A stretch of 64,000 bases of DNA, from contig CAIXFN010000081.1 of NCBI GenBank assembly GCA_903918755.1, positions 1 to 64,000 of the forward strand, written 5' to 3'. The notes below the pieces were generated by a model, which had not been told where the DNA came from, searched no databases, and was given only the letters and a program-made list of their open reading frames with translations. The translations under genes and the position numbers were made by a program. How positions within the stretch are numbered: position 1 is the stretch's first letter; every line of letters begins with the position of its first letter. Below, piece after piece: positions 1 through 64,000 of the stretch. This stretch comes from an uncultured Pedosphaera sp. Its GTDB lineage: Bacteria; Verrucomicrobiota; Verrucomicrobiia; Limisphaerales; Pedosphaeraceae.

Positions 1-157
1 CTAGCCATGTCTATGGCGAGGATACAAAAACCGAGGCCGCCGTCAACGAAAAAGAAAATGCTCCTGGAATGCGAAACTGCTCAACCCCTCGGAAACATTG
101 GCCGATCTGCTGGTTTCCTCAAATCAATGCGGAACCGCTGGTGGGGCACTCTTACCC
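1..157. other. Left edge, no gene recognised
   Basis: This short stretch lies downstream of the PQQ-propeller gene on the minus strand. I see no convincing reading frame, hairpin terminator or RNA gene in it. Confidence 0.4.
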
Positions 158-1411
158 TCAGGGCGCAACCCACCGGAAGGCTGTCAGCGCGTGCAACTCG
201 CGGACAAAAAGTTCCTGATCAGCCACCGCCAGGTGGGCCCAAGTGTCGCCAACCGCGATCCGGCGTTGATCCAGCAATTCAAAGCGCACCGGATTGGCGC
301 GGAACAAATAAAGCAATCCGCGTTGGTCCAGCGCCAGAATCCGGTCGCCTTGAGCCACCTGACTCAGGTATTGACCAAACCCTTCGCTGGCAGTCCAAGC
401 CTCCCGGCCGGTTTCCAGCTCAATCGCCATCAGGCGCTGGCTGCGGAGGTGCTCGTAGGCCACCCCATTCACAATCACCGGGGTGGACATGTAGCCCTGG
501 GCTTTGTGCGTCCAGGCCGGAGTGACGACGAACTTGCCCCCCGCCTCCGTGATCTTGTAACCGATGGTTTTCCCGCCATAGGTGCTCGTAAAAAGGATGT
601 CCTGGTAAACCACCGGGGTCAGAATGTTCATCCCTTGAAATGAGGCCACCGCCTGGCTCCAGAGAACCTTGCCGTCAGCCGAATCAACCCCGGCGATCTG
701 TTCCCGCGCCTGGACCACCAGTTGGCGCCGCCCGGCAATGGTGGCCAGGACCGGCGAAGAAAAGGCGCTGCCGTACATGCCACCTTTGTCCGCCAGAGTC
801 CGCCAGACCGTCGCCCCGGTGGCCTTGTTCAAACGAACGAACGAAGCCCCGGCTTGCACATAAACGGCATCGCCGTCAATTAAGGGAGAGCAGACGAAGC
901 CGAAATCGGGCAACGGCGTGCCCAGTTCTTTGACGAAATCCTTGCGCCAAACCTCCTTGCCATCCCGGACATCCAGACAAACCAAAACGTCCCGCATCCC
1001 CGCCACGTAAAGCCGGTCCCCATCCAAGGCGGGAGTGGAACGAATCCAATCGCCATTGGCTTTGGCGAAAAATGGCACCGAAATAGCCCCGGACCATTGC
1101 GCCCGCCAAATCTCCTTCCCAGTGGCGCGCTCAAAGGCGGTGACCACTTCCAGTTGACGGTCTTTGGTCTCGGTCGTGAAGACACGATCCGCACTGACAA
1201 TGGGGCCGGAATAACTTGGTCCAAGCTCCACCCGCCAAATCTGGCGCAAATAGTTCGTATCAAGTTTCTGCGGCCAGGGCGCGCCGCCGACCTGCCCATC
1301 CCGCCCCGGTCCACGCCATTGCGGCCAGGTGGCTGATCGGGCCGGGAACGGCCCGGCCAGAAGGCCCACCGCGAGGGCCAGATAAAACAAGGGGCTATGC
1401 AACGATTTCAT
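158..1411 (-). CDS. Secreted PQQ-like beta-propeller protein
   Basis: The 417-residue product starts with a signal peptide (basic MKSLHS, a hydrophobic stretch, then a cleavage site near ARSA at residue 27). The rest consists of PQQ/BamB-like propeller blades, recognisable by repeated patterns such as LDGDRLYVAGMRDVLVCLD and DGKEVWRKDF. Members of this family are periplasmic; some bind PQQ as dehydrogenases, while others are only scaffolds like BamB. No cytochrome or quinone-binding domain is attached, so enzymatic activity cannot be asserted. The gene is divergent from the CarH-like regulator and shares a 387-bp intergenic region with it. A good minus-strand -35 box (TTGACA) lies in that region, so the gene may be a target of the regulator. 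Confidence 0.8.
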   Translation of the reverse strand: MKSLHSPLFYLALAVGLLAGPFPARSATWPQWRGPGRDGQVGGAPWPQKLDTNYLRQIWRVELGPSYSGPIVSADRVFTTETKDRQLEVVTAFERATGKEIWRAQWSGAISVPFFAKANGDWIRSTPALDGDRLYVAGMRDVLVCLDVRDGKEVWRKDFVKELGTPLPDFGFVCSPLIDGDAVYVQAGASFVRLNKATGATVWRTLADKGGMYGSAFSSPVLATIAGRRQLVVQAREQIAGVDSADGKVLWSQAVASFQGMNILTPVVYQDILFTSTYGGKTIGYKITEAGGKFVVTPAWTHKAQGYMSTPVIVNGVAYEHLRSQRLMAIELETGREAWTASEGFGQYLSQVAQGDRILALDQRGLLYLFRANPVRFELLDQRRIAVGDTWAHLAVADQELFVRELHALTAFRWVAP

Positions 1412-1584
1412 AATTCAGAGGGAGGCGCGAATGGCAGCACAGTGCAGCGCAGAACTGGGGAATCTACCGCTCACGCGGTGGGAACTGTTCCGCCGGTCTG
1501 AGGTAGGGCCAGTCAGCATGGTAAAGGCATGGTCATTTTTTTAGCGGCGCCGGATTCTGCGCGGCGCAAACAAGCTAAATCTGT

Positions 1585-1640
1585 CGCTTGACGGCGGACT
1601 ACTGTGTAAATTACGTACACTTTACGTATAATGTCAAGCG
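1585..1640. promoter_or_regulatory. Divergent promoter with CarH-like operator repeats
   Basis: Within the 1412-1798 intergenic region an 8-bp inverted repeat (CGCTTGAC at 1585-1592, GTCAAGCG at 1633-1640) flanks an AT-rich core. It creates a TTGACG -35-like box on the plus strand (1588-1593) and a perfect TTGACA on the minus strand (1632-1637). Read on the minus strand, the core holds three TAC-centred repeats resembling the nTnTACAn element of CarH operators. Their centres are spaced 11 and 9 bp (plus-strand GTA at 1626, 1615 and 1606). In Thermus CarH, three 11-bp repeats overlap a promoter -35 box. Binding here is inferred from this resemblance and from the adjacent regulator. The rest of the intergenic region shows nothing I recognise. 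Confidence 0.5.
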
Positions 1641-1798
1641 GCCAGATCCGTTGCCTCTCGTTTCCGAAGCCCCGCCCCGGATAAGGACTGATTCCAGTGT
1701 CTACATTGAGGTATGTGCCGCGGGAATCGGCGGAACGGCCGACCACGAAATCCAGCTTGGCAGCGGCAGCGTGGTCACGTACAACCGTCGTGTAAGAT

Positions 1799-2809
1799 AT
1801 GGCAGAATCCCACTACCCGATTCAAATGGTTGCCCGGCTGACTGGTTTGAGTGTTTATGTTGTGCGGATTTGGGAACAACGTTACCAGGCCGTGGAGCCC
1901 TGCCGGACCAGGACCAACCGCCGTCGCTATTCGCAACTCGACATAGAACGGCTGAACCTTTTGCGCACCCTGACCCAGGCCGGCCACAGCATCAGCCAGG
2001 TGGCCCGGCTGCCGCTTGCTGACCTGCACCAATTATCCGCGGAACATCCCGCGGCACCGGATCCCCGCCCTACCCCCGTCCCCGCGAATCCAAAGCCGGA
2101 ACGCTTTCTGGGAGAATGCCTGGCCGCCACCCGGGCCCTGGATACCGGGGCATTGCGGGATACCCTCAACCGCGCCACCACCGCGCTGGGGGCCATGGGT
2201 TCCTTGCAGCGGGTCGTCGCCCCGCTGGCCCAAACCATCGGCGATTTATGGCAGGCGGGCACACTCACGGCGGCGCACGAACATTTCGCCTCCGCGATCA
2301 TCCGTTTGACGTTAGGCAACGCCACCAAGCCGTTTAGTCCGGAGAACCACGCCCCCGTTTTGGTCGTGGCCACCCCCACCGGTCAGTTGCACGAATTGGG
2401 AGCACTGCTGGTGGGGGCCATGGCATCCCACCTGGGCTGGCAAGTCACCTACCTGGGGGCCAGTTTGCCGGCGGCCGAGATTGCCGGGGCGGCCCGGGAT
2501 TGCCGGGCCCGGGCGGTGGCCTTGAGTCTGGTCTATCCCGAGGACGACCCCGCCATGGCGGAGGAACTCGGACGATTGCGCTCCTGCCTCCCCGCCACGG
2601 TCCCGTTACTTGTGGGAGGCCGGGCCTTGCCGGCCTACCGGGCGGCGGTGGAAACTTTGGGCGCGGTGCCGGTCGAAAAACTGACGGAATTGGTGGAGAC
2701 TCTGGAGGACCTCCGGCGGCCCGCCCCCCCGGCAAAATTGAATAGCCGCGCCAAGCCAGTCACCGACAGCCACACCCCGGCACTCGACAACCCGCCCCTC
2801 GGCGATTAA
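1799..2809 (+). CDS. CarH-like B12-binding MerR-family regulator
   Basis: The 336-residue protein has an N-terminal MerR winged helix (about residues 6-72, with the typical IWEQRYQAVEP and RRYSQLDIERL). After a proline-rich linker it has a four-helix B12-cap region (about 103-180) and a Rossmann-like cobalamin-binding domain (about 186-305). It keeps the light-sensor signature W-x9-EH (W151, E161, H162) and the GQLHELG ligand motif, whose H198 would coordinate cobalt. In characterised CarH/LitR proteins, adenosylcobalamin makes a DNA-binding tetramer that light dissociates. The ATG is preceded only by a weak purine stretch. The stop lies 9 bp before clpS, so these genes may be co-transcribed. 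No carotenoid or photolyase gene lies nearby, which is unusual for this family. Confidence 0.85.
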   Translation: MAESHYPIQMVARLTGLSVYVVRIWEQRYQAVEPCRTRTNRRRYSQLDIERLNLLRTLTQAGHSISQVARLPLADLHQLSAEHPAAPDPRPTPVPANPKPERFLGECLAATRALDTGALRDTLNRATTALGAMGSLQRVVAPLAQTIGDLWQAGTLTAAHEHFASAIIRLTLGNATKPFSPENHAPVLVVATPTGQLHELGALLVGAMASHLGWQVTYLGASLPAAEIAGAARDCRARAVALSLVYPEDDPAMAEELGRLRSCLPATVPLLVGGRALPAYRAAVETLGAVPVEKLTELVETLEDLRRPAPPAKLNSRAKPVTDSHTPALDNPPLGD

Positions 2810-2818
2810 TTTCGGAAC

Positions 2819-3121
2819 ATGGCTGCACCGGCAACGCCCGAAATTTTGCCCGATTTGGAACCCGCGGAAAAGAGTGAATCCGCCCCGGACCCGGGTTACC
2901 TGGTCATTTGCTGGAATGACCCGATCAATCTTATGGATTACGTCACCCACGTGTTTCAAATCGTTTTTGGGTGGCCAAAAGCCCGGGCCGAGCGGCATAT
3001 GTTGCAGGTGCACCGGGAAGGTCGGAGTGTCCTGGTGCGGGAAAGCCTCGAGAAAGCAGAGCACCTGGTGCATCAGTTGCAGAAGTATAGCCTGCACGCA
3101 ACCCTGGAGCGTGGCGAGTGA
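2819..3121 (+). CDS. clpS: ClpS, Clp protease N-degron adaptor
   Basis: This 100-residue protein has the ClpS fold: an unstructured acidic N-terminal tail (about 1-25), then the WNDPINLMDYV motif in which N33 and D34 match the residues that grip an N-terminal bulky amino acid. The conserved HMLQVHREG segment (H65) follows. ClpS delivers N-degron substrates to ClpA or ClpC. The gene begins 9 bp after the regulator, and its TGA overlaps the GTG start of the DUF2017 gene. Two genes later comes aat, whose product creates the N-degrons that ClpS reads. No ClpA or ClpP gene is in the window. Confidence 0.9.
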   Translation: MAAPATPEILPDLEPAEKSESAPDPGYLVICWNDPINLMDYVTHVFQIVFGWPKARAERHMLQVHREGRSVLVRESLEKAEHLVHQLQKYSLHATLERGE

Positions 3122-3597
3122 GATTGCTCAAGCGAGCCGAGGATAAACTACATTTCCACTGCCTGGCCCGGGAAAGGCAGCTGCTGCTGGAATTACTGTC
3201 CCTCTATCCGCTCGTACCGGTGGGCCATCAGGAATTGACCCGGGCGGGCGACCGCCCCGAAGATCAGGCCCTGCTGGATACGGCCCTGGCGGAACATGCC
3301 GCGGAGAATGCGGCGCAAATCCGCCGACTGCTGCAATCACCCGAGCAGTTCCGCCCCCTGGCCACCGGCCTCCTGTTCATCGTCTCGGCGGAAGAACTGG
3401 AGGGGCTGCTGCAAGCGCTGAATGATATCCGGGTCGGGAGTTGGCTGGTGCTGGGCGGCCCCGATTTGGAGGGCGAAATGCCGGCCGTCCACCAGGATAA
3501 TGTCCGTTACTTTTGGGCCATGGACTTGGCGGGCAATTTCCAAATGATGTTCTTGCGCGCCCTGACGAACGATCCGGCCACTCCGCCGGAACCTTGA
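3118..3597 (+). CDS. DUF2017-like protein next to clpS
   Basis: The 159-residue product probably starts at a GTG that overlaps the clpS stop (GTGA). It resembles DUF2017 proteins, which lie beside clpS in many Actinobacteria. Shared features are a helical N-terminal half (ARERQLLLELLSLYP), a middle section rich in acidic residues, and the C-terminal LNDIRVGSWLVLG-P signature around residues 100-115. Its biochemical role is unknown. Tight coupling with clpS suggests a part in the adaptor or proteolysis pathway, but that rests on context only. There is no signal peptide or membrane segment. Confidence 0.7.
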   Translation: MRLLKRAEDKLHFHCLARERQLLLELLSLYPLVPVGHQELTRAGDRPEDQALLDTALAEHAAENAAQIRRLLQSPEQFRPLATGLLFIVSAEELEGLLQALNDIRVGSWLVLGGPDLEGEMPAVHQDNVRYFWAMDLAGNFQMMFLRALTNDPATPPEP

Positions 3598-3625
3598 AGC
3601 CCCAGGCGGCGGGGAGAGCTTTGTC

Positions 3626-4282
3626 ATGCCGGCCCTGATCCAGTCCTCCGAACCTCTCCCGGAACCCGGCACGGCGGACGCTCGGGGATTGGTGGCGATC
3701 GGGGGTGACCTTTCCGTGCCACGCCTCCTGGAGGCGTACCGCCGGGGAATTTTTCCCTGGGATGTTGATCCAGTCACCTGGTGGTCGCCCGATCCGCGGG
3801 GCATTTTCGAATGGGACTCGCTCCACCGCTCGCGCAGCCTGGAAAGAACGCTGCGTCGCCAGTGTTTTCAGGTGACTTTTGACCAGGCTTTTACCGCGGT
3901 CATGCGGGGCTGCGCGGCGCGGGCACCCGGCCGTTACTCGACCTGGATCCATCCCGCCATGATTACCGCCTACACCAATTTACATCTTTGTGGCCATGCC
4001 CACAGTGTGGAATGCTGGCAGTCCGGGGTTTTGGTAGGCGGAATTTATGGCGTCGCCATCGGCGGACTTTTTGCGGGAGAATCCATGTTTCATCGGGTCG
4101 GCGACGCCTCAAAAGTGGCGCTCGTACACCTGACCGATCATCTGCGTGAAAAGGGATTTTCCTTGTTCGACATCCAAATGGTCACCCCCGCGACGCAATC
4201 CCTGGGAGCCACCTGGATTCCGCGCACGGAATACCTGAAGCGACTGGCCGCCGCCGCCGCCAAAAGCGATTGCCGGTTCTGA
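3626..4282 (+). CDS. aat: Leucyl/phenylalanyl-tRNA-protein transferase
   Basis: Aat moves Leu or Phe from aminoacyl-tRNA onto proteins with N-terminal Lys or Arg, producing N-degrons for ClpS. The 218-residue length is normal for the family. Diagnostic blocks are YRRGIFPW followed by WWSPDPRG near the N-terminus, the GLFAGESMFHRVGDASKVALVHL core around residues 143-170, and DIQMVTPATQSLGA near the C-terminus. The gene follows the DUF2017 gene after 28 bp, completing an N-degron set behind the CarH-like regulator. It looks intact, and transcription probably ends before the rpoD promoter. Confidence 0.93.
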   Translation: MPALIQSSEPLPEPGTADARGLVAIGGDLSVPRLLEAYRRGIFPWDVDPVTWWSPDPRGIFEWDSLHRSRSLERTLRRQCFQVTFDQAFTAVMRGCAARAPGRYSTWIHPAMITAYTNLHLCGHAHSVECWQSGVLVGGIYGVAIGGLFAGESMFHRVGDASKVALVHLTDHLREKGFSLFDIQMVTPATQSLGATWIPRTEYLKRLAAAAAKSDCRF

Positions 4283-4322
4283 GGCCGGACGTCCGCTTGA
4301 AATCAAGTTTTGCCGCCTGATT

Positions 4323-4376
4323 GTCACGGGAGAATTCGTGACGGACAATTGACATCCGCCGGAGGACGGCTAGATT
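4323..4376 (+). promoter_or_regulatory. Candidate rpoD promoter with upstream palindrome
   Basis: TTGACA at 4349-4354 is followed after 16 bp by TAGATT at 4371-4376, a reasonable housekeeping promoter about 150 bp before the preferred rpoD start. Just upstream, GTCACG (4323-4328) and CGTGAC (4337-4342) form a 6-bp inverted repeat separated by 8 bp, placed where an activator or repressor could act. This is read from sequence only; no transcript start is known. Confidence 0.5.
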
Positions 4377-4525
4377 TCCTCCAGAGAACGAGATTTTGTG
4401 AACGCTTGCCCGCAGGCGCGAAGGGTCAACCTAAATGTACCGGGTGACTAGACCAGCTGGAGCGCAAATCCAATAATTTCACGCGATGAATTTTGGCAGT
4501 CAAACTGACGAACCAAATTCGATTT

Positions 4526-6343
4526 ATGCCGCGATCCAAGGCTAATCCTGGGACAGGCAAGCACGCCGCCCGTCCCCCAAGTTCCCCGGAATATTCCGCC
4601 GCCACTTCCCGGTCGGTCCTACCATCGGGTTCGGCGATTTCTCCGCGCAATGGACGGGGAGCGCAGGATAATACCCCGGTCCCAGCCCCCGCATTTCCAA
4701 GTCCGACCATCCTGACGGCCGGGGACGTTACCGAGAAGGTGAAGGAACTGCTGAGGTTGGCTCAGGAGCAAGGCTATCTGACGTACAACGACGTGAACGA
4801 GGCGCTGGCGGACGCCTTGCTGACACCCGATGATCTGGACGAAATCCACAATAAGTTGCGCAACTTGGAAATCGAGATCGTGGATCCGGCGGAGGTGGAC
4901 CGCGTCCGGCAACCGGAACCCGAGGGCGACGAGGAGCGCGCCCGACTGGATGTCCTGGATGACCCGGTGCGCATGTATCTCCGGCAGATGGGCCAGGTGC
5001 CCCTGCTCAGCCGGGAGGAAGAGGTAGCCATTTCCAAGCGCATCGAGGTGGCCGAAGAAGAACTCCGCGAGATCATCCATCAATTCGGCTTCACGGCCAA
5101 GGAGCACATCGCCCTGGCGGAGAAACTGCTGAGTGAGCCGCCCAAGGAACGCTTTGATCGCGTGGTGATGGACGCCCAAGTGGCCAACCGGGAAGGCCAT
5201 CTCAAAGCATTGCGCAAGCTCATTCGACGGGTCCGGATTCTGGATGCTGAAGCAGGAGCGCATTTCATGGCGAGCCGGAGCGCCAACGGGAGCCCCCTGG
5301 CGCAAAACCCGGCGGCGGAATATGCGCGGACCTGCCAACGGCTGAAGGAGACCTTTGCGCGCTTTTGCTACAAGCACAAAGTCATCGAAGAACTGGTTCT
5401 CGTGGCCGAAAACCTCCACGAGCGATTACAACTGAGCCTCCGCACCGTGGCCCAGGCCGAGGATCCCCAGGCGGGCCCTACCCAAATGGCCGTAGCCGAA
5501 GCCGAGCGCCGGCAGATTCAGGCATTGGAAGAGTTTGTGCGCATGCCTCACGCCGAGTACCTGCAGGCGTACCAAGCCCTGACCCGGTGCGCCCTCCGGG
5601 CGCTCGACGCCAAAACCGAAATGGTGGAAGCCAACCTGCGCCTGGTTATTTCGATCGCCAAGAAATACACCAACCGCGGACTTTCGTTTCTGGATTTGAT
5701 CCAGGAAGGCAACATGGGCTTGATGAAGGCGGTCGAGAAATTTGAGTACCGCCGCGGTTACAAATTTTCGACCTATGCCACCTGGTGGATCCGGCAGGCG
5801 ATCACCCGGGCCATCGCCGATCAGGCCCGCACCATTCGGATCCCGGTGCACATGATCGAAACCATCAACAAGCTGATGCGCGTCCAGAAGCGTTTGCTGC
5901 AGGACTTCGGTCGCGAGCCCACGGCGGACGAAATCGCCGACGAAATCCAGATGTCCGTGGAACGGGTGCGGGCAATCTTGAAAATGGCCCAGCAACCCAT
6001 CTCGCTGCAGGCTCCGGTCGGCGATGGCGACGATGCCAATTTTGGCGATTTCATCGAAGACAAGGGGAGTGAAAGCCCCGCGGACCGGACGAGCTACCTG
6101 CTTCTCAAGGACAAGCTCGGCGACATTCTTGGCAGCTTGAACGAACGCGAGCGGCAGGTGCTCGAACTGCGTTTCGGCTTGGGCGACGGCTATTCCCGCA
6201 CCCTCGAAGAAGTTGGCCGCCAATTCCGTGTCACCCGCGAGCGCATCCGGCAAATCGAAGCCAAAGCATTGCGCAAAATGCGCCACCCCACCCGCATCCG
6301 CCATTTACAAGGCTTCCTCGAGGTGGCCAAGGCGGCGGATTAA
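4526..6343 (+). CDS. rpoD: Primary sigma factor RpoD (sigma-70)
   Basis: I prefer the ATG at 4526 (605 residues), although an in-frame TTG at 4493 would add 11. After a Ser/Pro-rich N-terminus come region 1.1 ([27 protein letters not shown]), region 1.2 ([11 protein letters not shown]) and a long non-conserved spacer. Region 2 follows with the canonical -10 recognition and melting helix ([17 protein letters not shown]), then region 3, and region 4 with [19 protein letters not shown] as the -35-binding helix. Presence of region 1.1 and the spacer marks it as the primary sigma factor and not an alternative one. It is convergent with guaA, the two stop codons being adjacent with no spacer. Confidence 0.95.
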
Positions 6344-7885
6344 TTACTCCCATTCGATCGTGCCCGGCGGTTTGCTGGTGATATCGAACACCACCCGATT
6401 GACGCCCTTGACTTCGTTAATGATGCGACTGGACACCCGCTCCAGGAGGTCGTAGGGCAGCTTCACCCAATCCGCCGTCATGCCGTCCTGCGATTCCACC
6501 GCCCGCAAGGCAATGGTGAAATCGTAGGTGCGTTCATCCCCCATGACCCCCACGCTTTTGACCGGGAGCAGGACCGCGAAACTCTGCCAGATTTTGTAAT
6601 ACCAGCCGCTGGTCTTCATTTCCTCCACCACAATGGAATCCGCGGCGCGCAGGATTTCGCACCGCTTGGGAGTCACTTCCCCCAGGATGCGCACGGCCAG
6701 CCCCGGGCCGGGGAATGGCTGGCGCAAGACGATTTCCCGAGGCAGCCCGAGTTCCAGGCCGAGTTCCCGCACCTCGTCCTTAAACAGGCACTTGAGGGGC
6801 TCAACCAGCTCAAATTTCATTTTTTTCGGGAGCCCGCCGACATTGTGATGGCTCTTGATCATCGCCGCCGGATTCCCGGCGATGGGCACCGACTCAATGA
6901 TATCCGGATAAAGGGTGCCCTGCGCCAGAAACCGGGCCTTGCCGGCGCGCTTGGTGGCGGCCTGAAAAACCTCGATGAAGGTGCGCCCGATGATTTTGCG
7001 TTTCCGCTCCGGGTCCTTCACCCCCTTGAGCCGGTTCAGAAAGAGTTTGGACGCCTCCTCGTATTGCAACCGGATCTTGAAATGACGGGAAAAGACTTCC
7101 CGCACCACGTCGGCCTCACGGCCACGCAGCAGTCCGTTATTGACGAAGATGCAGGTGAGTTGATCGCCGATCGCCCGGTGCAACAGGGCGGCGGCCACAC
7201 TGGAATCCACTCCGCCGCTCAAGCCGAGGATCACGCGCTCGGTGCCGACCTGGCTGCGAATCGCGGTAACCGCCTGGTCGATATACTTGTGCATCGTCCA
7301 GTTCTTGCCGCAGCCGCAGACATTGTGAACAAAGTTGGCGATGATTTCGCGCCCTTGCGGCGTGTGGGCGACTTCGGGATGGAATTGCAGACCGAAGATC
7401 TTCCGATCGTGATTTTCCAGCACCGCGTAATCGGAGTTTTCGGTCACGGCGATGGACTTGAACCCCTCGGGCAGTACGGTGAGCTTGTCGCCGTGGGAAT
7501 TCCAGACTTGCAGCACTTCCGGCAAATTAGCGAATAGGGGGCAAAAGCTATCCTTGACCACCAAGGTGCCTTTGCCGAATTCGCGCTTCGTCCCTTTCTC
7601 GACTTTGCCACCCAAAAAGGAGCCGATCACTTGCAGCCCGTAACAAATTCCGAGCAGGGGCAATCCCAGGTTAAAGATAGCGCGGTCCGGCAGGGGGGCA
7701 TCCTTGGCATACACACTGGCGGGCCCCCCGGAAAGGATCAGGCCTTGGGGATGCAAGGCCGCAATCTCGGCGGCCGGGGTGTCGTACCGCAGGATCACCG
7801 AATAAACGTTGCACTCGCGAATGCGGCGCGCGATGACCTGCGTGTATTGGGATCCGAAATCCAAGATGACGATTAGCTCATTCAT
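6344..7885 (-). CDS. guaA: GMP synthase, glutamine-hydrolysing
   Basis: GuaA converts XMP to GMP using glutamine amide nitrogen and ATP, the last step of guanine nucleotide synthesis. The 513-residue protein has the class I amidotransferase domain first, with nucleophile C81 in LLGICYGLQ and the GLQFHPEV His/Glu pair. The ATP pyrophosphatase domain follows with its PP-loop (LSGGVDSSV), then the C-terminal dimerisation domain ending in KPPGTIEWE, which is typical of intact family members. It is a single-gene unit, convergent with rpoD and divergent from the methyltransferase. Confidence 0.97.
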
Positions 7886-7991
7886 GCGAATTAAGGGAAA
7901 GTGTTGTGCCTTGCGCCCCCGCCTTTGGCGAGCTAAATATTTGCCCTTTCAAGCCGGCCGGTCAATTACTCCCGGCAATTACGGTTTCGGG

Positions 7992-8025
7992 GTGACAAGC
8001 GGTCACAAAACTGTCACATTGACAG
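7992..8025. promoter_or_regulatory. Two tandem 15-bp palindromes before methyltransferase
   Basis: Two inverted repeats of identical architecture lie between guaA and the methyltransferase gene: GTGAC-N5-GTCAC (7992-8006) and CTGTC-N5-GACAG (8011-8025), with centres 19 bp apart. Both contain GTGAC/TGTCA-type half-sites. They end 5 bp before the methyltransferase ATG, so a bound protein would block translation-proximal transcription or act on a divergent promoter. The binding factor is unknown. Confidence 0.4.
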
Positions 8026-8030
8026 GCAAC

Positions 8031-8609
8031 ATGTCATTGCCAGCCAAGCGCAGCTCCACCGCCCTGTTTTTAAAGGAGCTTTTGAACCGGCCCCGCCAGG
8101 TTGGAGCGGTCCTCCCCAGTTCGCGCAAGCTGGCCCGGGCCATGGCCAAATGGCTGCCGGTCGGGACCACCGACCATGTTTTGGAACTCGGTCCGGGTAC
8201 CGGGGTGGTCACCGAAGCCCTGTTCCAGCGCGGCCTGCGCCAGGAGCAACTTATCGCGATTGAGATGTCCGCGCAGATGGCCGATCACCTGCGGGCGCGC
8301 TTTCCCCGGGCCAACATCGTTACGGGGGACGCCTTCCGGCTCGACGAGATCGTCCGGGAACAATTGGGTCCCCATGCGCGGATTGCCATGGTCTTTTCCA
8401 GTCTCCCCTTGCTGAATTTTGAACCATCCGCGGCGGATAGTCTCGCGCGCCAGATCAAGGCCATCCTCCCCCCCAAGGGCAAAATGGTGCAATTCAGTTA
8501 CAATGTGGCGAACAAACAACCCAAGGCTGCCGCCCACTTCGAAGTCGTGGCGTCCGATTTGATCTGGCTCAATGTGCCCCCGGCGCGGGTCATGGTTTAC
8601 CAAAAGTGA
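8031..8609 (+). CDS. SAM-dependent methyltransferase, PmtA-like
   Basis: The product is 192 residues long from the ATG at 8031. It opens with a segment seen in phospholipid N-methyltransferases (FLKELLNRPRQVGAVLPSSRKLARAMA). The SAM-binding motif I (VLELGPGTGVVTEAL) and the acidic end of strand 2 (LIAIEMSA) come next, then motif II around VTGDAF. These features suit a PmtA-type enzyme that methylates phosphatidylethanolamine, although related proteins act on rRNA (KsgA-like) or quinones. A longer in-frame extension exists upstream, but it would overlap the guaA start and the palindromes, so I rejected it. The following secreted protein starts 10 bp downstream. Confidence 0.7.
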   Translation: MSLPAKRSSTALFLKELLNRPRQVGAVLPSSRKLARAMAKWLPVGTTDHVLELGPGTGVVTEALFQRGLRQEQLIAIEMSAQMADHLRARFPRANIVTGDAFRLDEIVREQLGPHARIAMVFSSLPLLNFEPSAADSLARQIKAILPPKGKMVQFSYNVANKQPKAAAHFEVVASDLIWLNVPPARVMVYQK

Positions 8610-8619
8610 CGCCGCGCTC

Positions 8620-10011
8620 ATGTTTCGCCGACTCCTGACCCCCGGGTGCATCCTGCTCCTCATCGGAGCCAGTTTCTCCAGCGCCCAGGAGGGGCCCGCC
8701 GGACCCGCCCGGGGGGCGATGAGACGCGCCGCCCCCCCCGGGGTGGAGGTCAGTTCCAGCAGTTCCCGCCAATTCACCATCCGGGCGGAACCCCGCACCG
8801 GCTGGTTGCCGCACCTTGGTTCGGCCACGAATATCGTGCGCCTGGAGCGCTCACTCCTGGCCGTTTCCTGCGAACGGGTCAAGTCCGCCGTCCTCACGAG
8901 CCTCGGGCTTCCAGACCAGTGGCATGACCGGATTGCGATTGAACTGCATCCCGCGCGGCGGCTCGATGAGGTCATCGTCGTCCATTCCATTTTATCCGGG
9001 GCGGGCTGGAGCTATCGCGTGGAATTACCCGATACTTTGGAGCGGGAACGGCTCACCGCCGCGCTCGTGGAAGTGGTGCTGCGGGAGATCGCCAACCGCA
9101 AATCGACCGGTCGGAATGTGGAAATCCCCGCCTGGCTTTCGCTCGGGCTGGCGCGCGAACTGCTCCAATCCGCCACCACCGACCTGATTCTTGACCCGCC
9201 CAACCAGAGCCAGCGGGGCGTCAGTTTTAACCCGGTGCTCCGGGACCGGCAGCATGCGGACCACCTGGCCCACTCCCGCCAGCAACTCGCGCGCCGCCCG
9301 CCCCTGACTTTCACCGAACTTTCCTGGCCCGCCGATGACCAACTGGTGGGGGACGCCTTGGAATCCTTCCGCAGCAGTGCCCAATTTTTCCTCGCCGCCC
9401 TGCTGGCCTTGCCCGAGGGGGCAAAAGATCTGCAGCACTTCCTGGAGTTATTGCCCAGCCATCTCAACTGGCAAATCTCCTTCCTGAAAGCGTTTCAGAA
9501 GCGTTTCCGGACTTCGCTGGAATTGGAAAAGTGGTGGGCGCTGCAGGTGGTGGACTTTACCGCCCGGGAAATGGGAGAAACCTGGCCGCCGGAATTAAGC
9601 TGGCAGAAGTTTGAGGAAATCCTCCACACCCCGGTGGAAATCCGCACCCGCCCCGAAGAATTGCCCCTCCGCACCGAAATGTCGCTGCAGACCATCATCG
9701 CCCAATGGGACCCTGCCCGCCAGGAGGGGGTACTGGAGGAAAAAGTGCGCCAGCTGGGAATTCTTCGCACCCGGGTGGCCCGGGACTTGGTTCCCCTGGT
9801 GGATGCTTACCGTCAGGTTTTGAGCGAGTTCCTCGCCGCGCGGGGCCCCCTTCCCAACACCCTGGCCAGCCACAATCAGGCCCGTCAGGCAGCCGCTTCC
9901 CATGGACCCCAGACTTTGCGGGAACTGGACCAATTGGACGCGCGACGCAGCCAATTGCGCCAGACGACCATCGTCCAGACCGGTATTTCCGGCGGCGCCA
10001 AGGGTCGCTGA
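8620..10011 (+). CDS. Secreted protein of unknown function
   Basis: The 463-residue product starts MFRRLLTPGCILLLIGASFSSAQ, a clear signal peptide, so it is exported. I do not recognise the mature part. One segment (VEIPAWLSLGLARELL, near residue 175) looks like the PAWL-xxGLAxxL block of peptidase-MA-type metalloproteins. No HExxH motif is present, so an active protease is unlikely. The C-terminal third is helical and charged. The gene follows the methyltransferase by 10 bp, probably in the same transcript. Confidence 0.6.
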   Translation: MFRRLLTPGCILLLIGASFSSAQEGPAGPARGAMRRAAPPGVEVSSSSSRQFTIRAEPRTGWLPHLGSATNIVRLERSLLAVSCERVKSAVLTSLGLPDQWHDRIAIELHPARRLDEVIVVHSILSGAGWSYRVELPDTLERERLTAALVEVVLREIANRKSTGRNVEIPAWLSLGLARELLQSATTDLILDPPNQSQRGVSFNPVLRDRQHADHLAHSRQQLARRPPLTFTELSWPADDQLVGDALESFRSSAQFFLAALLALPEGAKDLQHFLELLPSHLNWQISFLKAFQKRFRTSLELEKWWALQVVDFTAREMGETWPPELSWQKFEEILHTPVEIRTRPEELPLRTEMSLQTIIAQWDPARQEGVLEEKVRQLGILRTRVARDLVPLVDAYRQVLSEFLAARGPLPNTLASHNQARQAAASHGPQTLRELDQLDARRSQLRQTTIVQTGISGGAKGR

Positions 10012-10028
10012 TTTCGCCCACCCCTCCC

Positions 10029-10056
10029 TTGACAGGTCCAAGTCTAAAATTATAGT
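10029..10056 (+). promoter_or_regulatory. Strong sigma-70 promoter for kamA
   Basis: TTGACA (10029-10034) is separated by 16 bp from TATAGT (10051-10056), close to consensus. Transcription would begin about 7 bp downstream, near 10063. That is only about 3 nt before the annotated ATG at 10066, so the mRNA would be almost leaderless. Confidence 0.6.
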
Positions 10057-10065
10057 TCGGTCAAC

Positions 10066-11310
10066 ATGTCGAATGACACTGCAGAAGGCGACGACGGAGA
10101 CGCGGCGCGCGCGGGATTGAAAAAGCTCCATTTTTTAAAGGAATTCCAGCCGGGAGGCCGGGGCTTTTGGAGCCACGTTCCGGACGCCGAGTGGAACGAC
10201 TGGCGGTGGCAGCTAAAACACCGCATTACCACCCTGGAACAATTGCAACGGCTGTTGCCGACGCTCTCCCCCGAGGAACATGCCGGCACTTTGCTGGCCA
10301 ACACCAAGCTGGCGCTCGCCATCACGCCGTACTTTTTTAACCTGATTGATCCGGCGGACGAGAATTGCCCGATCCGCCGCCAGGTGATTCCCCGCATTGA
10401 GGAAACCACGACTGCCAGTTGGGAAATGTCGGACCCCTGCGGCGAGGATTCCCATTCGCCCGTCCCGGGCCTGGTGCATCGCTACCCGGATCGGGTGCTG
10501 TTTCTGGTGACCGACCGCTGCGCCTCCTATTGTCGCTACTGCACCCGGTCCCGCCTGGTGAGCAACGCGACGGGCTATGATTTCCATCCCGAATTCGAGA
10601 AGCAGATCGACTACATCCGGCGCACCCCGGCGGTGCGTGATGTGCTGCTCAGCGGTGGCGACCCCCTGTTGTTGAGTGACGACAAACTGGGTTATCTCTT
10701 GCGCGCCCTGCGCGCGATTCCCCACGTGGAGTTCCTGCGCATCGGTTCGCGGATCCCGCTCTTTCTGCCCCAACGCATCACGCCGGAACTGTGCGCCTTG
10801 CTCAAACAATTCCACCCGCTGTTCCTGAGCATTCATACCAACCATCCACGGGAATTGACCACCGAGGTGCGCGCCGCGCTGGGCCGGCTGGCCGACGCAG
10901 GCATCCCCCTGGGCAACCAGTCCGTGCTCTTACGCCAGGTGAACGATGATGTCGTGGTGATGCGCGCCTTGATGCAGAAGCTGCTGATGTGCCGGGTGAA
11001 GCCCTACTACCTGTATCAGTGCGACCTCATCGCCGGATCCGCGCATTTGCGCGCCAGTGTGCGCGAAGGGCTCGAAATCATGGAAGGATTGCGCGGTCAC
11101 ACCACCGGTTACGCAATTCCGCAATATGTGATCGACGCGCCCGGCGGAGGCGGCAAGGTGCCCATCAACCCCAACTACGTTCTGCAACGGAACGAGGACC
11201 GCGTCATCATCCGCAACTTTGAGGGGAAGGTTTTTGAATACCCCGAAGCGGTCGATGGCACGCCACTGCTGGACGCCCCGAAAGAGATCGAAGCGGCGGA
11301 ACTCGTCTAG
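10066..11310 (+). CDS. kamA: KamA-family radical SAM lysine 2,3-aminomutase
   Basis: Lysine 2,3-aminomutase converts L-lysine to beta-lysine using a 4Fe-4S cluster, SAM and PLP. The 414-residue length matches the family. An N-terminal WNDWRWQLKHRIT block typical of KamA precedes the radical-SAM cysteines C152-x3-C156-x2-C159 (DRCASYCRYCTR). The conserved LLSGGDPLLL follows, and the PLP lysine lies in APGGGGKVPINPNYV. The longer N- and C-terminal regions favour KamA over the shorter EF-P lysine mutase EpmB, and no EpmA or EF-P gene is near. Beta-lysine serves in lysine fermentation or as an osmolyte; which applies here is not shown. Confidence 0.88.
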   Translation: MSNDTAEGDDGDAARAGLKKLHFLKEFQPGGRGFWSHVPDAEWNDWRWQLKHRITTLEQLQRLLPTLSPEEHAGTLLANTKLALAITPYFFNLIDPADENCPIRRQVIPRIEETTTASWEMSDPCGEDSHSPVPGLVHRYPDRVLFLVTDRCASYCRYCTRSRLVSNATGYDFHPEFEKQIDYIRRTPAVRDVLLSGGDPLLLSDDKLGYLLRALRAIPHVEFLRIGSRIPLFLPQRITPELCALLKQFHPLFLSIHTNHPRELTTEVRAALGRLADAGIPLGNQSVLLRQVNDDVVVMRALMQKLLMCRVKPYYLYQCDLIAGSAHLRASVREGLEIMEGLRGHTTGYAIPQYVIDAPGGGGKVPINPNYVLQRNEDRVIIRNFEGKVFEYPEAVDGTPLLDAPKEIEAAELV

Positions 11311-11314
11311 GCGG

Positions 11315-11845
11315 CTAGAACTGGCCTTCCTTTTCCTTGAAGAGGACGTTGAAGGTGGTCAACGAACCGTAGCACCGCGTGATGTATTGCTGCATTTCGA
11401 CTTTCTCACCGTCGGAAAGCTTTTCATGGGCATTGATCTTCTGCTCGAGCACCCGCAAATTGTTGCGCACCATGACGATTTTATGGAAGAAGACCTCCAG
11501 GGGCACTTCCTTGGTTTGCAGCGCCGGGTCGGCGGGATGCAGCACCACCCGGCCATTGTGCCACCGGTAGCCCAGTTCCTCGATTTTCTGCTCGGGCTTT
11601 TCCAGGCCCAGTTCCGCGATGGCGGCCTGTACCGTTTCCTCGATGAACAGTTTGAGGGGCTGGTCCAGACCGGTGATGGCCACCTGAGGTTCCGCCGGCT
11701 CCACCCCGCTGATCTCGGGCGCCACGGTTCGTTTCCCGTCCGCAAATAAAATGTCCGCGGTGTGTTCCGCGATGGTCTTCACCGTTCCCACTCCGTATTG
11801 GGGATGACGGACTTTCATTCCCAAATGCAATGACTCAAGTTTCAT
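11315..11845 (-). CDS. Uncharacterised cytosolic protein with Tudor-like start
   Basis: This 176-residue protein begins with [18 protein letters not shown], a pattern found in small SH3/Tudor-like beta barrels such as DUF3553, CarD and the PcrA C-terminus, which bind RNA polymerase. A middle part and a helical C-terminal part ([30 protein letters not shown]) follow. The tail resembles conserved proteins of Verrucomicrobia whose role I do not know. There is no signal peptide. It is convergent with kamA, 4 bp apart, and divergent from the HD-domain gene. Confidence 0.6.
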
Positions 11846-11967
11846 GAATCGATTTTAGCGCCCCTCGCTGGTTGGGCAATCCTGAATCCCAAGCAGGAAT
11901 CCCGGGCGCCGACATTGCCTCGATATTCCATTTTCCGCGGCCCGGGACCTATGCCATTCTTGGTTCC

Positions 11968-12522
11968 ATGACGCGCGCTGAAGCCCTGATCTTACTGCAC
12001 GAATTTACCCAGTCCGGGTCGCTCCGCCGACATGCCATTGCGGTCGAGGCCGCCATGCGGTTCTATGCGAATCGTTCGGGCGGCGACGCCGACATCTGGG
12101 GAATGACTGGTTTGCTCCATGATTTCGATTACGAACGCTGGCCAACCATTCCGGAGCACACGCTTGAGGGGGCAAAAGTGCTTCGCGCCAAGGGGGTGGC
12201 GGAGGAAATCATCGGCGCCATTCTTTCTCACGCCGAGTGGAATCGCGGCGAATTCCCCCTCGACCGTCCGCTTCGCAAGACGCTCTTTGCCGTGGATGAA
12301 CTGAGTGGATTTATCATGGCGGTCGCGCATGTTCGACCGGATAAACTCACCGGAATGACCCCGGGGAGCGTCCGCAAAAAAATGAAACATGCCGCCTTCG
12401 CTGCCGCGGTCAAACGTGAGGACATCGAAGCCGGCGCACAAATGCTTGAGCTTTCGTTGGATGACCACATCGCCAACGTCATCAGCGCATTGCAGGGCAT
12501 CGCAGCCCCGTTGGGCTTTTAG
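11968..12522 (+). CDS. HD-domain phosphohydrolase
   Basis: The 184-residue protein has the metal-binding residues of the HD superfamily in order: H in SLRRHAIAV, the HD pair in GLLHDFDYE, a third H in AILSHAEW, and D in FAVDELSGF. These proteins hydrolyse phosphate esters or nucleotides; this compact form is common and its substrate unknown. I place the start at the ATG at 11968 (MTRAEAL), where homology begins, and not at an earlier in-frame codon. Confidence 0.75.
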   Translation: MTRAEALILLHEFTQSGSLRRHAIAVEAAMRFYANRSGGDADIWGMTGLLHDFDYERWPTIPEHTLEGAKVLRAKGVAEEIIGAILSHAEWNRGEFPLDRPLRKTLFAVDELSGFIMAVAHVRPDKLTGMTPGSVRKKMKHAAFAAAVKREDIEAGAQMLELSLDDHIANVISALQGIAAPLGF

Positions 12523-12606
12523 CGCCGGCAGCGAATCCGTGGGTTCGAATGGGGATGCGCTTTGGATTGCGACGCATGGCAGGATGAGGAAAACTGCGAT
12601 TCTTCT

Positions 12607-15534
12607 TCAAGGATTCCGGAGGCGATAGAATACCGCGGGATTTGTCGCCGTCAGCAGCACTTGAAAATGCAGGTTCTGGGAAATGAAAGTCGGTGCGTTG
12701 GGAAAAGCGATCCACTCCGGGGGGAAAAGATTGGACGTTTGTTCCAGGTGGAACTGGGCGGAGGGAATGATCCAGGATAGACTTGGTTGGCCAAGCTGAA
12801 TGCCAGTTTCAAGCCGGGGACTTGGGGGAAAGGTCAGCTCAAAAATATTTTGATCGCCGGCGGCCAAAATCTGGAAACCATCCGCGGAGGAAGCGATCGC
12901 CGCCCAGATGGCCGCCGGCAGAAGTTGCGGATGCCAGCTCTGACCAGCATCGGAAGAAGTGTAAACCGGGGTGCTGCCCGAGCGGGAGATTGCCGCCATC
13001 CGGTTGCCATCCGCCGAAACCGTGACTTGCTGCCAATTTGTCAAAGGCAAATCCAACGCCACCCAGGAGGATCCGGCATTTCGGGAAAGATAAATCGGGC
13101 CGCTGTGTTGCCCGCCGACGGCGGCCAGCAGGGTGCGACCGTCCGCGGAGGCAGCGACCGACCGCCAATACTGATTCCCCAGGTTGATTTCAGACCATAG
13201 CTGCCCTCCGTTGCGGGAGAGGTAAAGCGGCCCGTTCGTGCCGGCATCCAATCCTCCTGCCGCGATGATCAACGTGCGCCCATCGGCGGAAGCTGCGAGC
13301 GCACTCCAATTGGCTGGAATGCCGGGGCTGTTGGTGGTCCAGGACTGACCGCCATTGGTCGAAATCAGCACTTGTTGCGCGAACGGGTCCGCGGCGGCCA
13401 CGGAAAGGCCGTCTCCGGAAGCCGCCATGGCGTACCAATTGTGATTGGCGCTGCTGGATTTGGCCCAGCTAATTCCCCGATTGGTGGAGTAATAAACCGG
13501 TCCGGCATTTGCCGAAAAGGGTCCGCCGCCACCCACGACCAGTCGCTTACCATCCGCCGAGATGGTGATGGAGTGCAACGGCGATCCAGCGAGGTTGGTC
13601 AGACTCCAGGTTTGTCCCGTATCAGACGACAGGAGCAGGGTTGCGGAACCAGCGATCCCAGCCACCTGACGGCCATCGGCCGAAACGGCGAGGGACCGCC
13701 ATTCCTGAGCTGGCGGCACGGGGAGGATACTCCAGGGTGGCAGGATGAATTCAAGGGCCGCGCCGGATGCGGTGCCCAGAGCGTTGGAGGCGACCACCTG
13801 GAAGGAGTAGATTTGACCGGCGGTGAGGCCCGCAAGCCGGGATTGCACGGCCAAAGGGATCGCCGCATCCCCAACCGGAAGGGCAGGCGTTTGAAGCGCG
13901 AGCGAATTGGGACCGCCCCAACGGAAAAAGACGCTCGTTGCCCGGCCGGAAGAATTCACGCTCGCATTCAACAAGACATTCCCGACGGCGTCGGGTTGGG
14001 CGGGCAAGGTGACCGCAGTCGGAGCGAGACCCACTTGAAAGGTCACATCGTTCCCCAAGACCACGCCAAGACTGTTGGAGCCGGCCACACGGTAATGGTA
14101 AGTAAGCTGGCCGCTTAAAGGGGAGACGGCAGCGCCAATCGGCATGCTGACATTGGCCGCGAGATTGGTGAAACCCGCCAGGTTCCCATAGTTCGTGTCC
14201 CCCCCCCATTCAAACCAGGCGACGGAGGGATTGCTGCCAAGGGTGATTTGCCCACGGAAATCCGCCCCCGTGGCGGAAACCCCGCTGACGGGCAACGTGG
14301 TTGCGACCAACGGCAGGACCGTGATCATCGCGTTACTGCTGCCAGTGACACCGAAAGAGTTTGCCGCCGTCAATGAGTAGCCGCCGGATGCAGCCAGGGA
14401 AACGCCGGGAATCAGGAGGTTGCTGTTGGTGGCATCGGGGATGGTAGCACCGCCATATTGCCATTGGTACCGGATGGGTTTCGCGCCAAACACACCGGCA
14501 GTCAATAGCAGGTTGGCACCCGCCGGCACCACGACATTCGTAGGGGATTGAAAAACCATCGGGTTCAAAGCCTGGTAGGCGAAAACCTGGATGCGCGCGT
14601 TATAATAATCAGGCACAAAGACATAGTTGCCCGTCGGATCCAGTGTGATTCCGGCCGGGGAATTGAATTGACCAGGGCCGGTCCCCAATTCGCCCCATTC
14701 GGTCAGAAAGGTGCCGTTGCTGGTAAATTTCTGGATGCGATTGTTGGGGCCATCCACAACGTAAACATTCCCAGTAGCATCAGCCGCAATTCCGGCCACT
14801 TCAATGGATCCGGCTCCATTCGGACCATAAGAACTCCATTGCAAGAGAAAGTGCCCGGTGGAATCAAATTTCTGGACGCGAAAATCATTGAAGGATCCGC
14901 CGGGGCTGTCGACTACGTAGAGATTATCGTTCCCATCAAAGGTGATCACCCCCGGATTGCTGAACTGGCCGGCATTGGTGCCGGCACTGCCGAATTGTCC
15001 CAGGAACGAGCCCGTGCCGCTGAATTTATGGATACAATTATTGAAGCAATCCGACACAAAAACCTGCCCGGCGCTGTTCAAAGCCACGCCGTCGGGATTA
15101 TTGAGTTGACCGGGATTGGTTCCCAAGGCGCCCCATTGCGTCAGGAATTTTCCGTTCGCGTCAAATTTCTCAATGCGGTTGTTGTCCGGGTCCGCAACGT
15201 AGGAATTGCCCTGGCGATCGAAAGCCAGGGGGCCCGGGTAGGCAAACTGGCCGGGACCGGTTCCCTGAGTGCCCCAGTGGGAAAGGTAATTCCCGGTGGG
15301 GGCCACTTTGACCACGCTCGAAAACGTCGCGGCATAAATGTTGCCGGTTGCGTCTGTCGCCAGGGAATATGGCGACCAACCGCCGGGAATGCGCGACGCG
15401 TCGATGCTGAAGGCAAACCCCGGCGGAGGATCCGCGTGGGTAATGGAAGTGGTAAACCACAGCGCTAAAATTGCAAAAATAATGCCAGCCCAACCTTGAT
15501 CATGCCCCGGGCGTTGATCCATCGGGAGTTTCAT
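12607..15534 (-). CDS. Secreted NHL / Ig / sialidase-like repeat protein
   Basis: The product is about 975 residues, starting at MKLPMDQ with a signal peptide ending near SITHA. The first third consists of NHL repeats (for example DATGNVYVVDGPNNRIQKF and FDRQGNSYVADPDNNRIEKF), each about 45 residues. Ig-like and fibronectin-like segments follow. The last third has seven BNR/sialidase-type repeats carrying SADG or SGDG and SxDxGxxW Asp-box elements. The C-terminus ends in the LEQTSNLFPPEW...FYRLRNP module seen in many secreted verrucomicrobial proteins. It is probably a surface or extracellular binding protein; no catalytic residues of sialidases are evident. Confidence 0.7.
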   Translation of the reverse strand: MKLPMDQRPGHDQGWAGIIFAILALWFTTSITHADPPPGFAFSIDASRIPGGWSPYSLATDATGNIYAATFSSVVKVAPTGNYLSHWGTQGTGPGQFAYPGPLAFDRQGNSYVADPDNNRIEKFDANGKFLTQWGALGTNPGQLNNPDGVALNSAGQVFVSDCFNNCIHKFSGTGSFLGQFGSAGTNAGQFSNPGVITFDGNDNLYVVDSPGGSFNDFRVQKFDSTGHFLLQWSSYGPNGAGSIEVAGIAADATGNVYVVDGPNNRIQKFTSNGTFLTEWGELGTGPGQFNSPAGITLDPTGNYVFVPDYYNARIQVFAYQALNPMVFQSPTNVVVPAGANLLLTAGVFGAKPIRYQWQYGGATIPDATNSNLLIPGVSLAASGGYSLTAANSFGVTGSSNAMITVLPLVATTLPVSGVSATGADFRGQITLGSNPSVAWFEWGGDTNYGNLAGFTNLAANVSMPIGAAVSPLSGQLTYHYRVAGSNSLGVVLGNDVTFQVGLAPTAVTLPAQPDAVGNVLLNASVNSSGRATSVFFRWGGPNSLALQTPALPVGDAAIPLAVQSRLAGLTAGQIYSFQVVASNALGTASGAALEFILPPWSILPVPPAQEWRSLAVSADGRQVAGIAGSATLLLSSDTGQTWSLTNLAGSPLHSITISADGKRLVVGGGGPFSANAGPVYYSTNRGISWAKSSSANHNWYAMAASGDGLSVAAADPFAQQVLISTNGGQSWTTNSPGIPANWSALAASADGRTLIIAAGGLDAGTNGPLYLSRNGGQLWSEINLGNQYWRSVAASADGRTLLAAVGGQHSGPIYLSRNAGSSWVALDLPLTNWQQVTVSADGNRMAAISRSGSTPVYTSSDAGQSWHPQLLPAAIWAAIASSADGFQILAAGDQNIFELTFPPSPRLETGIQLGQPSLSWIIPSAQFHLEQTSNLFPPEWIAFPNAPTFISQNLHFQVLLTATNPAVFYRLRNP

Positions 15535-15788
15535 AATTTGGGACCGTACCACGAAGGCTCTGAATTCAACAATGTGCGTTTGTTCGCACAGACACATAAC
15601 CTTGGACGCCGCGCCACGGCGGCGGAAATCGGTTTACTCTTTTGCCCAGGTCGCTCGCGCCCGCCCCTGGCCTTGATGGCACGCCAGCGCTCTAAACTGG
15701 GAAAAGCCCTTTGTCGTACGCGCTGAGCAGCCAAGTCAGTTGCCGGACTGTGTTTGACAAAAATGCCCGAAAATGGAATGAAGGAGGA

Positions 15789-17222
15789 ATGAACGATCAT
15801 CGCTCGCGCCTTCCCTCCTGGGTTTTCTCGCTGGCCACCGCGGTCGCGCTGTCCGGCAGCGCGGTCAGCGACTGCGCGGCGCAGACCGGGCCTTCCCGGT
15901 TGGTGGTATTTGCCGATGTCGTCAAACTCGCGCAAGCCCACCAAAGTGATGACGTCATTCTGGCTTACGTCCGCAATGCCGGCGCGGCGTTCAATCTCAC
16001 GGCCGACGAAATCATTTATCTGAGCAACGCCGGGGTTTCCTCCCCGGTCATTGCGGCCTTGCAGGCCAGGGGCCCGGCCACCCCACCCCCGAGCAACCCG
16101 GCACCCGCGCCGGCACCCATCACGCCGATTGCCCCCACGCCCGTTTCCGGCCCCGGCGCGCCCCCTCCCGGCGGTGGACTCCCGCCGGCGGCCAGCGAAG
16201 CGCCGGAGGTGACGTTTGATTATTTTCATCGCCGGTTGCAAGCGGATGGCTCGTGGTTGGAACTGCCCGGTTACGGCAATGTCTGGCGGCCCAATGCCGC
16301 GGTGTTCAATCCGGATTGGCGCCCGTATTATGATCGCGGCCATTGGGTTTACACCGAGAACGGCTGGTTTTGGGAATCCGAGGAGGCCTGGGGCGAAATC
16401 GCTTTCCATTACGGACGGTGGCACCGCAGTCCCGCCCTCGGCTGGGTGTGGGTGCCCGGGTATGACTGGGCGCCTTCCTGGGTCTCGTGGCGGCATTCGG
16501 AAGGGTTCCTCGGCTGGGCCCCTCTGCCGCCCGAAGCCCGCTTTGAAGCGGGGGTGGGACTGTCCTTTAATGGCCGCGTCGGCGTGGAACTGGATTTTGG
16601 CCTGTCCGACGCCCATTACAATTTTATTGCCTACGATCATTTCTGGGAGCGGGACTATCACCGCTATTACGTCCCCCGGGAGCGGGTCGTCATTCTTTAT
16701 CGCGGCAGTCATCTGGCGAACACCTACCGGATCGAGAACCACCGCTTTATCAATGAAGGCTATGGCCGGGAACGCATTGCCCTGGTAACGCACCATGACG
16801 TCATCGTCGTCCGACCGGTCATTCGCGACCCGATCATTGTCCGACACGTGGAGAAAACCGTGGTCGTGGTGAATGTTGGGAATAATAATCACCCGGCCGA
16901 ACACAACGCCGCCGCCGGCCATGGCCCCGAGACGGCCAAACCCGCCCCGACAGCAGGGACTCCCGCCGCTCATGTGGCCACGCCGGCCACCGCCCCGCAC
17001 GACGCCACCGCCGGGGCAACGGGAGCCACTCCGAAAGTCACCCCGGCCGCAGCCACACCCGCCACGCCCACGCCGGTAACCTCCCCGAACCGGCCGAGCA
17101 CGTATTCCAGCGGTGGTGGGTCAGGAACGGGCGGTTCGTTGCCCGGGTCAACCCCGGTTCGGCCAAGTGGACCAACCGGCGGTGGCGGTGGCCGCACCAA
17201 CCGGCCACCCGTCAAGCATTAG
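15789..17222 (+). CDS. Secreted Trp-rich WxxGxW/DUF6600-type protein
   Basis: I place the start at ATG 15789, giving 477 residues with a signal peptide (SWVFSLATAVALSGSAVSDCAA). An AAGGAGG motif at 15781-15787 ends only 1 nt before this ATG, which is unusually close, so the start is uncertain. A small helical domain (about 35-90) and a Pro/Ala-rich linker precede a Trp-rich region. That region has the repeated pattern GHWVYTENGWFWESEEAWGE, HYGRWHRSPALGWVWVPGYDW typical of DUF6600/YXWGXW proteins. The C-terminal 100 residues are low-complexity Ala/Thr/Pro/Gly. The function is unknown; an envelope location is likely. Confidence 0.7.
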   Translation: MNDHRSRLPSWVFSLATAVALSGSAVSDCAAQTGPSRLVVFADVVKLAQAHQSDDVILAYVRNAGAAFNLTADEIIYLSNAGVSSPVIAALQARGPATPPPSNPAPAPAPITPIAPTPVSGPGAPPPGGGLPPAASEAPEVTFDYFHRRLQADGSWLELPGYGNVWRPNAAVFNPDWRPYYDRGHWVYTENGWFWESEEAWGEIAFHYGRWHRSPALGWVWVPGYDWAPSWVSWRHSEGFLGWAPLPPEARFEAGVGLSFNGRVGVELDFGLSDAHYNFIAYDHFWERDYHRYYVPRERVVILYRGSHLANTYRIENHRFINEGYGRERIALVTHHDVIVVRPVIRDPIIVRHVEKTVVVVNVGNNNHPAEHNAAAGHGPETAKPAPTAGTPAAHVATPATAPHDATAGATGATPKVTPAAATPATPTPVTSPNRPSTYSSGGGSGTGGSLPGSTPVRPSGPTGGGGGRTNRPPVKH

Positions 17223-17261
17223 TCACGGATACTCCTGCTGATTCCAAATGGACATAATAAA

Positions 17262-17290
17262 ACCGGGCGAAGCGGATCGCTTCGCCCGGT
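17262..17290 (-). terminator. Rho-independent terminator after argG
   Basis: A perfect 13-bp stem (ACCGGGCGAAGCG at 17262-17274 with its complement at 17278-17290) closes a 3-nt loop. Read on the minus strand it is followed by TTTTATTATG, a U-rich tail, and it lies 36 bp past the argG stop. The stem could also stop transcripts from the plus-strand gene ending at 17222, but no U-run follows in that direction. Confidence 0.8.
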
Positions 17291-17326
17291 TGACATCTGG
17301 CGCTGCTTGGGTCGGCCGTAGCCAGC

Positions 17327-18559
17327 TCAGCTCTGCTTATTGGCTTGGTGCACCTGCGCCGCCACTTTCAGCCGCAAGCCATTCAGTCGGATAAAGCCCG
17401 TGGCGTCATCCTGATTATAAGCCTTCGTCGGGTCAGCTTCCATGGTCGCAATGTGCGGGTTGTAGAGGCTGACCGGCGACTTCCGGCCGGCAGTCATGAT
17501 GTTGCCCTTGTAAAGCTTCACGCGGATGGTGCCACTGACGTTCTTTTGGCTTTCCGTCACCAGCGCCTGCAGAGCCAGCCGTTCCGGGGCGAACCAAAAG
17601 CCGTAATAAACCAGTTCGCCATACTTGGGAATCAATGAATCACGCAGGTGCATGACCTCGCGGTCCATGGTAATGCTCTCCATCTGGCGATGGGCGAAAT
17701 GCAGGATCGTGCCGCCGGGCGTTTCATAAACCCCGCGGGATTTCATGCCCACGAACCGATTTTCCACCAGGTCAACCCGGCCGATGCCGTGCTTGCCACC
17801 CAGTTTGTTCAGCGCCTTCATTACGCCGAGGGGATTCAGCGCTTTGCCATTCACCGCCACGCAATCGCCCTTGACGAATTCCAGCGTTACGTATTCGGCC
17901 TTGTCCGGCGCGTCCTCGGGGGAAACGCTCAGTTTGAACATGTCCTTGTGCGCGGGCGAGAAGGCGTCCAGCCAGGGATCTTCCAAAATGCCCGCTTCAT
18001 AGGAAATGTGCAGCAGATTGCGGTCCATCGAATAGGGCTTCTTGGCGCTCGCCTCCACGGGGATTTTTTTATCCGCGCAATACTGGATCATCTCGGCGCG
18101 GCCGGGGAACTGGGCCCGGAACGAGGCGTCGCGCCAGGGGGCGATCACCTGCAATTCAGGGGCGAGGGCGGCGGCGGTGAGTTCAAAGCGCACCTGATCG
18201 TTGCCTTTGCCGGTGGCCCCGTGGGCGATGTACTCCGCGCCTTCCTGCCGGGCGATTTCCACCATGCGCTTGGCAATCAGCGGGCGGGCGATACTGGTGC
18301 CGAGGAAATACTGGTTTTCGTAAATGGCCCCGGCCTGCATCATCGGGAAAATGAAATCCCGGGCGAACTCCTCGCTCAGGTCATCAATGTAGATCTTGGA
18401 AGCCCCTGACTTCAGGGCCTTCTTGTCGAGCCCTTTCAACTCCTCCTGCTGGCCAACGTCCGCGCAGAACGCGATCATCTCCGCGTTGTACTTTTCTTTA
18501 ATCCACGACAGCAGCACCGAAGTATCCAGGCCGCCCGAATATGCCAATACGATTTTCAT
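17327..18559 (-). CDS. argG: Argininosuccinate synthase
   Basis: ArgG joins citrulline and aspartate with ATP in arginine synthesis. From the ATG at 18559 the protein has 410 residues, the family norm. It begins with the pyrophosphatase motif [13 protein letters not shown], followed by [16 protein letters not shown] and the conserved [19 protein letters not shown] few codons upstream (MAVNRRR) could extend it but lie outside the conserved start. It is a single gene with its own terminator. Confidence 0.97.
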
Positions 18560-18760
18560 GCGCCGCCGATTAACCGCCATCCCCGGTCAATCGCCAAGCG
18601 GAAAATGGCGCCCCAAAACCGGCCATTGACTACCGGTCATTTCAGGGTACCCTTTTCCGCTTGTCGCAACCGGGGGGAAACCATGCTCCGGCGCCGGTGG
18701 AGGTCAGGTACGCTTCCCCTCCGTCCGGCACGACAAACCGGTTTTGAACACAATTGTTTC

Positions 18761-20371
<1,611 letters not shown>

Positions 20372-20375
20372 TCCC

Positions 20376-21077
20376 ATGATTGCCCGGCCTGCCGACTCTC
20401 CCCCTCCCGTGCTGGTGGCCCGCGACGTGGCAAAGTCCTACGCGGAGCGACCGGTCCTCCGCGGGGTCTCGCTGGCGCTGCATGCCGGCGAAAGACTGGC
20501 GCTCACCGGGGCCTCGGGCAGCGGCAAATCCACATTGCTCAATTGCCTCGGGGGCGTGGACCGGCCCGATTCAGGCAGCATCCGCTTTCGGAACGTGGCC
20601 CTGGAAACCCTGGACGCCGACGGTCTCACCGCTTTACGGCGACGCGACATCGGAACCATTTTCCAGTTCTTTCATTTACTGCCCACCCTGACCGCCGCGG
20701 AGAATGTGGAACTGCCGCTGCAACTAAACGGGGTGGCTCCGGCGGAACGCCGGGACCGCGTCAAGGCGTTGCTGGAGCGCGTGGGGGTGGCGGGCCGGGC
20801 GACGGCGCTACCGGCACAACTCTCCGGCGGGGAGATGCAGCGTGTGGCGATCGCCCGGGCGCTGTCCCACCGCCCCGCTTTGCTGCTGGCGGACGAACCC
20901 ACCGGCAACCTGGATTCCCGCCACGGCGCGATCATCCTGGAATTGCTCCGCGAGTTGACGGATGAAACGGGCACCGCGCTCCTCCTGGTGACGCATAGCG
21001 CGGCGGCAGCGCGGATTTGCCATCGGGAGATACATCTCCGCGACGGTCAAATCGGCGGTCAAAGGGATGCGGATTAA
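20376..21077 (+). CDS. ABC transporter ATP-binding protein (LolD/YbbA-like)
   Basis: The 233-residue ATPase has Walker A GASGSGKST, signature LSGGEMQRVAIARAL and Walker B LLLADEPTGNLD, the set typical of the MacB/LolD/YbbA class that works with FtsX-type permeases. It starts 4 bp after the ABC-F gene and overlaps the permease gene by 11 bp, so the two form a translationally coupled transporter. Such systems act mechanically on periplasmic lipoproteins or exported molecules and do not form import channels. Confidence 0.9.
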   Translation: MIARPADSPPPVLVARDVAKSYAERPVLRGVSLALHAGERLALTGASGSGKSTLLNCLGGVDRPDSGSIRFRNVALETLDADGLTALRRRDIGTIFQFFHLLPTLTAAENVELPLQLNGVAPAERRDRVKALLERVGVAGRATALPAQLSGGEMQRVAIARALSHRPALLLADEPTGNLDSRHGAIILELLRELTDETGTALLLVTHSAAAARICHREIHLRDGQIGGQRDAD

Positions 21078-23736
21078 CATGGCCAACGCCCGCCCGGCTG
21101 TCCTGCGAATTCTCTGGTCGCGCTTTTCCTGGCGGCATTGGCGGACGGCGCCGGTTTCCTCCGCGTTGCTTTTGCTCATCCTGGCCGTGGGCGTCGCCGC
21201 GTTTTTTTCCATCCGGCTCGCCAACCGCGCCGCGGTGGCCAGTTTTCAGGATTTCACCGCGTTGATCACTTCGCAAAGCGATGGGGTGCTCAGCTCTCCG
21301 GTGGGAACGCTGCCCGATGCCGTCCTCGCAGAAATCCGGGCGGTCCTAGGCAACCAACCCGTGAACCTGGTGCCGGTCCTGGAGGCCAGTGCGGTGGCGC
21401 CCAGCCGCGAAGAACACGAAGCCATCGGCTCGCGCCCCACTTTTCAAATCCTGGGGCTGGATTTGCCCGCCCTCGTGAATCTCACCCATTCCGCCGACCC
21501 CAGCCAGCGTTGGTCACTCACCGCAAAGAACGAGTCTGGAGAAAAGTCAGGCCCCGGTTTATGGCCGGTCATGCGCCAACCGGCATCGATCTTCATCAGC
21601 GCCGCCCTCGCCGCGCGGGATCATCTGCAAGCCGGCTCCTCCCTGGCCCTCATCATCAATGAACATCCGGTGACCCTGACCGTTCTGGGGATCATCCCTA
21701 CGAACCCCCGCCAACCGGCCGCCCCCGCCAACCTGTTGATCATGGATTTGCCGGCCCTGCAACAATTCACCGACAAGCCGGGTCAATTGGATCGGATTGA
21801 AATCGTCTTGGAAGACGGTCCGAACCGCGCCGTTCGCTGGGCCAAAGTGAAGGCGCAGTTGGAGACCGCCACCACCACCCCGCCCCGGTGGCTGGTCGCG
21901 GCACCGGCCGATCGCCAGGCCAGCGCCGCGCTGATGACCCAGGCTTTCCGGCTGAACCTGACGATTCTCTCCCTGCTCGGATTGCTGGTGGGATTGTACC
22001 TGGTGTTTCAAGGCCTGGATGGCGCCGTCGTCCGGCGACGGGGCGAAATCGCGATCCTGCGATCCCTCGGGGTTACCTCCGGTCAAATCCAGGCGGCATG
22101 GTTGGTTGAAGCCGCGGCCATCGGTCTCGCCGGCGGGTTGCTCGGTTTGGGGCTGGGCTGGTTGGGAGCTCAATTCGCCGTCCAAATGGTCGGGCGCACC
22201 GTCAATGCGCTGTATTTCGCCAACAGCGTGGATTCCGCGGCGTTCGCTTGGTCGGAAGCCTTGCTCGCCCTGACGCTGGCCGTACTGGCCAGCATGCTGG
22301 CCGGCTGGCAGCCCGCGCGGGTCGCCGCCAACACGCCGCCCGCCCAAATCGCCGTGCGAACGGCGGGCGCCAATTATGCCGGTGGTATACTGTTGCACCA
22401 TCGCGGACTGGGAATCGCCTTCACCTTGCTCGGCCTAGCGCTCACGTGGTTGCCGCCGGTACGGTTGGCGGGCGGGGGCCGGATTTCCGTGGCCGCCTAT
22501 GGAACGGCGCTGTGCTGGATCCTCGGGGCGGGAATCTTTGCCGGTTTGTTGCTCAGCGGGATCGGCCGCTTGCTCCACTCGTGGAATCTTGACTCGGTAC
22601 GACTCCGCCTGGCCGCCAGCCAGTTGCGCTCACCCAGCGGACGCCACCGTCTCCTGGTGGCCAGTCTGGTCAGTGCCGTGGGCATGACCGCGGGCATGGC
22701 CATCCTGGTGGGCAGTTTTGATGTCACCATGCGCGGCTGGATCGCCCGAACCTTTCAAGCGGACCTGTTCATTTCGAGCGACGGCGCGCAATCCGCGTCC
22801 ACTCCCAGTCGCATTTCACCCGCCACCTGGAAATCCCTCCTGGCAAATCCCGCGGTAGCCCGGGCGAACGTGGTGCAGGTCATGGAAATTAAACTAGACG
22901 GCATCACGACGTTGCTCATCGGGAACCGCCTGGCCTTTTTTCGCGACTATGCGCGACCGGCCTGGGTGAGTGCGCCCGATTCGGAGGCGGTGTTCGACCC
23001 GCAGAAAAATGCCGACCTGGTCATCGTCAGCGAGGCGTTTTCCGAAAGGTTCCGACGGCAGCGGGGAGATCAAATTGAAATCATGGTTCCCGGCGGGCGG
23101 CGCCACCTGACGATTGCCGGAATCTTCGCGGATTACGGCAATGAACGCGGCTCGGTGCTGGTGGAGCAACAACAATTCACCAACTGGTTTGGCAATGAAC
23201 TGGCGGCCAGTGTCATCCTGGCCCTCCAACCGGGCCAGGATGCGGAAGCGCTCCGGGCCACCTGGCGGCGGGAGCATCCGGGCCTCGGAATTTTTACCAG
23301 CGCCTACCTGCGCGGCGAGTCGTTGCGGATCTTCCACCAGACGTTTGCGGTCACCTATGCGTTGGAATTGATCGGGCTGGTCGTCGCCGTCGCCGGCCTC
23401 GCTTTCACCATGGCCAGTTTGCTGTGGGAACGCCGGGCGGAATTGGCCACGCTGCGGGCCCTTGGCACGCGACGGAACGAAATCGCCGGCGCGGCCGCGG
23501 GGGAAGGCGCCCTGACCGCGGCCGCGGGAGTCTTGATGGGATTGCTGTTGAGCGTGGCCCTCGGCTGGCTGCTCATCCACCGCATCAATAAGCAAACCTT
23601 TGGCTGGACCCTGCAAACCGAACGCCCTTGGGGGCAACTGGCGGCCCTGGCGGTTTTGTTGCTCGCGAGCGCAGTAATGGTGGGCTGGTGCGTCGGGCGC
23701 TGGGCCGCCCGACTGCCGGCGGAACGAGAGGAATGA
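21067..23736 (+). CDS. Large FtsX-type ABC permease (YbbP/AttFG-like)
   Basis: The 889-residue membrane protein has an N-terminal transmembrane helix (SSALLLLILAVGVAAFF) and a periplasmic domain. A first FtsX block (NLTILSLLGLLVGLYLVFQGLDG, RRRGEIAILRSLGVTSGQI) comes next, then a second periplasmic domain and a second FtsX block near the C-terminus (LELIGLVVAVAGLAFTMASLLWERRAELATLRALGT). Two FtsX units in one chain match the YbbP or AttF-AttG arrangement. A start at 21067 overlaps the ATPase gene; a second ATG at 21079 is equally possible. The AttH-like gene follows with an ATGA overlap, making a three-gene operon. Confidence 0.88.
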   Translation: MRINMANARPAVLRILWSRFSWRHWRTAPVSSALLLLILAVGVAAFFSIRLANRAAVASFQDFTALITSQSDGVLSSPVGTLPDAVLAEIRAVLGNQPVNLVPVLEASAVAPSREEHEAIGSRPTFQILGLDLPALVNLTHSADPSQRWSLTAKNESGEKSGPGLWPVMRQPASIFISAALAARDHLQAGSSLALIINEHPVTLTVLGIIPTNPRQPAAPANLLIMDLPALQQFTDKPGQLDRIEIVLEDGPNRAVRWAKVKAQLETATTTPPRWLVAAPADRQASAALMTQAFRLNLTILSLLGLLVGLYLVFQGLDGAVVRRRGEIAILRSLGVTSGQIQAAWLVEAAAIGLAGGLLGLGLGWLGAQFAVQMVGRTVNALYFANSVDSAAFAWSEALLALTLAVLASMLAGWQPARVAANTPPAQIAVRTAGANYAGGILLHHRGLGIAFTLLGLALTWLPPVRLAGGGRISVAAYGTALCWILGAGIFAGLLLSGIGRLLHSWNLDSVRLRLAASQLRSPSGRHRLLVASLVSAVGMTAGMAILVGSFDVTMRGWIARTFQADLFISSDGAQSASTPSRISPATWKSLLANPAVARANVVQVMEIKLDGITTLLIGNRLAFFRDYARPAWVSAPDSEAVFDPQKNADLVIVSEAFSERFRRQRGDQIEIMVPGGRRHLTIAGIFADYGNERGSVLVEQQQFTNWFGNELAASVILALQPGQDAEALRATWRREHPGLGIFTSAYLRGESLRIFHQTFAVTYALELIGLVVAVAGLAFTMASLLWERRAELATLRALGTRRNEIAGAAAGEGALTAAAGVLMGLLLSVALGWLLIHRINKQTFGWTLQTERPWGQLAALAVLLLASAVMVGWCVGRWAARLPAEREE

Positions 23737-24923
23737 AAATGGTTCGCCCCAACATTTTACCCCGCTTTCGGATTTACCGCCGGGTGTGCGGGATGCTACT
23801 GGTGGCAGTACTGTCCGGCATTTTCTCCGGCCATGGTGAAGCGCCGCCGCCCGCCGCGCCGACGGAATTCGCGGTCCCGCAACCCGGCCGGCAATTTGTC
23901 TTCCCGCGCGATCATGGCAGCCATCCGGAATTCGCCATCGAATGGTGGTATGTCACCGGCCATCTCTTTGGCACCAATGCCGGGCGTTACGGTTTTCAAG
24001 CCACTTTTTTCCGACGCGCCCTCGCCCCGCCAAATTCCACCAATTCATCCCCCGCTCCGGCCTTTCGCAATGACCAGATCTATCTGGCCCACGCCACCCT
24101 CACGGATCAAACGGCTGGCACCTTTCGTTTTCAGGAACGCCTTAACCGGGCCGGTTGGGACGCGGACTCCGCCACCAACACCCTGGCCGTGCGCAACGGC
24201 AATTGGTCGCTGCGGTTGCTCCCGGAAAATTCCACCGGAGCCGCAGCCCTCCAACTCCAGCTGACGGTGGGGGCGGACACGGCCTTAAATCTCGAGTTGG
24301 CCCCCCGTAAACCCCTGGTGGTTTTTGGCACGAACAGCGTTTCTCGCAAAGCTGCCGATCCAGCGGCAGCCAGCCATTACCTCACCTTTCCCCGGCTGGC
24401 CGCCACGGGCACGCTGACCCTGGGAGAGACCAATCAGTCCGTGACAGGCGAAGCGTGGATGGATCACGAATTCAGCAGCAGCCAGGTCGGGGTCGGACAA
24501 GTGGGCTGGGACTGGTTGAGTGTGCAATTCTTCGATCAAAGGGAAATCATGGCCTACCGCATGCGCCGCACGGATGGCACCACCGATCCTTTTTCCACGC
24601 TTGCCTGGGTCGATGCGCAGGGCGCAATTAGCCACGTCGGACCGGACCAGTTCCAGTGGACAACCCTGGCTAAGTGGCACAGTCCCAAATCCGGGGCCGA
24701 CTATCCAACCAGAGTTCGCCTGACGGCGTTCAACCCGTCGACTGGTAAACCAGAAACTTTCACCATCGAACCGGTGGTGGCCGACCAGGAACTAGCGGGG
24801 CAGGCTGGCGGAATTTCTTATTGGGAAGGGGCCTGCCGCGTACGGGACGAGGCCGGGAAGGAGATCGGCCGCGCCTACCTTGAACTGACCGGTTATGCCG
24901 AGAGCCTCAAGGGGAAATTTTAA
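23733..24923 (+). CDS. AttH/CrtC-like lipocalin-fold protein
   Basis: The 396-residue product has an N-terminal signal or anchor region (VCGMLLVAVLSGIFSG) and the AttH/CrtC domain, shown by PEFAIEWWYVTGHLFG near residue 60 and WMDHEFSSSQVGVGQVGWDWLSVQF near residue 240. The name CrtC comes from carotenoid hydratases, but proteins coded behind an ABC ATPase and a large FtsX permease belong to the Att group, for which no enzymatic role is established. The context therefore favours a periplasmic partner of the transporter. Its ATG overlaps the permease stop (ATGA), with GAGAGG just upstream. Confidence 0.85.
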   Translation: MKMVRPNILPRFRIYRRVCGMLLVAVLSGIFSGHGEAPPPAAPTEFAVPQPGRQFVFPRDHGSHPEFAIEWWYVTGHLFGTNAGRYGFQATFFRRALAPPNSTNSSPAPAFRNDQIYLAHATLTDQTAGTFRFQERLNRAGWDADSATNTLAVRNGNWSLRLLPENSTGAAALQLQLTVGADTALNLELAPRKPLVVFGTNSVSRKAADPAAASHYLTFPRLAATGTLTLGETNQSVTGEAWMDHEFSSSQVGVGQVGWDWLSVQFFDQREIMAYRMRRTDGTTDPFSTLAWVDAQGAISHVGPDQFQWTTLAKWHSPKSGADYPTRVRLTAFNPSTGKPETFTIEPVVADQELAGQAGGISYWEGACRVRDEAGKEIGRAYLELTGYAESLKGKF

Positions 24924-25013
24924 TTTTCGACCGCTCCGGCGGGCCGCCAATTTCCTTTACCCCGGGCTCCCGGCAAACCTATCCTGCATTTCAGCCGCAC
25001 CCAACAAATTCGC

Positions 25014-25934
25014 ATGAAACCCTTTACCCCTTTTTTAGCCACCCTCACCACGGCAGTCCTGCTCCTGGCACCGACGGCCCCGGCCGCCCCGGCACCACCC
25101 CCGCCGGAGGACGGAAAACTGCGCATCATCTGTTTTGGCGCACACCCGGACGATTGCGAACTGCAGGCCGGCGGCACCGCCGCCCTGTGGGCCGCCCGCG
25201 GCCACCATGTCAAATTGGTCTCCGTGACCAATGGCGACATCGGCCACTGGCGGGATGCGGGCGGACCGCTGGCCCGACGGCGCGCGGCGGAAGTGGCCCG
25301 CGCCGATCAAATCCTGGGGGTCACGTGCGAAGTTCTCGATATCCATGATGGCGAACTATTGCCCAGCATTGAAAACCGGCGCACTTTCACCCGGCTCATT
25401 CGCGAATGGCACGCGGATATCGTGATCGGTCCCCGCCCGAATGATTACCATCCGGACCACCGATATACGGGCGTGCTGATGCAGGATTCCGCCTATATGG
25501 TGACCGTGCCGTTCTTTTGTCCGGACGTCCCCCATCTGACCCACAATCCGGTCTTCCTTTATTACCCGGACTCCTTCCAGAAGCCCAATCCGTTCCACGC
25601 CGATGTGGCCGTGGCCATAGACCCGGTCATTGAGCAACGGCTGGATGCCCTCGACGCTTTGGAATCCCAATTCTACGAAGGGGGGGCCAATGGTTCGGCG
25701 GCGCTCCTGCCCACCGACCCGGAATTGCAAAAGCAGCGCCGCAAAGAGGTCCGGAGCAACTTCGCCCGCCGCTATCAGGGGCTCGCCGAGCGCTTTCGCA
25801 GTGCCCTCACCGACTCTTATGGGGCCGAGAAAGCCGCCACCGTCCATTACGCCGAAGCTTTTGAAATCTGCGAATATGGCCGCCGGCCGGATAAAAAGGA
25901 ACTGGCCCGACTGTTCCCGTTCTTCGACCGGTAA
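25014..25934 (+). CDS. Secreted PIG-L-family deacetylase
   Basis: The 306-residue protein has a signal peptide (ATLTTAVLLLAPTAPAA), then the LmbE/PIG-L domain. The zinc ligands appear in FGAHPDDCELQAGG (His, Asp) and the third His in NDYHPDHRYTG. Family members remove acetyl groups from N-acetylglucosamine-containing molecules or related sugars. Export suggests an extracellular glycan or glycolipid substrate, which is inference. It stands alone between the AttH operon and the convergent serine hydrolase gene. Confidence 0.87.
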   Translation: MKPFTPFLATLTTAVLLLAPTAPAAPAPPPPEDGKLRIICFGAHPDDCELQAGGTAALWAARGHHVKLVSVTNGDIGHWRDAGGPLARRRAAEVARADQILGVTCEVLDIHDGELLPSIENRRTFTRLIREWHADIVIGPRPNDYHPDHRYTGVLMQDSAYMVTVPFFCPDVPHLTHNPVFLYYPDSFQKPNPFHADVAVAIDPVIEQRLDALDALESQFYEGGANGSAALLPTDPELQKQRRKEVRSNFARRYQGLAERFRSALTDSYGAEKAATVHYAEAFEICEYGRRPDKKELARLFPFFDR

Positions 25935-25971
25935 CCGATCTTGGCGCAAGGGCGACGGATCGTCGTCCTAA

Positions 25972-27393
25972 TCATTCCTCCACGAAGAACTGCTCAATAA
26001 TCCCGTCCGGGCGGCGGTACATCAACACTTTCAAGATCCCGGACTTGAACGTCAGCCGGGTTACACTCACCTCCATGCCGCCGCGTTCGGAAGTTCGCAG
26101 CACTTCCACTTTCGCCGGCTTGCCGAAAGGCTGGAGACGTTTGGCGGTGGCGGCCACATTCTCCGCATTGAGGAACCAATTGAATTCTTCCGCCAGCTTG
26201 GTGCGATCGATTTTTCCCTGCTGCATTTCCACGAAGAACTGCCGGGCCGCTTCCGCGGTGGTGAGTCCGTAGATTTTGGGAATGTTCGGATGCTCCTTGA
26301 GGAGCAGCCCCAGGATCTGGTCCGGCAAATCGCCGAGTCCGCTGCCCGTGTTGGCCAGCATGATCACCGCGGATTTCGAGGACGGAATCAGGCCATTCCA
26401 GGCATGGAATCCCGCCACCATGCCGCTGTGGGCCCACACCACCCGCTTATCCAGCGCACTCACGCGCAGGCCGCAGCCATACTCAGTGGTGGACCCATCG
26501 GGCAACTGCCGTGCCGTGGTCATCAGGCGGTAGGATTCCGGCCGCAGCAGTTTGCCCTCCAGCAAGGCCAGGTCCCAGAGCGCGAGATCGGACGCGGTGG
26601 AATACAGCGCCCCCGCCGCCGCAATCCAACCCTTGCCCTCCGGCACCGCCGGTTCGGGCGGGCTGAGCGCAAAGACCGTATAACCGCGAGCCAGGCGGTC
26701 GTCGGCCATATCCGGTTCGTAAGCCGTGTTCCGCATCCCCAGGGGTCCGAAAATCCGGTGTTGCAAAAAATCTCCCATCGCCTCGCCGCTGACGCGCTCC
26801 ACAATCCGTCCCAGGATGAGGTAGCCGGTGTTGCTGTACGAGTATTTTGTTCCCGGCGGAAAATCCAGGGTGCGGGTCCCGAAGCGGCGGATCACCTCGT
26901 CCGTCGCAATGGGTTGCATCATGCCGCGATCCACAAAATCAAGCGGATAGTAATCCGGATACCCCGAAACGTGGTTCATCAGGTCGAGCAAGGTGATATC
27001 CGCCGCATGGGTGAGGTCCGGATAATACTTGGCCACGGAATCGCGCACGGAAAGTTTGCCAGCCTCCGCCAACAGCAGCACCGCGGCGCAGGTAAACTGC
27101 TTGGTTACTGAACCGATGGCGAAGCGGGTATCCACTTCCACCGGGAGTTGCTCCGCGAGCGCGCGAAATCCAAATCCCCGGGCATGAACAATTTTCCCTT
27201 CCCGGACAATGGCGAGGGAAAAGCCGACCCGGGCATTGGTCTTCACTGCGACATTCAAAAAAGCATCGAGGGCGGCGAAATCCAGGTTGGCGGGCAATTT
27301 GGCCGCCGGTTGGGCCGCCCGGGCGGGTTGGGGCAAAAGCACCAGGCTCACAACCACCGCCACGACCAGGGAGTAAAAAATGCTGGCATTCAT
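25972..27393 (-). CDS. Secreted serine hydrolase, beta-lactamase class C fold
   Basis: Starting at ATG 27393 the protein has 473 residues with a signal peptide (IFYSLVVAVVVSLVLLPQPARA). The active-site set of the class C beta-lactamase/DD-peptidase family is present: S95-V-T-K98, YSN in KYSYSNTGY, and HSG in VWAHSGMVAGF. A C-terminal domain of about 100 residues (LAEEFNWFLNAENVAATAKRLQPFG) follows. Most such proteins are esterases, DD-peptidases or aminopeptidases, not true beta-lactamases. Its divergence from the dipeptide epimerase/OPT operon suggests extracellular peptide or muropeptide cleavage feeding that pathway. Confidence 0.85.
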   Translation of the reverse strand: MNASIFYSLVVAVVVSLVLLPQPARAAQPAAKLPANLDFAALDAFLNVAVKTNARVGFSLAIVREGKIVHARGFGFRALAEQLPVEVDTRFAIGSVTKQFTCAAVLLLAEAGKLSVRDSVAKYYPDLTHAADITLLDLMNHVSGYPDYYPLDFVDRGMMQPIATDEVIRRFGTRTLDFPPGTKYSYSNTGYLILGRIVERVSGEAMGDFLQHRIFGPLGMRNTAYEPDMADDRLARGYTVFALSPPEPAVPEGKGWIAAAGALYSTASDLALWDLALLEGKLLRPESYRLMTTARQLPDGSTTEYGCGLRVSALDKRVVWAHSGMVAGFHAWNGLIPSSKSAVIMLANTGSGLGDLPDQILGLLLKEHPNIPKIYGLTTAEAARQFFVEMQQGKIDRTKLAEEFNWFLNAENVAATAKRLQPFGKPAKVEVLRTSERGGMEVSVTRLTFKSGILKVLMYRRPDGIIEQFFVEE

Positions 27394-27538
27394 TTCCGCG
27401 AGCTTAGTTTGACTGACCAGAGAGTCCAGAACCAAAGGGGCATCAAGAGGTTACGAATAAATTTACCCAATTGCCGGCTTGTAATCATCCGCCCGATTCC
27501 GGATTATTTGGTCCCGTCCGGGTCAACGCACTATTTTC

Positions 27539-28579
27539 ATGGAATTGAAACTTCATCAGGTCGCCCTGCCCTTAAGGCATGCCTTCACGATTTCCCAAGG
27601 CACCACCACGGTGCAGGAAAACCTCATCGTGGAAATGCGCTTCGGCGGGCAGACGGGATTTGGCGAAGGCGCCTCTTCCCACGCCTATCCGGATTTTAAC
27701 GCCCGCACCATGCGCGCCGCCTTGGAGGCGGCCCGCCCCCACATTGAGGCGGAACAGATGGACAATCCCGTCGCCCTGTGGAACCGACTCCTGCCGGTTC
27801 TCGGCCACAATCGCTTCGCTCTCTGCGCAATGGACCAGGCCGCTCATGATCTGTGGGGCAAACTGCGGTGGCAGCCAGTCTGGAAGCTTTGGGGACTGCA
27901 GTTGGAAAACCTCCCCGTCAGCAATTACACCATTGGCATTGCCGACCTGCCCACCATGGTGAGGAAAATGCAGGAATTCGCCGACTGGCCCATCTACAAG
28001 ATCAAACTCGGCACGGCCGATGACCTGGCCATGGTGCGCGAATTGCGCCGCCATACCACGGCAACGTTTCGGGTGGACGCCAATTGCGCCTGGACCGTGG
28101 AGCAAACCCTGGCCATGGCGCCGGAGTTGCAGCGACTCGGGGTGCAGTTCATCGAACAACCGCTCCCGCCCGGAAATTGGGAAGGCATGCGCCGCCTTTT
28201 CGCCGAATCTCCCCTGCCCATCCTTGCCGACGAAAGCTGTCTTGTGGAGGAGGATGTGGCGCGCTGCGCCGGCCATTTCCACGGCATCAACATCAAGCTC
28301 ACCAAGGCGGGCGGCCTCACCCCAGCCCGACGCATGATCCGGAAGGCCCGGGAACTCGGCCTGAAGGTGATGGTCGGATGCATGGCGGAATCGACCGTCG
28401 GTATCAGCGCCATCGCCCAACTGCTGCCGCTGCTGGATTACGTCGATATGGATGGCGCCGAGCTCATCGCCCGCGACATCGCCACCGGCGTACGGGTGGT
28501 CAAGGGGCAGGCTGTATTCCCGGTCGAGAACGGGAATGGCGTGCGGCTGTTGCCCGACTTTGCCTGGGCCAAGGTATGA
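27539..28579 (+). CDS. Dipeptide epimerase, enolase superfamily
   Basis: The 346-residue protein has the muconate-lactonizing subgroup layout. The capping domain (1-125) is followed by the barrel with catalytic YKIKLG (KxK), metal ligands in RVDANCAW, FIEQPLP and ADESC, and the second lysine in INIKLTKAGGL. These match L-Ala-D/L-Glu and related dipeptide epimerases, which invert the second residue of dipeptides, often for murein peptide recycling. The exact dipeptide specificity cannot be read. Its stop overlaps the OPT transporter start (ATGA), so uptake and epimerisation are coupled. Confidence 0.88.
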   Translation: MELKLHQVALPLRHAFTISQGTTTVQENLIVEMRFGGQTGFGEGASSHAYPDFNARTMRAALEAARPHIEAEQMDNPVALWNRLLPVLGHNRFALCAMDQAAHDLWGKLRWQPVWKLWGLQLENLPVSNYTIGIADLPTMVRKMQEFADWPIYKIKLGTADDLAMVRELRRHTTATFRVDANCAWTVEQTLAMAPELQRLGVQFIEQPLPPGNWEGMRRLFAESPLPILADESCLVEEDVARCAGHFHGINIKLTKAGGLTPARRMIRKARELGLKVMVGCMAESTVGISAIAQLLPLLDYVDMDGAELIARDIATGVRVVKGQAVFPVENGNGVRLLPDFAWAKV

Positions 28580-30411
28580 AAGCCGGTCCAGCCGATCCGG
28601 TCGGATCGCCTGGTCCTTTGACCGCCGGCAAGCCCCATCGGTTCCTGCCCCGGATCGGCTCCCCAGCCTATCACGTCATGCTCACGTGCGTGGCGATTTT
28701 CATCCTTGGTCCGCTCGGGGGCATCTCGGCGGCGTACATGAATTTCTCGATTGGTTTTTTTGTGGCGGGCCAGGTCCTCGCCGGAATCCTCGGCAGCACG
28801 GTCACGCTGCCCTATGGGCCCGAGGGCAAGCATGGTGCCAATTACATGCAAACCATGGCCGCCTCCGTGGCCGGGATGGCCGCCATGGCCCCGCTCGTCC
28901 AGGCCATGGTCTGGATGGGATTGCCGGCCCCGCCCGCCTGGCAGTTGGTCCTTTATTTTTTGTGCATCGGCATGTTCGGCGTGGGGGTTGGCATGCTGTA
29001 TACCCCCATCCTGGTGGACCGCCTGCGCCTGACCTATCCGTCCGGCCTCGCCGTGGCCAACATCCTCCGGGCGCTCACGGATCGGAATCTCCTCCGCCGT
29101 TCCATCGCCATGCTGGGGAGCAGCCTGGTGGCTGGTTACGCCGGGGGCCTGGCCACGACCAAAGTTGCGTGGCTCGCCGCCACGGGACTGTCCTTTTCCA
29201 CATTGGGTGGCGGCCTGATTGTCGGCGCCCGGGTCGCCATTCCCGCCTTGGTGGTCGCGTTGATCGGCTGGTGGCAGACGCCGCATCTGAAGGAAATCCA
29301 CTGGCTGGGCCCGAATGATCATTATCGCAAAATCGGCTTTGTCATCTCCCTCGGTGGCATTCTGGGGGCCGCGGCCCTGGATCTGCTAATTATTTTTATC
29401 GAGACAATCCGCCGCTTCCGGGCTCCGCGCGACGCCGCACCTTTGCCGGCGGAGGATTGGAAACGGGTCAACTTGTGGCGGCTGGTGGCCTGGGTGGCGT
29501 TTTGGGGGACGGGCACAGTCCTGCTGGGCAGCCGGCTTTTGCACCAGCCCGTCTTTTACCTGGTCGTGGCCGTGGGACTCTGCTTCCTTTTTGTGCTTAC
29601 CAACGGAATCGCCCTGGGCATCTCCGATTTCAACCCGATCTCCAGCGCGTTCGTGATCTCCGTGTTTATTTTTGCGGCCCTGGGGCTGCGCGATCCCGGA
29701 ATCGGGTTGCTCTGCGCCTCGGTGCTCGCCATTGCCACCAGCGAGGGCGGCGATATGCAGCAGGATCGCTCCACCGGCTGGCGCCTGGGCACGAATCGCA
29801 TCATTCAATTCCGGTACCAGGTCATCGGCATCGTCGCTGGGGCCATCCTGACCGTGGGACTCGCCCGGCTTTTCATGAGCGCCTATCCCATCCTCGTCCA
29901 GGATCAATTCGCCCATCCCAATCTGCCAGGGGCGGAGAAATGGCAATCGGCTTTCACCTTCAAAATGGTGGGCGCTTTGCGCGGCATCACCCGGGATCAA
30001 CCGGAGGTCATGCAGGCGCTCCGCCTGGGCGTCCTGCTCGGACTCCTCATCGAAACGGCCCGCAAAATCATCAAGAGTCGCCCGCGTTACCAGGCTTTCA
30101 CGCGCTCCTCCCGGGTCGGCCACGCCACGGACTTTCTGCTCGATGCCGTGTTTCTCCCCAGTCCTTATGCCTATGCCTTTGGCGGATTCGTCGAATTCGT
30201 TTCGGTCCTCTGGTGGGGGATCGGCGGCGCGGTGGCCACCACTTTTGAAACATTACGCACCCGGCTCTATCCCCAACCACCCGCGGCCGATGGCATCGAA
30301 CTGCCCCCCGATATGAGCACTACCTCCCTGGCTGGCGGCGGCTTCATCGCCGGCGACGCGCTGGCCGCCCTGACCGTGGGCGTTTACGGACTGGTCCGCA
30401 GCATGACTTGA
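28576..30411 (+). CDS. OPT-family oligopeptide transporter
   Basis: This 611-residue membrane protein has about 14 hydrophobic segments and the OPT landmarks GPLGGISAAYMNFSIGFFVAGQVL and, near the C-terminus, GGFVEFVSVLWWGIGG. OPT proteins import small peptides or metal chelates with protons. The start ATG overlaps the epimerase stop. I chose it over upstream in-frame codons because the earlier region lies inside the epimerase gene. Being coupled to a dipeptide epimerase makes peptide import the likeliest role. Confidence 0.87.
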   Translation: MKAGPADPVGSPGPLTAGKPHRFLPRIGSPAYHVMLTCVAIFILGPLGGISAAYMNFSIGFFVAGQVLAGILGSTVTLPYGPEGKHGANYMQTMAASVAGMAAMAPLVQAMVWMGLPAPPAWQLVLYFLCIGMFGVGVGMLYTPILVDRLRLTYPSGLAVANILRALTDRNLLRRSIAMLGSSLVAGYAGGLATTKVAWLAATGLSFSTLGGGLIVGARVAIPALVVALIGWWQTPHLKEIHWLGPNDHYRKIGFVISLGGILGAAALDLLIIFIETIRRFRAPRDAAPLPAEDWKRVNLWRLVAWVAFWGTGTVLLGSRLLHQPVFYLVVAVGLCFLFVLTNGIALGISDFNPISSAFVISVFIFAALGLRDPGIGLLCASVLAIATSEGGDMQQDRSTGWRLGTNRIIQFRYQVIGIVAGAILTVGLARLFMSAYPILVQDQFAHPNLPGAEKWQSAFTFKMVGALRGITRDQPEVMQALRLGVLLGLLIETARKIIKSRPRYQAFTRSSRVGHATDFLLDAVFLPSPYAYAFGGFVEFVSVLWWGIGGAVATTFETLRTRLYPQPPAADGIELPPDMSTTSLAGGGFIAGDALAALTVGVYGLVRSMT

Positions 30412-30439
30412 ATCCGGGGCGGGAGGGACTGGCGGAAAA

Positions 30440-30883
30440 TCAATGCCCCGCCCCATTCACCGCCAGGACGATCCAAACGACGGCAAACACGCAGGGAATC
30501 AGCAACGGGCCGATCAATCCCAGCCACATGGTGCCCCGGTGCCCATGAATCGGCGGCAACCCCCCGGGCAATTCTCCATCGGCCAGCGCCCGCAACCGCA
30601 GCAACGCCAGAATCGCCGCAATAATTGTCAAATAAATCAGCGTCACCACCGCGAGGCCGGACAACGGCAACAACCGGAAAAGTATCCGGTTCAAGTGTTC
30701 ATACGCGGGAATGCTAAACTGGACAGGGGCATTCAGCGTGATGGCGTACGCGGTGAGCAGGAAAGATTGGGCGCTGACGAGCCAGGAGAGCCGGTGATTG
30801 ATGAGTTGATCCTCGTGCTCGATTTGCCCGCGCAAAACGTGGTAAGATTCCAGGCTCAACTCCCGCTTGCTCGCATCACTCAT
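30440..30883 (-). CDS. Small membrane protein of unknown function
   Basis: The 147-residue protein has a charged, helical N-terminal part (LESYHVLRGQIEHEDQLINHRLSW) and three hydrophobic spans: SWLVSAQSFLLTAYAITL, LLPLSGLAVVTLIYLTIIAAILALL and MWLGLIGPLLIPCVFAVVWIVLAV. I do not recognise the family. It is convergent with the OPT gene, and its start lies 48 bp from the left boundary repeat of the Fic insertion. Confidence 0.6.
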   Translation of the reverse strand: MSDASKRELSLESYHVLRGQIEHEDQLINHRLSWLVSAQSFLLTAYAITLNAPVQFSIPAYEHLNRILFRLLPLSGLAVVTLIYLTIIAAILALLRLRALADGELPGGLPPIHGHRGTMWLGLIGPLLIPCVFAVVWIVLAVNGAGH

Positions 30884-30930
30884 TTGGCATCAGATACGTT
30901 CCCGCCAGCGCCCTGTCGAGCCGGAAAACG

Positions 30931-30948
30931 ATGGTGCGCGAGAGAGGA
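30931..30948. repeat. att-like direct repeat, left copy
   Basis: The sequence ATGGTGCGCGAGAGAGGA is identical to 33122-33139. Beyond it, weak similarity to the tRNA T-arm persists (a CTCC block in register), suggesting a decayed tRNA 3' portion. Confidence 0.65.
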
Positions 30949-31162
30949 ATAAAAACTCCTAAACCCGCTTGCTCAGCTCCTGACCAATAATCGAAAAACG
31001 CGGCGCCCCCCTCCCCTGCTCCATTGCTCCGTGACCCTCCCAAACTCGCCTCGCTCTCCCGAACACGCCTCTCGGTCGCCACTCACCAAATTGCCGCTCC
31101 CGCTTACCCTGTCCCAGACGATTCGGACTTGCGCATCCCTGATCATATTCGATGAATATTGA

Positions 31163-31197
31163 TATAATGTTTGTCTAATATCATCAAACATATCATT
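31163..31197. promoter_or_regulatory. Promoter and operator-like repeat A before fic
   Basis: A TATAAT box (31163-31168) overlaps a perfect 7-bp inverted repeat, ATGTTTG (31167-31173) and CAAACAT (31185-31191). Bases 31172-31197 recur at 31318-31343 with 23 of 26 identical. The arrangement suits autoregulation by the winged-helix N-terminus of the Fic protein. Confidence 0.45.
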
Positions 31198-31317
31198 CCA
31201 GTGTCGATTTTTTTCCAAAACCCATGATTTATTACGGACTGTCCAAACCTCAACCACAAACTGTCGCAGGAGGCATTTGGCCGACATGTTAAATGTTATG
31301 GATGTTTTCACAAATCG

Positions 31318-31343
31318 TGTCTAATATTATCAAAAATAGCATT
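31318..31343. repeat. Operator-like repeat B before fic
   Basis: This is the second copy of the 26-bp direct repeat (first copy 31172-31197, offset 146 bp, three mismatches). It lies 37 bp before the preferred fic start. Confidence 0.45.
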
Positions 31344-31379
31344 TTGATCCTTTTTCTGGATCGAATTGTACGAATTGTT

Positions 31380-32876
31380 ATGGGAATTCTGTTCGCCAGT
31401 GCCGCAAGTTCGCTTGAAAATGCCCGGGCCATTAAGGCCGGGAGGCTTCGGAAAGTCGCCCCTAAACTATTCACCGACGATTTGAAATCTCCAGCGGAGG
31501 AAATCGTCCGCCGGCATCGGCTGGAGATCGCTGCCCATTTTTACCCTGGTGCCATAATCAGTCACCGCTCGGCCTTGGAAAACAATGTCTCCCCCGGTGG
31601 TCGGCTGCACCTCACATTGCCGGGTGCCGTGGCCCCGGTGCGGCAATTGCCTGGTTTGGAGATCCGCATTTGGCGCGGTCCGGCAGCCCAATGCGGTCCA
31701 AATGCGCTCCCAAACGACAGTCGAATTCCCGTGGCTGAAGGCTTGGAGTTGTTCCAATCCGGCCAGGTTCGCGCCGTCCTTGAGAACCTGCAAATTGCCC
31801 GGGCGCACGGCGACGACGAGCCCAAAACGCTCTCCGACAAACAACTTGAACTTTGGCTGGATCGTTACCTGCGGATTTTTGGATGGCGGTGGTTGAAAGA
31901 GCTCCACGAGCAGGCGCAGGGTTTGGCCGCCCGCCTCAATTGGCCACGGGAACTCCAGGAACTCAACCAAATCGTGGCGGCGATCCGTGGCGAAAAAAAC
32001 GGTCGCCGGCTCACCACCGAGGTCCTGCGTTCCCGGTCCCACCGCAAGCCTTTCGATCCCGAGCGACTAACCCTCTTCGGAACGCTTCAAGCGCGTCTGG
32101 CCGCGGAGCGTTTCGCCGAGTTGCCCCGGCCGGCAGCACCCGAATTCGAGAATCGGGCTTTTTGGGAAGCGTATTTTTCCAACTTCATTGAAGGCACCAA
32201 ATTCACAGTCGAGGAAGCGCGGGCGATTGTCTACGACCCGCAAGCCGCCAAAGCCCTGGAACATAAACGCCCGGATGACGCCCATGAGGTTCGGGAAACC
32301 TACCGCTTGATCATCGATCCCAAGATCAGCGGCGAAGTGCCCCGGGATGCATCACACCTGCTGGAGTTGCTCAAGCGGCGGCACGCCCGGATGATGGCCA
32401 GCCGCCTGGCCATTGAACCTGGAGTTTTCAAAAAAACGAACAATGAATTCGGTTCCCGGGTCTTTGTCGCGCCGGAGCTGGTCACCGAAACACTCGCCCG
32501 CGGTTGGCAAGCCATCCACGATCTACCCCATGCCACCGCCCGCGCGCTTTATATGCTGTTTCTAATCGCGGAGGTCCATCCCTTTAATGATGGCAACGGG
32601 CGGATTTCCCGATTGGGAATGAATGCGGAACTCGAAGCTGCCGGCCAGGCCCGGTTAGTGCTTTCCACCTCGCTGCGCAATGATTATCTCACCGTCTTGG
32701 AGGCTTTGACCGCAAACGGGAATTTCGAACCCTTCATTACCTTCGCCCACAAGCTGATCGACCTCAACAGCCGCATGCCCGTCGGCTCCTTCGACGAATC
32801 GTTGGCTTATTTCCGCCGCACCGGAGCGTTGGACGAGCAGGCAGTCAATTTCGGACTCATCTCCGCCATGAAATGA
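31380..32876 (+). CDS. Fic-domain protein with AbiEi-like N-terminus
   Basis: Fic enzymes transfer AMP or other nucleotides onto target proteins. From the ATG at 31380 the protein has 498 residues. The first about 130 resemble the AbiEi antitoxin region: a winged-helix wing (AIKAGRLRKVAPKLFTDD), then HFYPGAIISHRSALE and a beta-rich LHLTLPG segment. The Fic core carries the complete active motif H400-PFNDGNGRISR. An inhibitory helix of the S/TxxxE(G/N) type occurs just before it (S267, E271, G272), so activity is probably autoinhibited. The gene sits alone in an AT-rich insertion at tRNA-Leu, a common place for defence or toxin genes. A longer start (31293) is possible but adds only hydrophobic AT-rich codons. 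Confidence 0.85.
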   Translation: MGILFASAASSLENARAIKAGRLRKVAPKLFTDDLKSPAEEIVRRHRLEIAAHFYPGAIISHRSALENNVSPGGRLHLTLPGAVAPVRQLPGLEIRIWRGPAAQCGPNALPNDSRIPVAEGLELFQSGQVRAVLENLQIARAHGDDEPKTLSDKQLELWLDRYLRIFGWRWLKELHEQAQGLAARLNWPRELQELNQIVAAIRGEKNGRRLTTEVLRSRSHRKPFDPERLTLFGTLQARLAAERFAELPRPAAPEFENRAFWEAYFSNFIEGTKFTVEEARAIVYDPQAAKALEHKRPDDAHEVRETYRLIIDPKISGEVPRDASHLLELLKRRHARMMASRLAIEPGVFKKTNNEFGSRVFVAPELVTETLARGWQAIHDLPHATARALYMLFLIAEVHPFNDGNGRISRLGMNAELEAAGQARLVLSTSLRNDYLTVLEALTANGNFEPFITFAHKLIDLNSRMPVGSFDESLAYFRRTGALDEQAVNFGLISAMK

Positions 32877-33121
32877 AATTCGCAATTCAGCCATGGATCG
32901 GGATACCATGGCCGTGAGCTGAATATCGCCGAAGCAGGTTCGCAAACTCCGCCTCGGTAAAACGGGCACGAGGGGCATTTGCCGTAAACGGGGCAACGGC
33001 CTTGCGGAATTTGATTTTGATTGGGAATTTCAACCTGCCAACGTGGACATTTCCCAAATGGTTCTGATTCTGTGCGGAATCTATGCGGTAAAACCCACTT
33101 TTCTCATTTTTCTCAGTAAAA

Positions 33122-33139
33122 ATGGTGCGCGAGAGAGGA
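33122..33139. repeat. att-like direct repeat, right copy (tRNA 3' end)
   Basis: The same 18 bp as at 30931-30948; 17 of them are the tRNA-Leu 3' end including the encoded CCA. It is the presumed attB-derived side of the insertion. Confidence 0.65.
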
Positions 33140-33206
33140 CTTGAACCTCCACCCCTTACGGGACCAGATCCTAAGTCTGGCGTGTCTGCCATTTCACCAC
33201 TCGCGC
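33123..33206 (-). tRNA. tRNA-Leu (anticodon UAG)
   Basis: Read on the minus strand, the 84-nt molecule has a GCGCGAG / CTCGCGC acceptor stem and an encoded ACCA 3' end. The D-arm is GTGAAATGGCAGAC and the anticodon arm CCAGA-CTTAGGA-TCTGG, with TAG as anticodon (plus-strand CTA at 33171-33173). A long class II variable arm (CCCGTAAGGGG) and a GGTTCAAGTCC T-arm complete it. The class II variable arm confirms leucine, decoding CUA/CUN codons. Its 3' end serves as the integration site of the Fic insertion. Confidence 0.95.
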
Positions 33207-33367
33207 CGCGGGACACACAATGACAAATCTGTGGTGGAATCTCAAGGTGGTTTTCGATGGCCTTAAGCGAGTGACAAGGGGATCGACGCGGGACAATGCT
33301 CCCAAATTTGACCGACCGGCATCCGCGAACGGATGGGATGCTGGGCGCAGATCTACCCGGCGGCTCG

Positions 33368-33940
33368 TCAATCCTTGTGGGTCGGCGGCTGGCTGGCCGG
33401 GGAAACGTTCTGCGGGGTGAAGCGAACCTCCTCTGCGGCCAGATATTCTCCGGCCCGCGGCCCGCTAAAGCACACGTAAGCGATTTCCGACGCTTTGACG
33501 GTCAACTCAAAAGACGGCACGGGGTCCGCCGGCGAGGTCCGCCCCGGCACCGCGGGGAGGGAAACCTGGTCCAGCCGCCGGCCATCGGCGGCGAAGGCTT
33601 CCAACCGGGCCGGACAACCCGTTGCCCCCCAGAGGACCAAGGTGACGGAGGAGGCAGCCTGCGGGAACCGCACCTTGACTGGAATCGGGTCATCGGCCAT
33701 GGCATTGAGGATGCCCTTCCGGACGGTTTTCAAGTGGGGAAAAAACATGACCCGCGGCACGGCCTTGCTCTTGGTCGCGGGGTGGGCCGGGGTGAAGATC
33801 ACACCGGCATTCGTGTAGGCGGGAACGGGTTTGCCGACGGTTTCCTGGTCAAAATGCAGGACGATCTCCTGGCTGTGAGCAGACGCCGCGAAGGCAAGCA
33901 CGAACAGGCCGAGGCGCAGTTTGGGAGGAAGCGGATTCAT
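33368..33940 (-). CDS. Secreted protein in DUF1552/DUF1592 operon
   Basis: The 190-residue product has a signal peptide ([17 protein letters not shown]) and a beta-rich mature domain with a Ca-independent galactose-binding-like look ([36 protein letters not shown]). I do not recognise a named family with certainty. Its ATG overlaps the stop of the DUF1552 gene (ATGA), so it is the third gene of that operon. Between here and tRNA-Leu (33207-33367) I see no feature. Confidence 0.65.
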
Positions 33941-35316
33941 GCGAATTCCAGTCCGCGCATGGTCCCGGTGGAGGAGGCGAACTTGGTTTCCTCCAAGCCC
34001 ATCCGTTGCAGCATGGAAACAAACAAGTTGGGCAACGGGTAATTCTCCGGCTGATCAAAGACCAGATGCCGGCCGTGTTTGAAACCGCCACCGGCGAACA
34101 GCAGCGGCAGGTTCGTCGTCGAATGCGCGTTGGCGTCGCCCAGATTCGAGCCATAAAGAATCATCGTGCGGTCCAAAAGGCTGGCCTCCCCTTCCTGGAC
34201 CGATTTGAGGTCCTGGAACAGGCCGGCAAGGAGTTTCATGTGCCATTCGTCCAAAGTTTTCAGCTGCGCGAGTTTGTCGGGGGCCTGACCATGATGGGAC
34301 AGGTTGTGATAGCCGTCGGTGATGGTTTCACCGGCCAGTTCGACCACCGGGGTGCCCACGCTGTTGAGCATGAGGGTTACCGCCCGCGTGGAATCGGTCT
34401 CGAAGGCCAGCCGGACCAGATCGTACATCACCTTCACCTTGGCCATGTATTGAGCCGGTGAGGCGGGATCCTGGGGCGGGGTGGCGCGCACGACTGGTTT
34501 GGGTTTACTTTCCCAGCCCCGCGATTCCCGCAGGCGGTGTTCCAGGTCGCGGACACTGGTAAAATACTGGTCGAGCCGGCTGCGATCGCGCGGGCCGAGA
34601 TCTTGCTGCAGCTCCTTCGCCTGATCGGCCACGGTGTCCAGGATGCTGCGCCCGGTGTCGAGGCTGCGAATCTGGGCCGCCACCTCCTCGGCCGTCCCCT
34701 GAACAAAGAGCTGGCGGAAAACCTCCGACGCCTTTTCCTCGGGCGGGACCCCCACGCCAGCACCGGTCCAGGACAGGCTTGAGCGTCCGGAGTTTACGGC
34801 CAGCGTGAGCGAGGGAAAACGGGTGGCGGAGCCGATCCTTTCGGCGATGAATTGATCCAGCGAAATGGTGTTGCGGAAAGAGCTGCCCGCCGGGTGCGGC
34901 GCCGCGGTCAGAAAGCTGACATCCGTAGGGTGGCCGCCGTCCACGTTGGGATGCGAGACGCCGGTGAACACGGTGAAGTCATGACGATGTTCCCGCAGCC
35001 GTTCCAGATAGGGTGACAGGGTGTAATCCGGGCCCTGGTCCCGCGGGAAAAAGCCGCCGGGCAGCAGGCCCAGGTTGTTGCAGACGCCGAACATGCGTCG
35101 GGGATCCCTGCCCGCCGCCAGCGGCGACGCAGCTTGATCGGCCGGGCGTGCGAAGGCCGGGAGCATCGAATCGAGCCAGGGCAACGCCAGGGCGATCCCC
35201 GTCCCGCGAAGAAATCGGCGGCGCGACAATGCGCGGCGGGAGGCAATATGCGGGGCGGACGGGCGGGCGGGCCGCGGGGAATTCATAAGCGGCGGAGGTT
35301 GGCGACGGGCGTTCAT
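33937..35316 (-). CDS. DUF1552 protein with Tat-type signal
   Basis: The 459-residue protein begins with a twin-arginine leader ([19 protein letters not shown]), indicating folded export. The mature part shows DUF1552 blocks: [36 protein letters not shown], the [11 protein letters not shown] segment and the C-terminal [30 protein letters not shown]1552 proteins are abundant in Planctomycetes and Verrucomicrobia and almost always follow a DUF1592 cytochrome gene, as here with an ATGA overlap. They resemble sulfatase/phosphatase-fold proteins; activity is unproven. Confidence 0.88.
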
Positions 35317-38108
35317 TTTTGTTTAAAGAGGTCGCTTTGCACGATTTCCCGGATGAGGTCGCGGACCCCGTAGTGGCTGCTGACGGCGCGCTGCAGAATC
35401 GTATCTATGGCCGCGCGATCCGAATAACGGACCGGCGCCCCGGTCGCGTAAATGGCAAGTTGCCGCGCCAGATTGCGCGCGATAGGGGTCTCGTCCAGGA
35501 GCAGCAGGCGCTTGAGTTCCTTGACGTCAGCAAAGCGGCGGCCATCCGGCAGTTCGCCCGCGCAATCCACCGGCAACGCGTAATGAAACGCGAACGCCTG
35601 GCCGTCCATGCCATGGCCCGGTTCGGGCGGGACGCCGGGCGTCAGGGCGGCGCGATAGTGGTCGCGCCAGCCGCCCATGACATCGAAGCTCTCCAACGCA
35701 AAGCCCGCCGGGTCCATTTTGCTGTGACAACCGGCGCACGTCGGGTCCGCCCGGTGCTTTTCCAATTGCTGGCGGATGGTGACCGCGCCACGAATGTCCG
35801 GCTGCACCGCCGGCACTCCCGGCGGCGGCGGCGGCGTGTCGATTCCCAGAATCCGTTCCGTGATCCAATGTCCGCGAATGACCGGCGACGTCGTGGTCCC
35901 GTTCGCGGTCACTTTCAAGACGCTCGCCTGCGTCATCAGGCCGCCGCGCAGGCCGTCGGCGGACAGTGTCACTTTGCGCATGCGCGCGCCCGGCACCCCC
36001 CCAATCCCGTAATGCTGCGCGAGCCGCTCATTGAGAAACGTGAAGTCCGAAGCAATCACGTTTCGCGCCGGTAGATTCTGGCGCACCAGTTCCCCCACGA
36101 ACAGGCGGGTTTCCCCCATCGCCGACAACTTCAGCGCATCGTCCAAACCGTAATCATTGTATAACGTTGACGACGGCGAGGTGTCGTCAATCTTCCGCAG
36201 GTCCAGCCAGTAATCGGTGAAAGCTTCGATGAACCGCTCCGTTTTGGCATCGTTCAGCAGGCGATCGGTTTGCGCGCGCAGAATCTCGGGCTGGTGCAAC
36301 CTGCCGCTCGCGGCGAGTTCCCGCAGTTCCTCGTCCGGCGGCGAATTCCACAGGAAAAACGCCAGCCGCGTCGCCAGCGCGTCGTCGTCCAACGGACCAG
36401 GCCGCTCGGCCAGGAAAACGAATCCCGGCGAACAGAGCACGGCGGTGTAAGTGGAAATCAAGGATTGCGCAAAACCAAGTCCCTGGCTGGATTGATGCTC
36501 AAAGAAGGCCAGGAACCGCCGCACGTCCGCCTCTGCGACCGGGCGGCGATAGGCACGTTTCAGGAACCCCCGCAGCAGCCGCTCGGCGTCCTGCGGTGGA
36601 TGCGGTGCTGCAACTTCGACCGTCACGGTCGTCGTGACGCTCCCGCGCCCGCCTCCACGTCCACCGGCCCGGCCGCCGCCGAATCCGCCCGGGATGGCCG
36701 CAACGCCACGATCGGCAGCGACCCGCGGGATGATGGTCAGTTTCACGCCCGTTCCGTTGGTCGTCCGGGTCATGGGCAAATCACCAAAGAGCAGACGGTA
36801 GCCTGCCGTCGCGGCGGGGTCGGGCAGCGGGCCGGCGACTTCCAGCCACTGCACGGCGTAACCGGGCAGGCCGTCGGGTTGGGCTAGCGGGTTGACGTAT
36901 TGCTCGTCCGTGCCACTGACGCGCGTGCGAAAAAGGCGCGAGCCATCCGTTTGAATAACTTCGCCAGGAAGCAAAGTCACCGTCAGTTCGTTCGTCGCCG
37001 GGGCCGGCACAAAGTCGAAGGCACCAACGGGCCGCTTCCGACCGCCTGATTGCGCGTAGATGCCCATTGGCTCGCGGCCGCGGCCGGGCCAGACCTCGTC
37101 GAGATTGGGCCGGTGCCACAAGGGCAGGTAAAACACCGGCGCTTTGGCTTCGCCCTGACCTTCATAAAACCACCGACCAATGCCACCGCCACCGACCCAG
37201 ACGGAATACCCGGCGACCCGCAGGCGATATTCGCCGCCGGCGGGGGCGCGAAACTGGGACCAACTGTAACTACCGGAGTCGCTGAAAGTGCTGGCGACCT
37301 TGCCGACGGCTTCCCGCTCGCGGGTCGCCGGGCTGGAGATGGGCTCGCGACCGGCGCGCACGTCCGGCTGGGCACGGGAATCGAGCACCGGAAACGACAG
37401 CCGGTCGGGCAACGTGCCGTTTTCCCGCGGCAGAAAATTGCGCAGCCCAAATTCATCACGCGCGTAATAGCGGTTGGTGCGGCAAGCGGGGCGCTCGTAA
37501 GCCTCGCTCATCGCCTGACGCAACGCGTCGTCCGCCACTGCCAGGTAGCGCGCCATCTGGACATGGGAAACGTCCAGACCTTCGCCGCTCTTGTTAAACC
37601 GGTACGCCTCACCATCCTGGGGCAGCCGGTCCTTGACCTCGAGCCAGGGCAGGTGCAGCACATCACGCAAGGCGTTTTCATACTCGTAACGGTTCAACCG
37701 CCGTTGCATCGACCGGCCCTCGCCCGCCAATAACGCGGCCTCCGACTCCTTGAGCAGAGCGTCCATCCCGGTGACAAACGCCTGCTTTTTGGCTGGCTCT
37801 GGCGGCGCCTTCTTTTTGGGCGGCATCTCGCCCGCCAGGACCCGATCATGGATTTTCACCCACAGCCCCAGATTCGCCGCATCTTCGGGATGATACTCCA
37901 GTGCGGTCAGATCCAGGCGACCGGAATTCTGGTCCGAATTGTGGCACGCCACGCAGTGGTCCTCGAAAAATGGCCGGGCGCCGGGGAACAGTTCCCGGGC
38001 TGGCGCGGGCAGAACGACCGGGGCGGCCGACCACAGCAGCAGGCCCAGGAGCCACGGCAAACGGGTGCGAAGCGCCCGGACCGACCAGGTTGTGACAGGA
38101 GGCATCAC
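35313..38108 (-). CDS. DUF1592-family secreted cytochrome protein
   Basis: The 931-residue protein has a signal peptide and then a planctomycete-type cytochrome c site, CVACH, at C52-C55-H56. DUF1587 ([18 protein letters not shown]) follows, then DUF1592/DUF1588 and DUF1585, which contains a second CxxCH ([19 protein letters not shown]). DUF1595-like sequence lies between. The combination is typical of PVC bacteria and thought to be a periplasmic redox protein in carbohydrate or polymer degradation, though no substrate is established. It heads the operon with the DUF1552 gene. Confidence 0.9.
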
Positions 38109-38233
38109 AAGCCACCGCCTTCATCGTGCTGACGCTGCAAAGCGGGATTGCCAACCATGGGATTGTCCGTTCTCACGCCAACTTCATTGCCTGGCCGATT
38201 TTGGCCATCGCTTCCGGTCCATCCACGTTCTGG

Positions 38234-39163
38234 TTAATCCTTCGGTTCATAGCCCTTCCAAAGCCAGCGAATGATGTCGGGGAAAATCGCGCCGCCATGT
38301 TTGGCGGTGTGCCCGCCGTCGCCAAAGGCGTGATCCACCAGGTATTTCGGGCCATCCGGATTACGGCTGTTCGCGTTGGCGAATTCGAGCGCCGAAACCG
38401 TCTGTTGATTCGCGAGGAACCAGTTGCCGAATTGATTGTTCAGATCATTCGAGCCGTCTTGAATGAAAATTTTTAACGGCTTCGGCGCACTGCGGCGAAT
38501 GAGCGTGGGATAGGAGTCGCCGCCCAACTGGACCGGCCGGTTGGTGGTGGCCGGGCGAAACGCGATCCCAGTAAAACTGCCGAAGAAACTCACCACTTTG
38601 CGAAACTCGTCCGGGCGCTGCCACGCCACGGTGAACGCACAAATTGCGCCCGAGGAAAATCCGGCGATGGCGCGACCCTCAGGATCTTTCGTCAACTGGT
38701 AGCTCTTGCCCACCTCCGGCAGCACCTCTTCCATCAGGAAGCGCGCGTAGCGATCCGACAAAGTGTCATATTCCATTGAGCGTTGCGGCTGTGAACTTGG
38801 GTCAATAAAGATGCCAATCGTCACGGGCATCTCCCGCTTGTGGATCAGGTTGTCGAAAACGATTGGCACATGCCAGGCACCCGGCTCGCGCACAAAATTG
38901 CCTCCGTCCTGCCCCACGAAAACCGCGGCGGGTTTGGCGGCATCGTATTGCGCCGGCACGTACACCTGATAATTGAACACCGCGCCGTCATAAACCTGGC
39001 TGGTAATCTGCGCCTTCGTGACCTTGCCTTTGGGTACGCCGTCCTGCGGTTGGGAATCCGGGCCAATGACATAAAGGTCCGTACCCGGTTTGGCCGGATC
39101 GGCGGCAAAGCCGGGATGAGCGAGGCACAGGGTGGCGAGGAGAACCGTAAGGAATTTCATCAT
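38234..39163 (-). CDS. Secreted alpha/beta-hydrolase esterase
   Basis: From ATG 39163 the protein has 309 residues with a signal peptide (MKFLTVLLATLCLAHPGFAA). The nucleophile elbow AIAGFSSGAICAF (GxSxG) and the upstream VFVGQDGG oxyanion-like segment, with VPIVFDNLIHKREMPVTIGIFI, match the esterase D / enterochelin-esterase-like group. These cleave acyl esters, including feruloyl or siderophore esters. It lies 55 bp from the next gene on the same strand, inside the degradative block; the substrate is not identifiable. Confidence 0.82.
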   Translation of the reverse strand: MMKFLTVLLATLCLAHPGFAADPAKPGTDLYVIGPDSQPQDGVPKGKVTKAQITSQVYDGAVFNYQVYVPAQYDAAKPAAVFVGQDGGNFVREPGAWHVPIVFDNLIHKREMPVTIGIFIDPSSQPQRSMEYDTLSDRYARFLMEEVLPEVGKSYQLTKDPEGRAIAGFSSGAICAFTVAWQRPDEFRKVVSFFGSFTGIAFRPATTNRPVQLGGDSYPTLIRRSAPKPLKIFIQDGSNDLNNQFGNWFLANQQTVSALEFANANSRNPDGPKYLVDHAFGDGGHTAKHGGAIFPDIIRWLWKGYEPKD

Positions 39164-39218
39164 ATTGGTCACAATGTTGGTCGGCGCAATTCGGGAATCG
39201 CCGGGCTTCCCGTCCATG

Positions 39219-42200
39219 CTACTTTTTCGCGCCCAGCGGCTTTTCCTTGAGGGAGTCCAGATAGGCGATCAGGTCCGCAAAGTTATCGAGCGACAGCCCG
39301 GTCTGCAACCCTTCGGGCATCAGGGAAAAGTTGCTCTCACTGCGCTTGCTGATCTGGTCCTTCGCAATGGGGTGCCGGACGCCGGCGGCATCCAACAGGG
39401 TCAATTCCTTCGCATTCTCCTCCCGGATGAAGCCGGTGTAGGACTCTCCGTCCTTGGTGTCCACTACGGTGCTTTTATAGCCATCCAGGATTTGTCGGGA
39501 GGGGTATAGCACCGACTCGATCAACGCGGCGCGGTTGTACTTGGCGGCCACGCCGGTAAGATCCGGCCCGATATCCCCACCCTTGCCACCGGCTTTGTGG
39601 CAATTGATGCAACCAATTGGGCCTTGAAAAATCGCGCGGCCTTTTTCGGCATCCCCGAGATTACGACTGGCATACGCGATATAATCTTCCAACGCGGCGG
39701 GTTTGGAACTCCCGGCAAACAGTGGTCCCGCTTTGGCCTTTTCGTTGTTGCCATAGACCCGCTGCAAAGCCGCCAGCACCTGTCCGGTGAAGGGCTGCTG
39801 TTCATGTTTGGCTTCGATAAGTTTCAGGGCCTGGTCCCGGACCTGCATGTTTTCCAACGCGCTGCGGGCGAAATTACCGAGCGCCGGATCCGGACTGGCC
39901 AGGGCATCGAGATACGCGTCCAGCGCCTGGACATCCGGAATCTGGACCAGGGCCTTGAGGGCGTCGGCCCGGGTGTCGCCGCTCTGGTAGAGCGCCAGAA
40001 GTTTGGGCACCGCCCGCCGGGTCTTCATCTGCCCCACCGCCAGGATGGCCGTTCGGCGCACGGCGAGATCCGGGTCATCCAACAGTTCAATCAGTGCATT
40101 CACGGCCGGATTGGCGGCCGGTGGCTGCCCGAACCCAAAGCCACCACCCCCACGACCACCGGCGGGGGTGCCGATGCTGACGAGCGCATCCCGGGCTGCG
40201 GCGCGCACCGCGGGATTCGGCCGGTGCAGCAATTGCACAGTGGCGGGAACAGCGGCGGCGTTCTTGGTGGTTCCCAGCGCATTGGCGACCAGCACCGCAT
40301 GCGTATCCGATGGGGAAGCGGCCAGCGTAATCAACGCCTCCGTCAAGGTTTGGCCCCCGATCTTTCCGGCCGCGGGGATGGCTTCCGCAAACAAATCAGC
40401 ATTCGGAGCGGGGTTGGTCAAAATCCCGGCGAGGAAAGGCGCGGATTCGGGATCCTTCAGGTTGCCCAACGCTCGGAGCACGGCCAATTGCATCTCCCGA
40501 CTCGTCTCGCGGGCGAACATCTCGCGCAAGCGCGGGCCCGCCGGGGTATCCGAAGCCACCGCGAGGGCCAGCACCGCGGCCCGTCGCGGCGCCAGTTCGG
40601 CATCCTGCAAGTCGGCCTGGATTGCAGCCAGCACGGTGGAAGTGCCCGCCCATTCGACCGTTTTCGCGGGCGGCAAACCGCGCGCCGGCTGGGTGTTCCA
40701 CCAAGTGCCGGTCCAGGCGGGCCGTTGGTGATGCAATTCGGCAAGGGCAGTCAAGGCCTCCGCGCGGGCCTCGGGCGGGTGGCGCGTCGAAGTCGCGAAC
40801 TCGGCGAGCGCCTGGACATTCGTTTCCTCAAACGCATCCCGCAGCGCAAAACCAACGCCTTCACGGACGGCCGCACTTTTGCTTTCGAATCCCAGCGCCA
40901 GCGCGCCCCACGCCCGGCCATCCGCCCGGCCAATCCGGTTCAAGGCTTTGAACACGGAATAGCGCGCGAACAAGTCTTTATCCTCCAGCGCCGGAAGCAT
41001 GGCTGGAACCACGGTGGCATCCCCAATGCGGCCGAGTGCGGCGGCGGCGCGGAAGCGGATGACCGGGCTGGAATCTTGCAACGCGGCCACCAGCGGTGGC
41101 ACCGCCTCCCGGGCCTGGCAGGTGCCGAGTTGACGAATCGCCTGCGCGCGAACCGACAGGTCTTCGGCGGACGACGCCAGGGCGAGGATTTCCTTGCGGG
41201 CAGATAGTCCTCCATCCATCGCGTCCAGAGCCCAGATGGCGTGCCAGCGCGCGGGGGCGGGAGCTCCGGCGTCCGCGAGCAACTTTACCAAGGGAGCCAC
41301 GACCTCCGGGCCGCGTTCGGCCAACCGGCGCTGGGCGACCAGGCGAACGCTTTGAGCCGGATGGCGGAGGCCCGCGAGCAACGCTTCCGTGGTGGCCTGG
41401 AAGGGGCGACCTTGCGCGGCCGGGAGCCACCACTGCGGTTTGGCAGCGGCTTGGCTGGGGCCGGTGTAAGTGACTTTTAACAGCCGGCCAGCGACAGCAT
41501 TGGGGCGCCGCCAGCCATTGACATTCCAGTCCGTGATATAAAAGCTCAGGCCGTCCGGCGAAATGGCAATGCCATTCGGGCGGAATTCCCGGGTGCCGGG
41601 CACCATAAAATCTTGTCCGTCCACCTGCACGCGAGCATCCACCTGATAGGTGGCTCCGTCGCGCGAGACTTTCAGGCGCAGGAGTTGGCGGCGGCCCCAC
41701 TCGCAGAAGAACAAATTTCCACGATATTCTTTGGGGAGGGCATCCTCGTTATAGGCCAGGGCGCCGGTCGGCGCTCCGCCGCCGTAATCCGCCATCATCC
41801 ACAAGGTGTAGGGACGCTGGGGCTTGTAGTCGTACGGGTAGCCATAGAAGCCGCCGTCCACCATGTGCGTTACCCGGGTGAACCAGCCAAGGCCGTCGTC
41901 GGTGTTGTCGTAAGTGAACATCTCGTCTTCCGAATTGATGGCGACATCCAGGTGGTTGCGCGTGCCGTTGGCGTAGATCTCCAGATGAGACGCATCGGGG
42001 CGGAATCGCATAATCCCGCCCCCTTGCAGATTCACCTTGCTGCCGTCCTTGCCGACTGCTCCGTAAATTCCCTTGTCGCCCGTGGTCATGTAAAACCAGC
42101 CATCCATCCCCAACCGAAGATTGGAAGGGATATGATCGTTAAAACCCCGGCCGTTGAGGTTCGGGTTGGGATTGGTGGTGAAGAGATCCACCTGATCCTT

Positions 42201-42617
42201 GCCGACGCCCTGATCATCCGTAAACACACTGAATTGGGGGGTGTGGTGCACGTACAGCTTTCCGTCGAGGTACGCCAGGCCGAACACCGCGTGCAGATTG
42301 GTTGCAAAGAGGGTGATGTGCCCGTCGGGATGGAAGCAGAGAATACTGTCGCCCGCCGAATTGCTCGGCAGACTGCTGTTCATGTCAATGGGATCCTGCG
42401 CGACGAACACGCGGCCATCTGGCGCGACACACACCACGCTGGGATCGATCAACTCCGGCGGTTGCAGCACCGTTTCGACCTTCCAGTTGGGTTGGACCTT
42501 GGGCAGGGTCGGGTCCGTGACGGGAACCTCCGCGGCGTTGACGTGGAGGCTATTAAAACAAATCGCAGCGGCGGCAACGACAACGCGCAGGCAAGATTGA
42601 ATCAGGGTTTTGGACAT
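39219..42617 (-). CDS. PVC-type heme-binding propeller/HEAT-repeat protein
   Basis: The 1132-residue product has a signal peptide (MSKTLIQSCLRVVVAAAAICFNSLHVNA). A sugar-dehydrogenase-like beta-propeller (about 30-370) follows, then many HEAT-like repeats (for example VPPLVAALQDSSPVIRFRAAAALGRIGD). The C-terminal heme domain carries CINCHKAGGKGGDIGPDLTG and the downstream IKDQISKRSESNFSLMPEGL block. The heme module corresponds to the PVC putative heme-binding CxxCH family. A role as a periplasmic dehydrogenase that passes electrons to cytochromes is inferred. The start is the methionine of the signal peptide; an upstream in-frame start would be unusual. Confidence 0.88.
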   Translation of the reverse strand: MSKTLIQSCLRVVVAAAAICFNSLHVNAAEVPVTDPTLPKVQPNWKVETVLQPPELIDPSVVCVAPDGRVFVAQDPIDMNSSLPSNSAGDSILCFHPDGHITLFATNLHAVFGLAYLDGKLYVHHTPQFSVFTDDQGVGKDQVDLFTTNPNPNLNGRGFNDHIPSNLRLGMDGWFYMTTGDKGIYGAVGKDGSKVNLQGGGIMRFRPDASHLEIYANGTRNHLDVAINSEDEMFTYDNTDDGLGWFTRVTHMVDGGFYGYPYDYKPQRPYTLWMMADYGGGAPTGALAYNEDALPKEYRGNLFFCEWGRRQLLRLKVSRDGATYQVDARVQVDGQDFMVPGTREFRPNGIAISPDGLSFYITDWNVNGWRRPNAVAGRLLKVTYTGPSQAAAKPQWWLPAAQGRPFQATTEALLAGLRHPAQSVRLVAQRRLAERGPEVVAPLVKLLADAGAPAPARWHAIWALDAMDGGLSARKEILALASSAEDLSVRAQAIRQLGTCQAREAVPPLVAALQDSSPVIRFRAAAALGRIGDATVVPAMLPALEDKDLFARYSVFKALNRIGRADGRAWGALALGFESKSAAVREGVGFALRDAFEETNVQALAEFATSTRHPPEARAEALTALAELHHQRPAWTGTWWNTQPARGLPPAKTVEWAGTSTVLAAIQADLQDAELAPRRAAVLALAVASDTPAGPRLREMFARETSREMQLAVLRALGNLKDPESAPFLAGILTNPAPNADLFAEAIPAAGKIGGQTLTEALITLAASPSDTHAVLVANALGTTKNAAAVPATVQLLHRPNPAVRAAARDALVSIGTPAGGRGGGGFGFGQPPAANPAVNALIELLDDPDLAVRRTAILAVGQMKTRRAVPKLLALYQSGDTRADALKALVQIPDVQALDAYLDALASPDPALGNFARSALENMQVRDQALKLIEAKHEQQPFTGQVLAALQRVYGNNEKAKAGPLFAGSSKPAALEDYIAYASRNLGDAEKGRAIFQGPIGCINCHKAGGKGGDIGPDLTGVAAKYNRAALIESVLYPSRQILDGYKSTVVDTKDGESYTGFIREENAKELTLLDAAGVRHPIAKDQISKRSESNFSLMPEGLQTGLSLDNFADLIAYLDSLKEKPLGAKK

Positions 42618-43093
42618 ATTTAACGATAACGAAAACAACGGCAGCGGCGCAACGGTTGCGCCGTCGATCTGAGATTTCACGTCTGTCGACATTTGTTTCG
42701 CCAAGGGGTCTGTGTAGTACTTCCAGAAAGGCACAGTTTTTGGACAACCGAATCTGAATTTTTTTGGGATCCGCTCACCGTGATGGCGGCGTCATCGTGA
42801 GCATCGGGCGGTGGGGTACTGGCGGTGAGTGGGGTGAAAGGAGACTTGAATTCAGCCTTCGGCTCTTTCCGCTTGAAAGAAAATCCCATCTGTTTACCGC
42901 GCAGGAAAAAGAGGCCAAAATCGGCCAAAACTCTCCCTGAGGTCAAACTGGGGCCCCACACAAAGGGTCGCCCCCCCGAGAAGACGACGTCAAATGGAGG
43001 CGGCGCTTGGAACGAACCATAAAGGCCGGGCCCCCCGAATTCTTCCGGGTGCGGCCCGCCCTGCCGATTGTTGGGTGGTGTCGTTGGGGTCGC
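42618..43093. other. 476-bp gap without recognised feature
   Basis: Between two minus-strand genes. Small reading frames exist but show no signal peptide, conserved motif or ribosome site. I see no tRNA, strong hairpin or repeat. It presumably holds the promoter of the CxxCH heme protein gene. Confidence 0.3.
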
Positions 43094-45259
43094 TTACGGC
43101 TTTACTGTCTCGTCGCGGTCCATGAGCTTTTCTTGGAGGTACGTCATGGTGAGGGCGGCGGTGCGGGCGGCCTGTTTCAAATCGGCGCCGGCGCCATGGC
43201 CGCCTTCGGTGTTTTCGTAGTAGAAGAAGGGCAGACCCATTTCTTCCATGCGGGCGGCGAATTTACGCGCGTGTTGGGGACCCACGCGGTCATCCTTCGT
43301 CGTGGTGAAGATGAAGGGTTCGGGATAGGTGACGCCTTTCCGGAGATTGTGGTAGGGCGAGGTTTTCAACCAGAATTCCCGGACGGCGGGATCGGCGTTC
43401 ACGTCGCCGTATTCGCCCTGCCAACTGGAGCCCGCCGCGATTTTGGAAATGCGAATCATGTCCAGCAACGGTACCTGGATCACGACGGCGTTCCACAACT
43501 CGGGGTGTTGGGTGAATTGCACACCCATCAGCAGTCCGCCATTCGAGCCGCCCTGGATGCCCAGCCGCCGCGGGGACGTGATTTTGCGGGCGAACAGATC
43601 CCGGGCAACCGCGGTGAAATCGTCGTAAATAATCTGGCGTTTCACGCCCAGCCCCGCCTCATGCCACTTCGGCCCGAACTCCCCGCCCCCGCGGATGTTG
43701 GCCAGCACGAACGCGCCGCCGCGCTCCAGCCAGAGTTTGCCATTCTCCCCGGAATAGGCCGGGGTCCGGGAGACTTGGAAGCCACCGTAGGCGGTCATCA
43801 GGGTCGGGGTTGAGCCGTCGAGCGGGGCGGTCTTGCGATGCACGAGGAAATACGGGATTTTGGTTCCGTCGCTGGAGGTCGCCTCGAATTGGTCGACCAC
43901 ATCGGCCGAGGCATCAAATTTCGGGGGCAGCGTCTTCACCGTGCGCACGGTCACTTCGTCCAGGTCGGCGAGCCAGAGAGCGGTGGGCGAAAGAAAGCCG
44001 GAAGTGCCGACAAAAGCCCGGTTGGACTTGGCGTCCGCGGAGCCGAAATTCACCGCTATATTCGCGGGCAAGGGCAGCGGTTTCCGGGTCCAGCCTTCAC
44101 CGGCCGGTGTGTAGACGTAGGCCTTGCCCTGCACGTTATCGAGAATGCCGACGATCAGCTTGTCCCGGGTGGAGGAAACGCCGTTCAGCGCTTCGCGGGC
44201 GCCCGGCGCCCAGATCAGCGACGGCTGGAGCGCGCCCGGCGCTTTTTTCGTGGCGTTGAGATCAGTCTGCACGAGCGACCCGGGCTCGAAGGTATGACCA
44301 GCCACGGTCCAGGATTCGTCGAGCGCGAAGATCACCCGCCCGGCGACGAGCTCCGCGACGCGCGTCTTGGCGGGAACCGCCAACCGTTCCACGCCGCGTT
44401 CGGTGAGCACGTATTTCTCGCTGTGAAAGGTGTCCAAGGGGCGCTCAATCAGCGTCAGGGTGCGGCCTTGGGCATCCTGGATCACCGCCGGTGAGACTCC
44501 ATAACCGCCGTCATCCTTCGTGCCGCGGAACACTTCAACCGCCGCGCTCAATGGCTGACCGCGCTTCAGGCGCTTCACGATGAACGGATAGCCGCTCGTG
44601 GTGACCTCGCCCGGCGTCCAGTCCGTGGAAACCAGCAGTGAGTCCTGATTCTCCCACGCGATGCGATGCTTGCCGCGCGGCAGCGTGAAGCCGCCGTCCA
44701 CGAATTGATTTTTCTCGAGGTCATACTCGCGGGCAACCACTGCGTCTTCGCCCCCGTCAGAGAGGTGAATGAGGCAGCGCGCTTCGTCGGGCCGCAAGAA
44801 GTCGGCGCCCTTGAAGACCCAGCTTTTGCCCTCGGCCTTGTTCAGTGCGTCGATGTCCAGGACGGTCGTCCAATGCGGCTCGGCGGAACTGTAATCCGCG
44901 AGGGTGGTCTTGCGCCAGATGCCGCGCAAATGCCCGGGGTCCTGCCAGAAATTGTAAATCTCCCCATGCACGAACTGGGGCTGGGGAATCCGATCCCGTG
45001 ATCCGGCGATCTCCAGCGCCTCGTTGTAATTTCGCGCGTAACGCGTGTCCGCCTCCAGCCGCTTGGTCGAGGTGGCGTTATGGCTCTCCACCCAGGCCAT
45101 GGCCCGCGACGACGAAAACTCCTCCAACCAAATATAGGGATCAGCGGGTTCGGATGCGGGAGCCTGGGTTTGCGCCAAGGCCGGTCCGGCGAGCGCGGCG
45201 AGCAAGGCCAACCCGGTGAGCGTCCGCGATTTAATGTTTGAGGGTGGGATCATAGTCAT
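43094..45259 (-). CDS. Prolyl oligopeptidase (family S9)
   Basis: The 721-residue secreted protein (signal LTGLALLAALAGPALAQ) has the N-terminal propeller of S9A peptidases and a C-terminal hydrolase domain. The catalytic serine is in GIQGGSNGGLLMG, the aspartate in TTTKDDRVGPQHARKF, and the histidine in TEGGHGAGAD. It cleaves short peptides after proline. The start at 45259 (MTMIPP) gives the best leader. It is a single gene within the degradative block and could supply peptides for an OPT-type importer, which is inference. Confidence 0.92.
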   Translation of the reverse strand: MTMIPPSNIKSRTLTGLALLAALAGPALAQTQAPASEPADPYIWLEEFSSSRAMAWVESHNATSTKRLEADTRYARNYNEALEIAGSRDRIPQPQFVHGEIYNFWQDPGHLRGIWRKTTLADYSSAEPHWTTVLDIDALNKAEGKSWVFKGADFLRPDEARCLIHLSDGGEDAVVAREYDLEKNQFVDGGFTLPRGKHRIAWENQDSLLVSTDWTPGEVTTSGYPFIVKRLKRGQPLSAAVEVFRGTKDDGGYGVSPAVIQDAQGRTLTLIERPLDTFHSEKYVLTERGVERLAVPAKTRVAELVAGRVIFALDESWTVAGHTFEPGSLVQTDLNATKKAPGALQPSLIWAPGAREALNGVSSTRDKLIVGILDNVQGKAYVYTPAGEGWTRKPLPLPANIAVNFGSADAKSNRAFVGTSGFLSPTALWLADLDEVTVRTVKTLPPKFDASADVVDQFEATSSDGTKIPYFLVHRKTAPLDGSTPTLMTAYGGFQVSRTPAYSGENGKLWLERGGAFVLANIRGGGEFGPKWHEAGLGVKRQIIYDDFTAVARDLFARKITSPRRLGIQGGSNGGLLMGVQFTQHPELWNAVVIQVPLLDMIRISKIAAGSSWQGEYGDVNADPAVREFWLKTSPYHNLRKGVTYPEPFIFTTTKDDRVGPQHARKFAARMEEMGLPFFYYENTEGGHGAGADLKQAARTAALTMTYLQEKLMDRDETVKP

Positions 45260-45409
45260 ATGATTTTTTTCGGAACGCAACAGTAGCGGAGGACGCAGGA
45301 AAAATACAGTCCGCACTTTTTGGTCCGCGAACATACCCATGCCAATCTCCACTCCGGGGGCACTGGGCGCCCCGGAGCAATGATGGCAAAATCGAGGACC
45401 CCTGTTGCG

Positions 45410-47743
45410 TCAACGGCGAACTAAAGCACCCGGCAAGGCGAGCAGCCGGTTGGATTCGTTGAGGAGGAACTTGAGATCAGTGAAGGGCTCGTAACCCACG
45501 TCCTGCCAGCGCACCTTGCCGTCACGATCCACCAAAAACGTTCCGTGCAAGGGCATTTGCTCGAAATCGTCGTAGGCGCGGTAGGCCTTGAATGCCGCCA
45601 GCGAACTGTCCGAGCAAATGGGAAAGGGAAAACCACCCTCCAACTTTGATTTGCCCAGCGTTCGATCCAGCGCTTCGACACTGTCGGTGCCAATCGCCAC
45701 GATATTGATGCCGGCCGCCTGGAAGTCCTTGGCCGCCGGGCCCAGGAGGTTGAGCTGCTCAACGCAGTGAATGCAACCGGCGCCCAGATAGAAAACCACC
45801 AACACGGGTCGTCCGCGATAATCCGCCAGGGCACGGTCGTGGTGAGCCGAGTCCGGCAGGGTCCATTCCGGCGCCGCATAAGGCTGCCACCGGAAAGGTC
45901 CCAGTGAATCAAGCGACGGGCGGTTGCCGGTGTCCGGCCGGACCACCACCGGGACTTTCCAATCCGCCGGAAAACCGCAGTAAGCGGCGAGTGGGGCGAG
46001 GCGGGCAAAGATGGGAGTGGTCAGATCGAAATGCGAGGAGATCGCCTGCAACTGATGGAAGGCATTGGTGGCCTGATTCGTTTCGCCCAAACCCCAAAGA
46101 ACCTGGGCGGCCAGGGCCAGTGACGGCGCTTGGTTGGTGCCATCATTCAGTAATTCCCGGGCCACCTTGACCGCATTGGTTGTATCGCCCACCTCCTGGA
46201 GCAGCTGAATACGACGTGCCTTCGCGACGCTACCGGCGGCGGCCAAGAGCTCACGGGCCGAATTGGTTTCCCCGGCGGCGAGGGCGAAGCGCACCTTCAA
46301 TTCCGCGCGATAATTGTCCACGCGCTCAAACCGCTCATTGAACCCCTTCATGGCTTCCACCATGGCTTTGGTCGCGTCCGCGTGATCCTTTTTCGCGGTT
46401 TCCTCAGCTTTTTCCGTGGCCTCGAAGCGTTCGGTCTTCAACTGCTTCCAGCAGTCGTCGAGCGTCTTCAGGAATTCACCGGCCCGGTTGGTGTTGCCCT
46501 GCGCAAAATGGGCCAGGGCCAGCGCATGGGCGCGGCGGGCCTGCTCCTCGGGAAGCTCGGTGGGATCAAGATAAAACGTGTCGGCGAGCGCGAGCATATC
46601 GGTCCAAAGCTCGTAGCTGAGCAAGGCGTCGAATAGGCGGTGCCGGCCCTGCATGGAACTGCCGTCATTCTTATCGTAGGCGATGGTGCCTTCCTGGCGA
46701 TTGAGGGTGTTGTATTTCGGATGACGCGGCAGCTCGATCATGTTCTTGGCCAGATCGATGGCGTCCTGGACGCGGCCGCAGTAAAGCAGATCCTCGCACA
46801 GCCATTGGTTGTTGTGGGCAAAATTGTGAATTTGATCCGGCAAAATGCGCGCGGCCATGATATGCGCGTGATCCGTGCGGGCGGCGGCTTCCTGCTGCCA
46901 CGCCGCATCCTCAAAGCGCTTGAGCGCGCTGTAGGTATGGCCCGGCATGTGCCACATGTGCGCGATGCCGGGAGCCGATTGACCGCACAGCGCAGCGGAA
47001 TTCAAAGCGCGTTCGTCCTTGTTGTAGTTCCAGATATGGATGCGGGCATGGTGAATGGGGTGCATCGGCTCCACCGCGAGAATCTCGTTCATCAACGCAT
47101 CCACCGCCTGCCGGCTGCCGACCGGAATCCCCTCCCCTTCGCTTTCCCAAATTTGGAAGGCCAGGAAGGTTTTCGCTTCGAGCTCATCCGGATGCACCTG
47201 GACAATATTCTCGAGGCCCTTGATGAGTTCCTTGCGCCGGTCCGTTTCGGGTTTGCGATCCGTAAAGAAGGAATGGTAAGCCTCGATCCAGAGCACCTCG
47301 CGCGGTGTCGCGTTGGTTTGCAGTTCGTGCGCCCGTTTGATGAAGCCCGCGGAACGATTGGTGTTGTAGACGTTGGCCATGGCCATGCCCCAGTAGGCCA
47401 TGGCGCAATTCGTGTCCAGGAAAGCCACCTGGCGGAAAGAGCGTTCCGCTTCGAAGAACCAGAATCCGTGGAGTTGTCCGACACCCTGATTGAAAAAGGC
47501 CTGCGCCTCGGAATTCATGCTGGTGATCGCCAGTTTCACCTTTCCGGTGCCGGGCATGAGGACGGCGGCTTGACGCGGTCCCTCGTTAAACACCTCGCCG
47601 TGCAGCGAGTGCCCGGCGGCCAACCCGTTGGTGCTACCGGCAACCGGGGGCGGCCCATCATCCGCGCGGAGCGATCCGCTGGTCAGGACCAAGCCAACGA
47701 ACACAATCCCGGCCCAAAACTTGTCCGATCGGAAAGTCTGCAT
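45410..47743 (-). CDS. Secreted TPR protein fused to thioredoxin domain
   Basis: The 777-residue protein has a signal peptide (FWAGIVFVGLVLTSGSLRA) and a large helical TPR-like region (about 60-560, for example AFFNQGVGQLHGFWFFEAERSFRQVAFLD). The C-terminal AhpC/thioredoxin-fold domain carries a CIHC active site (C657, C660) in VVFYLGAGCIHCVEQL. The pair suggests a periplasmic thiol-disulfide oxidoreductase with a protein-binding scaffold, perhaps maturing the neighbouring cytochromes. The reading is intact, and the closest match I can name is only by domains. Confidence 0.78.
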   Translation of the reverse strand: MQTFRSDKFWAGIVFVGLVLTSGSLRADDGPPPVAGSTNGLAAGHSLHGEVFNEGPRQAAVLMPGTGKVKLAITSMNSEAQAFFNQGVGQLHGFWFFEAERSFRQVAFLDTNCAMAYWGMAMANVYNTNRSAGFIKRAHELQTNATPREVLWIEAYHSFFTDRKPETDRRKELIKGLENIVQVHPDELEAKTFLAFQIWESEGEGIPVGSRQAVDALMNEILAVEPMHPIHHARIHIWNYNKDERALNSAALCGQSAPGIAHMWHMPGHTYSALKRFEDAAWQQEAAARTDHAHIMAARILPDQIHNFAHNNQWLCEDLLYCGRVQDAIDLAKNMIELPRHPKYNTLNRQEGTIAYDKNDGSSMQGRHRLFDALLSYELWTDMLALADTFYLDPTELPEEQARRAHALALAHFAQGNTNRAGEFLKTLDDCWKQLKTERFEATEKAEETAKKDHADATKAMVEAMKGFNERFERVDNYRAELKVRFALAAGETNSARELLAAAGSVAKARRIQLLQEVGDTTNAVKVARELLNDGTNQAPSLALAAQVLWGLGETNQATNAFHQLQAISSHFDLTTPIFARLAPLAAYCGFPADWKVPVVVRPDTGNRPSLDSLGPFRWQPYAAPEWTLPDSAHHDRALADYRGRPVLVVFYLGAGCIHCVEQLNLLGPAAKDFQAAGINIVAIGTDSVEALDRTLGKSKLEGGFPFPICSDSSLAAFKAYRAYDDFEQMPLHGTFLVDRDGKVRWQDVGYEPFTDLKFLLNESNRLLALPGALVRR

Positions 47744-48043
47744 CGGGCGAAGCATAGCAGGCGGGATGGAAGGCAGTCACGGGCTTTCGCCGGGGCCAGC
47801 TTGAGGCGAAGCGGGTTCCAGTTGGCGCAATCGGCACGAAGGCTCGCAGCCCAATCAACTGGCTTCACCAGCAAGTTTCAATACTCGCTCGCGAAGCCCG
47901 TGCCCGATCCAGAACTGTCCATCCATTTCCAATCGGTTCAATCCAGGCGTGAGTCGTTCGGTTGCTTCGCAGCCCGGAAGGTTGATCGTCACAAAACCAG
48001 TATATCACTCGCGGCAAAGGCGGCAAATGACGAACCAATGGAT
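47744..48043. repeat. 300-bp gap with nested inverted repeats
   Basis: No gene is seen. An outer pair (47778-47790, CACGGGCTTTCGC, with 47891-47902, GCGAAGCCCGTG, one bulge) encloses a 7-bp pair (CCAGTTG at 47818-47824, CAACTGG at 47856-47862). That encloses a small GGCT-CGC-AGCC hairpin (47841-47851). A structured RNA or miniature element is possible. Confidence 0.35.
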
Positions 48044-51000
48044 TCAATTCGTCGTCAGGAATTTCAGAAGTTCGATTTGTTCGCGCTCGCTGAGGGAATC
48101 CAGGAGGCCTTCGGGCATGAGGGATTTTTCGGAGGTGGTGCGGCGGCGGAGGTTGGCTTTGGGGACCACCATTTCGCCGGCGGTGGTTCGCAGGGTGACG
48201 GCACCGGACGTTTCGCCAGCGAGCAGGCCGGAGATGGTTTCGCCGTCATTCGTTTCCAATATCGTCACCTGAAAGTCGGCGCCAATGACGGCATCGGGGT
48301 CGATGATGTTTTCGAGGAAGTAGCGGATGCCGTGCTGGCCGGCACCGGTCAACTCGGGGCCGAGGCGCGCGCCTTCGTTGCCGATGCGATGACACTGGAG
48401 GCAGAGTTTCTGGAAATGCCCTTTGCCGGCGCCGCCGCTATAGGCCCAAAGGGGTGCTTCGTTGAAGATTTTTTCCAGGCGCGACATTTGGGCCTGCTTC
48501 TCTACGGGCGTCTGATGGATGCGCCCCCAGATCGCGGTCACCCGCTGATCGACAGCGTTGTCCTTCAGATTGGTCAGGCGCGTGACATGGTAGGCGGTCA
48601 ACTGATCGCGCGGGATCTTGCCGGCGGCCACCGCGTCAAGCAAAGCGAAGGCGAACGCCGGGCGGCTGGTCAGGACCTCGAGGGCAGCGGCACGGTCGGC
48701 GGATTTGAGGCCAGCGAAGCGGCTCAACAGCGCCGCAGGGATTCCGGCCTGGTCATAACGCGCAAGCAAATTGATTGCCGACGTGCGAAAGGCCGTGTCA
48801 TCGAGCAGGTTCAGGAAAACGGGGAACGAGGCGCCATCCCGCGCCCGGCTCAAGACGGCGAAGGCATGATCCCGCGCGGTCCGGTCGGCGCGTGCATCCG
48901 CCAGGGTGCTGCGTAAACGGGGGAAAGCGGTATCATCGCCAAACGCGGCGGAGAGACGTTCCGCGAGGCGTGGCACCTGGGGCTGAGCCGAGGCATACAG
49001 CGCGGGCGCGACGGATTTCCAGGCCGGTGGCATGGGCACATTCGCGCGCGGTTCCATCGCGAGCCAGAGCCCGGCCAACCGGCGATGCAGTGCATCGCCG
49101 TCCAGACCGGCCAACGAACCCACGACGCGATTCAACGCCTCGCCTTCCTGCGTGGCGGCGAACCACTGGATCCAATCGGCAATCTGCGGAAGCTGGGTTT
49201 CCTGCGCCACGGTCAGGGCCCGGTCGAGTGAGCTCGAGGGATGGCGCAGCCATTGCCGGGCCAAACCGTGCCAGAGGAGATACGGGAGATTGCGGTCGTC
49301 CCGATCCTCCCCATGCCGGGCGAGGGCTCCGATGAGCGGCCACGCCAACTCCTCCGACACTCGCGGGATCGCGGAAGCGAGATAGCGGCGGACGATCGGC
49401 GACGGATCGTTCTTGGCCAGCGCCAGGAATTTGGCGCCCAAGAGCGCACTGTTGGCGTTGCGTTCGGCCGCGAGTTGCACGGCCCAACCGCGGACAAACG
49501 GGTCCGGATCCTGCAACCAGCCGCCGAGTCGTTCTTCATTCCCGCCCCCGGCGAGATTCAAGGCCCAGACGGAGTTCAATCGCAAGGTGGCATCCGGACT
49601 CCGGGTGCTCACTTCCGCAAGTTTATCCAATCCGGCAGGCGCCACGCCGCCGGAGGTCTGCGCGCGTTCGTGCAGGAGACGGCGCGCGGTGCGCGCGAAC
49701 CATTGATTCTTGTGGGACTGCAATTCCACCAATTCCAGATCACTCTTCGCCGCGAGATTCACCTTCACGGGTTTATAGGTCGCCTGCCATTCCATGCGAT
49801 AGACTCGGCCGTTATCGCGATCCCAGCTTTCGGTGTTGGGATTGTGGCAATGCTGCTGGTCATACCAGTCGATGAAGTAAACCGCGCCATCCGGACCGTA
49901 TTGAAGATCCACGGCCACGTATTTCGGATCCGTGCAGAAAAGCAGATCGCGGCCGGCGTGAACGGTGTTGTAGCCCGAGCCGAGCGGCTGGTTGATCTGC
50001 TGATTGATTTGATGGCCACCGAGATTGTGGGTGAACAAGTGGCCGCGATATTCGTCCGGCCAATTATCGCCGAGGTAAATCATCGTGCCCACGTGCGAGT
50101 GCCCCCCGTAAATCGCATCACTGCCGGGGACGCCCGCGCCGCCCGCGCCGTGATCATAGCGGGCGGAGGAAAGCAGGTAATTGCGGAATTCAGGAAATTC
50201 CTTTGGCGGATTCGCAATGATGAACGGCGCGTAGTTGGCGTTTACCTGGTTCCAGAATTCACCACCCTGGATAACGTGGGTCGTCGGCCCCTTCCCCCAA
50301 TAGCTCCGGCAGTGGGTCATGAAAAACTGCCCATGCTCATCATAGTCGAGTCCCCAAGGGTTGCTGCCCCCACTGGCGAACACCTCGAACTCATGCCGGA
50401 TCGGATGGTAACGCCAGACGGCGGCGCGCACTTCGCGGCGTTCGCCGGGGGGCACGCCGGGTTTGCCGATCCGCGCGGTGTTGAAGACCCCCTGGTTGCC
50501 ATAGAGCCAGCCGTCTGGTCCCCAGAGAAAACTGTTCAGCACTTCATGGGTGTCCTGGTAGCCGAACCCGTCGAGCATCACCTCGGGCGGGCCGTCCGGG
50601 ATGTCGTCGTGATTGCGGTCGGGAATGAACAGCAGTTCCGGCGCGGCCCCGATCCACACGCCCCCGTAACCAATCTCGATGGCGCTCGCGAGGTTCAGAT
50701 GTTCCGCAAACACTTTGCGCGTTTCGAAACGCCCATCGCCGTCTTCGTCCGAAAGAATCACGATGCGGTCGAGCCCGGCGCCCGGCAGCCGCTTGGTCGG
50801 ATAACTGTAGGCCTCCACCACCCAAATCCGCCCGCGCTCATCCCAGGCGAACGCAACCGGCTGATGCAAATCCGGTTCACCGGCGATCGCCTCCACCTTG
50901 AAGCCAGCCAGCACATACATTTGCGCAACCGTTTGCTCCGGCGCGGTGCGCGGTGGCCCGGAAACGGGATTCGGACGAAGATCGCGGAGCACCGGGCTGG

Positions 51001-51127
51001 TCTTGAGACGGTCGATTCCCGGGAGGGGCTCTTCCCCATGCACGTTGGGTGGCAGCGCGGCGACCAGCAAAAACAGCCCGGCAGCGACGGCTGCAATGGG
51101 GAGAAAGAGTGAGTGGTGGGAACGCAT
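48044..51127 (-). CDS. PVC membrane-bound dehydrogenase/heme protein
   Basis: The preferred start is ATG 51127 (1027 residues), which leads directly into a signal peptide (LFLPIAAVAAGLFLLVAALPP); an upstream ATG at 51157 would add 10. The N-terminal part carries the PVC membrane-bound dehydrogenase pattern (LDRIVILSDEDGDGRFETRKVFAEHLNLASAIEIGYGGVWIG, a beta-propeller). Several HEAT repeats and a C-terminal CxxCH domain (LCLQCHRIGNEGARLGPELTG) with RRRTTSEKSLMPEGL follow. It is a paralogue in layout of the protein at 39219-42617. It is predicted to be a periplasmic oxidoreductase; the substrate is unknown. Confidence 0.88.
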   Translation of the reverse strand: MRSHHSLFLPIAAVAAGLFLLVAALPPNVHGEEPLPGIDRLKTSPVLRDLRPNPVSGPPRTAPEQTVAQMYVLAGFKVEAIAGEPDLHQPVAFAWDERGRIWVVEAYSYPTKRLPGAGLDRIVILSDEDGDGRFETRKVFAEHLNLASAIEIGYGGVWIGAAPELLFIPDRNHDDIPDGPPEVMLDGFGYQDTHEVLNSFLWGPDGWLYGNQGVFNTARIGKPGVPPGERREVRAAVWRYHPIRHEFEVFASGGSNPWGLDYDEHGQFFMTHCRSYWGKGPTTHVIQGGEFWNQVNANYAPFIIANPPKEFPEFRNYLLSSARYDHGAGGAGVPGSDAIYGGHSHVGTMIYLGDNWPDEYRGHLFTHNLGGHQINQQINQPLGSGYNTVHAGRDLLFCTDPKYVAVDLQYGPDGAVYFIDWYDQQHCHNPNTESWDRDNGRVYRMEWQATYKPVKVNLAAKSDLELVELQSHKNQWFARTARRLLHERAQTSGGVAPAGLDKLAEVSTRSPDATLRLNSVWALNLAGGGNEERLGGWLQDPDPFVRGWAVQLAAERNANSALLGAKFLALAKNDPSPIVRRYLASAIPRVSEELAWPLIGALARHGEDRDDRNLPYLLWHGLARQWLRHPSSSLDRALTVAQETQLPQIADWIQWFAATQEGEALNRVVGSLAGLDGDALHRRLAGLWLAMEPRANVPMPPAWKSVAPALYASAQPQVPRLAERLSAAFGDDTAFPRLRSTLADARADRTARDHAFAVLSRARDGASFPVFLNLLDDTAFRTSAINLLARYDQAGIPAALLSRFAGLKSADRAAALEVLTSRPAFAFALLDAVAAGKIPRDQLTAYHVTRLTNLKDNAVDQRVTAIWGRIHQTPVEKQAQMSRLEKIFNEAPLWAYSGGAGKGHFQKLCLQCHRIGNEGARLGPELTGAGQHGIRYFLENIIDPDAVIGADFQVTILETNDGETISGLLAGETSGAVTLRTTAGEMVVPKANLRRRTTSEKSLMPEGLLDSLSEREQIELLKFLTTN

Positions 51128-51282
51128 GGCACAGATGGGTTCAGGGGTCATGCTCATGCGCGGAAACTACCCGGCACGCCCGGAAAGCTCAACCGAAAAA
51201 CCTTCTGACCACGCGGTCAGATCGTCATTTGGGGTGGATTCCCGTTCCTTCGTGAGTTGATTTCCATTACCCTCGATTTGGA

Positions 51283-52263
51283 ATGCCAATTGTCACCGGT
51301 CCCAGTTACCAACCACCGCCGTTCCTCGCGAACGGGCACTTGCAAACCTGCCTGCCCGTGCTGATTCGCCGGTTGACACCGGTGCGTTACGAGCGGGAAG
51401 CGATCCAAACCCCCGATGGTGAATTGCTTAATCTAGATTGGGCGAAGACAGGTTCGGATTCGCGCAAACTCGCCGTCCTGGCGCATGGCCTCGAGGGAAG
51501 TTCGCGCAGTCAATATATCCAGGGATTGGTTCATGCCTTGAACCGACGTGGATGGCATGCAGTGGCATGGAATGGGCGGGGCTGCGGCGGTGAACTCAAC
51601 CGCGTGATGCGATTTACGCACAGCGGATCGACACAAGATCTCGCCACCGTGCTTTCGCATATCGGGTCCGTCGGCCAGCAATACGACCGGATTGCCCTCA
51701 TTGGCTTCAGCCTCGGAGGCAATTTGACGCTCAAATATCTGGGGGAACGCGGGGCGGAAGTCGATCCGCGGATCGTCGGGGCTGTGGCCTTCTCCGTGCC
51801 GTGCGATTTGCAATCCAGTTCCGTGGAGCTGGGCCGTCGAAGATTGAACCAAATTTACATGCGCTCCTTCCTCAAATCATTGCATCGAAAGATCCGCCAA
51901 TTGAAGGTGCAAATGCCCGGAGCCATCGACGACACTGGTTACGAACAAATCCGGAGCTTCAAGCAATTTGACGACCGCTACACCGCGCCCATCCACGGGT
52001 TCAAAGATGCGGAAGATTACTGGCACCAAAGCAGTTCCCGGCCCTTCCTTCCCAAGATTCGCGTTCCAACCCTGCTCGTAAACGCGCGCAACGATCCGTT
52101 CCTGGCGGAACCTTGTTTCCCTTATGAGGAGGCCAAAGCCAGCCCGCACTTTTTTCTGGAAGCACCCGCTTCCGGCGGCCACGTGGGCTTCCTGACCTTT
52201 GACCAGCAAGGCGAGTATTGGTCCGAACGCCGAACGGCGGAATTCCTCGGCCAACTGTTGTAA
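51283..52263 (+). CDS. YheT-family alpha/beta hydrolase
   Basis: The 326-residue cytosolic protein carries the YheT-type core: FLANGHLQT at the N-terminus, the lid-adjacent HGLEGSSRSQYIQGLVHAL, NGRGCGGELNR, the nucleophile in IGFSLGGNLTLKYLGE (GxSxG), NARNDPFL and the terminal histidine in GGHVGFL. These are putative esterases or acyl transferases of unknown substrate. It is divergent from the heme protein gene and precedes the sigma-54 promoter of the secreted cluster. Confidence 0.87.
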   Translation: MPIVTGPSYQPPPFLANGHLQTCLPVLIRRLTPVRYEREAIQTPDGELLNLDWAKTGSDSRKLAVLAHGLEGSSRSQYIQGLVHALNRRGWHAVAWNGRGCGGELNRVMRFTHSGSTQDLATVLSHIGSVGQQYDRIALIGFSLGGNLTLKYLGERGAEVDPRIVGAVAFSVPCDLQSSSVELGRRRLNQIYMRSFLKSLHRKIRQLKVQMPGAIDDTGYEQIRSFKQFDDRYTAPIHGFKDAEDYWHQSSSRPFLPKIRVPTLLVNARNDPFLAEPCFPYEEAKASPHFFLEAPASGGHVGFLTFDQQGEYWSERRTAEFLGQLL

Positions 52264-52289
52264 CGGGCCGGGGCAGAGATTGGCGGATG

Positions 52290-52356
52290 GTTCCGCGTTC
52301 CGTTCCGGCCGAAAACGTTCCGACTTCGGAACAACCGCCAGCTTCGAGACCGGAAC
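52290..52356. promoter_or_regulatory. Array of six GTTCCG/CGGAAC half-sites (UAS)
   Basis: Copies of GTTCCG occur at 52290-52295, 52297-52302, 52302-52307 and 52317-52322, and its complement CGGAAC at 52327-52332 and 52351-52356. The middle pair forms a 16-bp inverted repeat GTTCCGACTTCGGAAC (52317-52332). The array ends 62 bp before the -24 element, the usual place for an NtrC-class enhancer. The same half-site recurs at 59072-59101. Confidence 0.6.
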
Positions 52357-52417
52357 GTTGGTCGCTTCATTGAATAAACCCCAGCAATATCAGGGCTTTG
52401 CGGCGGTAAAACCACGT

Positions 52418-52433
52418 TGGCACAAGGGTTGCT
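52418..52433 (+). promoter_or_regulatory. Sigma-54 promoter (-24/-12)
   Basis: TGGCACAAGGGTTGCT fits the TGGCAC-N5-TTGC consensus: the invariant GG (52419-52420) and GC (52431-52432) are 10 bp apart. Transcription would start near 52444, about 85 bp before the first secreted-protein gene. Confidence 0.7.
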
Positions 52434-52529
52434 AAAACCCTAATCGCGTGGGTCGCCCGTGAAGAACACGGAGCCGCGATTCACAAAAAAGTAAACAGCA
52501 AATAACGAAACAATAACGATCCAATCATT

Positions 52530-53096
52530 ATGAAACTCAAATCCAAATTCAGCTCCGTCCTCGCGGTCGCATTGCTCTGCGGTATCGCCGTCCAATCGCC
52601 CTCCATCTGGGCCAGCGGCGGGGCTACCGACCCGATTCCGGGGACGAGCAAGAGCGGACTGAACTCCGGTGGCGGCGGCGGCGGCAAAAAGTCGACCCCG
52701 GCCCCGACACCCACGCCCGCGCCAACTCCCGCTCCTGCGCCGGCACCCGCCCCGACGCCCATTGCTGCCGGGCCGATTACCTTTGCCGCCGCCGGACTGG
52801 TGAATGGCGTGCTGCCGGTTTGCACCGGCGATTTCGTGGTCGATCCGTACTATCCCACCTTGCTGGACATGACGTTGAACGTGAAGGTGAGTTCGCTCAA
52901 CGTTCCGGACGGCACGATCCTCTTTGTCAATGTCGTGGGTGTCGGCGGGACCCTGTATCCCTACACCAGCAACATCATCACCGTTCTTGGCGGCACCGGT
53001 GCCTGCACGGAAAAAGTATTCGTGACGCTCGGCGCCGGCCTCGCGGGGGTCGTGATCACGGATGCGAATGGCGGAGCGCTTTTCGCGGGAAACTAG
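52530..53096 (+). CDS. Small secreted protein with Pro/Ala/Thr linker
   Basis: The 188-residue product has a signal peptide (SSVLAVALLCGIAVQSPSIWA, cleavage before SGG). A glycine run, a low-complexity TPAPTP-type linker (about residues 52-75) and a 110-residue beta-rich domain ending in GGALFAGN follow. The domain has two cysteines (CTGD, GACTE) that could form a disulfide. I know no family for it. It is first after the sigma-54 promoter, which makes it the best candidate for a regulated output. Confidence 0.6.
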   Translation: MKLKSKFSSVLAVALLCGIAVQSPSIWASGGATDPIPGTSKSGLNSGGGGGGKKSTPAPTPTPAPTPAPAPAPAPTPIAAGPITFAAAGLVNGVLPVCTGDFVVDPYYPTLLDMTLNVKVSSLNVPDGTILFVNVVGVGGTLYPYTSNIITVLGGTGACTEKVFVTLGAGLAGVVITDANGGALFAGN

Positions 53097-53110
53097 ACTG
53101 ACCGGCTAAA

Positions 53111-53150
53111 GGCCCGGTGGCTGGCGAACGACATCCGCCACCACCGGGCC
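53111..53150 (+). terminator. Strong hairpin after first secreted-protein gene
   Basis: GGCCCGGTGG (53111-53120) pairs with CCACCGGGCC (53141-53150); an added TGGCG/CGCCA inner stem and a 9-nt loop complete it. Only a short T-containing tail (ATCTTTC) follows, so termination is likely partial and could set lower expression of the next genes. Confidence 0.5.
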
Positions 53151-53193
53151 ATCTTTCAGGTTCAACTTCCACCCTTATCTCTCCGGCAAAATT

Positions 53194-54171
53194 ATGAAGA
53201 CCAAATCATTTAACCTTTCGCTCCTTTGCGGCGCGCTCGTATTCCTGACGTTCGCCAGTCAATCTTTCGCGGTCTCGGTGGTCGGCGCATTGAGCAATTT
53301 CGATCTGTACAACGACACTAGTGTTTACTGCGATGAATTTGAACTGGTGATTTCCAACACATTACCGGCCGATATTTACGGAACCTGGAATTACAATCCG
53401 CATTACGGAACCCCCACCGTGACGGATATTGGGGGCGCCACGCTCATCCATTACATCGCCATTACCAACGACATCACCCCGCCCGGAGGAGTCGAACACT
53501 TTGGCGCAATCCTGGCTTCGTTCCCGACCAACGGCGTGATCTACACCTGGATGCATGCCGGGACGAATGTGGGAGTCGGCCGGCAATTTCCCACGCCGGT
53601 GCTGACCATTACGACCGTGCCGCCGACGACGACCAATCCCGAGGGTCGCGGCCCGCACCGCGAGGTGCGCAATACCGATGGCACGAACACCTACTGGGTC
53701 CAGCGGCTCACGGCGCGCACCAATGCCACGGTGTCGCTGGATGATCTGATGATGACCAACCTGGTGGTGCGGTCCACCACGAACATGGATGATCATCCGA
53801 AGCGTCTCGGCCCCGGCGCGCGGCTGTCGGACGACGACGACGCGGGAACGAACGATATCACGAGCGAATTGCTGTGCCTGCAAGTTTTCGCCGACAATAA
53901 TGGCAAACCCGGCCACCTGATCGGAAATTTCATGTCCAGCGGGCAGACGTTACGGGGCTCCCGCGCCGAAGGGATTCATCGCGGAGCCGACGGACGACAC
54001 ACCGTGGACTTCACCGTGGAGCCAACCACCAACTATATCGTGCAGTGCAGCGAAGACCTTCTCCACTGGACCAATATTGGGAGCATCCACACCAATCATT
54101 CCTCAGCGCATTTCACTGACAACGGAGCGACCAACCGGACCAAGGCGTATTATCGTTTGCAGAAACTATAA
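53194..54171 (+). CDS. Secreted protein, unknown
   Basis: The 325-residue product has a signal peptide (LSLLCGALVFLTFASQSFA). The mature part is beta-rich and Asn/Thr-rich (TNTYWVQRLTARTNATVSLDDLM). The last about 60 residues (VDFTVEPTTNYIVQCSEDLLHWTNIGS...YYRLQKL) are the C-terminal module repeatedly seen in secreted verrucomicrobial proteins, here also at the end of the 12607-15534 protein. Its function is unknown. It lies 97 bp downstream of the first secreted gene, behind the hairpin. Confidence 0.6.
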   Translation: MKTKSFNLSLLCGALVFLTFASQSFAVSVVGALSNFDLYNDTSVYCDEFELVISNTLPADIYGTWNYNPHYGTPTVTDIGGATLIHYIAITNDITPPGGVEHFGAILASFPTNGVIYTWMHAGTNVGVGRQFPTPVLTITTVPPTTTNPEGRGPHREVRNTDGTNTYWVQRLTARTNATVSLDDLMMTNLVVRSTTNMDDHPKRLGPGARLSDDDDAGTNDITSELLCLQVFADNNGKPGHLIGNFMSSGQTLRGSRAEGIHRGADGRHTVDFTVEPTTNYIVQCSEDLLHWTNIGSIHTNHSSAHFTDNGATNRTKAYYRLQKL

Positions 54172-54237
54172 CCCAGTCGGACAACCAAAATCCCCTAACC
54201 TCGACCCGCAAAATCGGAAAAAGGAATACTACAAATC

Positions 54238-54627
54238 ATGAAAACTCCAACAATGGCCCTTTATTCCATTCGTGCCGTCCTCGCCGTTATGGCGGTGCTC
54301 TTTGCGCTGGCTGTCGGACTGCATCCGGTGGGCGCGCGTGCCTCAGGAGGTAATGGCGGCACCAAGGCGGATACAGTCAAAGTCAGCAAATGTTTCTACG
54401 ACGCGCCAACTGGCCAGATGCTGATCAAAGCAAGCAGTTCCGACCCGGCGGCGACGTTGTATGCATACCTTCCCTCCGGCGCGCTGGCGGGAGAGGTTCA
54501 GAACGGCGGCGGCAGTCGTTACGGCGGCACAGTGATAGGATATTTTCCCACCAATCCGATCACCATTTGCATCCGGAGCACCGCGGGCGGGAGCATCGTG
54601 GTGCCAACAACGCCATTCCAGCCGTGA
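54238..54627 (+). CDS. Small secreted protein
   Basis: The 129-residue product has a signal peptide (IRAVLAVMAVLFALAVGLHPVGARA) and a mature start SGGNGG similar to the SGGATD mature start of the first secreted protein. A short beta-rich domain follows with two cysteines (SKCFYDAPTGQMLIK and ITICIRSTAGG). No family is recognised. It ends before a strong terminator, so these three genes make one transcription unit. Confidence 0.55.
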   Translation: MKTPTMALYSIRAVLAVMAVLFALAVGLHPVGARASGGNGGTKADTVKVSKCFYDAPTGQMLIKASSSDPAATLYAYLPSGALAGEVQNGGGSRYGGTVIGYFPTNPITICIRSTAGGSIVVPTTPFQP

Positions 54628-54664
54628 GGTTGCCGGCATCGGTTTGGACCGCAGGTTGATCCCC

Positions 54665-54693
54665 ATCGCCCGCCATAGAATATGGCGGGCGAT
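54665..54693 (+). terminator. Rho-independent terminator of secreted cluster
   Basis: A perfect 12-bp stem (ATCGCCCGCCAT / ATGGCGGGCGAT) with a 5-nt loop is followed by TGGCATTTTCC. It lies 38 bp past the 54627 stop and separates the secreted genes from the kinase gene. Confidence 0.75.
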
Positions 54694-54819
54694 TGGCATT
54701 TTCCGCGCTCAGGCAGCACCGTTTGTCACCTAATGCGCCAGGCCGTTTCCCCGGTTAGACTGGCCAACAAAGCCGTGTTTCCACGAAAGTTGCCCCTTGT
54801 CGCCGTTGAAGGCTCCGTT

Positions 54820-57519
54820 ATGATTACTTGGAACATGGCAGCACCTCAGGCCACCGGTCCTCGCATGGGTCCCGCCTTGCTGGTAGCGGCAGTGGTGGGA
54901 TTACTGGGCTTCGTTCTGGAAGAATCCTGCGCCAAATTCAGCTATGACCAGCTGCATGCCTTCAGCGGCATCCAAAGGAACGCCACCGCGGATTCGCCGG
55001 TGGTGATCGTTTATCTCGACCTGCCGACGTACCTGAATCAGCATCGCGACCCGACACAATTGTGGCCGCGCGAGCTGCATGCGCAACTGGTGCGCCGCCT
55101 CACCGCGGCGAAGGCGCGGGCGGTGGTCTTTGACATCGTCTTTGGGGATGCCGGGCCCAACCCAGCGGCCGATCAAGCCCTCGCTGACGCACTCCGCGAA
55201 AACGGCCGCGCAATCCTGGCGGCGGAATTCAGCCGGACAACCGTGGTCCCGGACGATCAGCATAATGGCGCCCAAATCCAAAGCATTCCTGCGATCCTGC
55301 CGCTATTTCGCGAAGCCGCCGCCGCCCATGGGCTGGCCTCGCAGCGCATTGATGACGACAACGAGGTCCGCCGTTACCTGGCCACTTTCTCCCATGGACA
55401 TTCACCCTCACTGACCTGGGCCACGGCCAAGTGGTTGCACTTGCCGGTCACCAGCCGGGCGGACAAAGTCGTGGAGGCGAACCACGCGTGGCTCCGGTAT
55501 TACGGTCCGCCCCTCACCATTCCCCACATCAGCTACACGCAGGTCCTCGAAGAGGGTGGAGTCGCGGATGATTTTTTTCGCGATAAAATCGTCTTTATCG
55601 GCGCCCGTTTGCCCCTGGAGGTGTTTAACCAACGGAATGACGAATTTCGGAATCCTTTTCACTCGGCGGACTACAAAACCTATTTTATGCCCGGAGTCGA
55701 AGTTCATGCCACGGAAATGCTGAACCTCATCCGGCGGGACGGACTCAGACGAATGTCCCCACCCGCTGACATAACCTTGCAACTTGCCGTAGCCCTGCTT
55801 TTCGGTGGAGGTTTGCTCTTGTTTCGGCCCATTCCGGCCACGATTATCGCTACCGTGGGCGCCGGACTGGTATTGGTGCTCGGCCTGGCGGCATTCGGGC
55901 GGGGAATCTGGTTTTCGTGGTTGGTGGTGGGCGGCGTCCAAATCCCAGCCGCGCTGTTCGGTTCGTGGCTCTGGCAGTTCCAGGACTGGTTCCTCACGCG
56001 CCGCAAGCTGGAGGCCGCCAAACGAATCGCCGACGCCAAAATCCGTGAACAGGCCGCGTTGATTGACAAGGCGCACGATGCCATTCTCGTCTGGGATCTC
56101 GCGGGAACCATCCTTTATGCCAACCCCGGCGCGGAGAAACTCTACGGCTGGAAACTGGCCGAAATGCTGCCCGATTCAGCCAGGCAAATGTTCTCCGCCG
56201 CTCCCGAGGCCGCCGAAAAGGCGCGCATGGCCACCCTGCGCGACGGCGAGTGGAACGGGGAGTTGGCGATGCAGACCCGCGCCGGGCAGGTCATCACGGT
56301 TGACAGCCGATGGACCCTCATCCGCGATGACCAAAGCCAGCCCTGCGCGTTGCTCCAAATCAGCATCGATGTCACGGAAAAGAAATCCCTGGAGCAACAG
56401 TTCCTGCGGGCGCAGCGCATGAACACGATCGGGACATTGGCCGGGGGAATGGCCCATGATCTCAATAACGCTCTTTCCCCGGTCTTGCTGGGAACACAAC
56501 TGCTGCGCCGGAAGACGACCGACGCCGGCGATCTCAAGTTGCTGACGATGATGGAATCCAGCACCCATCGCGGCGCGGAGATGGTGCAGCAGGTATTGCT
56601 CTTCGCGCGCGGTCGCGGCGGCCAGTTCGAGCGGATTGAGTTGCCGGGGCTGGTCAACGAGCTTGAAAAAATGGTCCGGGAAACTTTTCCCAAGAACATC
56701 ACGATCGAGAAATTTCTCCCGCGTGATCTGCGGGCGGTTTGGGGAAATCCAACGCAAGTGCATCAAGTCCTGCTCAATCTGAGTGTGAATGCGCGCGATG
56801 CGATGCCCGCCGGAGGACAGCTTTCACTGGTGGCCGACAATGTGGAACTGACGGAAGCGGAAGCGGCCGCCATCCCGGAGGGCAAACCCGGCCGCTATGT
56901 ATCGCTCGCCGTGGCGGACACGGGCATGGGAATGCCGCCCGAGGTGAAAGCGAAAATTTTCGAACCGTTTTTTACGACCAAGGGCGAAGGCACCGGCACG
57001 GGAATCGGACTGGCGACCGTCGCACGCATCCTCCATGGCCATCACGGATTTTTACGAGTGGAAAGCGAACCCGGACAGGGTACATCGTTTGAAGTCTTCC
57101 TGCCGTGCGCGCCGGAGGTGATCCCGGCGTTCCCTCAGGGCGAGGAGGCCGCCCTGCCCCGGGGCCACGGGGAGTTAATCCTACTGGTGGACGATGAGGT
57201 GGCCATCTGCGAACTGGTCGCGGGGGAGCTGCGGGAATTTGGCTACCGGGTGGTCACCGCGGGGAACGGCGCGGACGCCATCGCGGTATTCCGGCAACAC
57301 TCCCAGGAGGTTCGAGTGTTCGTTACCGACAGCGAAATGCCCGTGATGGGCGGGGCGCAGGCCCTGGTTGAGCTGCGGAAACTGAATCCAAAACTACCGG
57401 CCATTTTCACCGGCGGCGAACAACTGCTTGACCGGCCTCCGGGCGTGTTTGCGCTGACGAAGCCTTTTGCGCTACCAGAACTGCTCGGGGCGATTAATCG
57501 CACTTTGAACAACCTTTGA
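54820..57519 (+). CDS. CHASE2-PAS hybrid histidine kinase with receiver
   Basis: From ATG 54820 the protein has 899 residues: a first transmembrane helix, then a periplasmic CHASE2 domain (about 45-310, with [31 protein letters not shown] and [16 protein letters not shown]). Three membrane spans (about 320-390) follow. After them come a PAS domain, HisKA with H546 in GGMAHDLNN, HATPase_c ([42 protein letters not shown]) and a C-terminal receiver with phospho-acceptor near D837. CHASE2 senses unknown extracytoplasmic signals. It is coupled by a 20-bp gap to the sigma-54 regulator gene, its likely partner. An earlier start at 54682 lies in the terminator region and is rejected. Confidence 0.88.
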
Positions 57520-57539
57520 CTGCCCTTACATTGCCAGCC

Positions 57540-58943
57540 ATGAAAGCAACCGCTGCCCCGGTGGAAAGTTTCGCTTGCCTGATTGTCGATGACGATCAGG
57601 CGTTTGCGGCGATGGCGGCGGAAGTGGTGCGGGCCGCGGGGGCGGTGGTAACGCAGGCGCATGATCTCGCGGGAGCCCGGAAAGCCGCGCAGCAGCCGTT
57701 CGACCTGGTTTTGCTCGATAATCATTTGCCGGACGGCAAGGGTTACGAATTCTTCGACCAGATTTCCCGCCGCAATCCCAATGCCCCGATCGTCATGATC
57801 ACGGGCGCGCCGGATCTGGGTGAGGCCGTGACTCTCACGCGCAATGGCTTGTTCGAGTACCTGACCAAACCCATTTCGATCGCGGCCCTGGCGGCCTGCC
57901 TGAGTCGCGTCAAAATGCGTCTGCACGCCCGCCAAACCCCGGAGAATCCCACGGAATGGCTGGGCGATTCGCCAGCCATGCGCGAGGTCGGGCAATTTCT
58001 GCGGCAGGCGGCGAAGCACGCGGCGAGCACGGTCCTGCTGACGGGCGAAACCGGCACAGGCAAGGACCTGGCGGCCCGGGTGTTGCATCAGTTGAGCTAT
58101 CCGGGCGGTAACGCGCCTTTTATCGCGGTGAATTGCGCGGCTTTGCCCGGGGAGATGTTCGAATCCGAGCTCTTTGGGGCGGAACGCGGCGCATATACGG
58201 GTGCGGAGAAGAAGCGCGGCGGACTGGCGGCGGCGGCGGCGCATGGCACGCTGTTCCTCGACGAAATTGGGGAAGTACCCCTGGCATCCCAGGCCAAGTT
58301 ATTGCGGCTGCTCGAAGCGCGCGAATTCCGGCCGTTGGGCAGTACGGAAACACAACCGTTCACCGGACGGTTTGCGGCCGCGACCAACAAGAATCTCGCC
58401 GAGGAAGTCAAGGCGGGACGGTTCCGGGAGGACTTGCTGTATCGGTTTGACGTCTTCAGCATCGAACTGCCCCCCCTGCGCCAGCGTCGCGCCGACATTC
58501 CGGCTTTGGCGGAAATCCTGCTCGGGCAACTGGTCAAGAAATATGGGCGTTCCCGCCTCCTGCTGACACCCGAGGATGTCGGGCGACTCCTGGCCCACGA
58601 TTTTCCGGGGAATGTGCGCGAATTGCGAAACGTGCTGGAGCGCTCCCTCCTGAAAACCGAAGACGACGCCAAATGGCTGGCGCTGGACGTCAATTGGCTG
58701 AACCGCGCGGCGGCGGCACGGATCGCAAAGCCACCTGAGCCACCGGCCCCGGTAACTACCTCCGAGGAACCCTTACCACCGGAGCGCAATCTTCCGGCGA
58801 TCGAAGCACAGGAGTATCGCTTGATCCGCGATGCTTTGCGCGAGGCCAACGGGGGAATCCGGCGGGCCGCCACCAAGCTGGGCATGTCACCGCAGGCGCT
58901 GCTGCGCCGACTGGAGAAGTGGCCCGAACTGCGGGTGAATTAA
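57540..58943 (+). CDS. NtrC-type sigma-54 response regulator
   Basis: The 467-residue protein has an N-terminal receiver (D60 in FDLVLLDNHLPDG) and an AAA+ core with Walker A GETGTGKDL. The sigma-54 contact loop is GAYTGA (residues 217-222; Phe replaced by Tyr, a known variant), and GTLFLDEIGEVPL contains Walker B. A C-terminal Fis-type helix-turn-helix (IRRAATKLGMSPQALLRRLEKW) completes it. Its nearest upstream partner is the CHASE2 kinase. Two sigma-54 promoters with shared CGGAAC arrays on either side are probably its targets. The ATG at 57540 is chosen over a TTG at 57516. Confidence 0.92.
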   Translation: MKATAAPVESFACLIVDDDQAFAAMAAEVVRAAGAVVTQAHDLAGARKAAQQPFDLVLLDNHLPDGKGYEFFDQISRRNPNAPIVMITGAPDLGEAVTLTRNGLFEYLTKPISIAALAACLSRVKMRLHARQTPENPTEWLGDSPAMREVGQFLRQAAKHAASTVLLTGETGTGKDLAARVLHQLSYPGGNAPFIAVNCAALPGEMFESELFGAERGAYTGAEKKRGGLAAAAAHGTLFLDEIGEVPLASQAKLLRLLEAREFRPLGSTETQPFTGRFAAATNKNLAEEVKAGRFREDLLYRFDVFSIELPPLRQRRADIPALAEILLGQLVKKYGRSRLLLTPEDVGRLLAHDFPGNVRELRNVLERSLLKTEDDAKWLALDVNWLNRAAAARIAKPPEPPAPVTTSEEPLPPERNLPAIEAQEYRLIRDALREANGGIRRAATKLGMSPQALLRRLEKWPELRVN

Positions 58944-58955
58944 GATTGGCCCGAT

Positions 58956-59101
58956 CGGAACCACCGGTCGTAAGGATTCGGCAAAAAGCTCCGGGATCAG
59001 GAGGCGGCGTGGTGCTCAAATGCCACCCTCCACCGTCCGCAGCCGGGCAGCTGGCCAGGGTGTACCGAATCCGGAACAACCGGAACACCGCTCGCCGGAA
59101 C
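58956..59101. promoter_or_regulatory. CGGAAC half-site array before secreted operon
   Basis: CGGAAC occurs at 59072-59077, 59081-59086 and 59096-59101, and once more at 58956-58961. The last three fall in 30 bp and end 95 bp before the -24 element, repeating the motif found at 52290-52356. The rest of the 58944-59265 gap holds only the promoter described next. Confidence 0.5.
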
Positions 59102-59194
59102 AAACGTTGACGCTTGATTACGGTCGATGAAGGGTAATGGCACGCACTTCCGGAATTAGTCCGAAGTTCGCCATCTTTCGACAAGCATTCGCTT

Positions 59195-59210
59195 TGGCAT
59201 AATGATTGCT
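59195..59210 (+). promoter_or_regulatory. Sigma-54 promoter before secreted PPC/Ig gene
   Basis: TGGCATAATGATTGCT has GG (59196-59197) and GC (59208-59209) spaced by 10 bp and the TTGC -12 box. Transcription would begin near 59221, about 45 bp before the gene start at 59266. Confidence 0.6.
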
Positions 59211-59265
59211 TTGATGGATAATGTCGGGCGGGCCTCATTCAATTTGCGGCCCTCCCGGGCGAATA

Positions 59266-61071
59266 ATGAAGTCAAATCGAACCACGAACAACCAAGTCGG
59301 GAATTGTTGGCGCTACGCGCTGGCAGTGTTGTTCCTTTTTGCTGCCGTCCTTCAGGCGGGCGCGGTTTCGCTGCAGGATTATTTCACGAATCGGGAAACG
59401 ATCGTGACGGTGTCTGGAACTCTCCTCGGCGACAATTCCACCGCGACTTTTGAGGTGGGGGAACCCAATCACGGCGGCAAACGAGGCGGCCATTCGTTGT
59501 GGATCTCCTGGATTGCCCCTACCAACGGTGTGGCCACCTTTGACACCCACGGGAGCAGCTTTGACACGCTGCTCTCGGCCTATACGCTGAACCCCACCAA
59601 CGCGACGACCGTCGATCGACTGCACGAAGAGGCGCGCAACGACGATGACCCGGGATTTCAACCGACGAGCCTGATTCAAATCGGGGCCATTGCGGGTCGG
59701 CATTACGAAATCGCGGTGGACGGTTACGAGGGTGCAACGGGCACAGTGGCATTTCACTGGAGTTTTCTGCCATCGGCCGCGCCACCGCCGATCATTATCA
59801 GTACGCCAAATGACGAGTCAGCGAAGCAAGGCGACCAGGTGACGTTGACCGTGAACATGACCACCTCAGGCAACCTGCAACTGGCCTGGTTTTTTAACGG
59901 CGTCGAAGACACCGTTCAAACCACCGCGAGCTATGTCATCGCGAGTCTCCAGGATGTAAATGTCGGCCGCTACCAATTGCGGGTGACGGTGGGCAACGGC
60001 AACAACCGGGTGCGTTTTTTCACCACGCCGGTGGAAATCCAGATCAACTCGGAAGGCTCCACCAATACGCTCGCCCAGGATAAGCTGCTGGATGCCTCCG
60101 GAAGCGCCCTGCAAGGTGAGGACGGCACCGGCGGCGGGGGCCCCCATGTGCTTCCCCTCCCACTTCCGAGCCGTCCGGGGCCGATTTTCCTCCCGCGTCC
60201 CAAGCCCCGTCCCGCGGACCTCGGCGTGGTCAGGGGCTACAATGGCAGCCAGGTGTTCAACACGACCTTCGCCACTATTGACCCTGCGGAACCACCCCAT
60301 TGCGGAGTGAAAGGCGGGGCATCGTATTGGCTGATGTACCAGCCGCCGACCAACGGCACGGTGACTTTGGACACCCTGGGCAGCACCTACGACACGGTGA
60401 TGGAAGTCTACACGTTTAATGGCGCGCTCAAATCTTACGCCGATTTGATCTCGATCACCTGCGACAACGACAGCCTGGGAGCCCATGGCGGATCGCGCGT
60501 CACGTTTCAGACCATCAAAACCCGGGCGTACGTCGTGGTCGTGGACGGAGTCGCTGGCGCGCGCGGCACCGCCTGGCTGAATTATGTGCTCAACACCAAT
60601 CTGCCACCCCAGGCGCCGACGCTGCAAACGCTGGAGCCGGGCCGAACGGTGGTCGCCGGAGCGAACCTCACCCTGGCACCGGCCATCGTCGGCGTGGCAC
60701 CGCTGCAGTATAGCTGGCGGAAAAATGCTTCACTCATTCCGGGCGCGCAGTTTCCCTTCCTCCCGTTGACCAACCTTGGGGTGGCGGATTCGGGAGACTA
60801 CTCGCTCACGGTGACGAATGATCTGGGAGCGTTGGTCGTCACTATTCCGGTGCACGTAGTGGTTCCAACAAGCTGTGCCATTGAATGGACCGCGAAAGAC
60901 TTAGAGTTGAGCTTTCCGACCATGGCAAACAACCGCTATACGATTGAGCACGCCACCAGTTTGCCAGGGCCTTGGTTGCCCTGGGCCCCGCCATTCGTCG
61001 GCGATGGGCAGACGTTTGCCACAAATATTCTCGGGCCGGGAAATAGATTCTTCCGGCTGCACATCGAATGA
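59266..61071 (+). CDS. Secreted protein with two PPC-like and Ig domains
   Basis: The 601-residue protein has a signal peptide (RYALAVLFLFAAVLQAGA). Two copies of a PPC-like beta domain (ATFEVGEPNHGGKRGGHSLWISW...STFDTLLSAYT near 40-150 and FATIDPAEPPHCGVKGGASYWLMY near 340-450) alternate with Ig-like domains (LQLAWFFNGVEDTV, YSWRKNASLIPGAQFPFL). The end is the typical IEHATSLPGPW...FFRLHIE module. It is an extracellular binding or scaffold protein. The stop overlaps the start of the FecR fusion gene (ATGA), so the two are co-translated from the sigma-54 promoter. Confidence 0.7.
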   Translation: MKSNRTTNNQVGNCWRYALAVLFLFAAVLQAGAVSLQDYFTNRETIVTVSGTLLGDNSTATFEVGEPNHGGKRGGHSLWISWIAPTNGVATFDTHGSSFDTLLSAYTLNPTNATTVDRLHEEARNDDDPGFQPTSLIQIGAIAGRHYEIAVDGYEGATGTVAFHWSFLPSAAPPPIIISTPNDESAKQGDQVTLTVNMTTSGNLQLAWFFNGVEDTVQTTASYVIASLQDVNVGRYQLRVTVGNGNNRVRFFTTPVEIQINSEGSTNTLAQDKLLDASGSALQGEDGTGGGGPHVLPLPLPSRPGPIFLPRPKPRPADLGVVRGYNGSQVFNTTFATIDPAEPPHCGVKGGASYWLMYQPPTNGTVTLDTLGSTYDTVMEVYTFNGALKSYADLISITCDNDSLGAHGGSRVTFQTIKTRAYVVVVDGVAGARGTAWLNYVLNTNLPPQAPTLQTLEPGRTVVAGANLTLAPAIVGVAPLQYSWRKNASLIPGAQFPFLPLTNLGVADSGDYSLTVTNDLGALVVTIPVHVVVPTSCAIEWTAKDLELSFPTMANNRYTIEHATSLPGPWLPWAPPFVGDGQTFATNILGPGNRFFRLHIE

Positions 61072-64000
61072 GCACCCGGGGGGAAAGGATCTGGCGAAGG
61101 GTTTGGATGATCGCCATCGCGGCACTCCTTACGAGTTGCCTCACCGCGATCGCGCAGCTCACAAATTCCGGCAGCGCGCTCATCGAGGCGGCCGGACAGG
61201 TGGAAGTGATCGCGACTGGGAAAACGAACTGGCAGGCGGCCCGCGTCGGATTCACTCTGCAACCGGGCGACCGCTTGCGCACCGGCGCGCGCAGTCGGGC
61301 CGCGGTGCAACTCTCCGACCGCAGTGTCATTCGCATTCAGGAACAGACGACGCTGGAGATTCTGCCACCGCGGGGGGCGGAGGCAAAAAGACGCTTTGGG
61401 CTGCTGCGCGGAGCCCTCTATTTCTTCAACCGCGAGAAACCCGCCGATGTTGAATTCGACACCCCACTGGCCGCCGGGGCCATTCGCGGCACGGAATTCC
61501 TCCTCGAGGTCGCTGCTACGAATGCCGCCCTGCACCTGGCGCTCATCGATGGTCTGGTTTCTCTCCAAACATCCGACCGGAAGGAAATCGCCATCGAGCG
61601 CGGCGAGGATTTATACCTGGCTCCGGGTCAGCCACCCGTCCGCGCTGTGCTGATCAATGCGACCGCAAAGATCCAGTGGGCGCTTTATTATCCAGTGGTG
61701 GTGGATTTCGCCGAGTTGAAGCTGCCGGCCGATACCCACCGGGCGTTGGCGGAGGTGCTGGATCACTATCGCGCAGGAGACTTGCTAGGGGCACTCGCGC
61801 AGTGGCCGATGTTGCCGGGGGGCGCCGCCGCAGCGGCGAACGTCTTGCATGCGCAATTGGAACTGGCCGTCGGTCGGGTGGATGCCGCGGAGCAACTGCT
61901 CACCGAAGCCCCGAACGAGCCGGCCAGGCAGGCGTTGCGGGAATTGATCGCCGTCGTGCGCGGGGGCGTATCGACCGCGCCGATCACCAATAGCGCCAGT
62001 TCTTTGCTCGCCCATACGTATGCGCTGCAAGCGCGCGGGAAGCTCGAGGCCGCCCGGGAAACAGCGCGGCAGGCGACCCGACTGGCGCCCGACTTCGGCG
62101 CCGCCCATGCACGATTGGCGGAATTGGAATTCGCCTTTGGCGCACACCACCTGGCCCGCGCGGAGTTGGTGCTTGCGCTGCACCACTCGCCACGACTGGC
62201 CGCAGCCCACGCGCTGGAAGGATTTGTGCGGTTGGAGGAGGGGGACACGATGGCGGCGCTCAGCGCATTTGACCGCGCGCGCGGGTTGGATGCCGGACTC
62301 GGCTCGGCATGGCTGGGGCGCGGGCTATGTCTGTTGCGGGAGCGCCAGTATGATAAGGCCCGCGCGTCATTCCAGGCCGCCGCCGCCCTGGAACCGCAGC
62401 GAGGTTTGTTCCGGAGCTACCTGGGCAAGACTGCCAGTGAAGCGGGAGCTGCCCAAGCCGCGGAAAAGGAATATCGCCTGGCGAAACAACTCGATCCGAA
62501 CGATCCAACCGCATGGCTTTACTCCGCGTTGGAGCTTTGGCAGGAGAATAAACTGAACGCCGCCATTCGTGACCTGGAAACATCGGCCGACAAAAACGAC
62601 AACCGGGCGGCGTTCCGTTCGCGCGAACTGTTGGACGGGGACCGTTCGGTGCGCAGCGCCAACCTCGCGGCGATTTATGAAGAGGCCGGACTGTTGGAAG
62701 CGAGCCGCCATTTGGCTGCCCACGCGGTGAATGAGAGCTACGCCAATTTCTCGGGCCACCTTTTCCTTGCTAACAGCTATCAAGTCCAGGAGGACACGCA
62801 CCGTTTTGATCTGCGGCTGGAGACCGCGCGGCAGAGTGAATTGCTGGTGGCGAATTTGCTCGCGCCGCCCGGTGCGGGTAATCTTTCGCAGGTATTGTCG
62901 GAATCAGAACGTCTGCGGTTTTTTGACCAAAGGCCCTTCGGCGCCAGCACACTCTCGCGCTACGGCACCCGCGGAGACTGGAATGAAACGGCCACGGCGT
63001 TCGGCTCACTGAACGGTTTCAGCTATGCGTTCGACGCGGTTTACGGGACCAGCAACGGCCAGCGCGTCAACAACGATTCGGAAAAGCGGAACTTCGCGTT
63101 GACGCTCAAGCAACGCATCACGCCAGACGACGAAGCTTACTTTCAAATCGGCAGTTTTCGCGCCGACGCCGGGGACGTGGCTAACCGGTACGATCCAACC
63201 AATCCCAATCCGGGTTTCCGGGTCCAGGAAAAGCAGGAACCGGATGTTTATGCCGGCTGGCATCATCAATGGTCGCCGGGGAGTCATACGCTTTTGCTGT
63301 TTTCCCGGCTGACGGATCAGTTTTCCTCCCAAAACCAGGATCAGAGCATTCTGTTTTTGCAGACCGGCCTGTTCAGCGACACCATCCAGGCGGTGCAACA
63401 GGGCACCGTGCCGCCGTTCCCGGCGGGCCAGGGACCAGTCCAGTCAACTTTGGACAGCCGCTATACCCTTTACTCGGCGGAATTACAGCAGATCTGGCAA
63501 GTGTCCCAATTCTCCATAATCGCCGGGGCACGCGGCCAGATCGGAGACGTGCAGACGCATTCGGTGCTGGGCGATTTCTTTTCGGGCTCGCCGAACCGCG
63601 TGACCGATCAAAGCGTGGCCGGGTCGTTGCGGCGAATGGACGCTTACAGCTATGGTTCGTGGCAAGTGGCGGCACCCTTGCAATTGATTGGCGGAGCCAA
63701 CTACAGCGCCCTGGAGTTTCCCCGCAACCTCGACCTTCCTCCCCTGGTCGAGGGACAGACCTCGCGGCATCTGCTTTCGCCCAAAGCGGGATTCCTGTTC
63801 ACGCCCTGGCAGCGCGGGTTGTTGCGGGGTAGCTACACCAAATCCCTGGGCGGGCTCTATTTCGACAACAGCGTCCGACTGGAGCCAACCCAAGTCGGGG
63901 GCTTCAATCAGGCGTATCGCAGCCTGCTGCCGGAGAGCGTGGCAGGACTGGTGCCGGGATCGGCATTTGAAACCATCAGCGTGGGATTTGATCAATCGCT
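61068..64000 (+). CDS. FecR-TPR-beta-barrel protein (cut by window end)
   Basis: The gene starts at ATG 61068, overlapping the previous stop, and remains open to the last base, giving at least 977 residues. A signal peptide (MIAIAALLTSCLTAIAQ) precedes a FecR domain (about 35-190: VGFTLQPGDRLRTGARSRAAVQLSDRS, DTPLAAGAIRGTEFLLEV). TPR-like helical repeats (about 225-550) follow. After residue about 560 the sequence switches to outer-membrane barrel-like strands with alternating aromatic residues (NFALTLKQRITPDDEAYFQIGSF, YTLYSAELQQIWQV), resembling TonB-dependent receptor barrels without a visible plug. It is predicted to sense or transport at the outer membrane. The stop codon lies outside. 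Confidence 0.8.
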   Translation, partial: MSTRGERIWRRVWMIAIAALLTSCLTAIAQLTNSGSALIEAAGQVEVIATGKTNWQAARVGFTLQPGDRLRTGARSRAAVQLSDRSVIRIQEQTTLEILPPRGAEAKRRFGLLRGALYFFNREKPADVEFDTPLAAGAIRGTEFLLEVAATNAALHLALIDGLVSLQTSDRKEIAIERGEDLYLAPGQPPVRAVLINATAKIQWALYYPVVVDFAELKLPADTHRALAEVLDHYRAGDLLGALAQWPMLPGGAAAAANVLHAQLELAVGRVDAAEQLLTEAPNEPARQALRELIAVVRGGVSTAPITNSASSLLAHTYALQARGKLEAARETARQATRLAPDFGAAHARLAELEFAFGAHHLARAELVLALHHSPRLAAAHALEGFVRLEEGDTMAALSAFDRARGLDAGLGSAWLGRGLCLLRERQYDKARASFQAAAALEPQRGLFRSYLGKTASEAGAAQAAEKEYRLAKQLDPNDPTAWLYSALELWQENKLNAAIRDLETSADKNDNRAAFRSRELLDGDRSVRSANLAAIYEEAGLLEASRHLAAHAVNESYANFSGHLFLANSYQVQEDTHRFDLRLETARQSELLVANLLAPPGAGNLSQVLSESERLRFFDQRPFGASTLSRYGTRGDWNETATAFGSLNGFSYAFDAVYGTSNGQRVNNDSEKRNFALTLKQRITPDDEAYFQIGSFRADAGDVANRYDPTNPNPGFRVQEKQEPDVYAGWHHQWSPGSHTLLLFSRLTDQFSSQNQDQSILFLQTGLFSDTIQAVQQGTVPPFPAGQGPVQSTLDSRYTLYSAELQQIWQVSQFSIIAGARGQIGDVQTHSVLGDFFSGSPNRVTDQSVAGSLRRMDAYSYGSWQVAAPLQLIGGANYSALEFPRNLDLPPLVEGQTSRHLLSPKAGFLFTPWQRGLLRGSYTKSLGGLYFDNSVRLEPTQVGGFNQAYRSLLPESVAGLVPGSAFETISVGFDQS

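Follow-up and report, generated by a model that had tools for sequence, protein, structure and literature searches.

The closest described relatives of the locus reported here are the NtrC-glnA enhancer and the upstream activating sequences of other sigma-54 activators (bEBPs), in which palindromic dimer sites, often in tandem, lie upstream of a -24/-12 promoter and the intervening DNA is looped, sometimes with the aid of IHF (PMC7057263, PMC6296734). Dependence on the face of the helix has been described in an NtrC-regulated system (PMC7408454, citing K. pneumoniae nifLA work). Reconstructions of sigma-54 regulons in other phyla, the Clostridiales (PMC6615313) and Desulfovibrio (PMC4641369), follow the same logic of an activator-linked motif and a -24/-12 promoter; in Clostridiales, motif similarity is reported to follow similarity of the DNA-binding domain, with most sites 100-250 bp upstream of the promoter (PMC6615313). 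The arrangement in the window (the whole stretch of 64,000 nucleotides analysed; Table 1) shares the palindromic sites and the promoter class with the NtrC-glnA enhancer and its kin, but differs in its operator (GTTCCG-N4-CGGAAC), its CHASE2 sensor, its predicted secreted-protein targets and its spacing, the distance from operator end to -24 element here being 51-105 bp for 27 exact pairs and 115 bp for one more. Another likeness is to the PrsK/PrsR pair of the XrtA/PEP-CTERM system (TIGR02916/TIGR02915), which also combines a kinase with a sigma-54 response regulator and is linked to secreted-protein genes. The scores reject membership of that family (69.3 against a cut-off of 300 for TIGR02916 and 253 against 502.6 bits for TIGR02915), and nitrogen-assimilation NtrC (TIGR01818) as well, at 301 against a curated cut-off of 558.6 bits.

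We propose, with a probability of about 0.88, that array 1 is the upstream activating sequence of the adjacent regulator, the partner of the CHASE2 kinase, and would drive the secreted-protein genes of the locus and perhaps the regulator's own operon. The array has the properties of a bEBP upstream activating sequence, being palindromic, tandem, upstream of the promoter and conserved together with the proposed activator. This kind of switch is known; the operator and the regulon appear to be new.

Table 1. Features of the locus, in positions of the 64-kb window
Feature	Position	Strand	Remarks
alpha/beta-hydrolase gene	51283-52263		ends just before array 1
Array 1, six GTTCCG/CGGAAC half-sites	52290-52356 (67 bp)	.	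sequence reading and motif search
Core operator GTTCCGACTTCGGAAC (GTTCCG-N4-CGGAAC)	52317-52332	.	85 bp before -24 element
Weaker second operator GCTTCGAGACCGGAAC	52341-52356	.	2 mismatches; 61 bp before -24 element
Candidate IHF bending site WATCARNNNNTTR	52388-52400	+	full match to consensus TATCAGGGCTTTG; between operator and promoter
-24/-12 promoter TGGCACAAGGGTTGC	52418-52432	+	full match to TGGCAC/T-N5-TTGC
188-aa Gly/Pro-rich protein, signal-like N-terminus	52530-53096	+	first gene past promoter
Strong hairpin after first gene	53111-53150	+	-35.6 kcal/mol (53097-53170), z -5.2
325-aa protein, signal-like N-terminus	53194-54171	+	
129-aa protein, signal-like N-terminus	54238-54627	+	
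CHASE2-PAS-HisKA-HATPase hybrid kinase with C-terminal receiver (sensor)	54682-57519	+	945 aa
NtrC-type response regulator	57516-58943	+	receiver, sigma-54 activation domain, Fis-type HTH
Array 2: GTaCCGAATCCGGAAC at 59062-59077 (1 mismatch) and CGGAAC at 59081 and 59096	59062-59101	.	
Second -24/-12 promoter TGGCATAATGATTGC	59195-59209	+	117 bp past array-2 operator
616-aa secreted-type protein, Ig domain	59221-61071	+	
FecR-TPR-beta-barrel protein, 1173 aa	61068-64000	+	continues to contig position 64589, beyond the window

Array 1 sits between the end of the hydrolase gene and the 52530-53096 gene, whose protein has no Pfam or NCBIfam match; the signal peptides of the locus proteins were judged by eye from their N-termini. 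The hairpin behind that gene has no T-run and is not among the terminator-like sites, and it is possibly an attenuator, or a cap or stabiliser of the operon's first mRNA. The regulator matches PF00072, PF00158 and PF02954, all above their cut-offs, which gives it the NtrC-type architecture, and carries GAYTGA at residue 225 as its sigma-54 contact loop; Tyr can occupy the place of Phe in the GAFTGA loop (PMC7057263). Its Fis-type HTH contains SPQALLRRLEKW at residue 458. The sigma-54 gene itself is represented in the genome by one PF04552 match (E 8e-59). Downstream of the second promoter, the 61068-64000 gene joins a FecR domain, a TPR superhelix and a TonB-receptor-like beta-barrel in a single protein; its AlphaFold2 model is weak overall (mean pLDDT 60.7, pTM 0.42, 9 sequences), and Foldseek searches with its parts returned TPR superhelices and TonB-dependent outer-membrane receptors. 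The FecR-TPR-barrel gene comes directly after the regulator, with no Ig-domain gene between them, in three sister-type loci (L077, L081, L082).

The case for the adjacent regulator begins with its orthologues. Of 246 related regulators, the best 80 from named genomes were examined with their loci. The first 19 loci (L067-L085, two partial), with regulators 50-78% identical, contain 16 exact copies of GTTCCG-N4-CGGAAC, other gaps from 0 to 14 occurring at most once each, and the exact gap-4 palindrome was found in none of the 61 loci of distant regulators. When all 6-N4-6 inverted repeats were counted in the 22 loci whose regulators have a Ser-Pro-type recognition helix (the window left aside), GTTCCG was present in 18 and the runner-up in 4, which is also the maximum that any such motif reached in 60 shuffles of these loci; GTTCCG likewise came top among 6-mers with gaps of 0-15 allowed. 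The core operator of array 1 is an exact match to this palindrome, recovered from the orthologous loci without a preset motif. The conserved unit is the 16-bp palindrome with its 4-bp gap, and the additional half-sites of the array look secondary.

The recognition helix is readable in 48 of the 51 distinct regulators (L079 and L085 are cut off and the frame of L247 is broken): 23 are Ser-Pro-Gln, 23 have His for Pro (17 Thr-His and 6 Ser-His) and two are Thr-Pro-Gln. The exact palindrome is present in the locus DNA of 19 of the 23 Ser-Pro-type regulators and of none of the 25 sister regulators (Fisher p 8e-10, from similar amounts of DNA, 186 kb for 22 Ser-Pro-type loci and 167 kb for the 25 others, with lengths varying between loci), although 22 of the 23 Ser-Pro-type rows fall on one side of a 100/99 branch of the tree, so that this is essentially one change and the counts are not independent events. 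Three of the four Ser-Pro-type misses (L070, L174 and L076, from genomes G442, G437 and G529) have an operator with a promoter elsewhere in the genome; the fourth, L261, is a distant sequence from a 57%-complete assembly (G453), in which operator and promoter were not found. The records of L070 and L076 are titled Akkermansia muciniphila and their regulators lie inside the Ser-Pro clade of this order; the titles look doubtful.

The palindrome is also coupled to sigma-54 promoters across genomes. Scanning for operator-N50-80-TGGCAN6YTGC identified 17 of the 320 genomes of the order, and a reversed-pattern control none; the window's own genome is outside the 17 because its operator-promoter distance is 85 bp. 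The pattern occurs in 15 of the 47 genomes with a regulator match (E<=1e-105), each of the 15 encoding a Ser-Pro-type regulator, versus 2 of the 273 without (p 4e-12). In those two incomplete genomes (G438, 78% complete; G470, 67% complete) the first downstream genes resemble, by eye, the Ig-domain target family. A class-wide scan of 384 genomes found the GTTCCG pattern in one, which belongs to the same order. The coupling is incomplete: the 22 Ser-Pro-type loci contain 25 exact palindromes, and a promoter match lies within 150 bp of 18 of them. As for the other seven, that of L071 has its nearest match 181 bp away and about 3 bp off phase, that of L178 lies at a contig end, and those of L073:3009, L171, L172, L181 and L182 have no promoter match.

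These results bear on the possibility that the array is bound by some other sigma-54 activator encoded in this genome and not by the adjacent one. Such activators exist: at E<=1e-60 the regulator has 12 matches in the genome, itself counted. We nevertheless regard this alternative as improbable, since the palindrome follows the adjacent regulator's orthologues and is missing beside the sister group, since 15 of the 17 genomes with operator and promoter encode that orthologue, and since in 11 of the 16 Ser-Pro-type loci with an exact site within 900 bp past the regulator's stop codon the site begins only 2-7 bases after that stop.

Within the window's genome the picture is narrower. The check proposed in the earlier note, whether dense clusters coincide with sigma-54 promoters, gave a negative answer for such promoters in general: of the 65 TGGCAY-N5-TTGC places in this genome 30 were fetched, and these have at most two half-sites in the 200 bp upstream. 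Of the genome's six exact palindromes, that of array 1 alone has a -24/-12-like site inside 200 bp; the other five have none. When up to one mismatch is allowed, the genome contains 61 palindromes, no enrichment over the 80 of the reversed pattern. A genome-wide regulon in this genome is rejected on the grounds that just one of the six exact palindromes stands beside a -24/-12-like site. Given the sparse half-sites at the promoters fetched and this single pairing, the array looks local to this locus here.

The predicted targets recur with the operator. The 52530 gene has homologues in 12 of the 320 genomes, this one counted, and in seven of the 12 the 350 bp upstream contain 3-6 half-sites. 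Few or none precede the remaining five (L236 0, L238 0, L239 2, L242 0, L243 1); among their genomes, G562 and G627 have no regulator at threshold, and G527, G526 and G620 have a Thr-His-type regulator. Upstream of L243 there are four GGTCCG/CGGACC half-sites instead of GTTCCG, and L238, where no regulator was detected, has two as well. The other readable first genes past operator and promoter in relatives include some for proteins like the Ig-domain and FecR-TPR-barrel proteins, with the reservation that for several rows the reading frame picked automatically as the first is plainly not that of the gene.

The spacing between operator and promoter provides a further, geometric line of evidence. 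In 27 exact pairs, drawn from the window, L067-L085 and L162-L211 (later loci are outside the test), the gap from operator to -24 element falls at 51-53 (4 pairs), 62-64 (4), 71-75 (11), 80, 85, 93-94 (2) and 102-105 bp (4). These distances have a period of 10.5 bp (R 0.77). A periodicity this strong at 10-11 bp arose in none of 20,000 uniform random sets, although such p values are optimistic because the loci share ancestry. With the 25 pairs whose spacers are less than 60% identical, the best period in a search over 6-20 bp was again 10.5 (R 0.76). The phasing is alike by source, with R 0.77 for the 19 pairs from protein-fetched loci and 0.79 for the 8 pattern-only pairs, the latter being limited by the pattern in their distance range and not in their phase. 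A later exact pair, L240, lies in phase at 115 bp, outside the 27. In the window itself, the operator at 85 bp and the one-mismatch operator at 117 bp miss the best phase by 1.5-2 bp. The half-sites at 52351 and 59096, when extended to 16-mers whose ends are 61 and 93 bp from the promoter, miss it by 1-1.6 bp in the opposite direction, and those at 52290, 52302 and 59081 by at least 3 bp. Such distance clusters among natural promoters point to a stereospecific constraint acting in evolution, as opposed to one seen in a single engineered promoter. The reading of the array as an enhancer before a sigma-54 promoter, first made in the earlier note, is thereby supported by sequence from three sides: the palindrome is conserved beside orthologues of the adjacent activator, it recurs in other genomes before -24/-12 sites that precede the same gene families, and it keeps a helical phase to the promoter.

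The same geometry counts against an operator of a repressor or other regulator class, for example a LexA box, that happens to lie near a sigma-54 promoter. The Verrucomicrobia LexA motif is TGTTC-N4-GAACA, and TGTTC/GAACA half-sites are common to both motifs, TGTTC with a gap of 8 being present in 13 of the 22 Ser-Pro-type loci. However, the gap from TGTTC to GAACA in the extended palindrome is 8 rather than the 4 of LexA, the readable first downstream genes look like those of secreted proteins, and the distances from operator to -24 element are helically phased, so that we consider an origin of this kind very unlikely.

Array 1 is real and non-random. Six half-sites within 67 bp had been claimed for it, and both count and positions are borne out: GTTCCG starts at 52290, 52297, 52302 and 52317 on the plus strand, and CGGAAC at 52327 and 52351. 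The palindromic pair, with 7-bp arms separated by 2 bp, reads GTTCCGA-CT-TCGGAAC (52317-52332), and the near-perfect -24/-12 promoter reported behind the array proved to be a full match. The background rate of one hexamer per 2 kb was too low, the actual figure being about 1 per 0.94 kb (68 copies in the 64-kb window, versus a shuffle mean of 56.5, with 9 of 100 shuffles having as many), and 20 stretches of the genome, sampled to a total of 400 kb, carry 0.9 per kb. The clustering withstood this correction. Equally dense clusters elsewhere, which would have spoken against the array, were absent from the 400-kb sample, where no 67 bp held more than 3 copies, and 150 third-order Markov simulations of the window also gave at most 3; of the 2063 hexamer families in the window, CGCCGC is the sole other one to reach six per 67 bp. 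A chance cluster or dispersed repeat element, which the one-base overlap of the 52297 and 52302 copies might recall, as a small duplication would produce it, is contradicted by the sample, the simulations and the recurrence of the palindrome beside orthologues in other genomes, with spacers mostly unrelated.

Beyond what the earlier note described, array 2 and the second -24/-12 site repeat the arrangement downstream of the regulator gene, array 2 being weaker than array 1; the sigma-54 promoter consensus TGGCAC/T-N5-TTGC is matched at both promoters. The IHF-like site between the core operator and the first promoter is one of 3 full matches to the IHF consensus in the 64-kb window, and is a lead as a candidate bending site. 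As a general element of these promoters the site was rejected, since over the 27 spacers its enrichment is only slight and marginal (mean mismatches 2.26 versus 2.48, with 2 of 100 composition shuffles as low).

For the adjacent regulator as activator of this locus, we infer the following scheme. The CHASE2 kinase would sense an extracytoplasmic signal and phosphorylate the regulator, dimers of which would occupy the palindrome GTTCCG-N4-CGGAAC at 52317 together with the weaker half-sites beside it, and then oligomerise. The DNA between operator and promoter would be looped, perhaps with a bend at 52388-52400, and at 52418-52432 the regulator's GAYTGA loop would serve to open sigma-54 RNA polymerase. 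The 52530 secreted-protein gene would thereby be switched on and, if transcription reads through, so would the genes that follow it, as far as those of the kinase and the regulator. Array 2 would act in the same way at 59195 for the Ig-domain and FecR-TPR-barrel genes.

The sister regulators may have an operator of their own. Among non-coding 6-N4-6 palindromes, GGTCCG-N4-CGGACC ranks first in the 25 non-Ser-Pro loci, being present in five, all of Thr-His type, the shuffles giving a maximum of 3 for any such motif. GCCTGA-N4-TCAGGC, tied at 5 of 25, was set aside because its letters read as the recognition-helix codons for Gly-Leu-Thr-His-Gln-Ala. GGTCCG-N4-CGGACC is absent from the 22 Ser-Pro-type loci, from 1.05 Mb of control DNA and from the window; on its own, 5 of 25 against 0 of 22 loci is borderline (p 0.05). 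With a promoter 50-80 bp further on, the palindrome occurs in 4 of 320 genomes: G619 has a Thr-His-type regulator (L260), G629 probably has one, as its match start is the same as that of L083, G625 has a regulator cut off before the helix, and G478 has none at threshold. The GGTCCG sites show no significant phasing (R 0.47 over 7 distinct distances, p 0.22). At L246:7569, L249:6718, L260:71 and L082:4037 there are GGTCCG/CGGACC arrays like those of the window, a further full or near copy lying 23-33 bp from the palindrome.

The two operators differ by one base pair per half-site, and it is tempting to propose that the operator switched with the helix, Ser-Pro before Gln-Ala-Leu-Leu-Arg-Arg-Leu going with GTTCCG-N4-CGGAAC and the Thr-His sisters with GGTCCG-N4-CGGACC, the geometry and the sigma-54 promoters staying the same; we hold this tentatively, at a little short of an even chance. 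The comparison suggests a natural specificity switch, as a lead rather than a demonstration. In LuxO, an activator of the same class, alanine changes in the recognition helix are reported to be critical (PMC11407668). Hybrid operators, one half GTTCCG and the other GGTCCG, were seen at L191:1380-1395 and L078:4040-4055; the first belongs to a Thr-Pro regulator and the second to its Thr-His sister, so that either helix residue may be the decisive one. A paired change of helix and operator would make the specificity of a Fis-type activator testable with two proteins and two DNA sites and, if true, the switch together with the whole-turn shifts of the operator would form a natural series from which the DNA code of sigma-54 activators and their face-of-helix rule could be read.

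Our literature search, which left most subscription journals outside, found no paper on a Verrucomicrobia sigma-54 regulon or on a CHASE2 or FecR two-component link, and GTTCCG was in no paper among the matches listed; in a word-start search, neither GTTCCG nor CGGAAC occurs in the main text of the Desulfovibrio study (PMC4641369). The helical spacing and the matching change in the sister regulators may likewise be new. For Verrucomicrobiota, the outcome is a sigma-54 two-component regulon, as a prediction, whose operator, promoters and target families are defined. Further upstream in the window, a PVC-type heme-binding CxxCH protein (TIGR02604, TIGR02603) is encoded on the minus strand at 48044-51157, apparently unrelated to the array.
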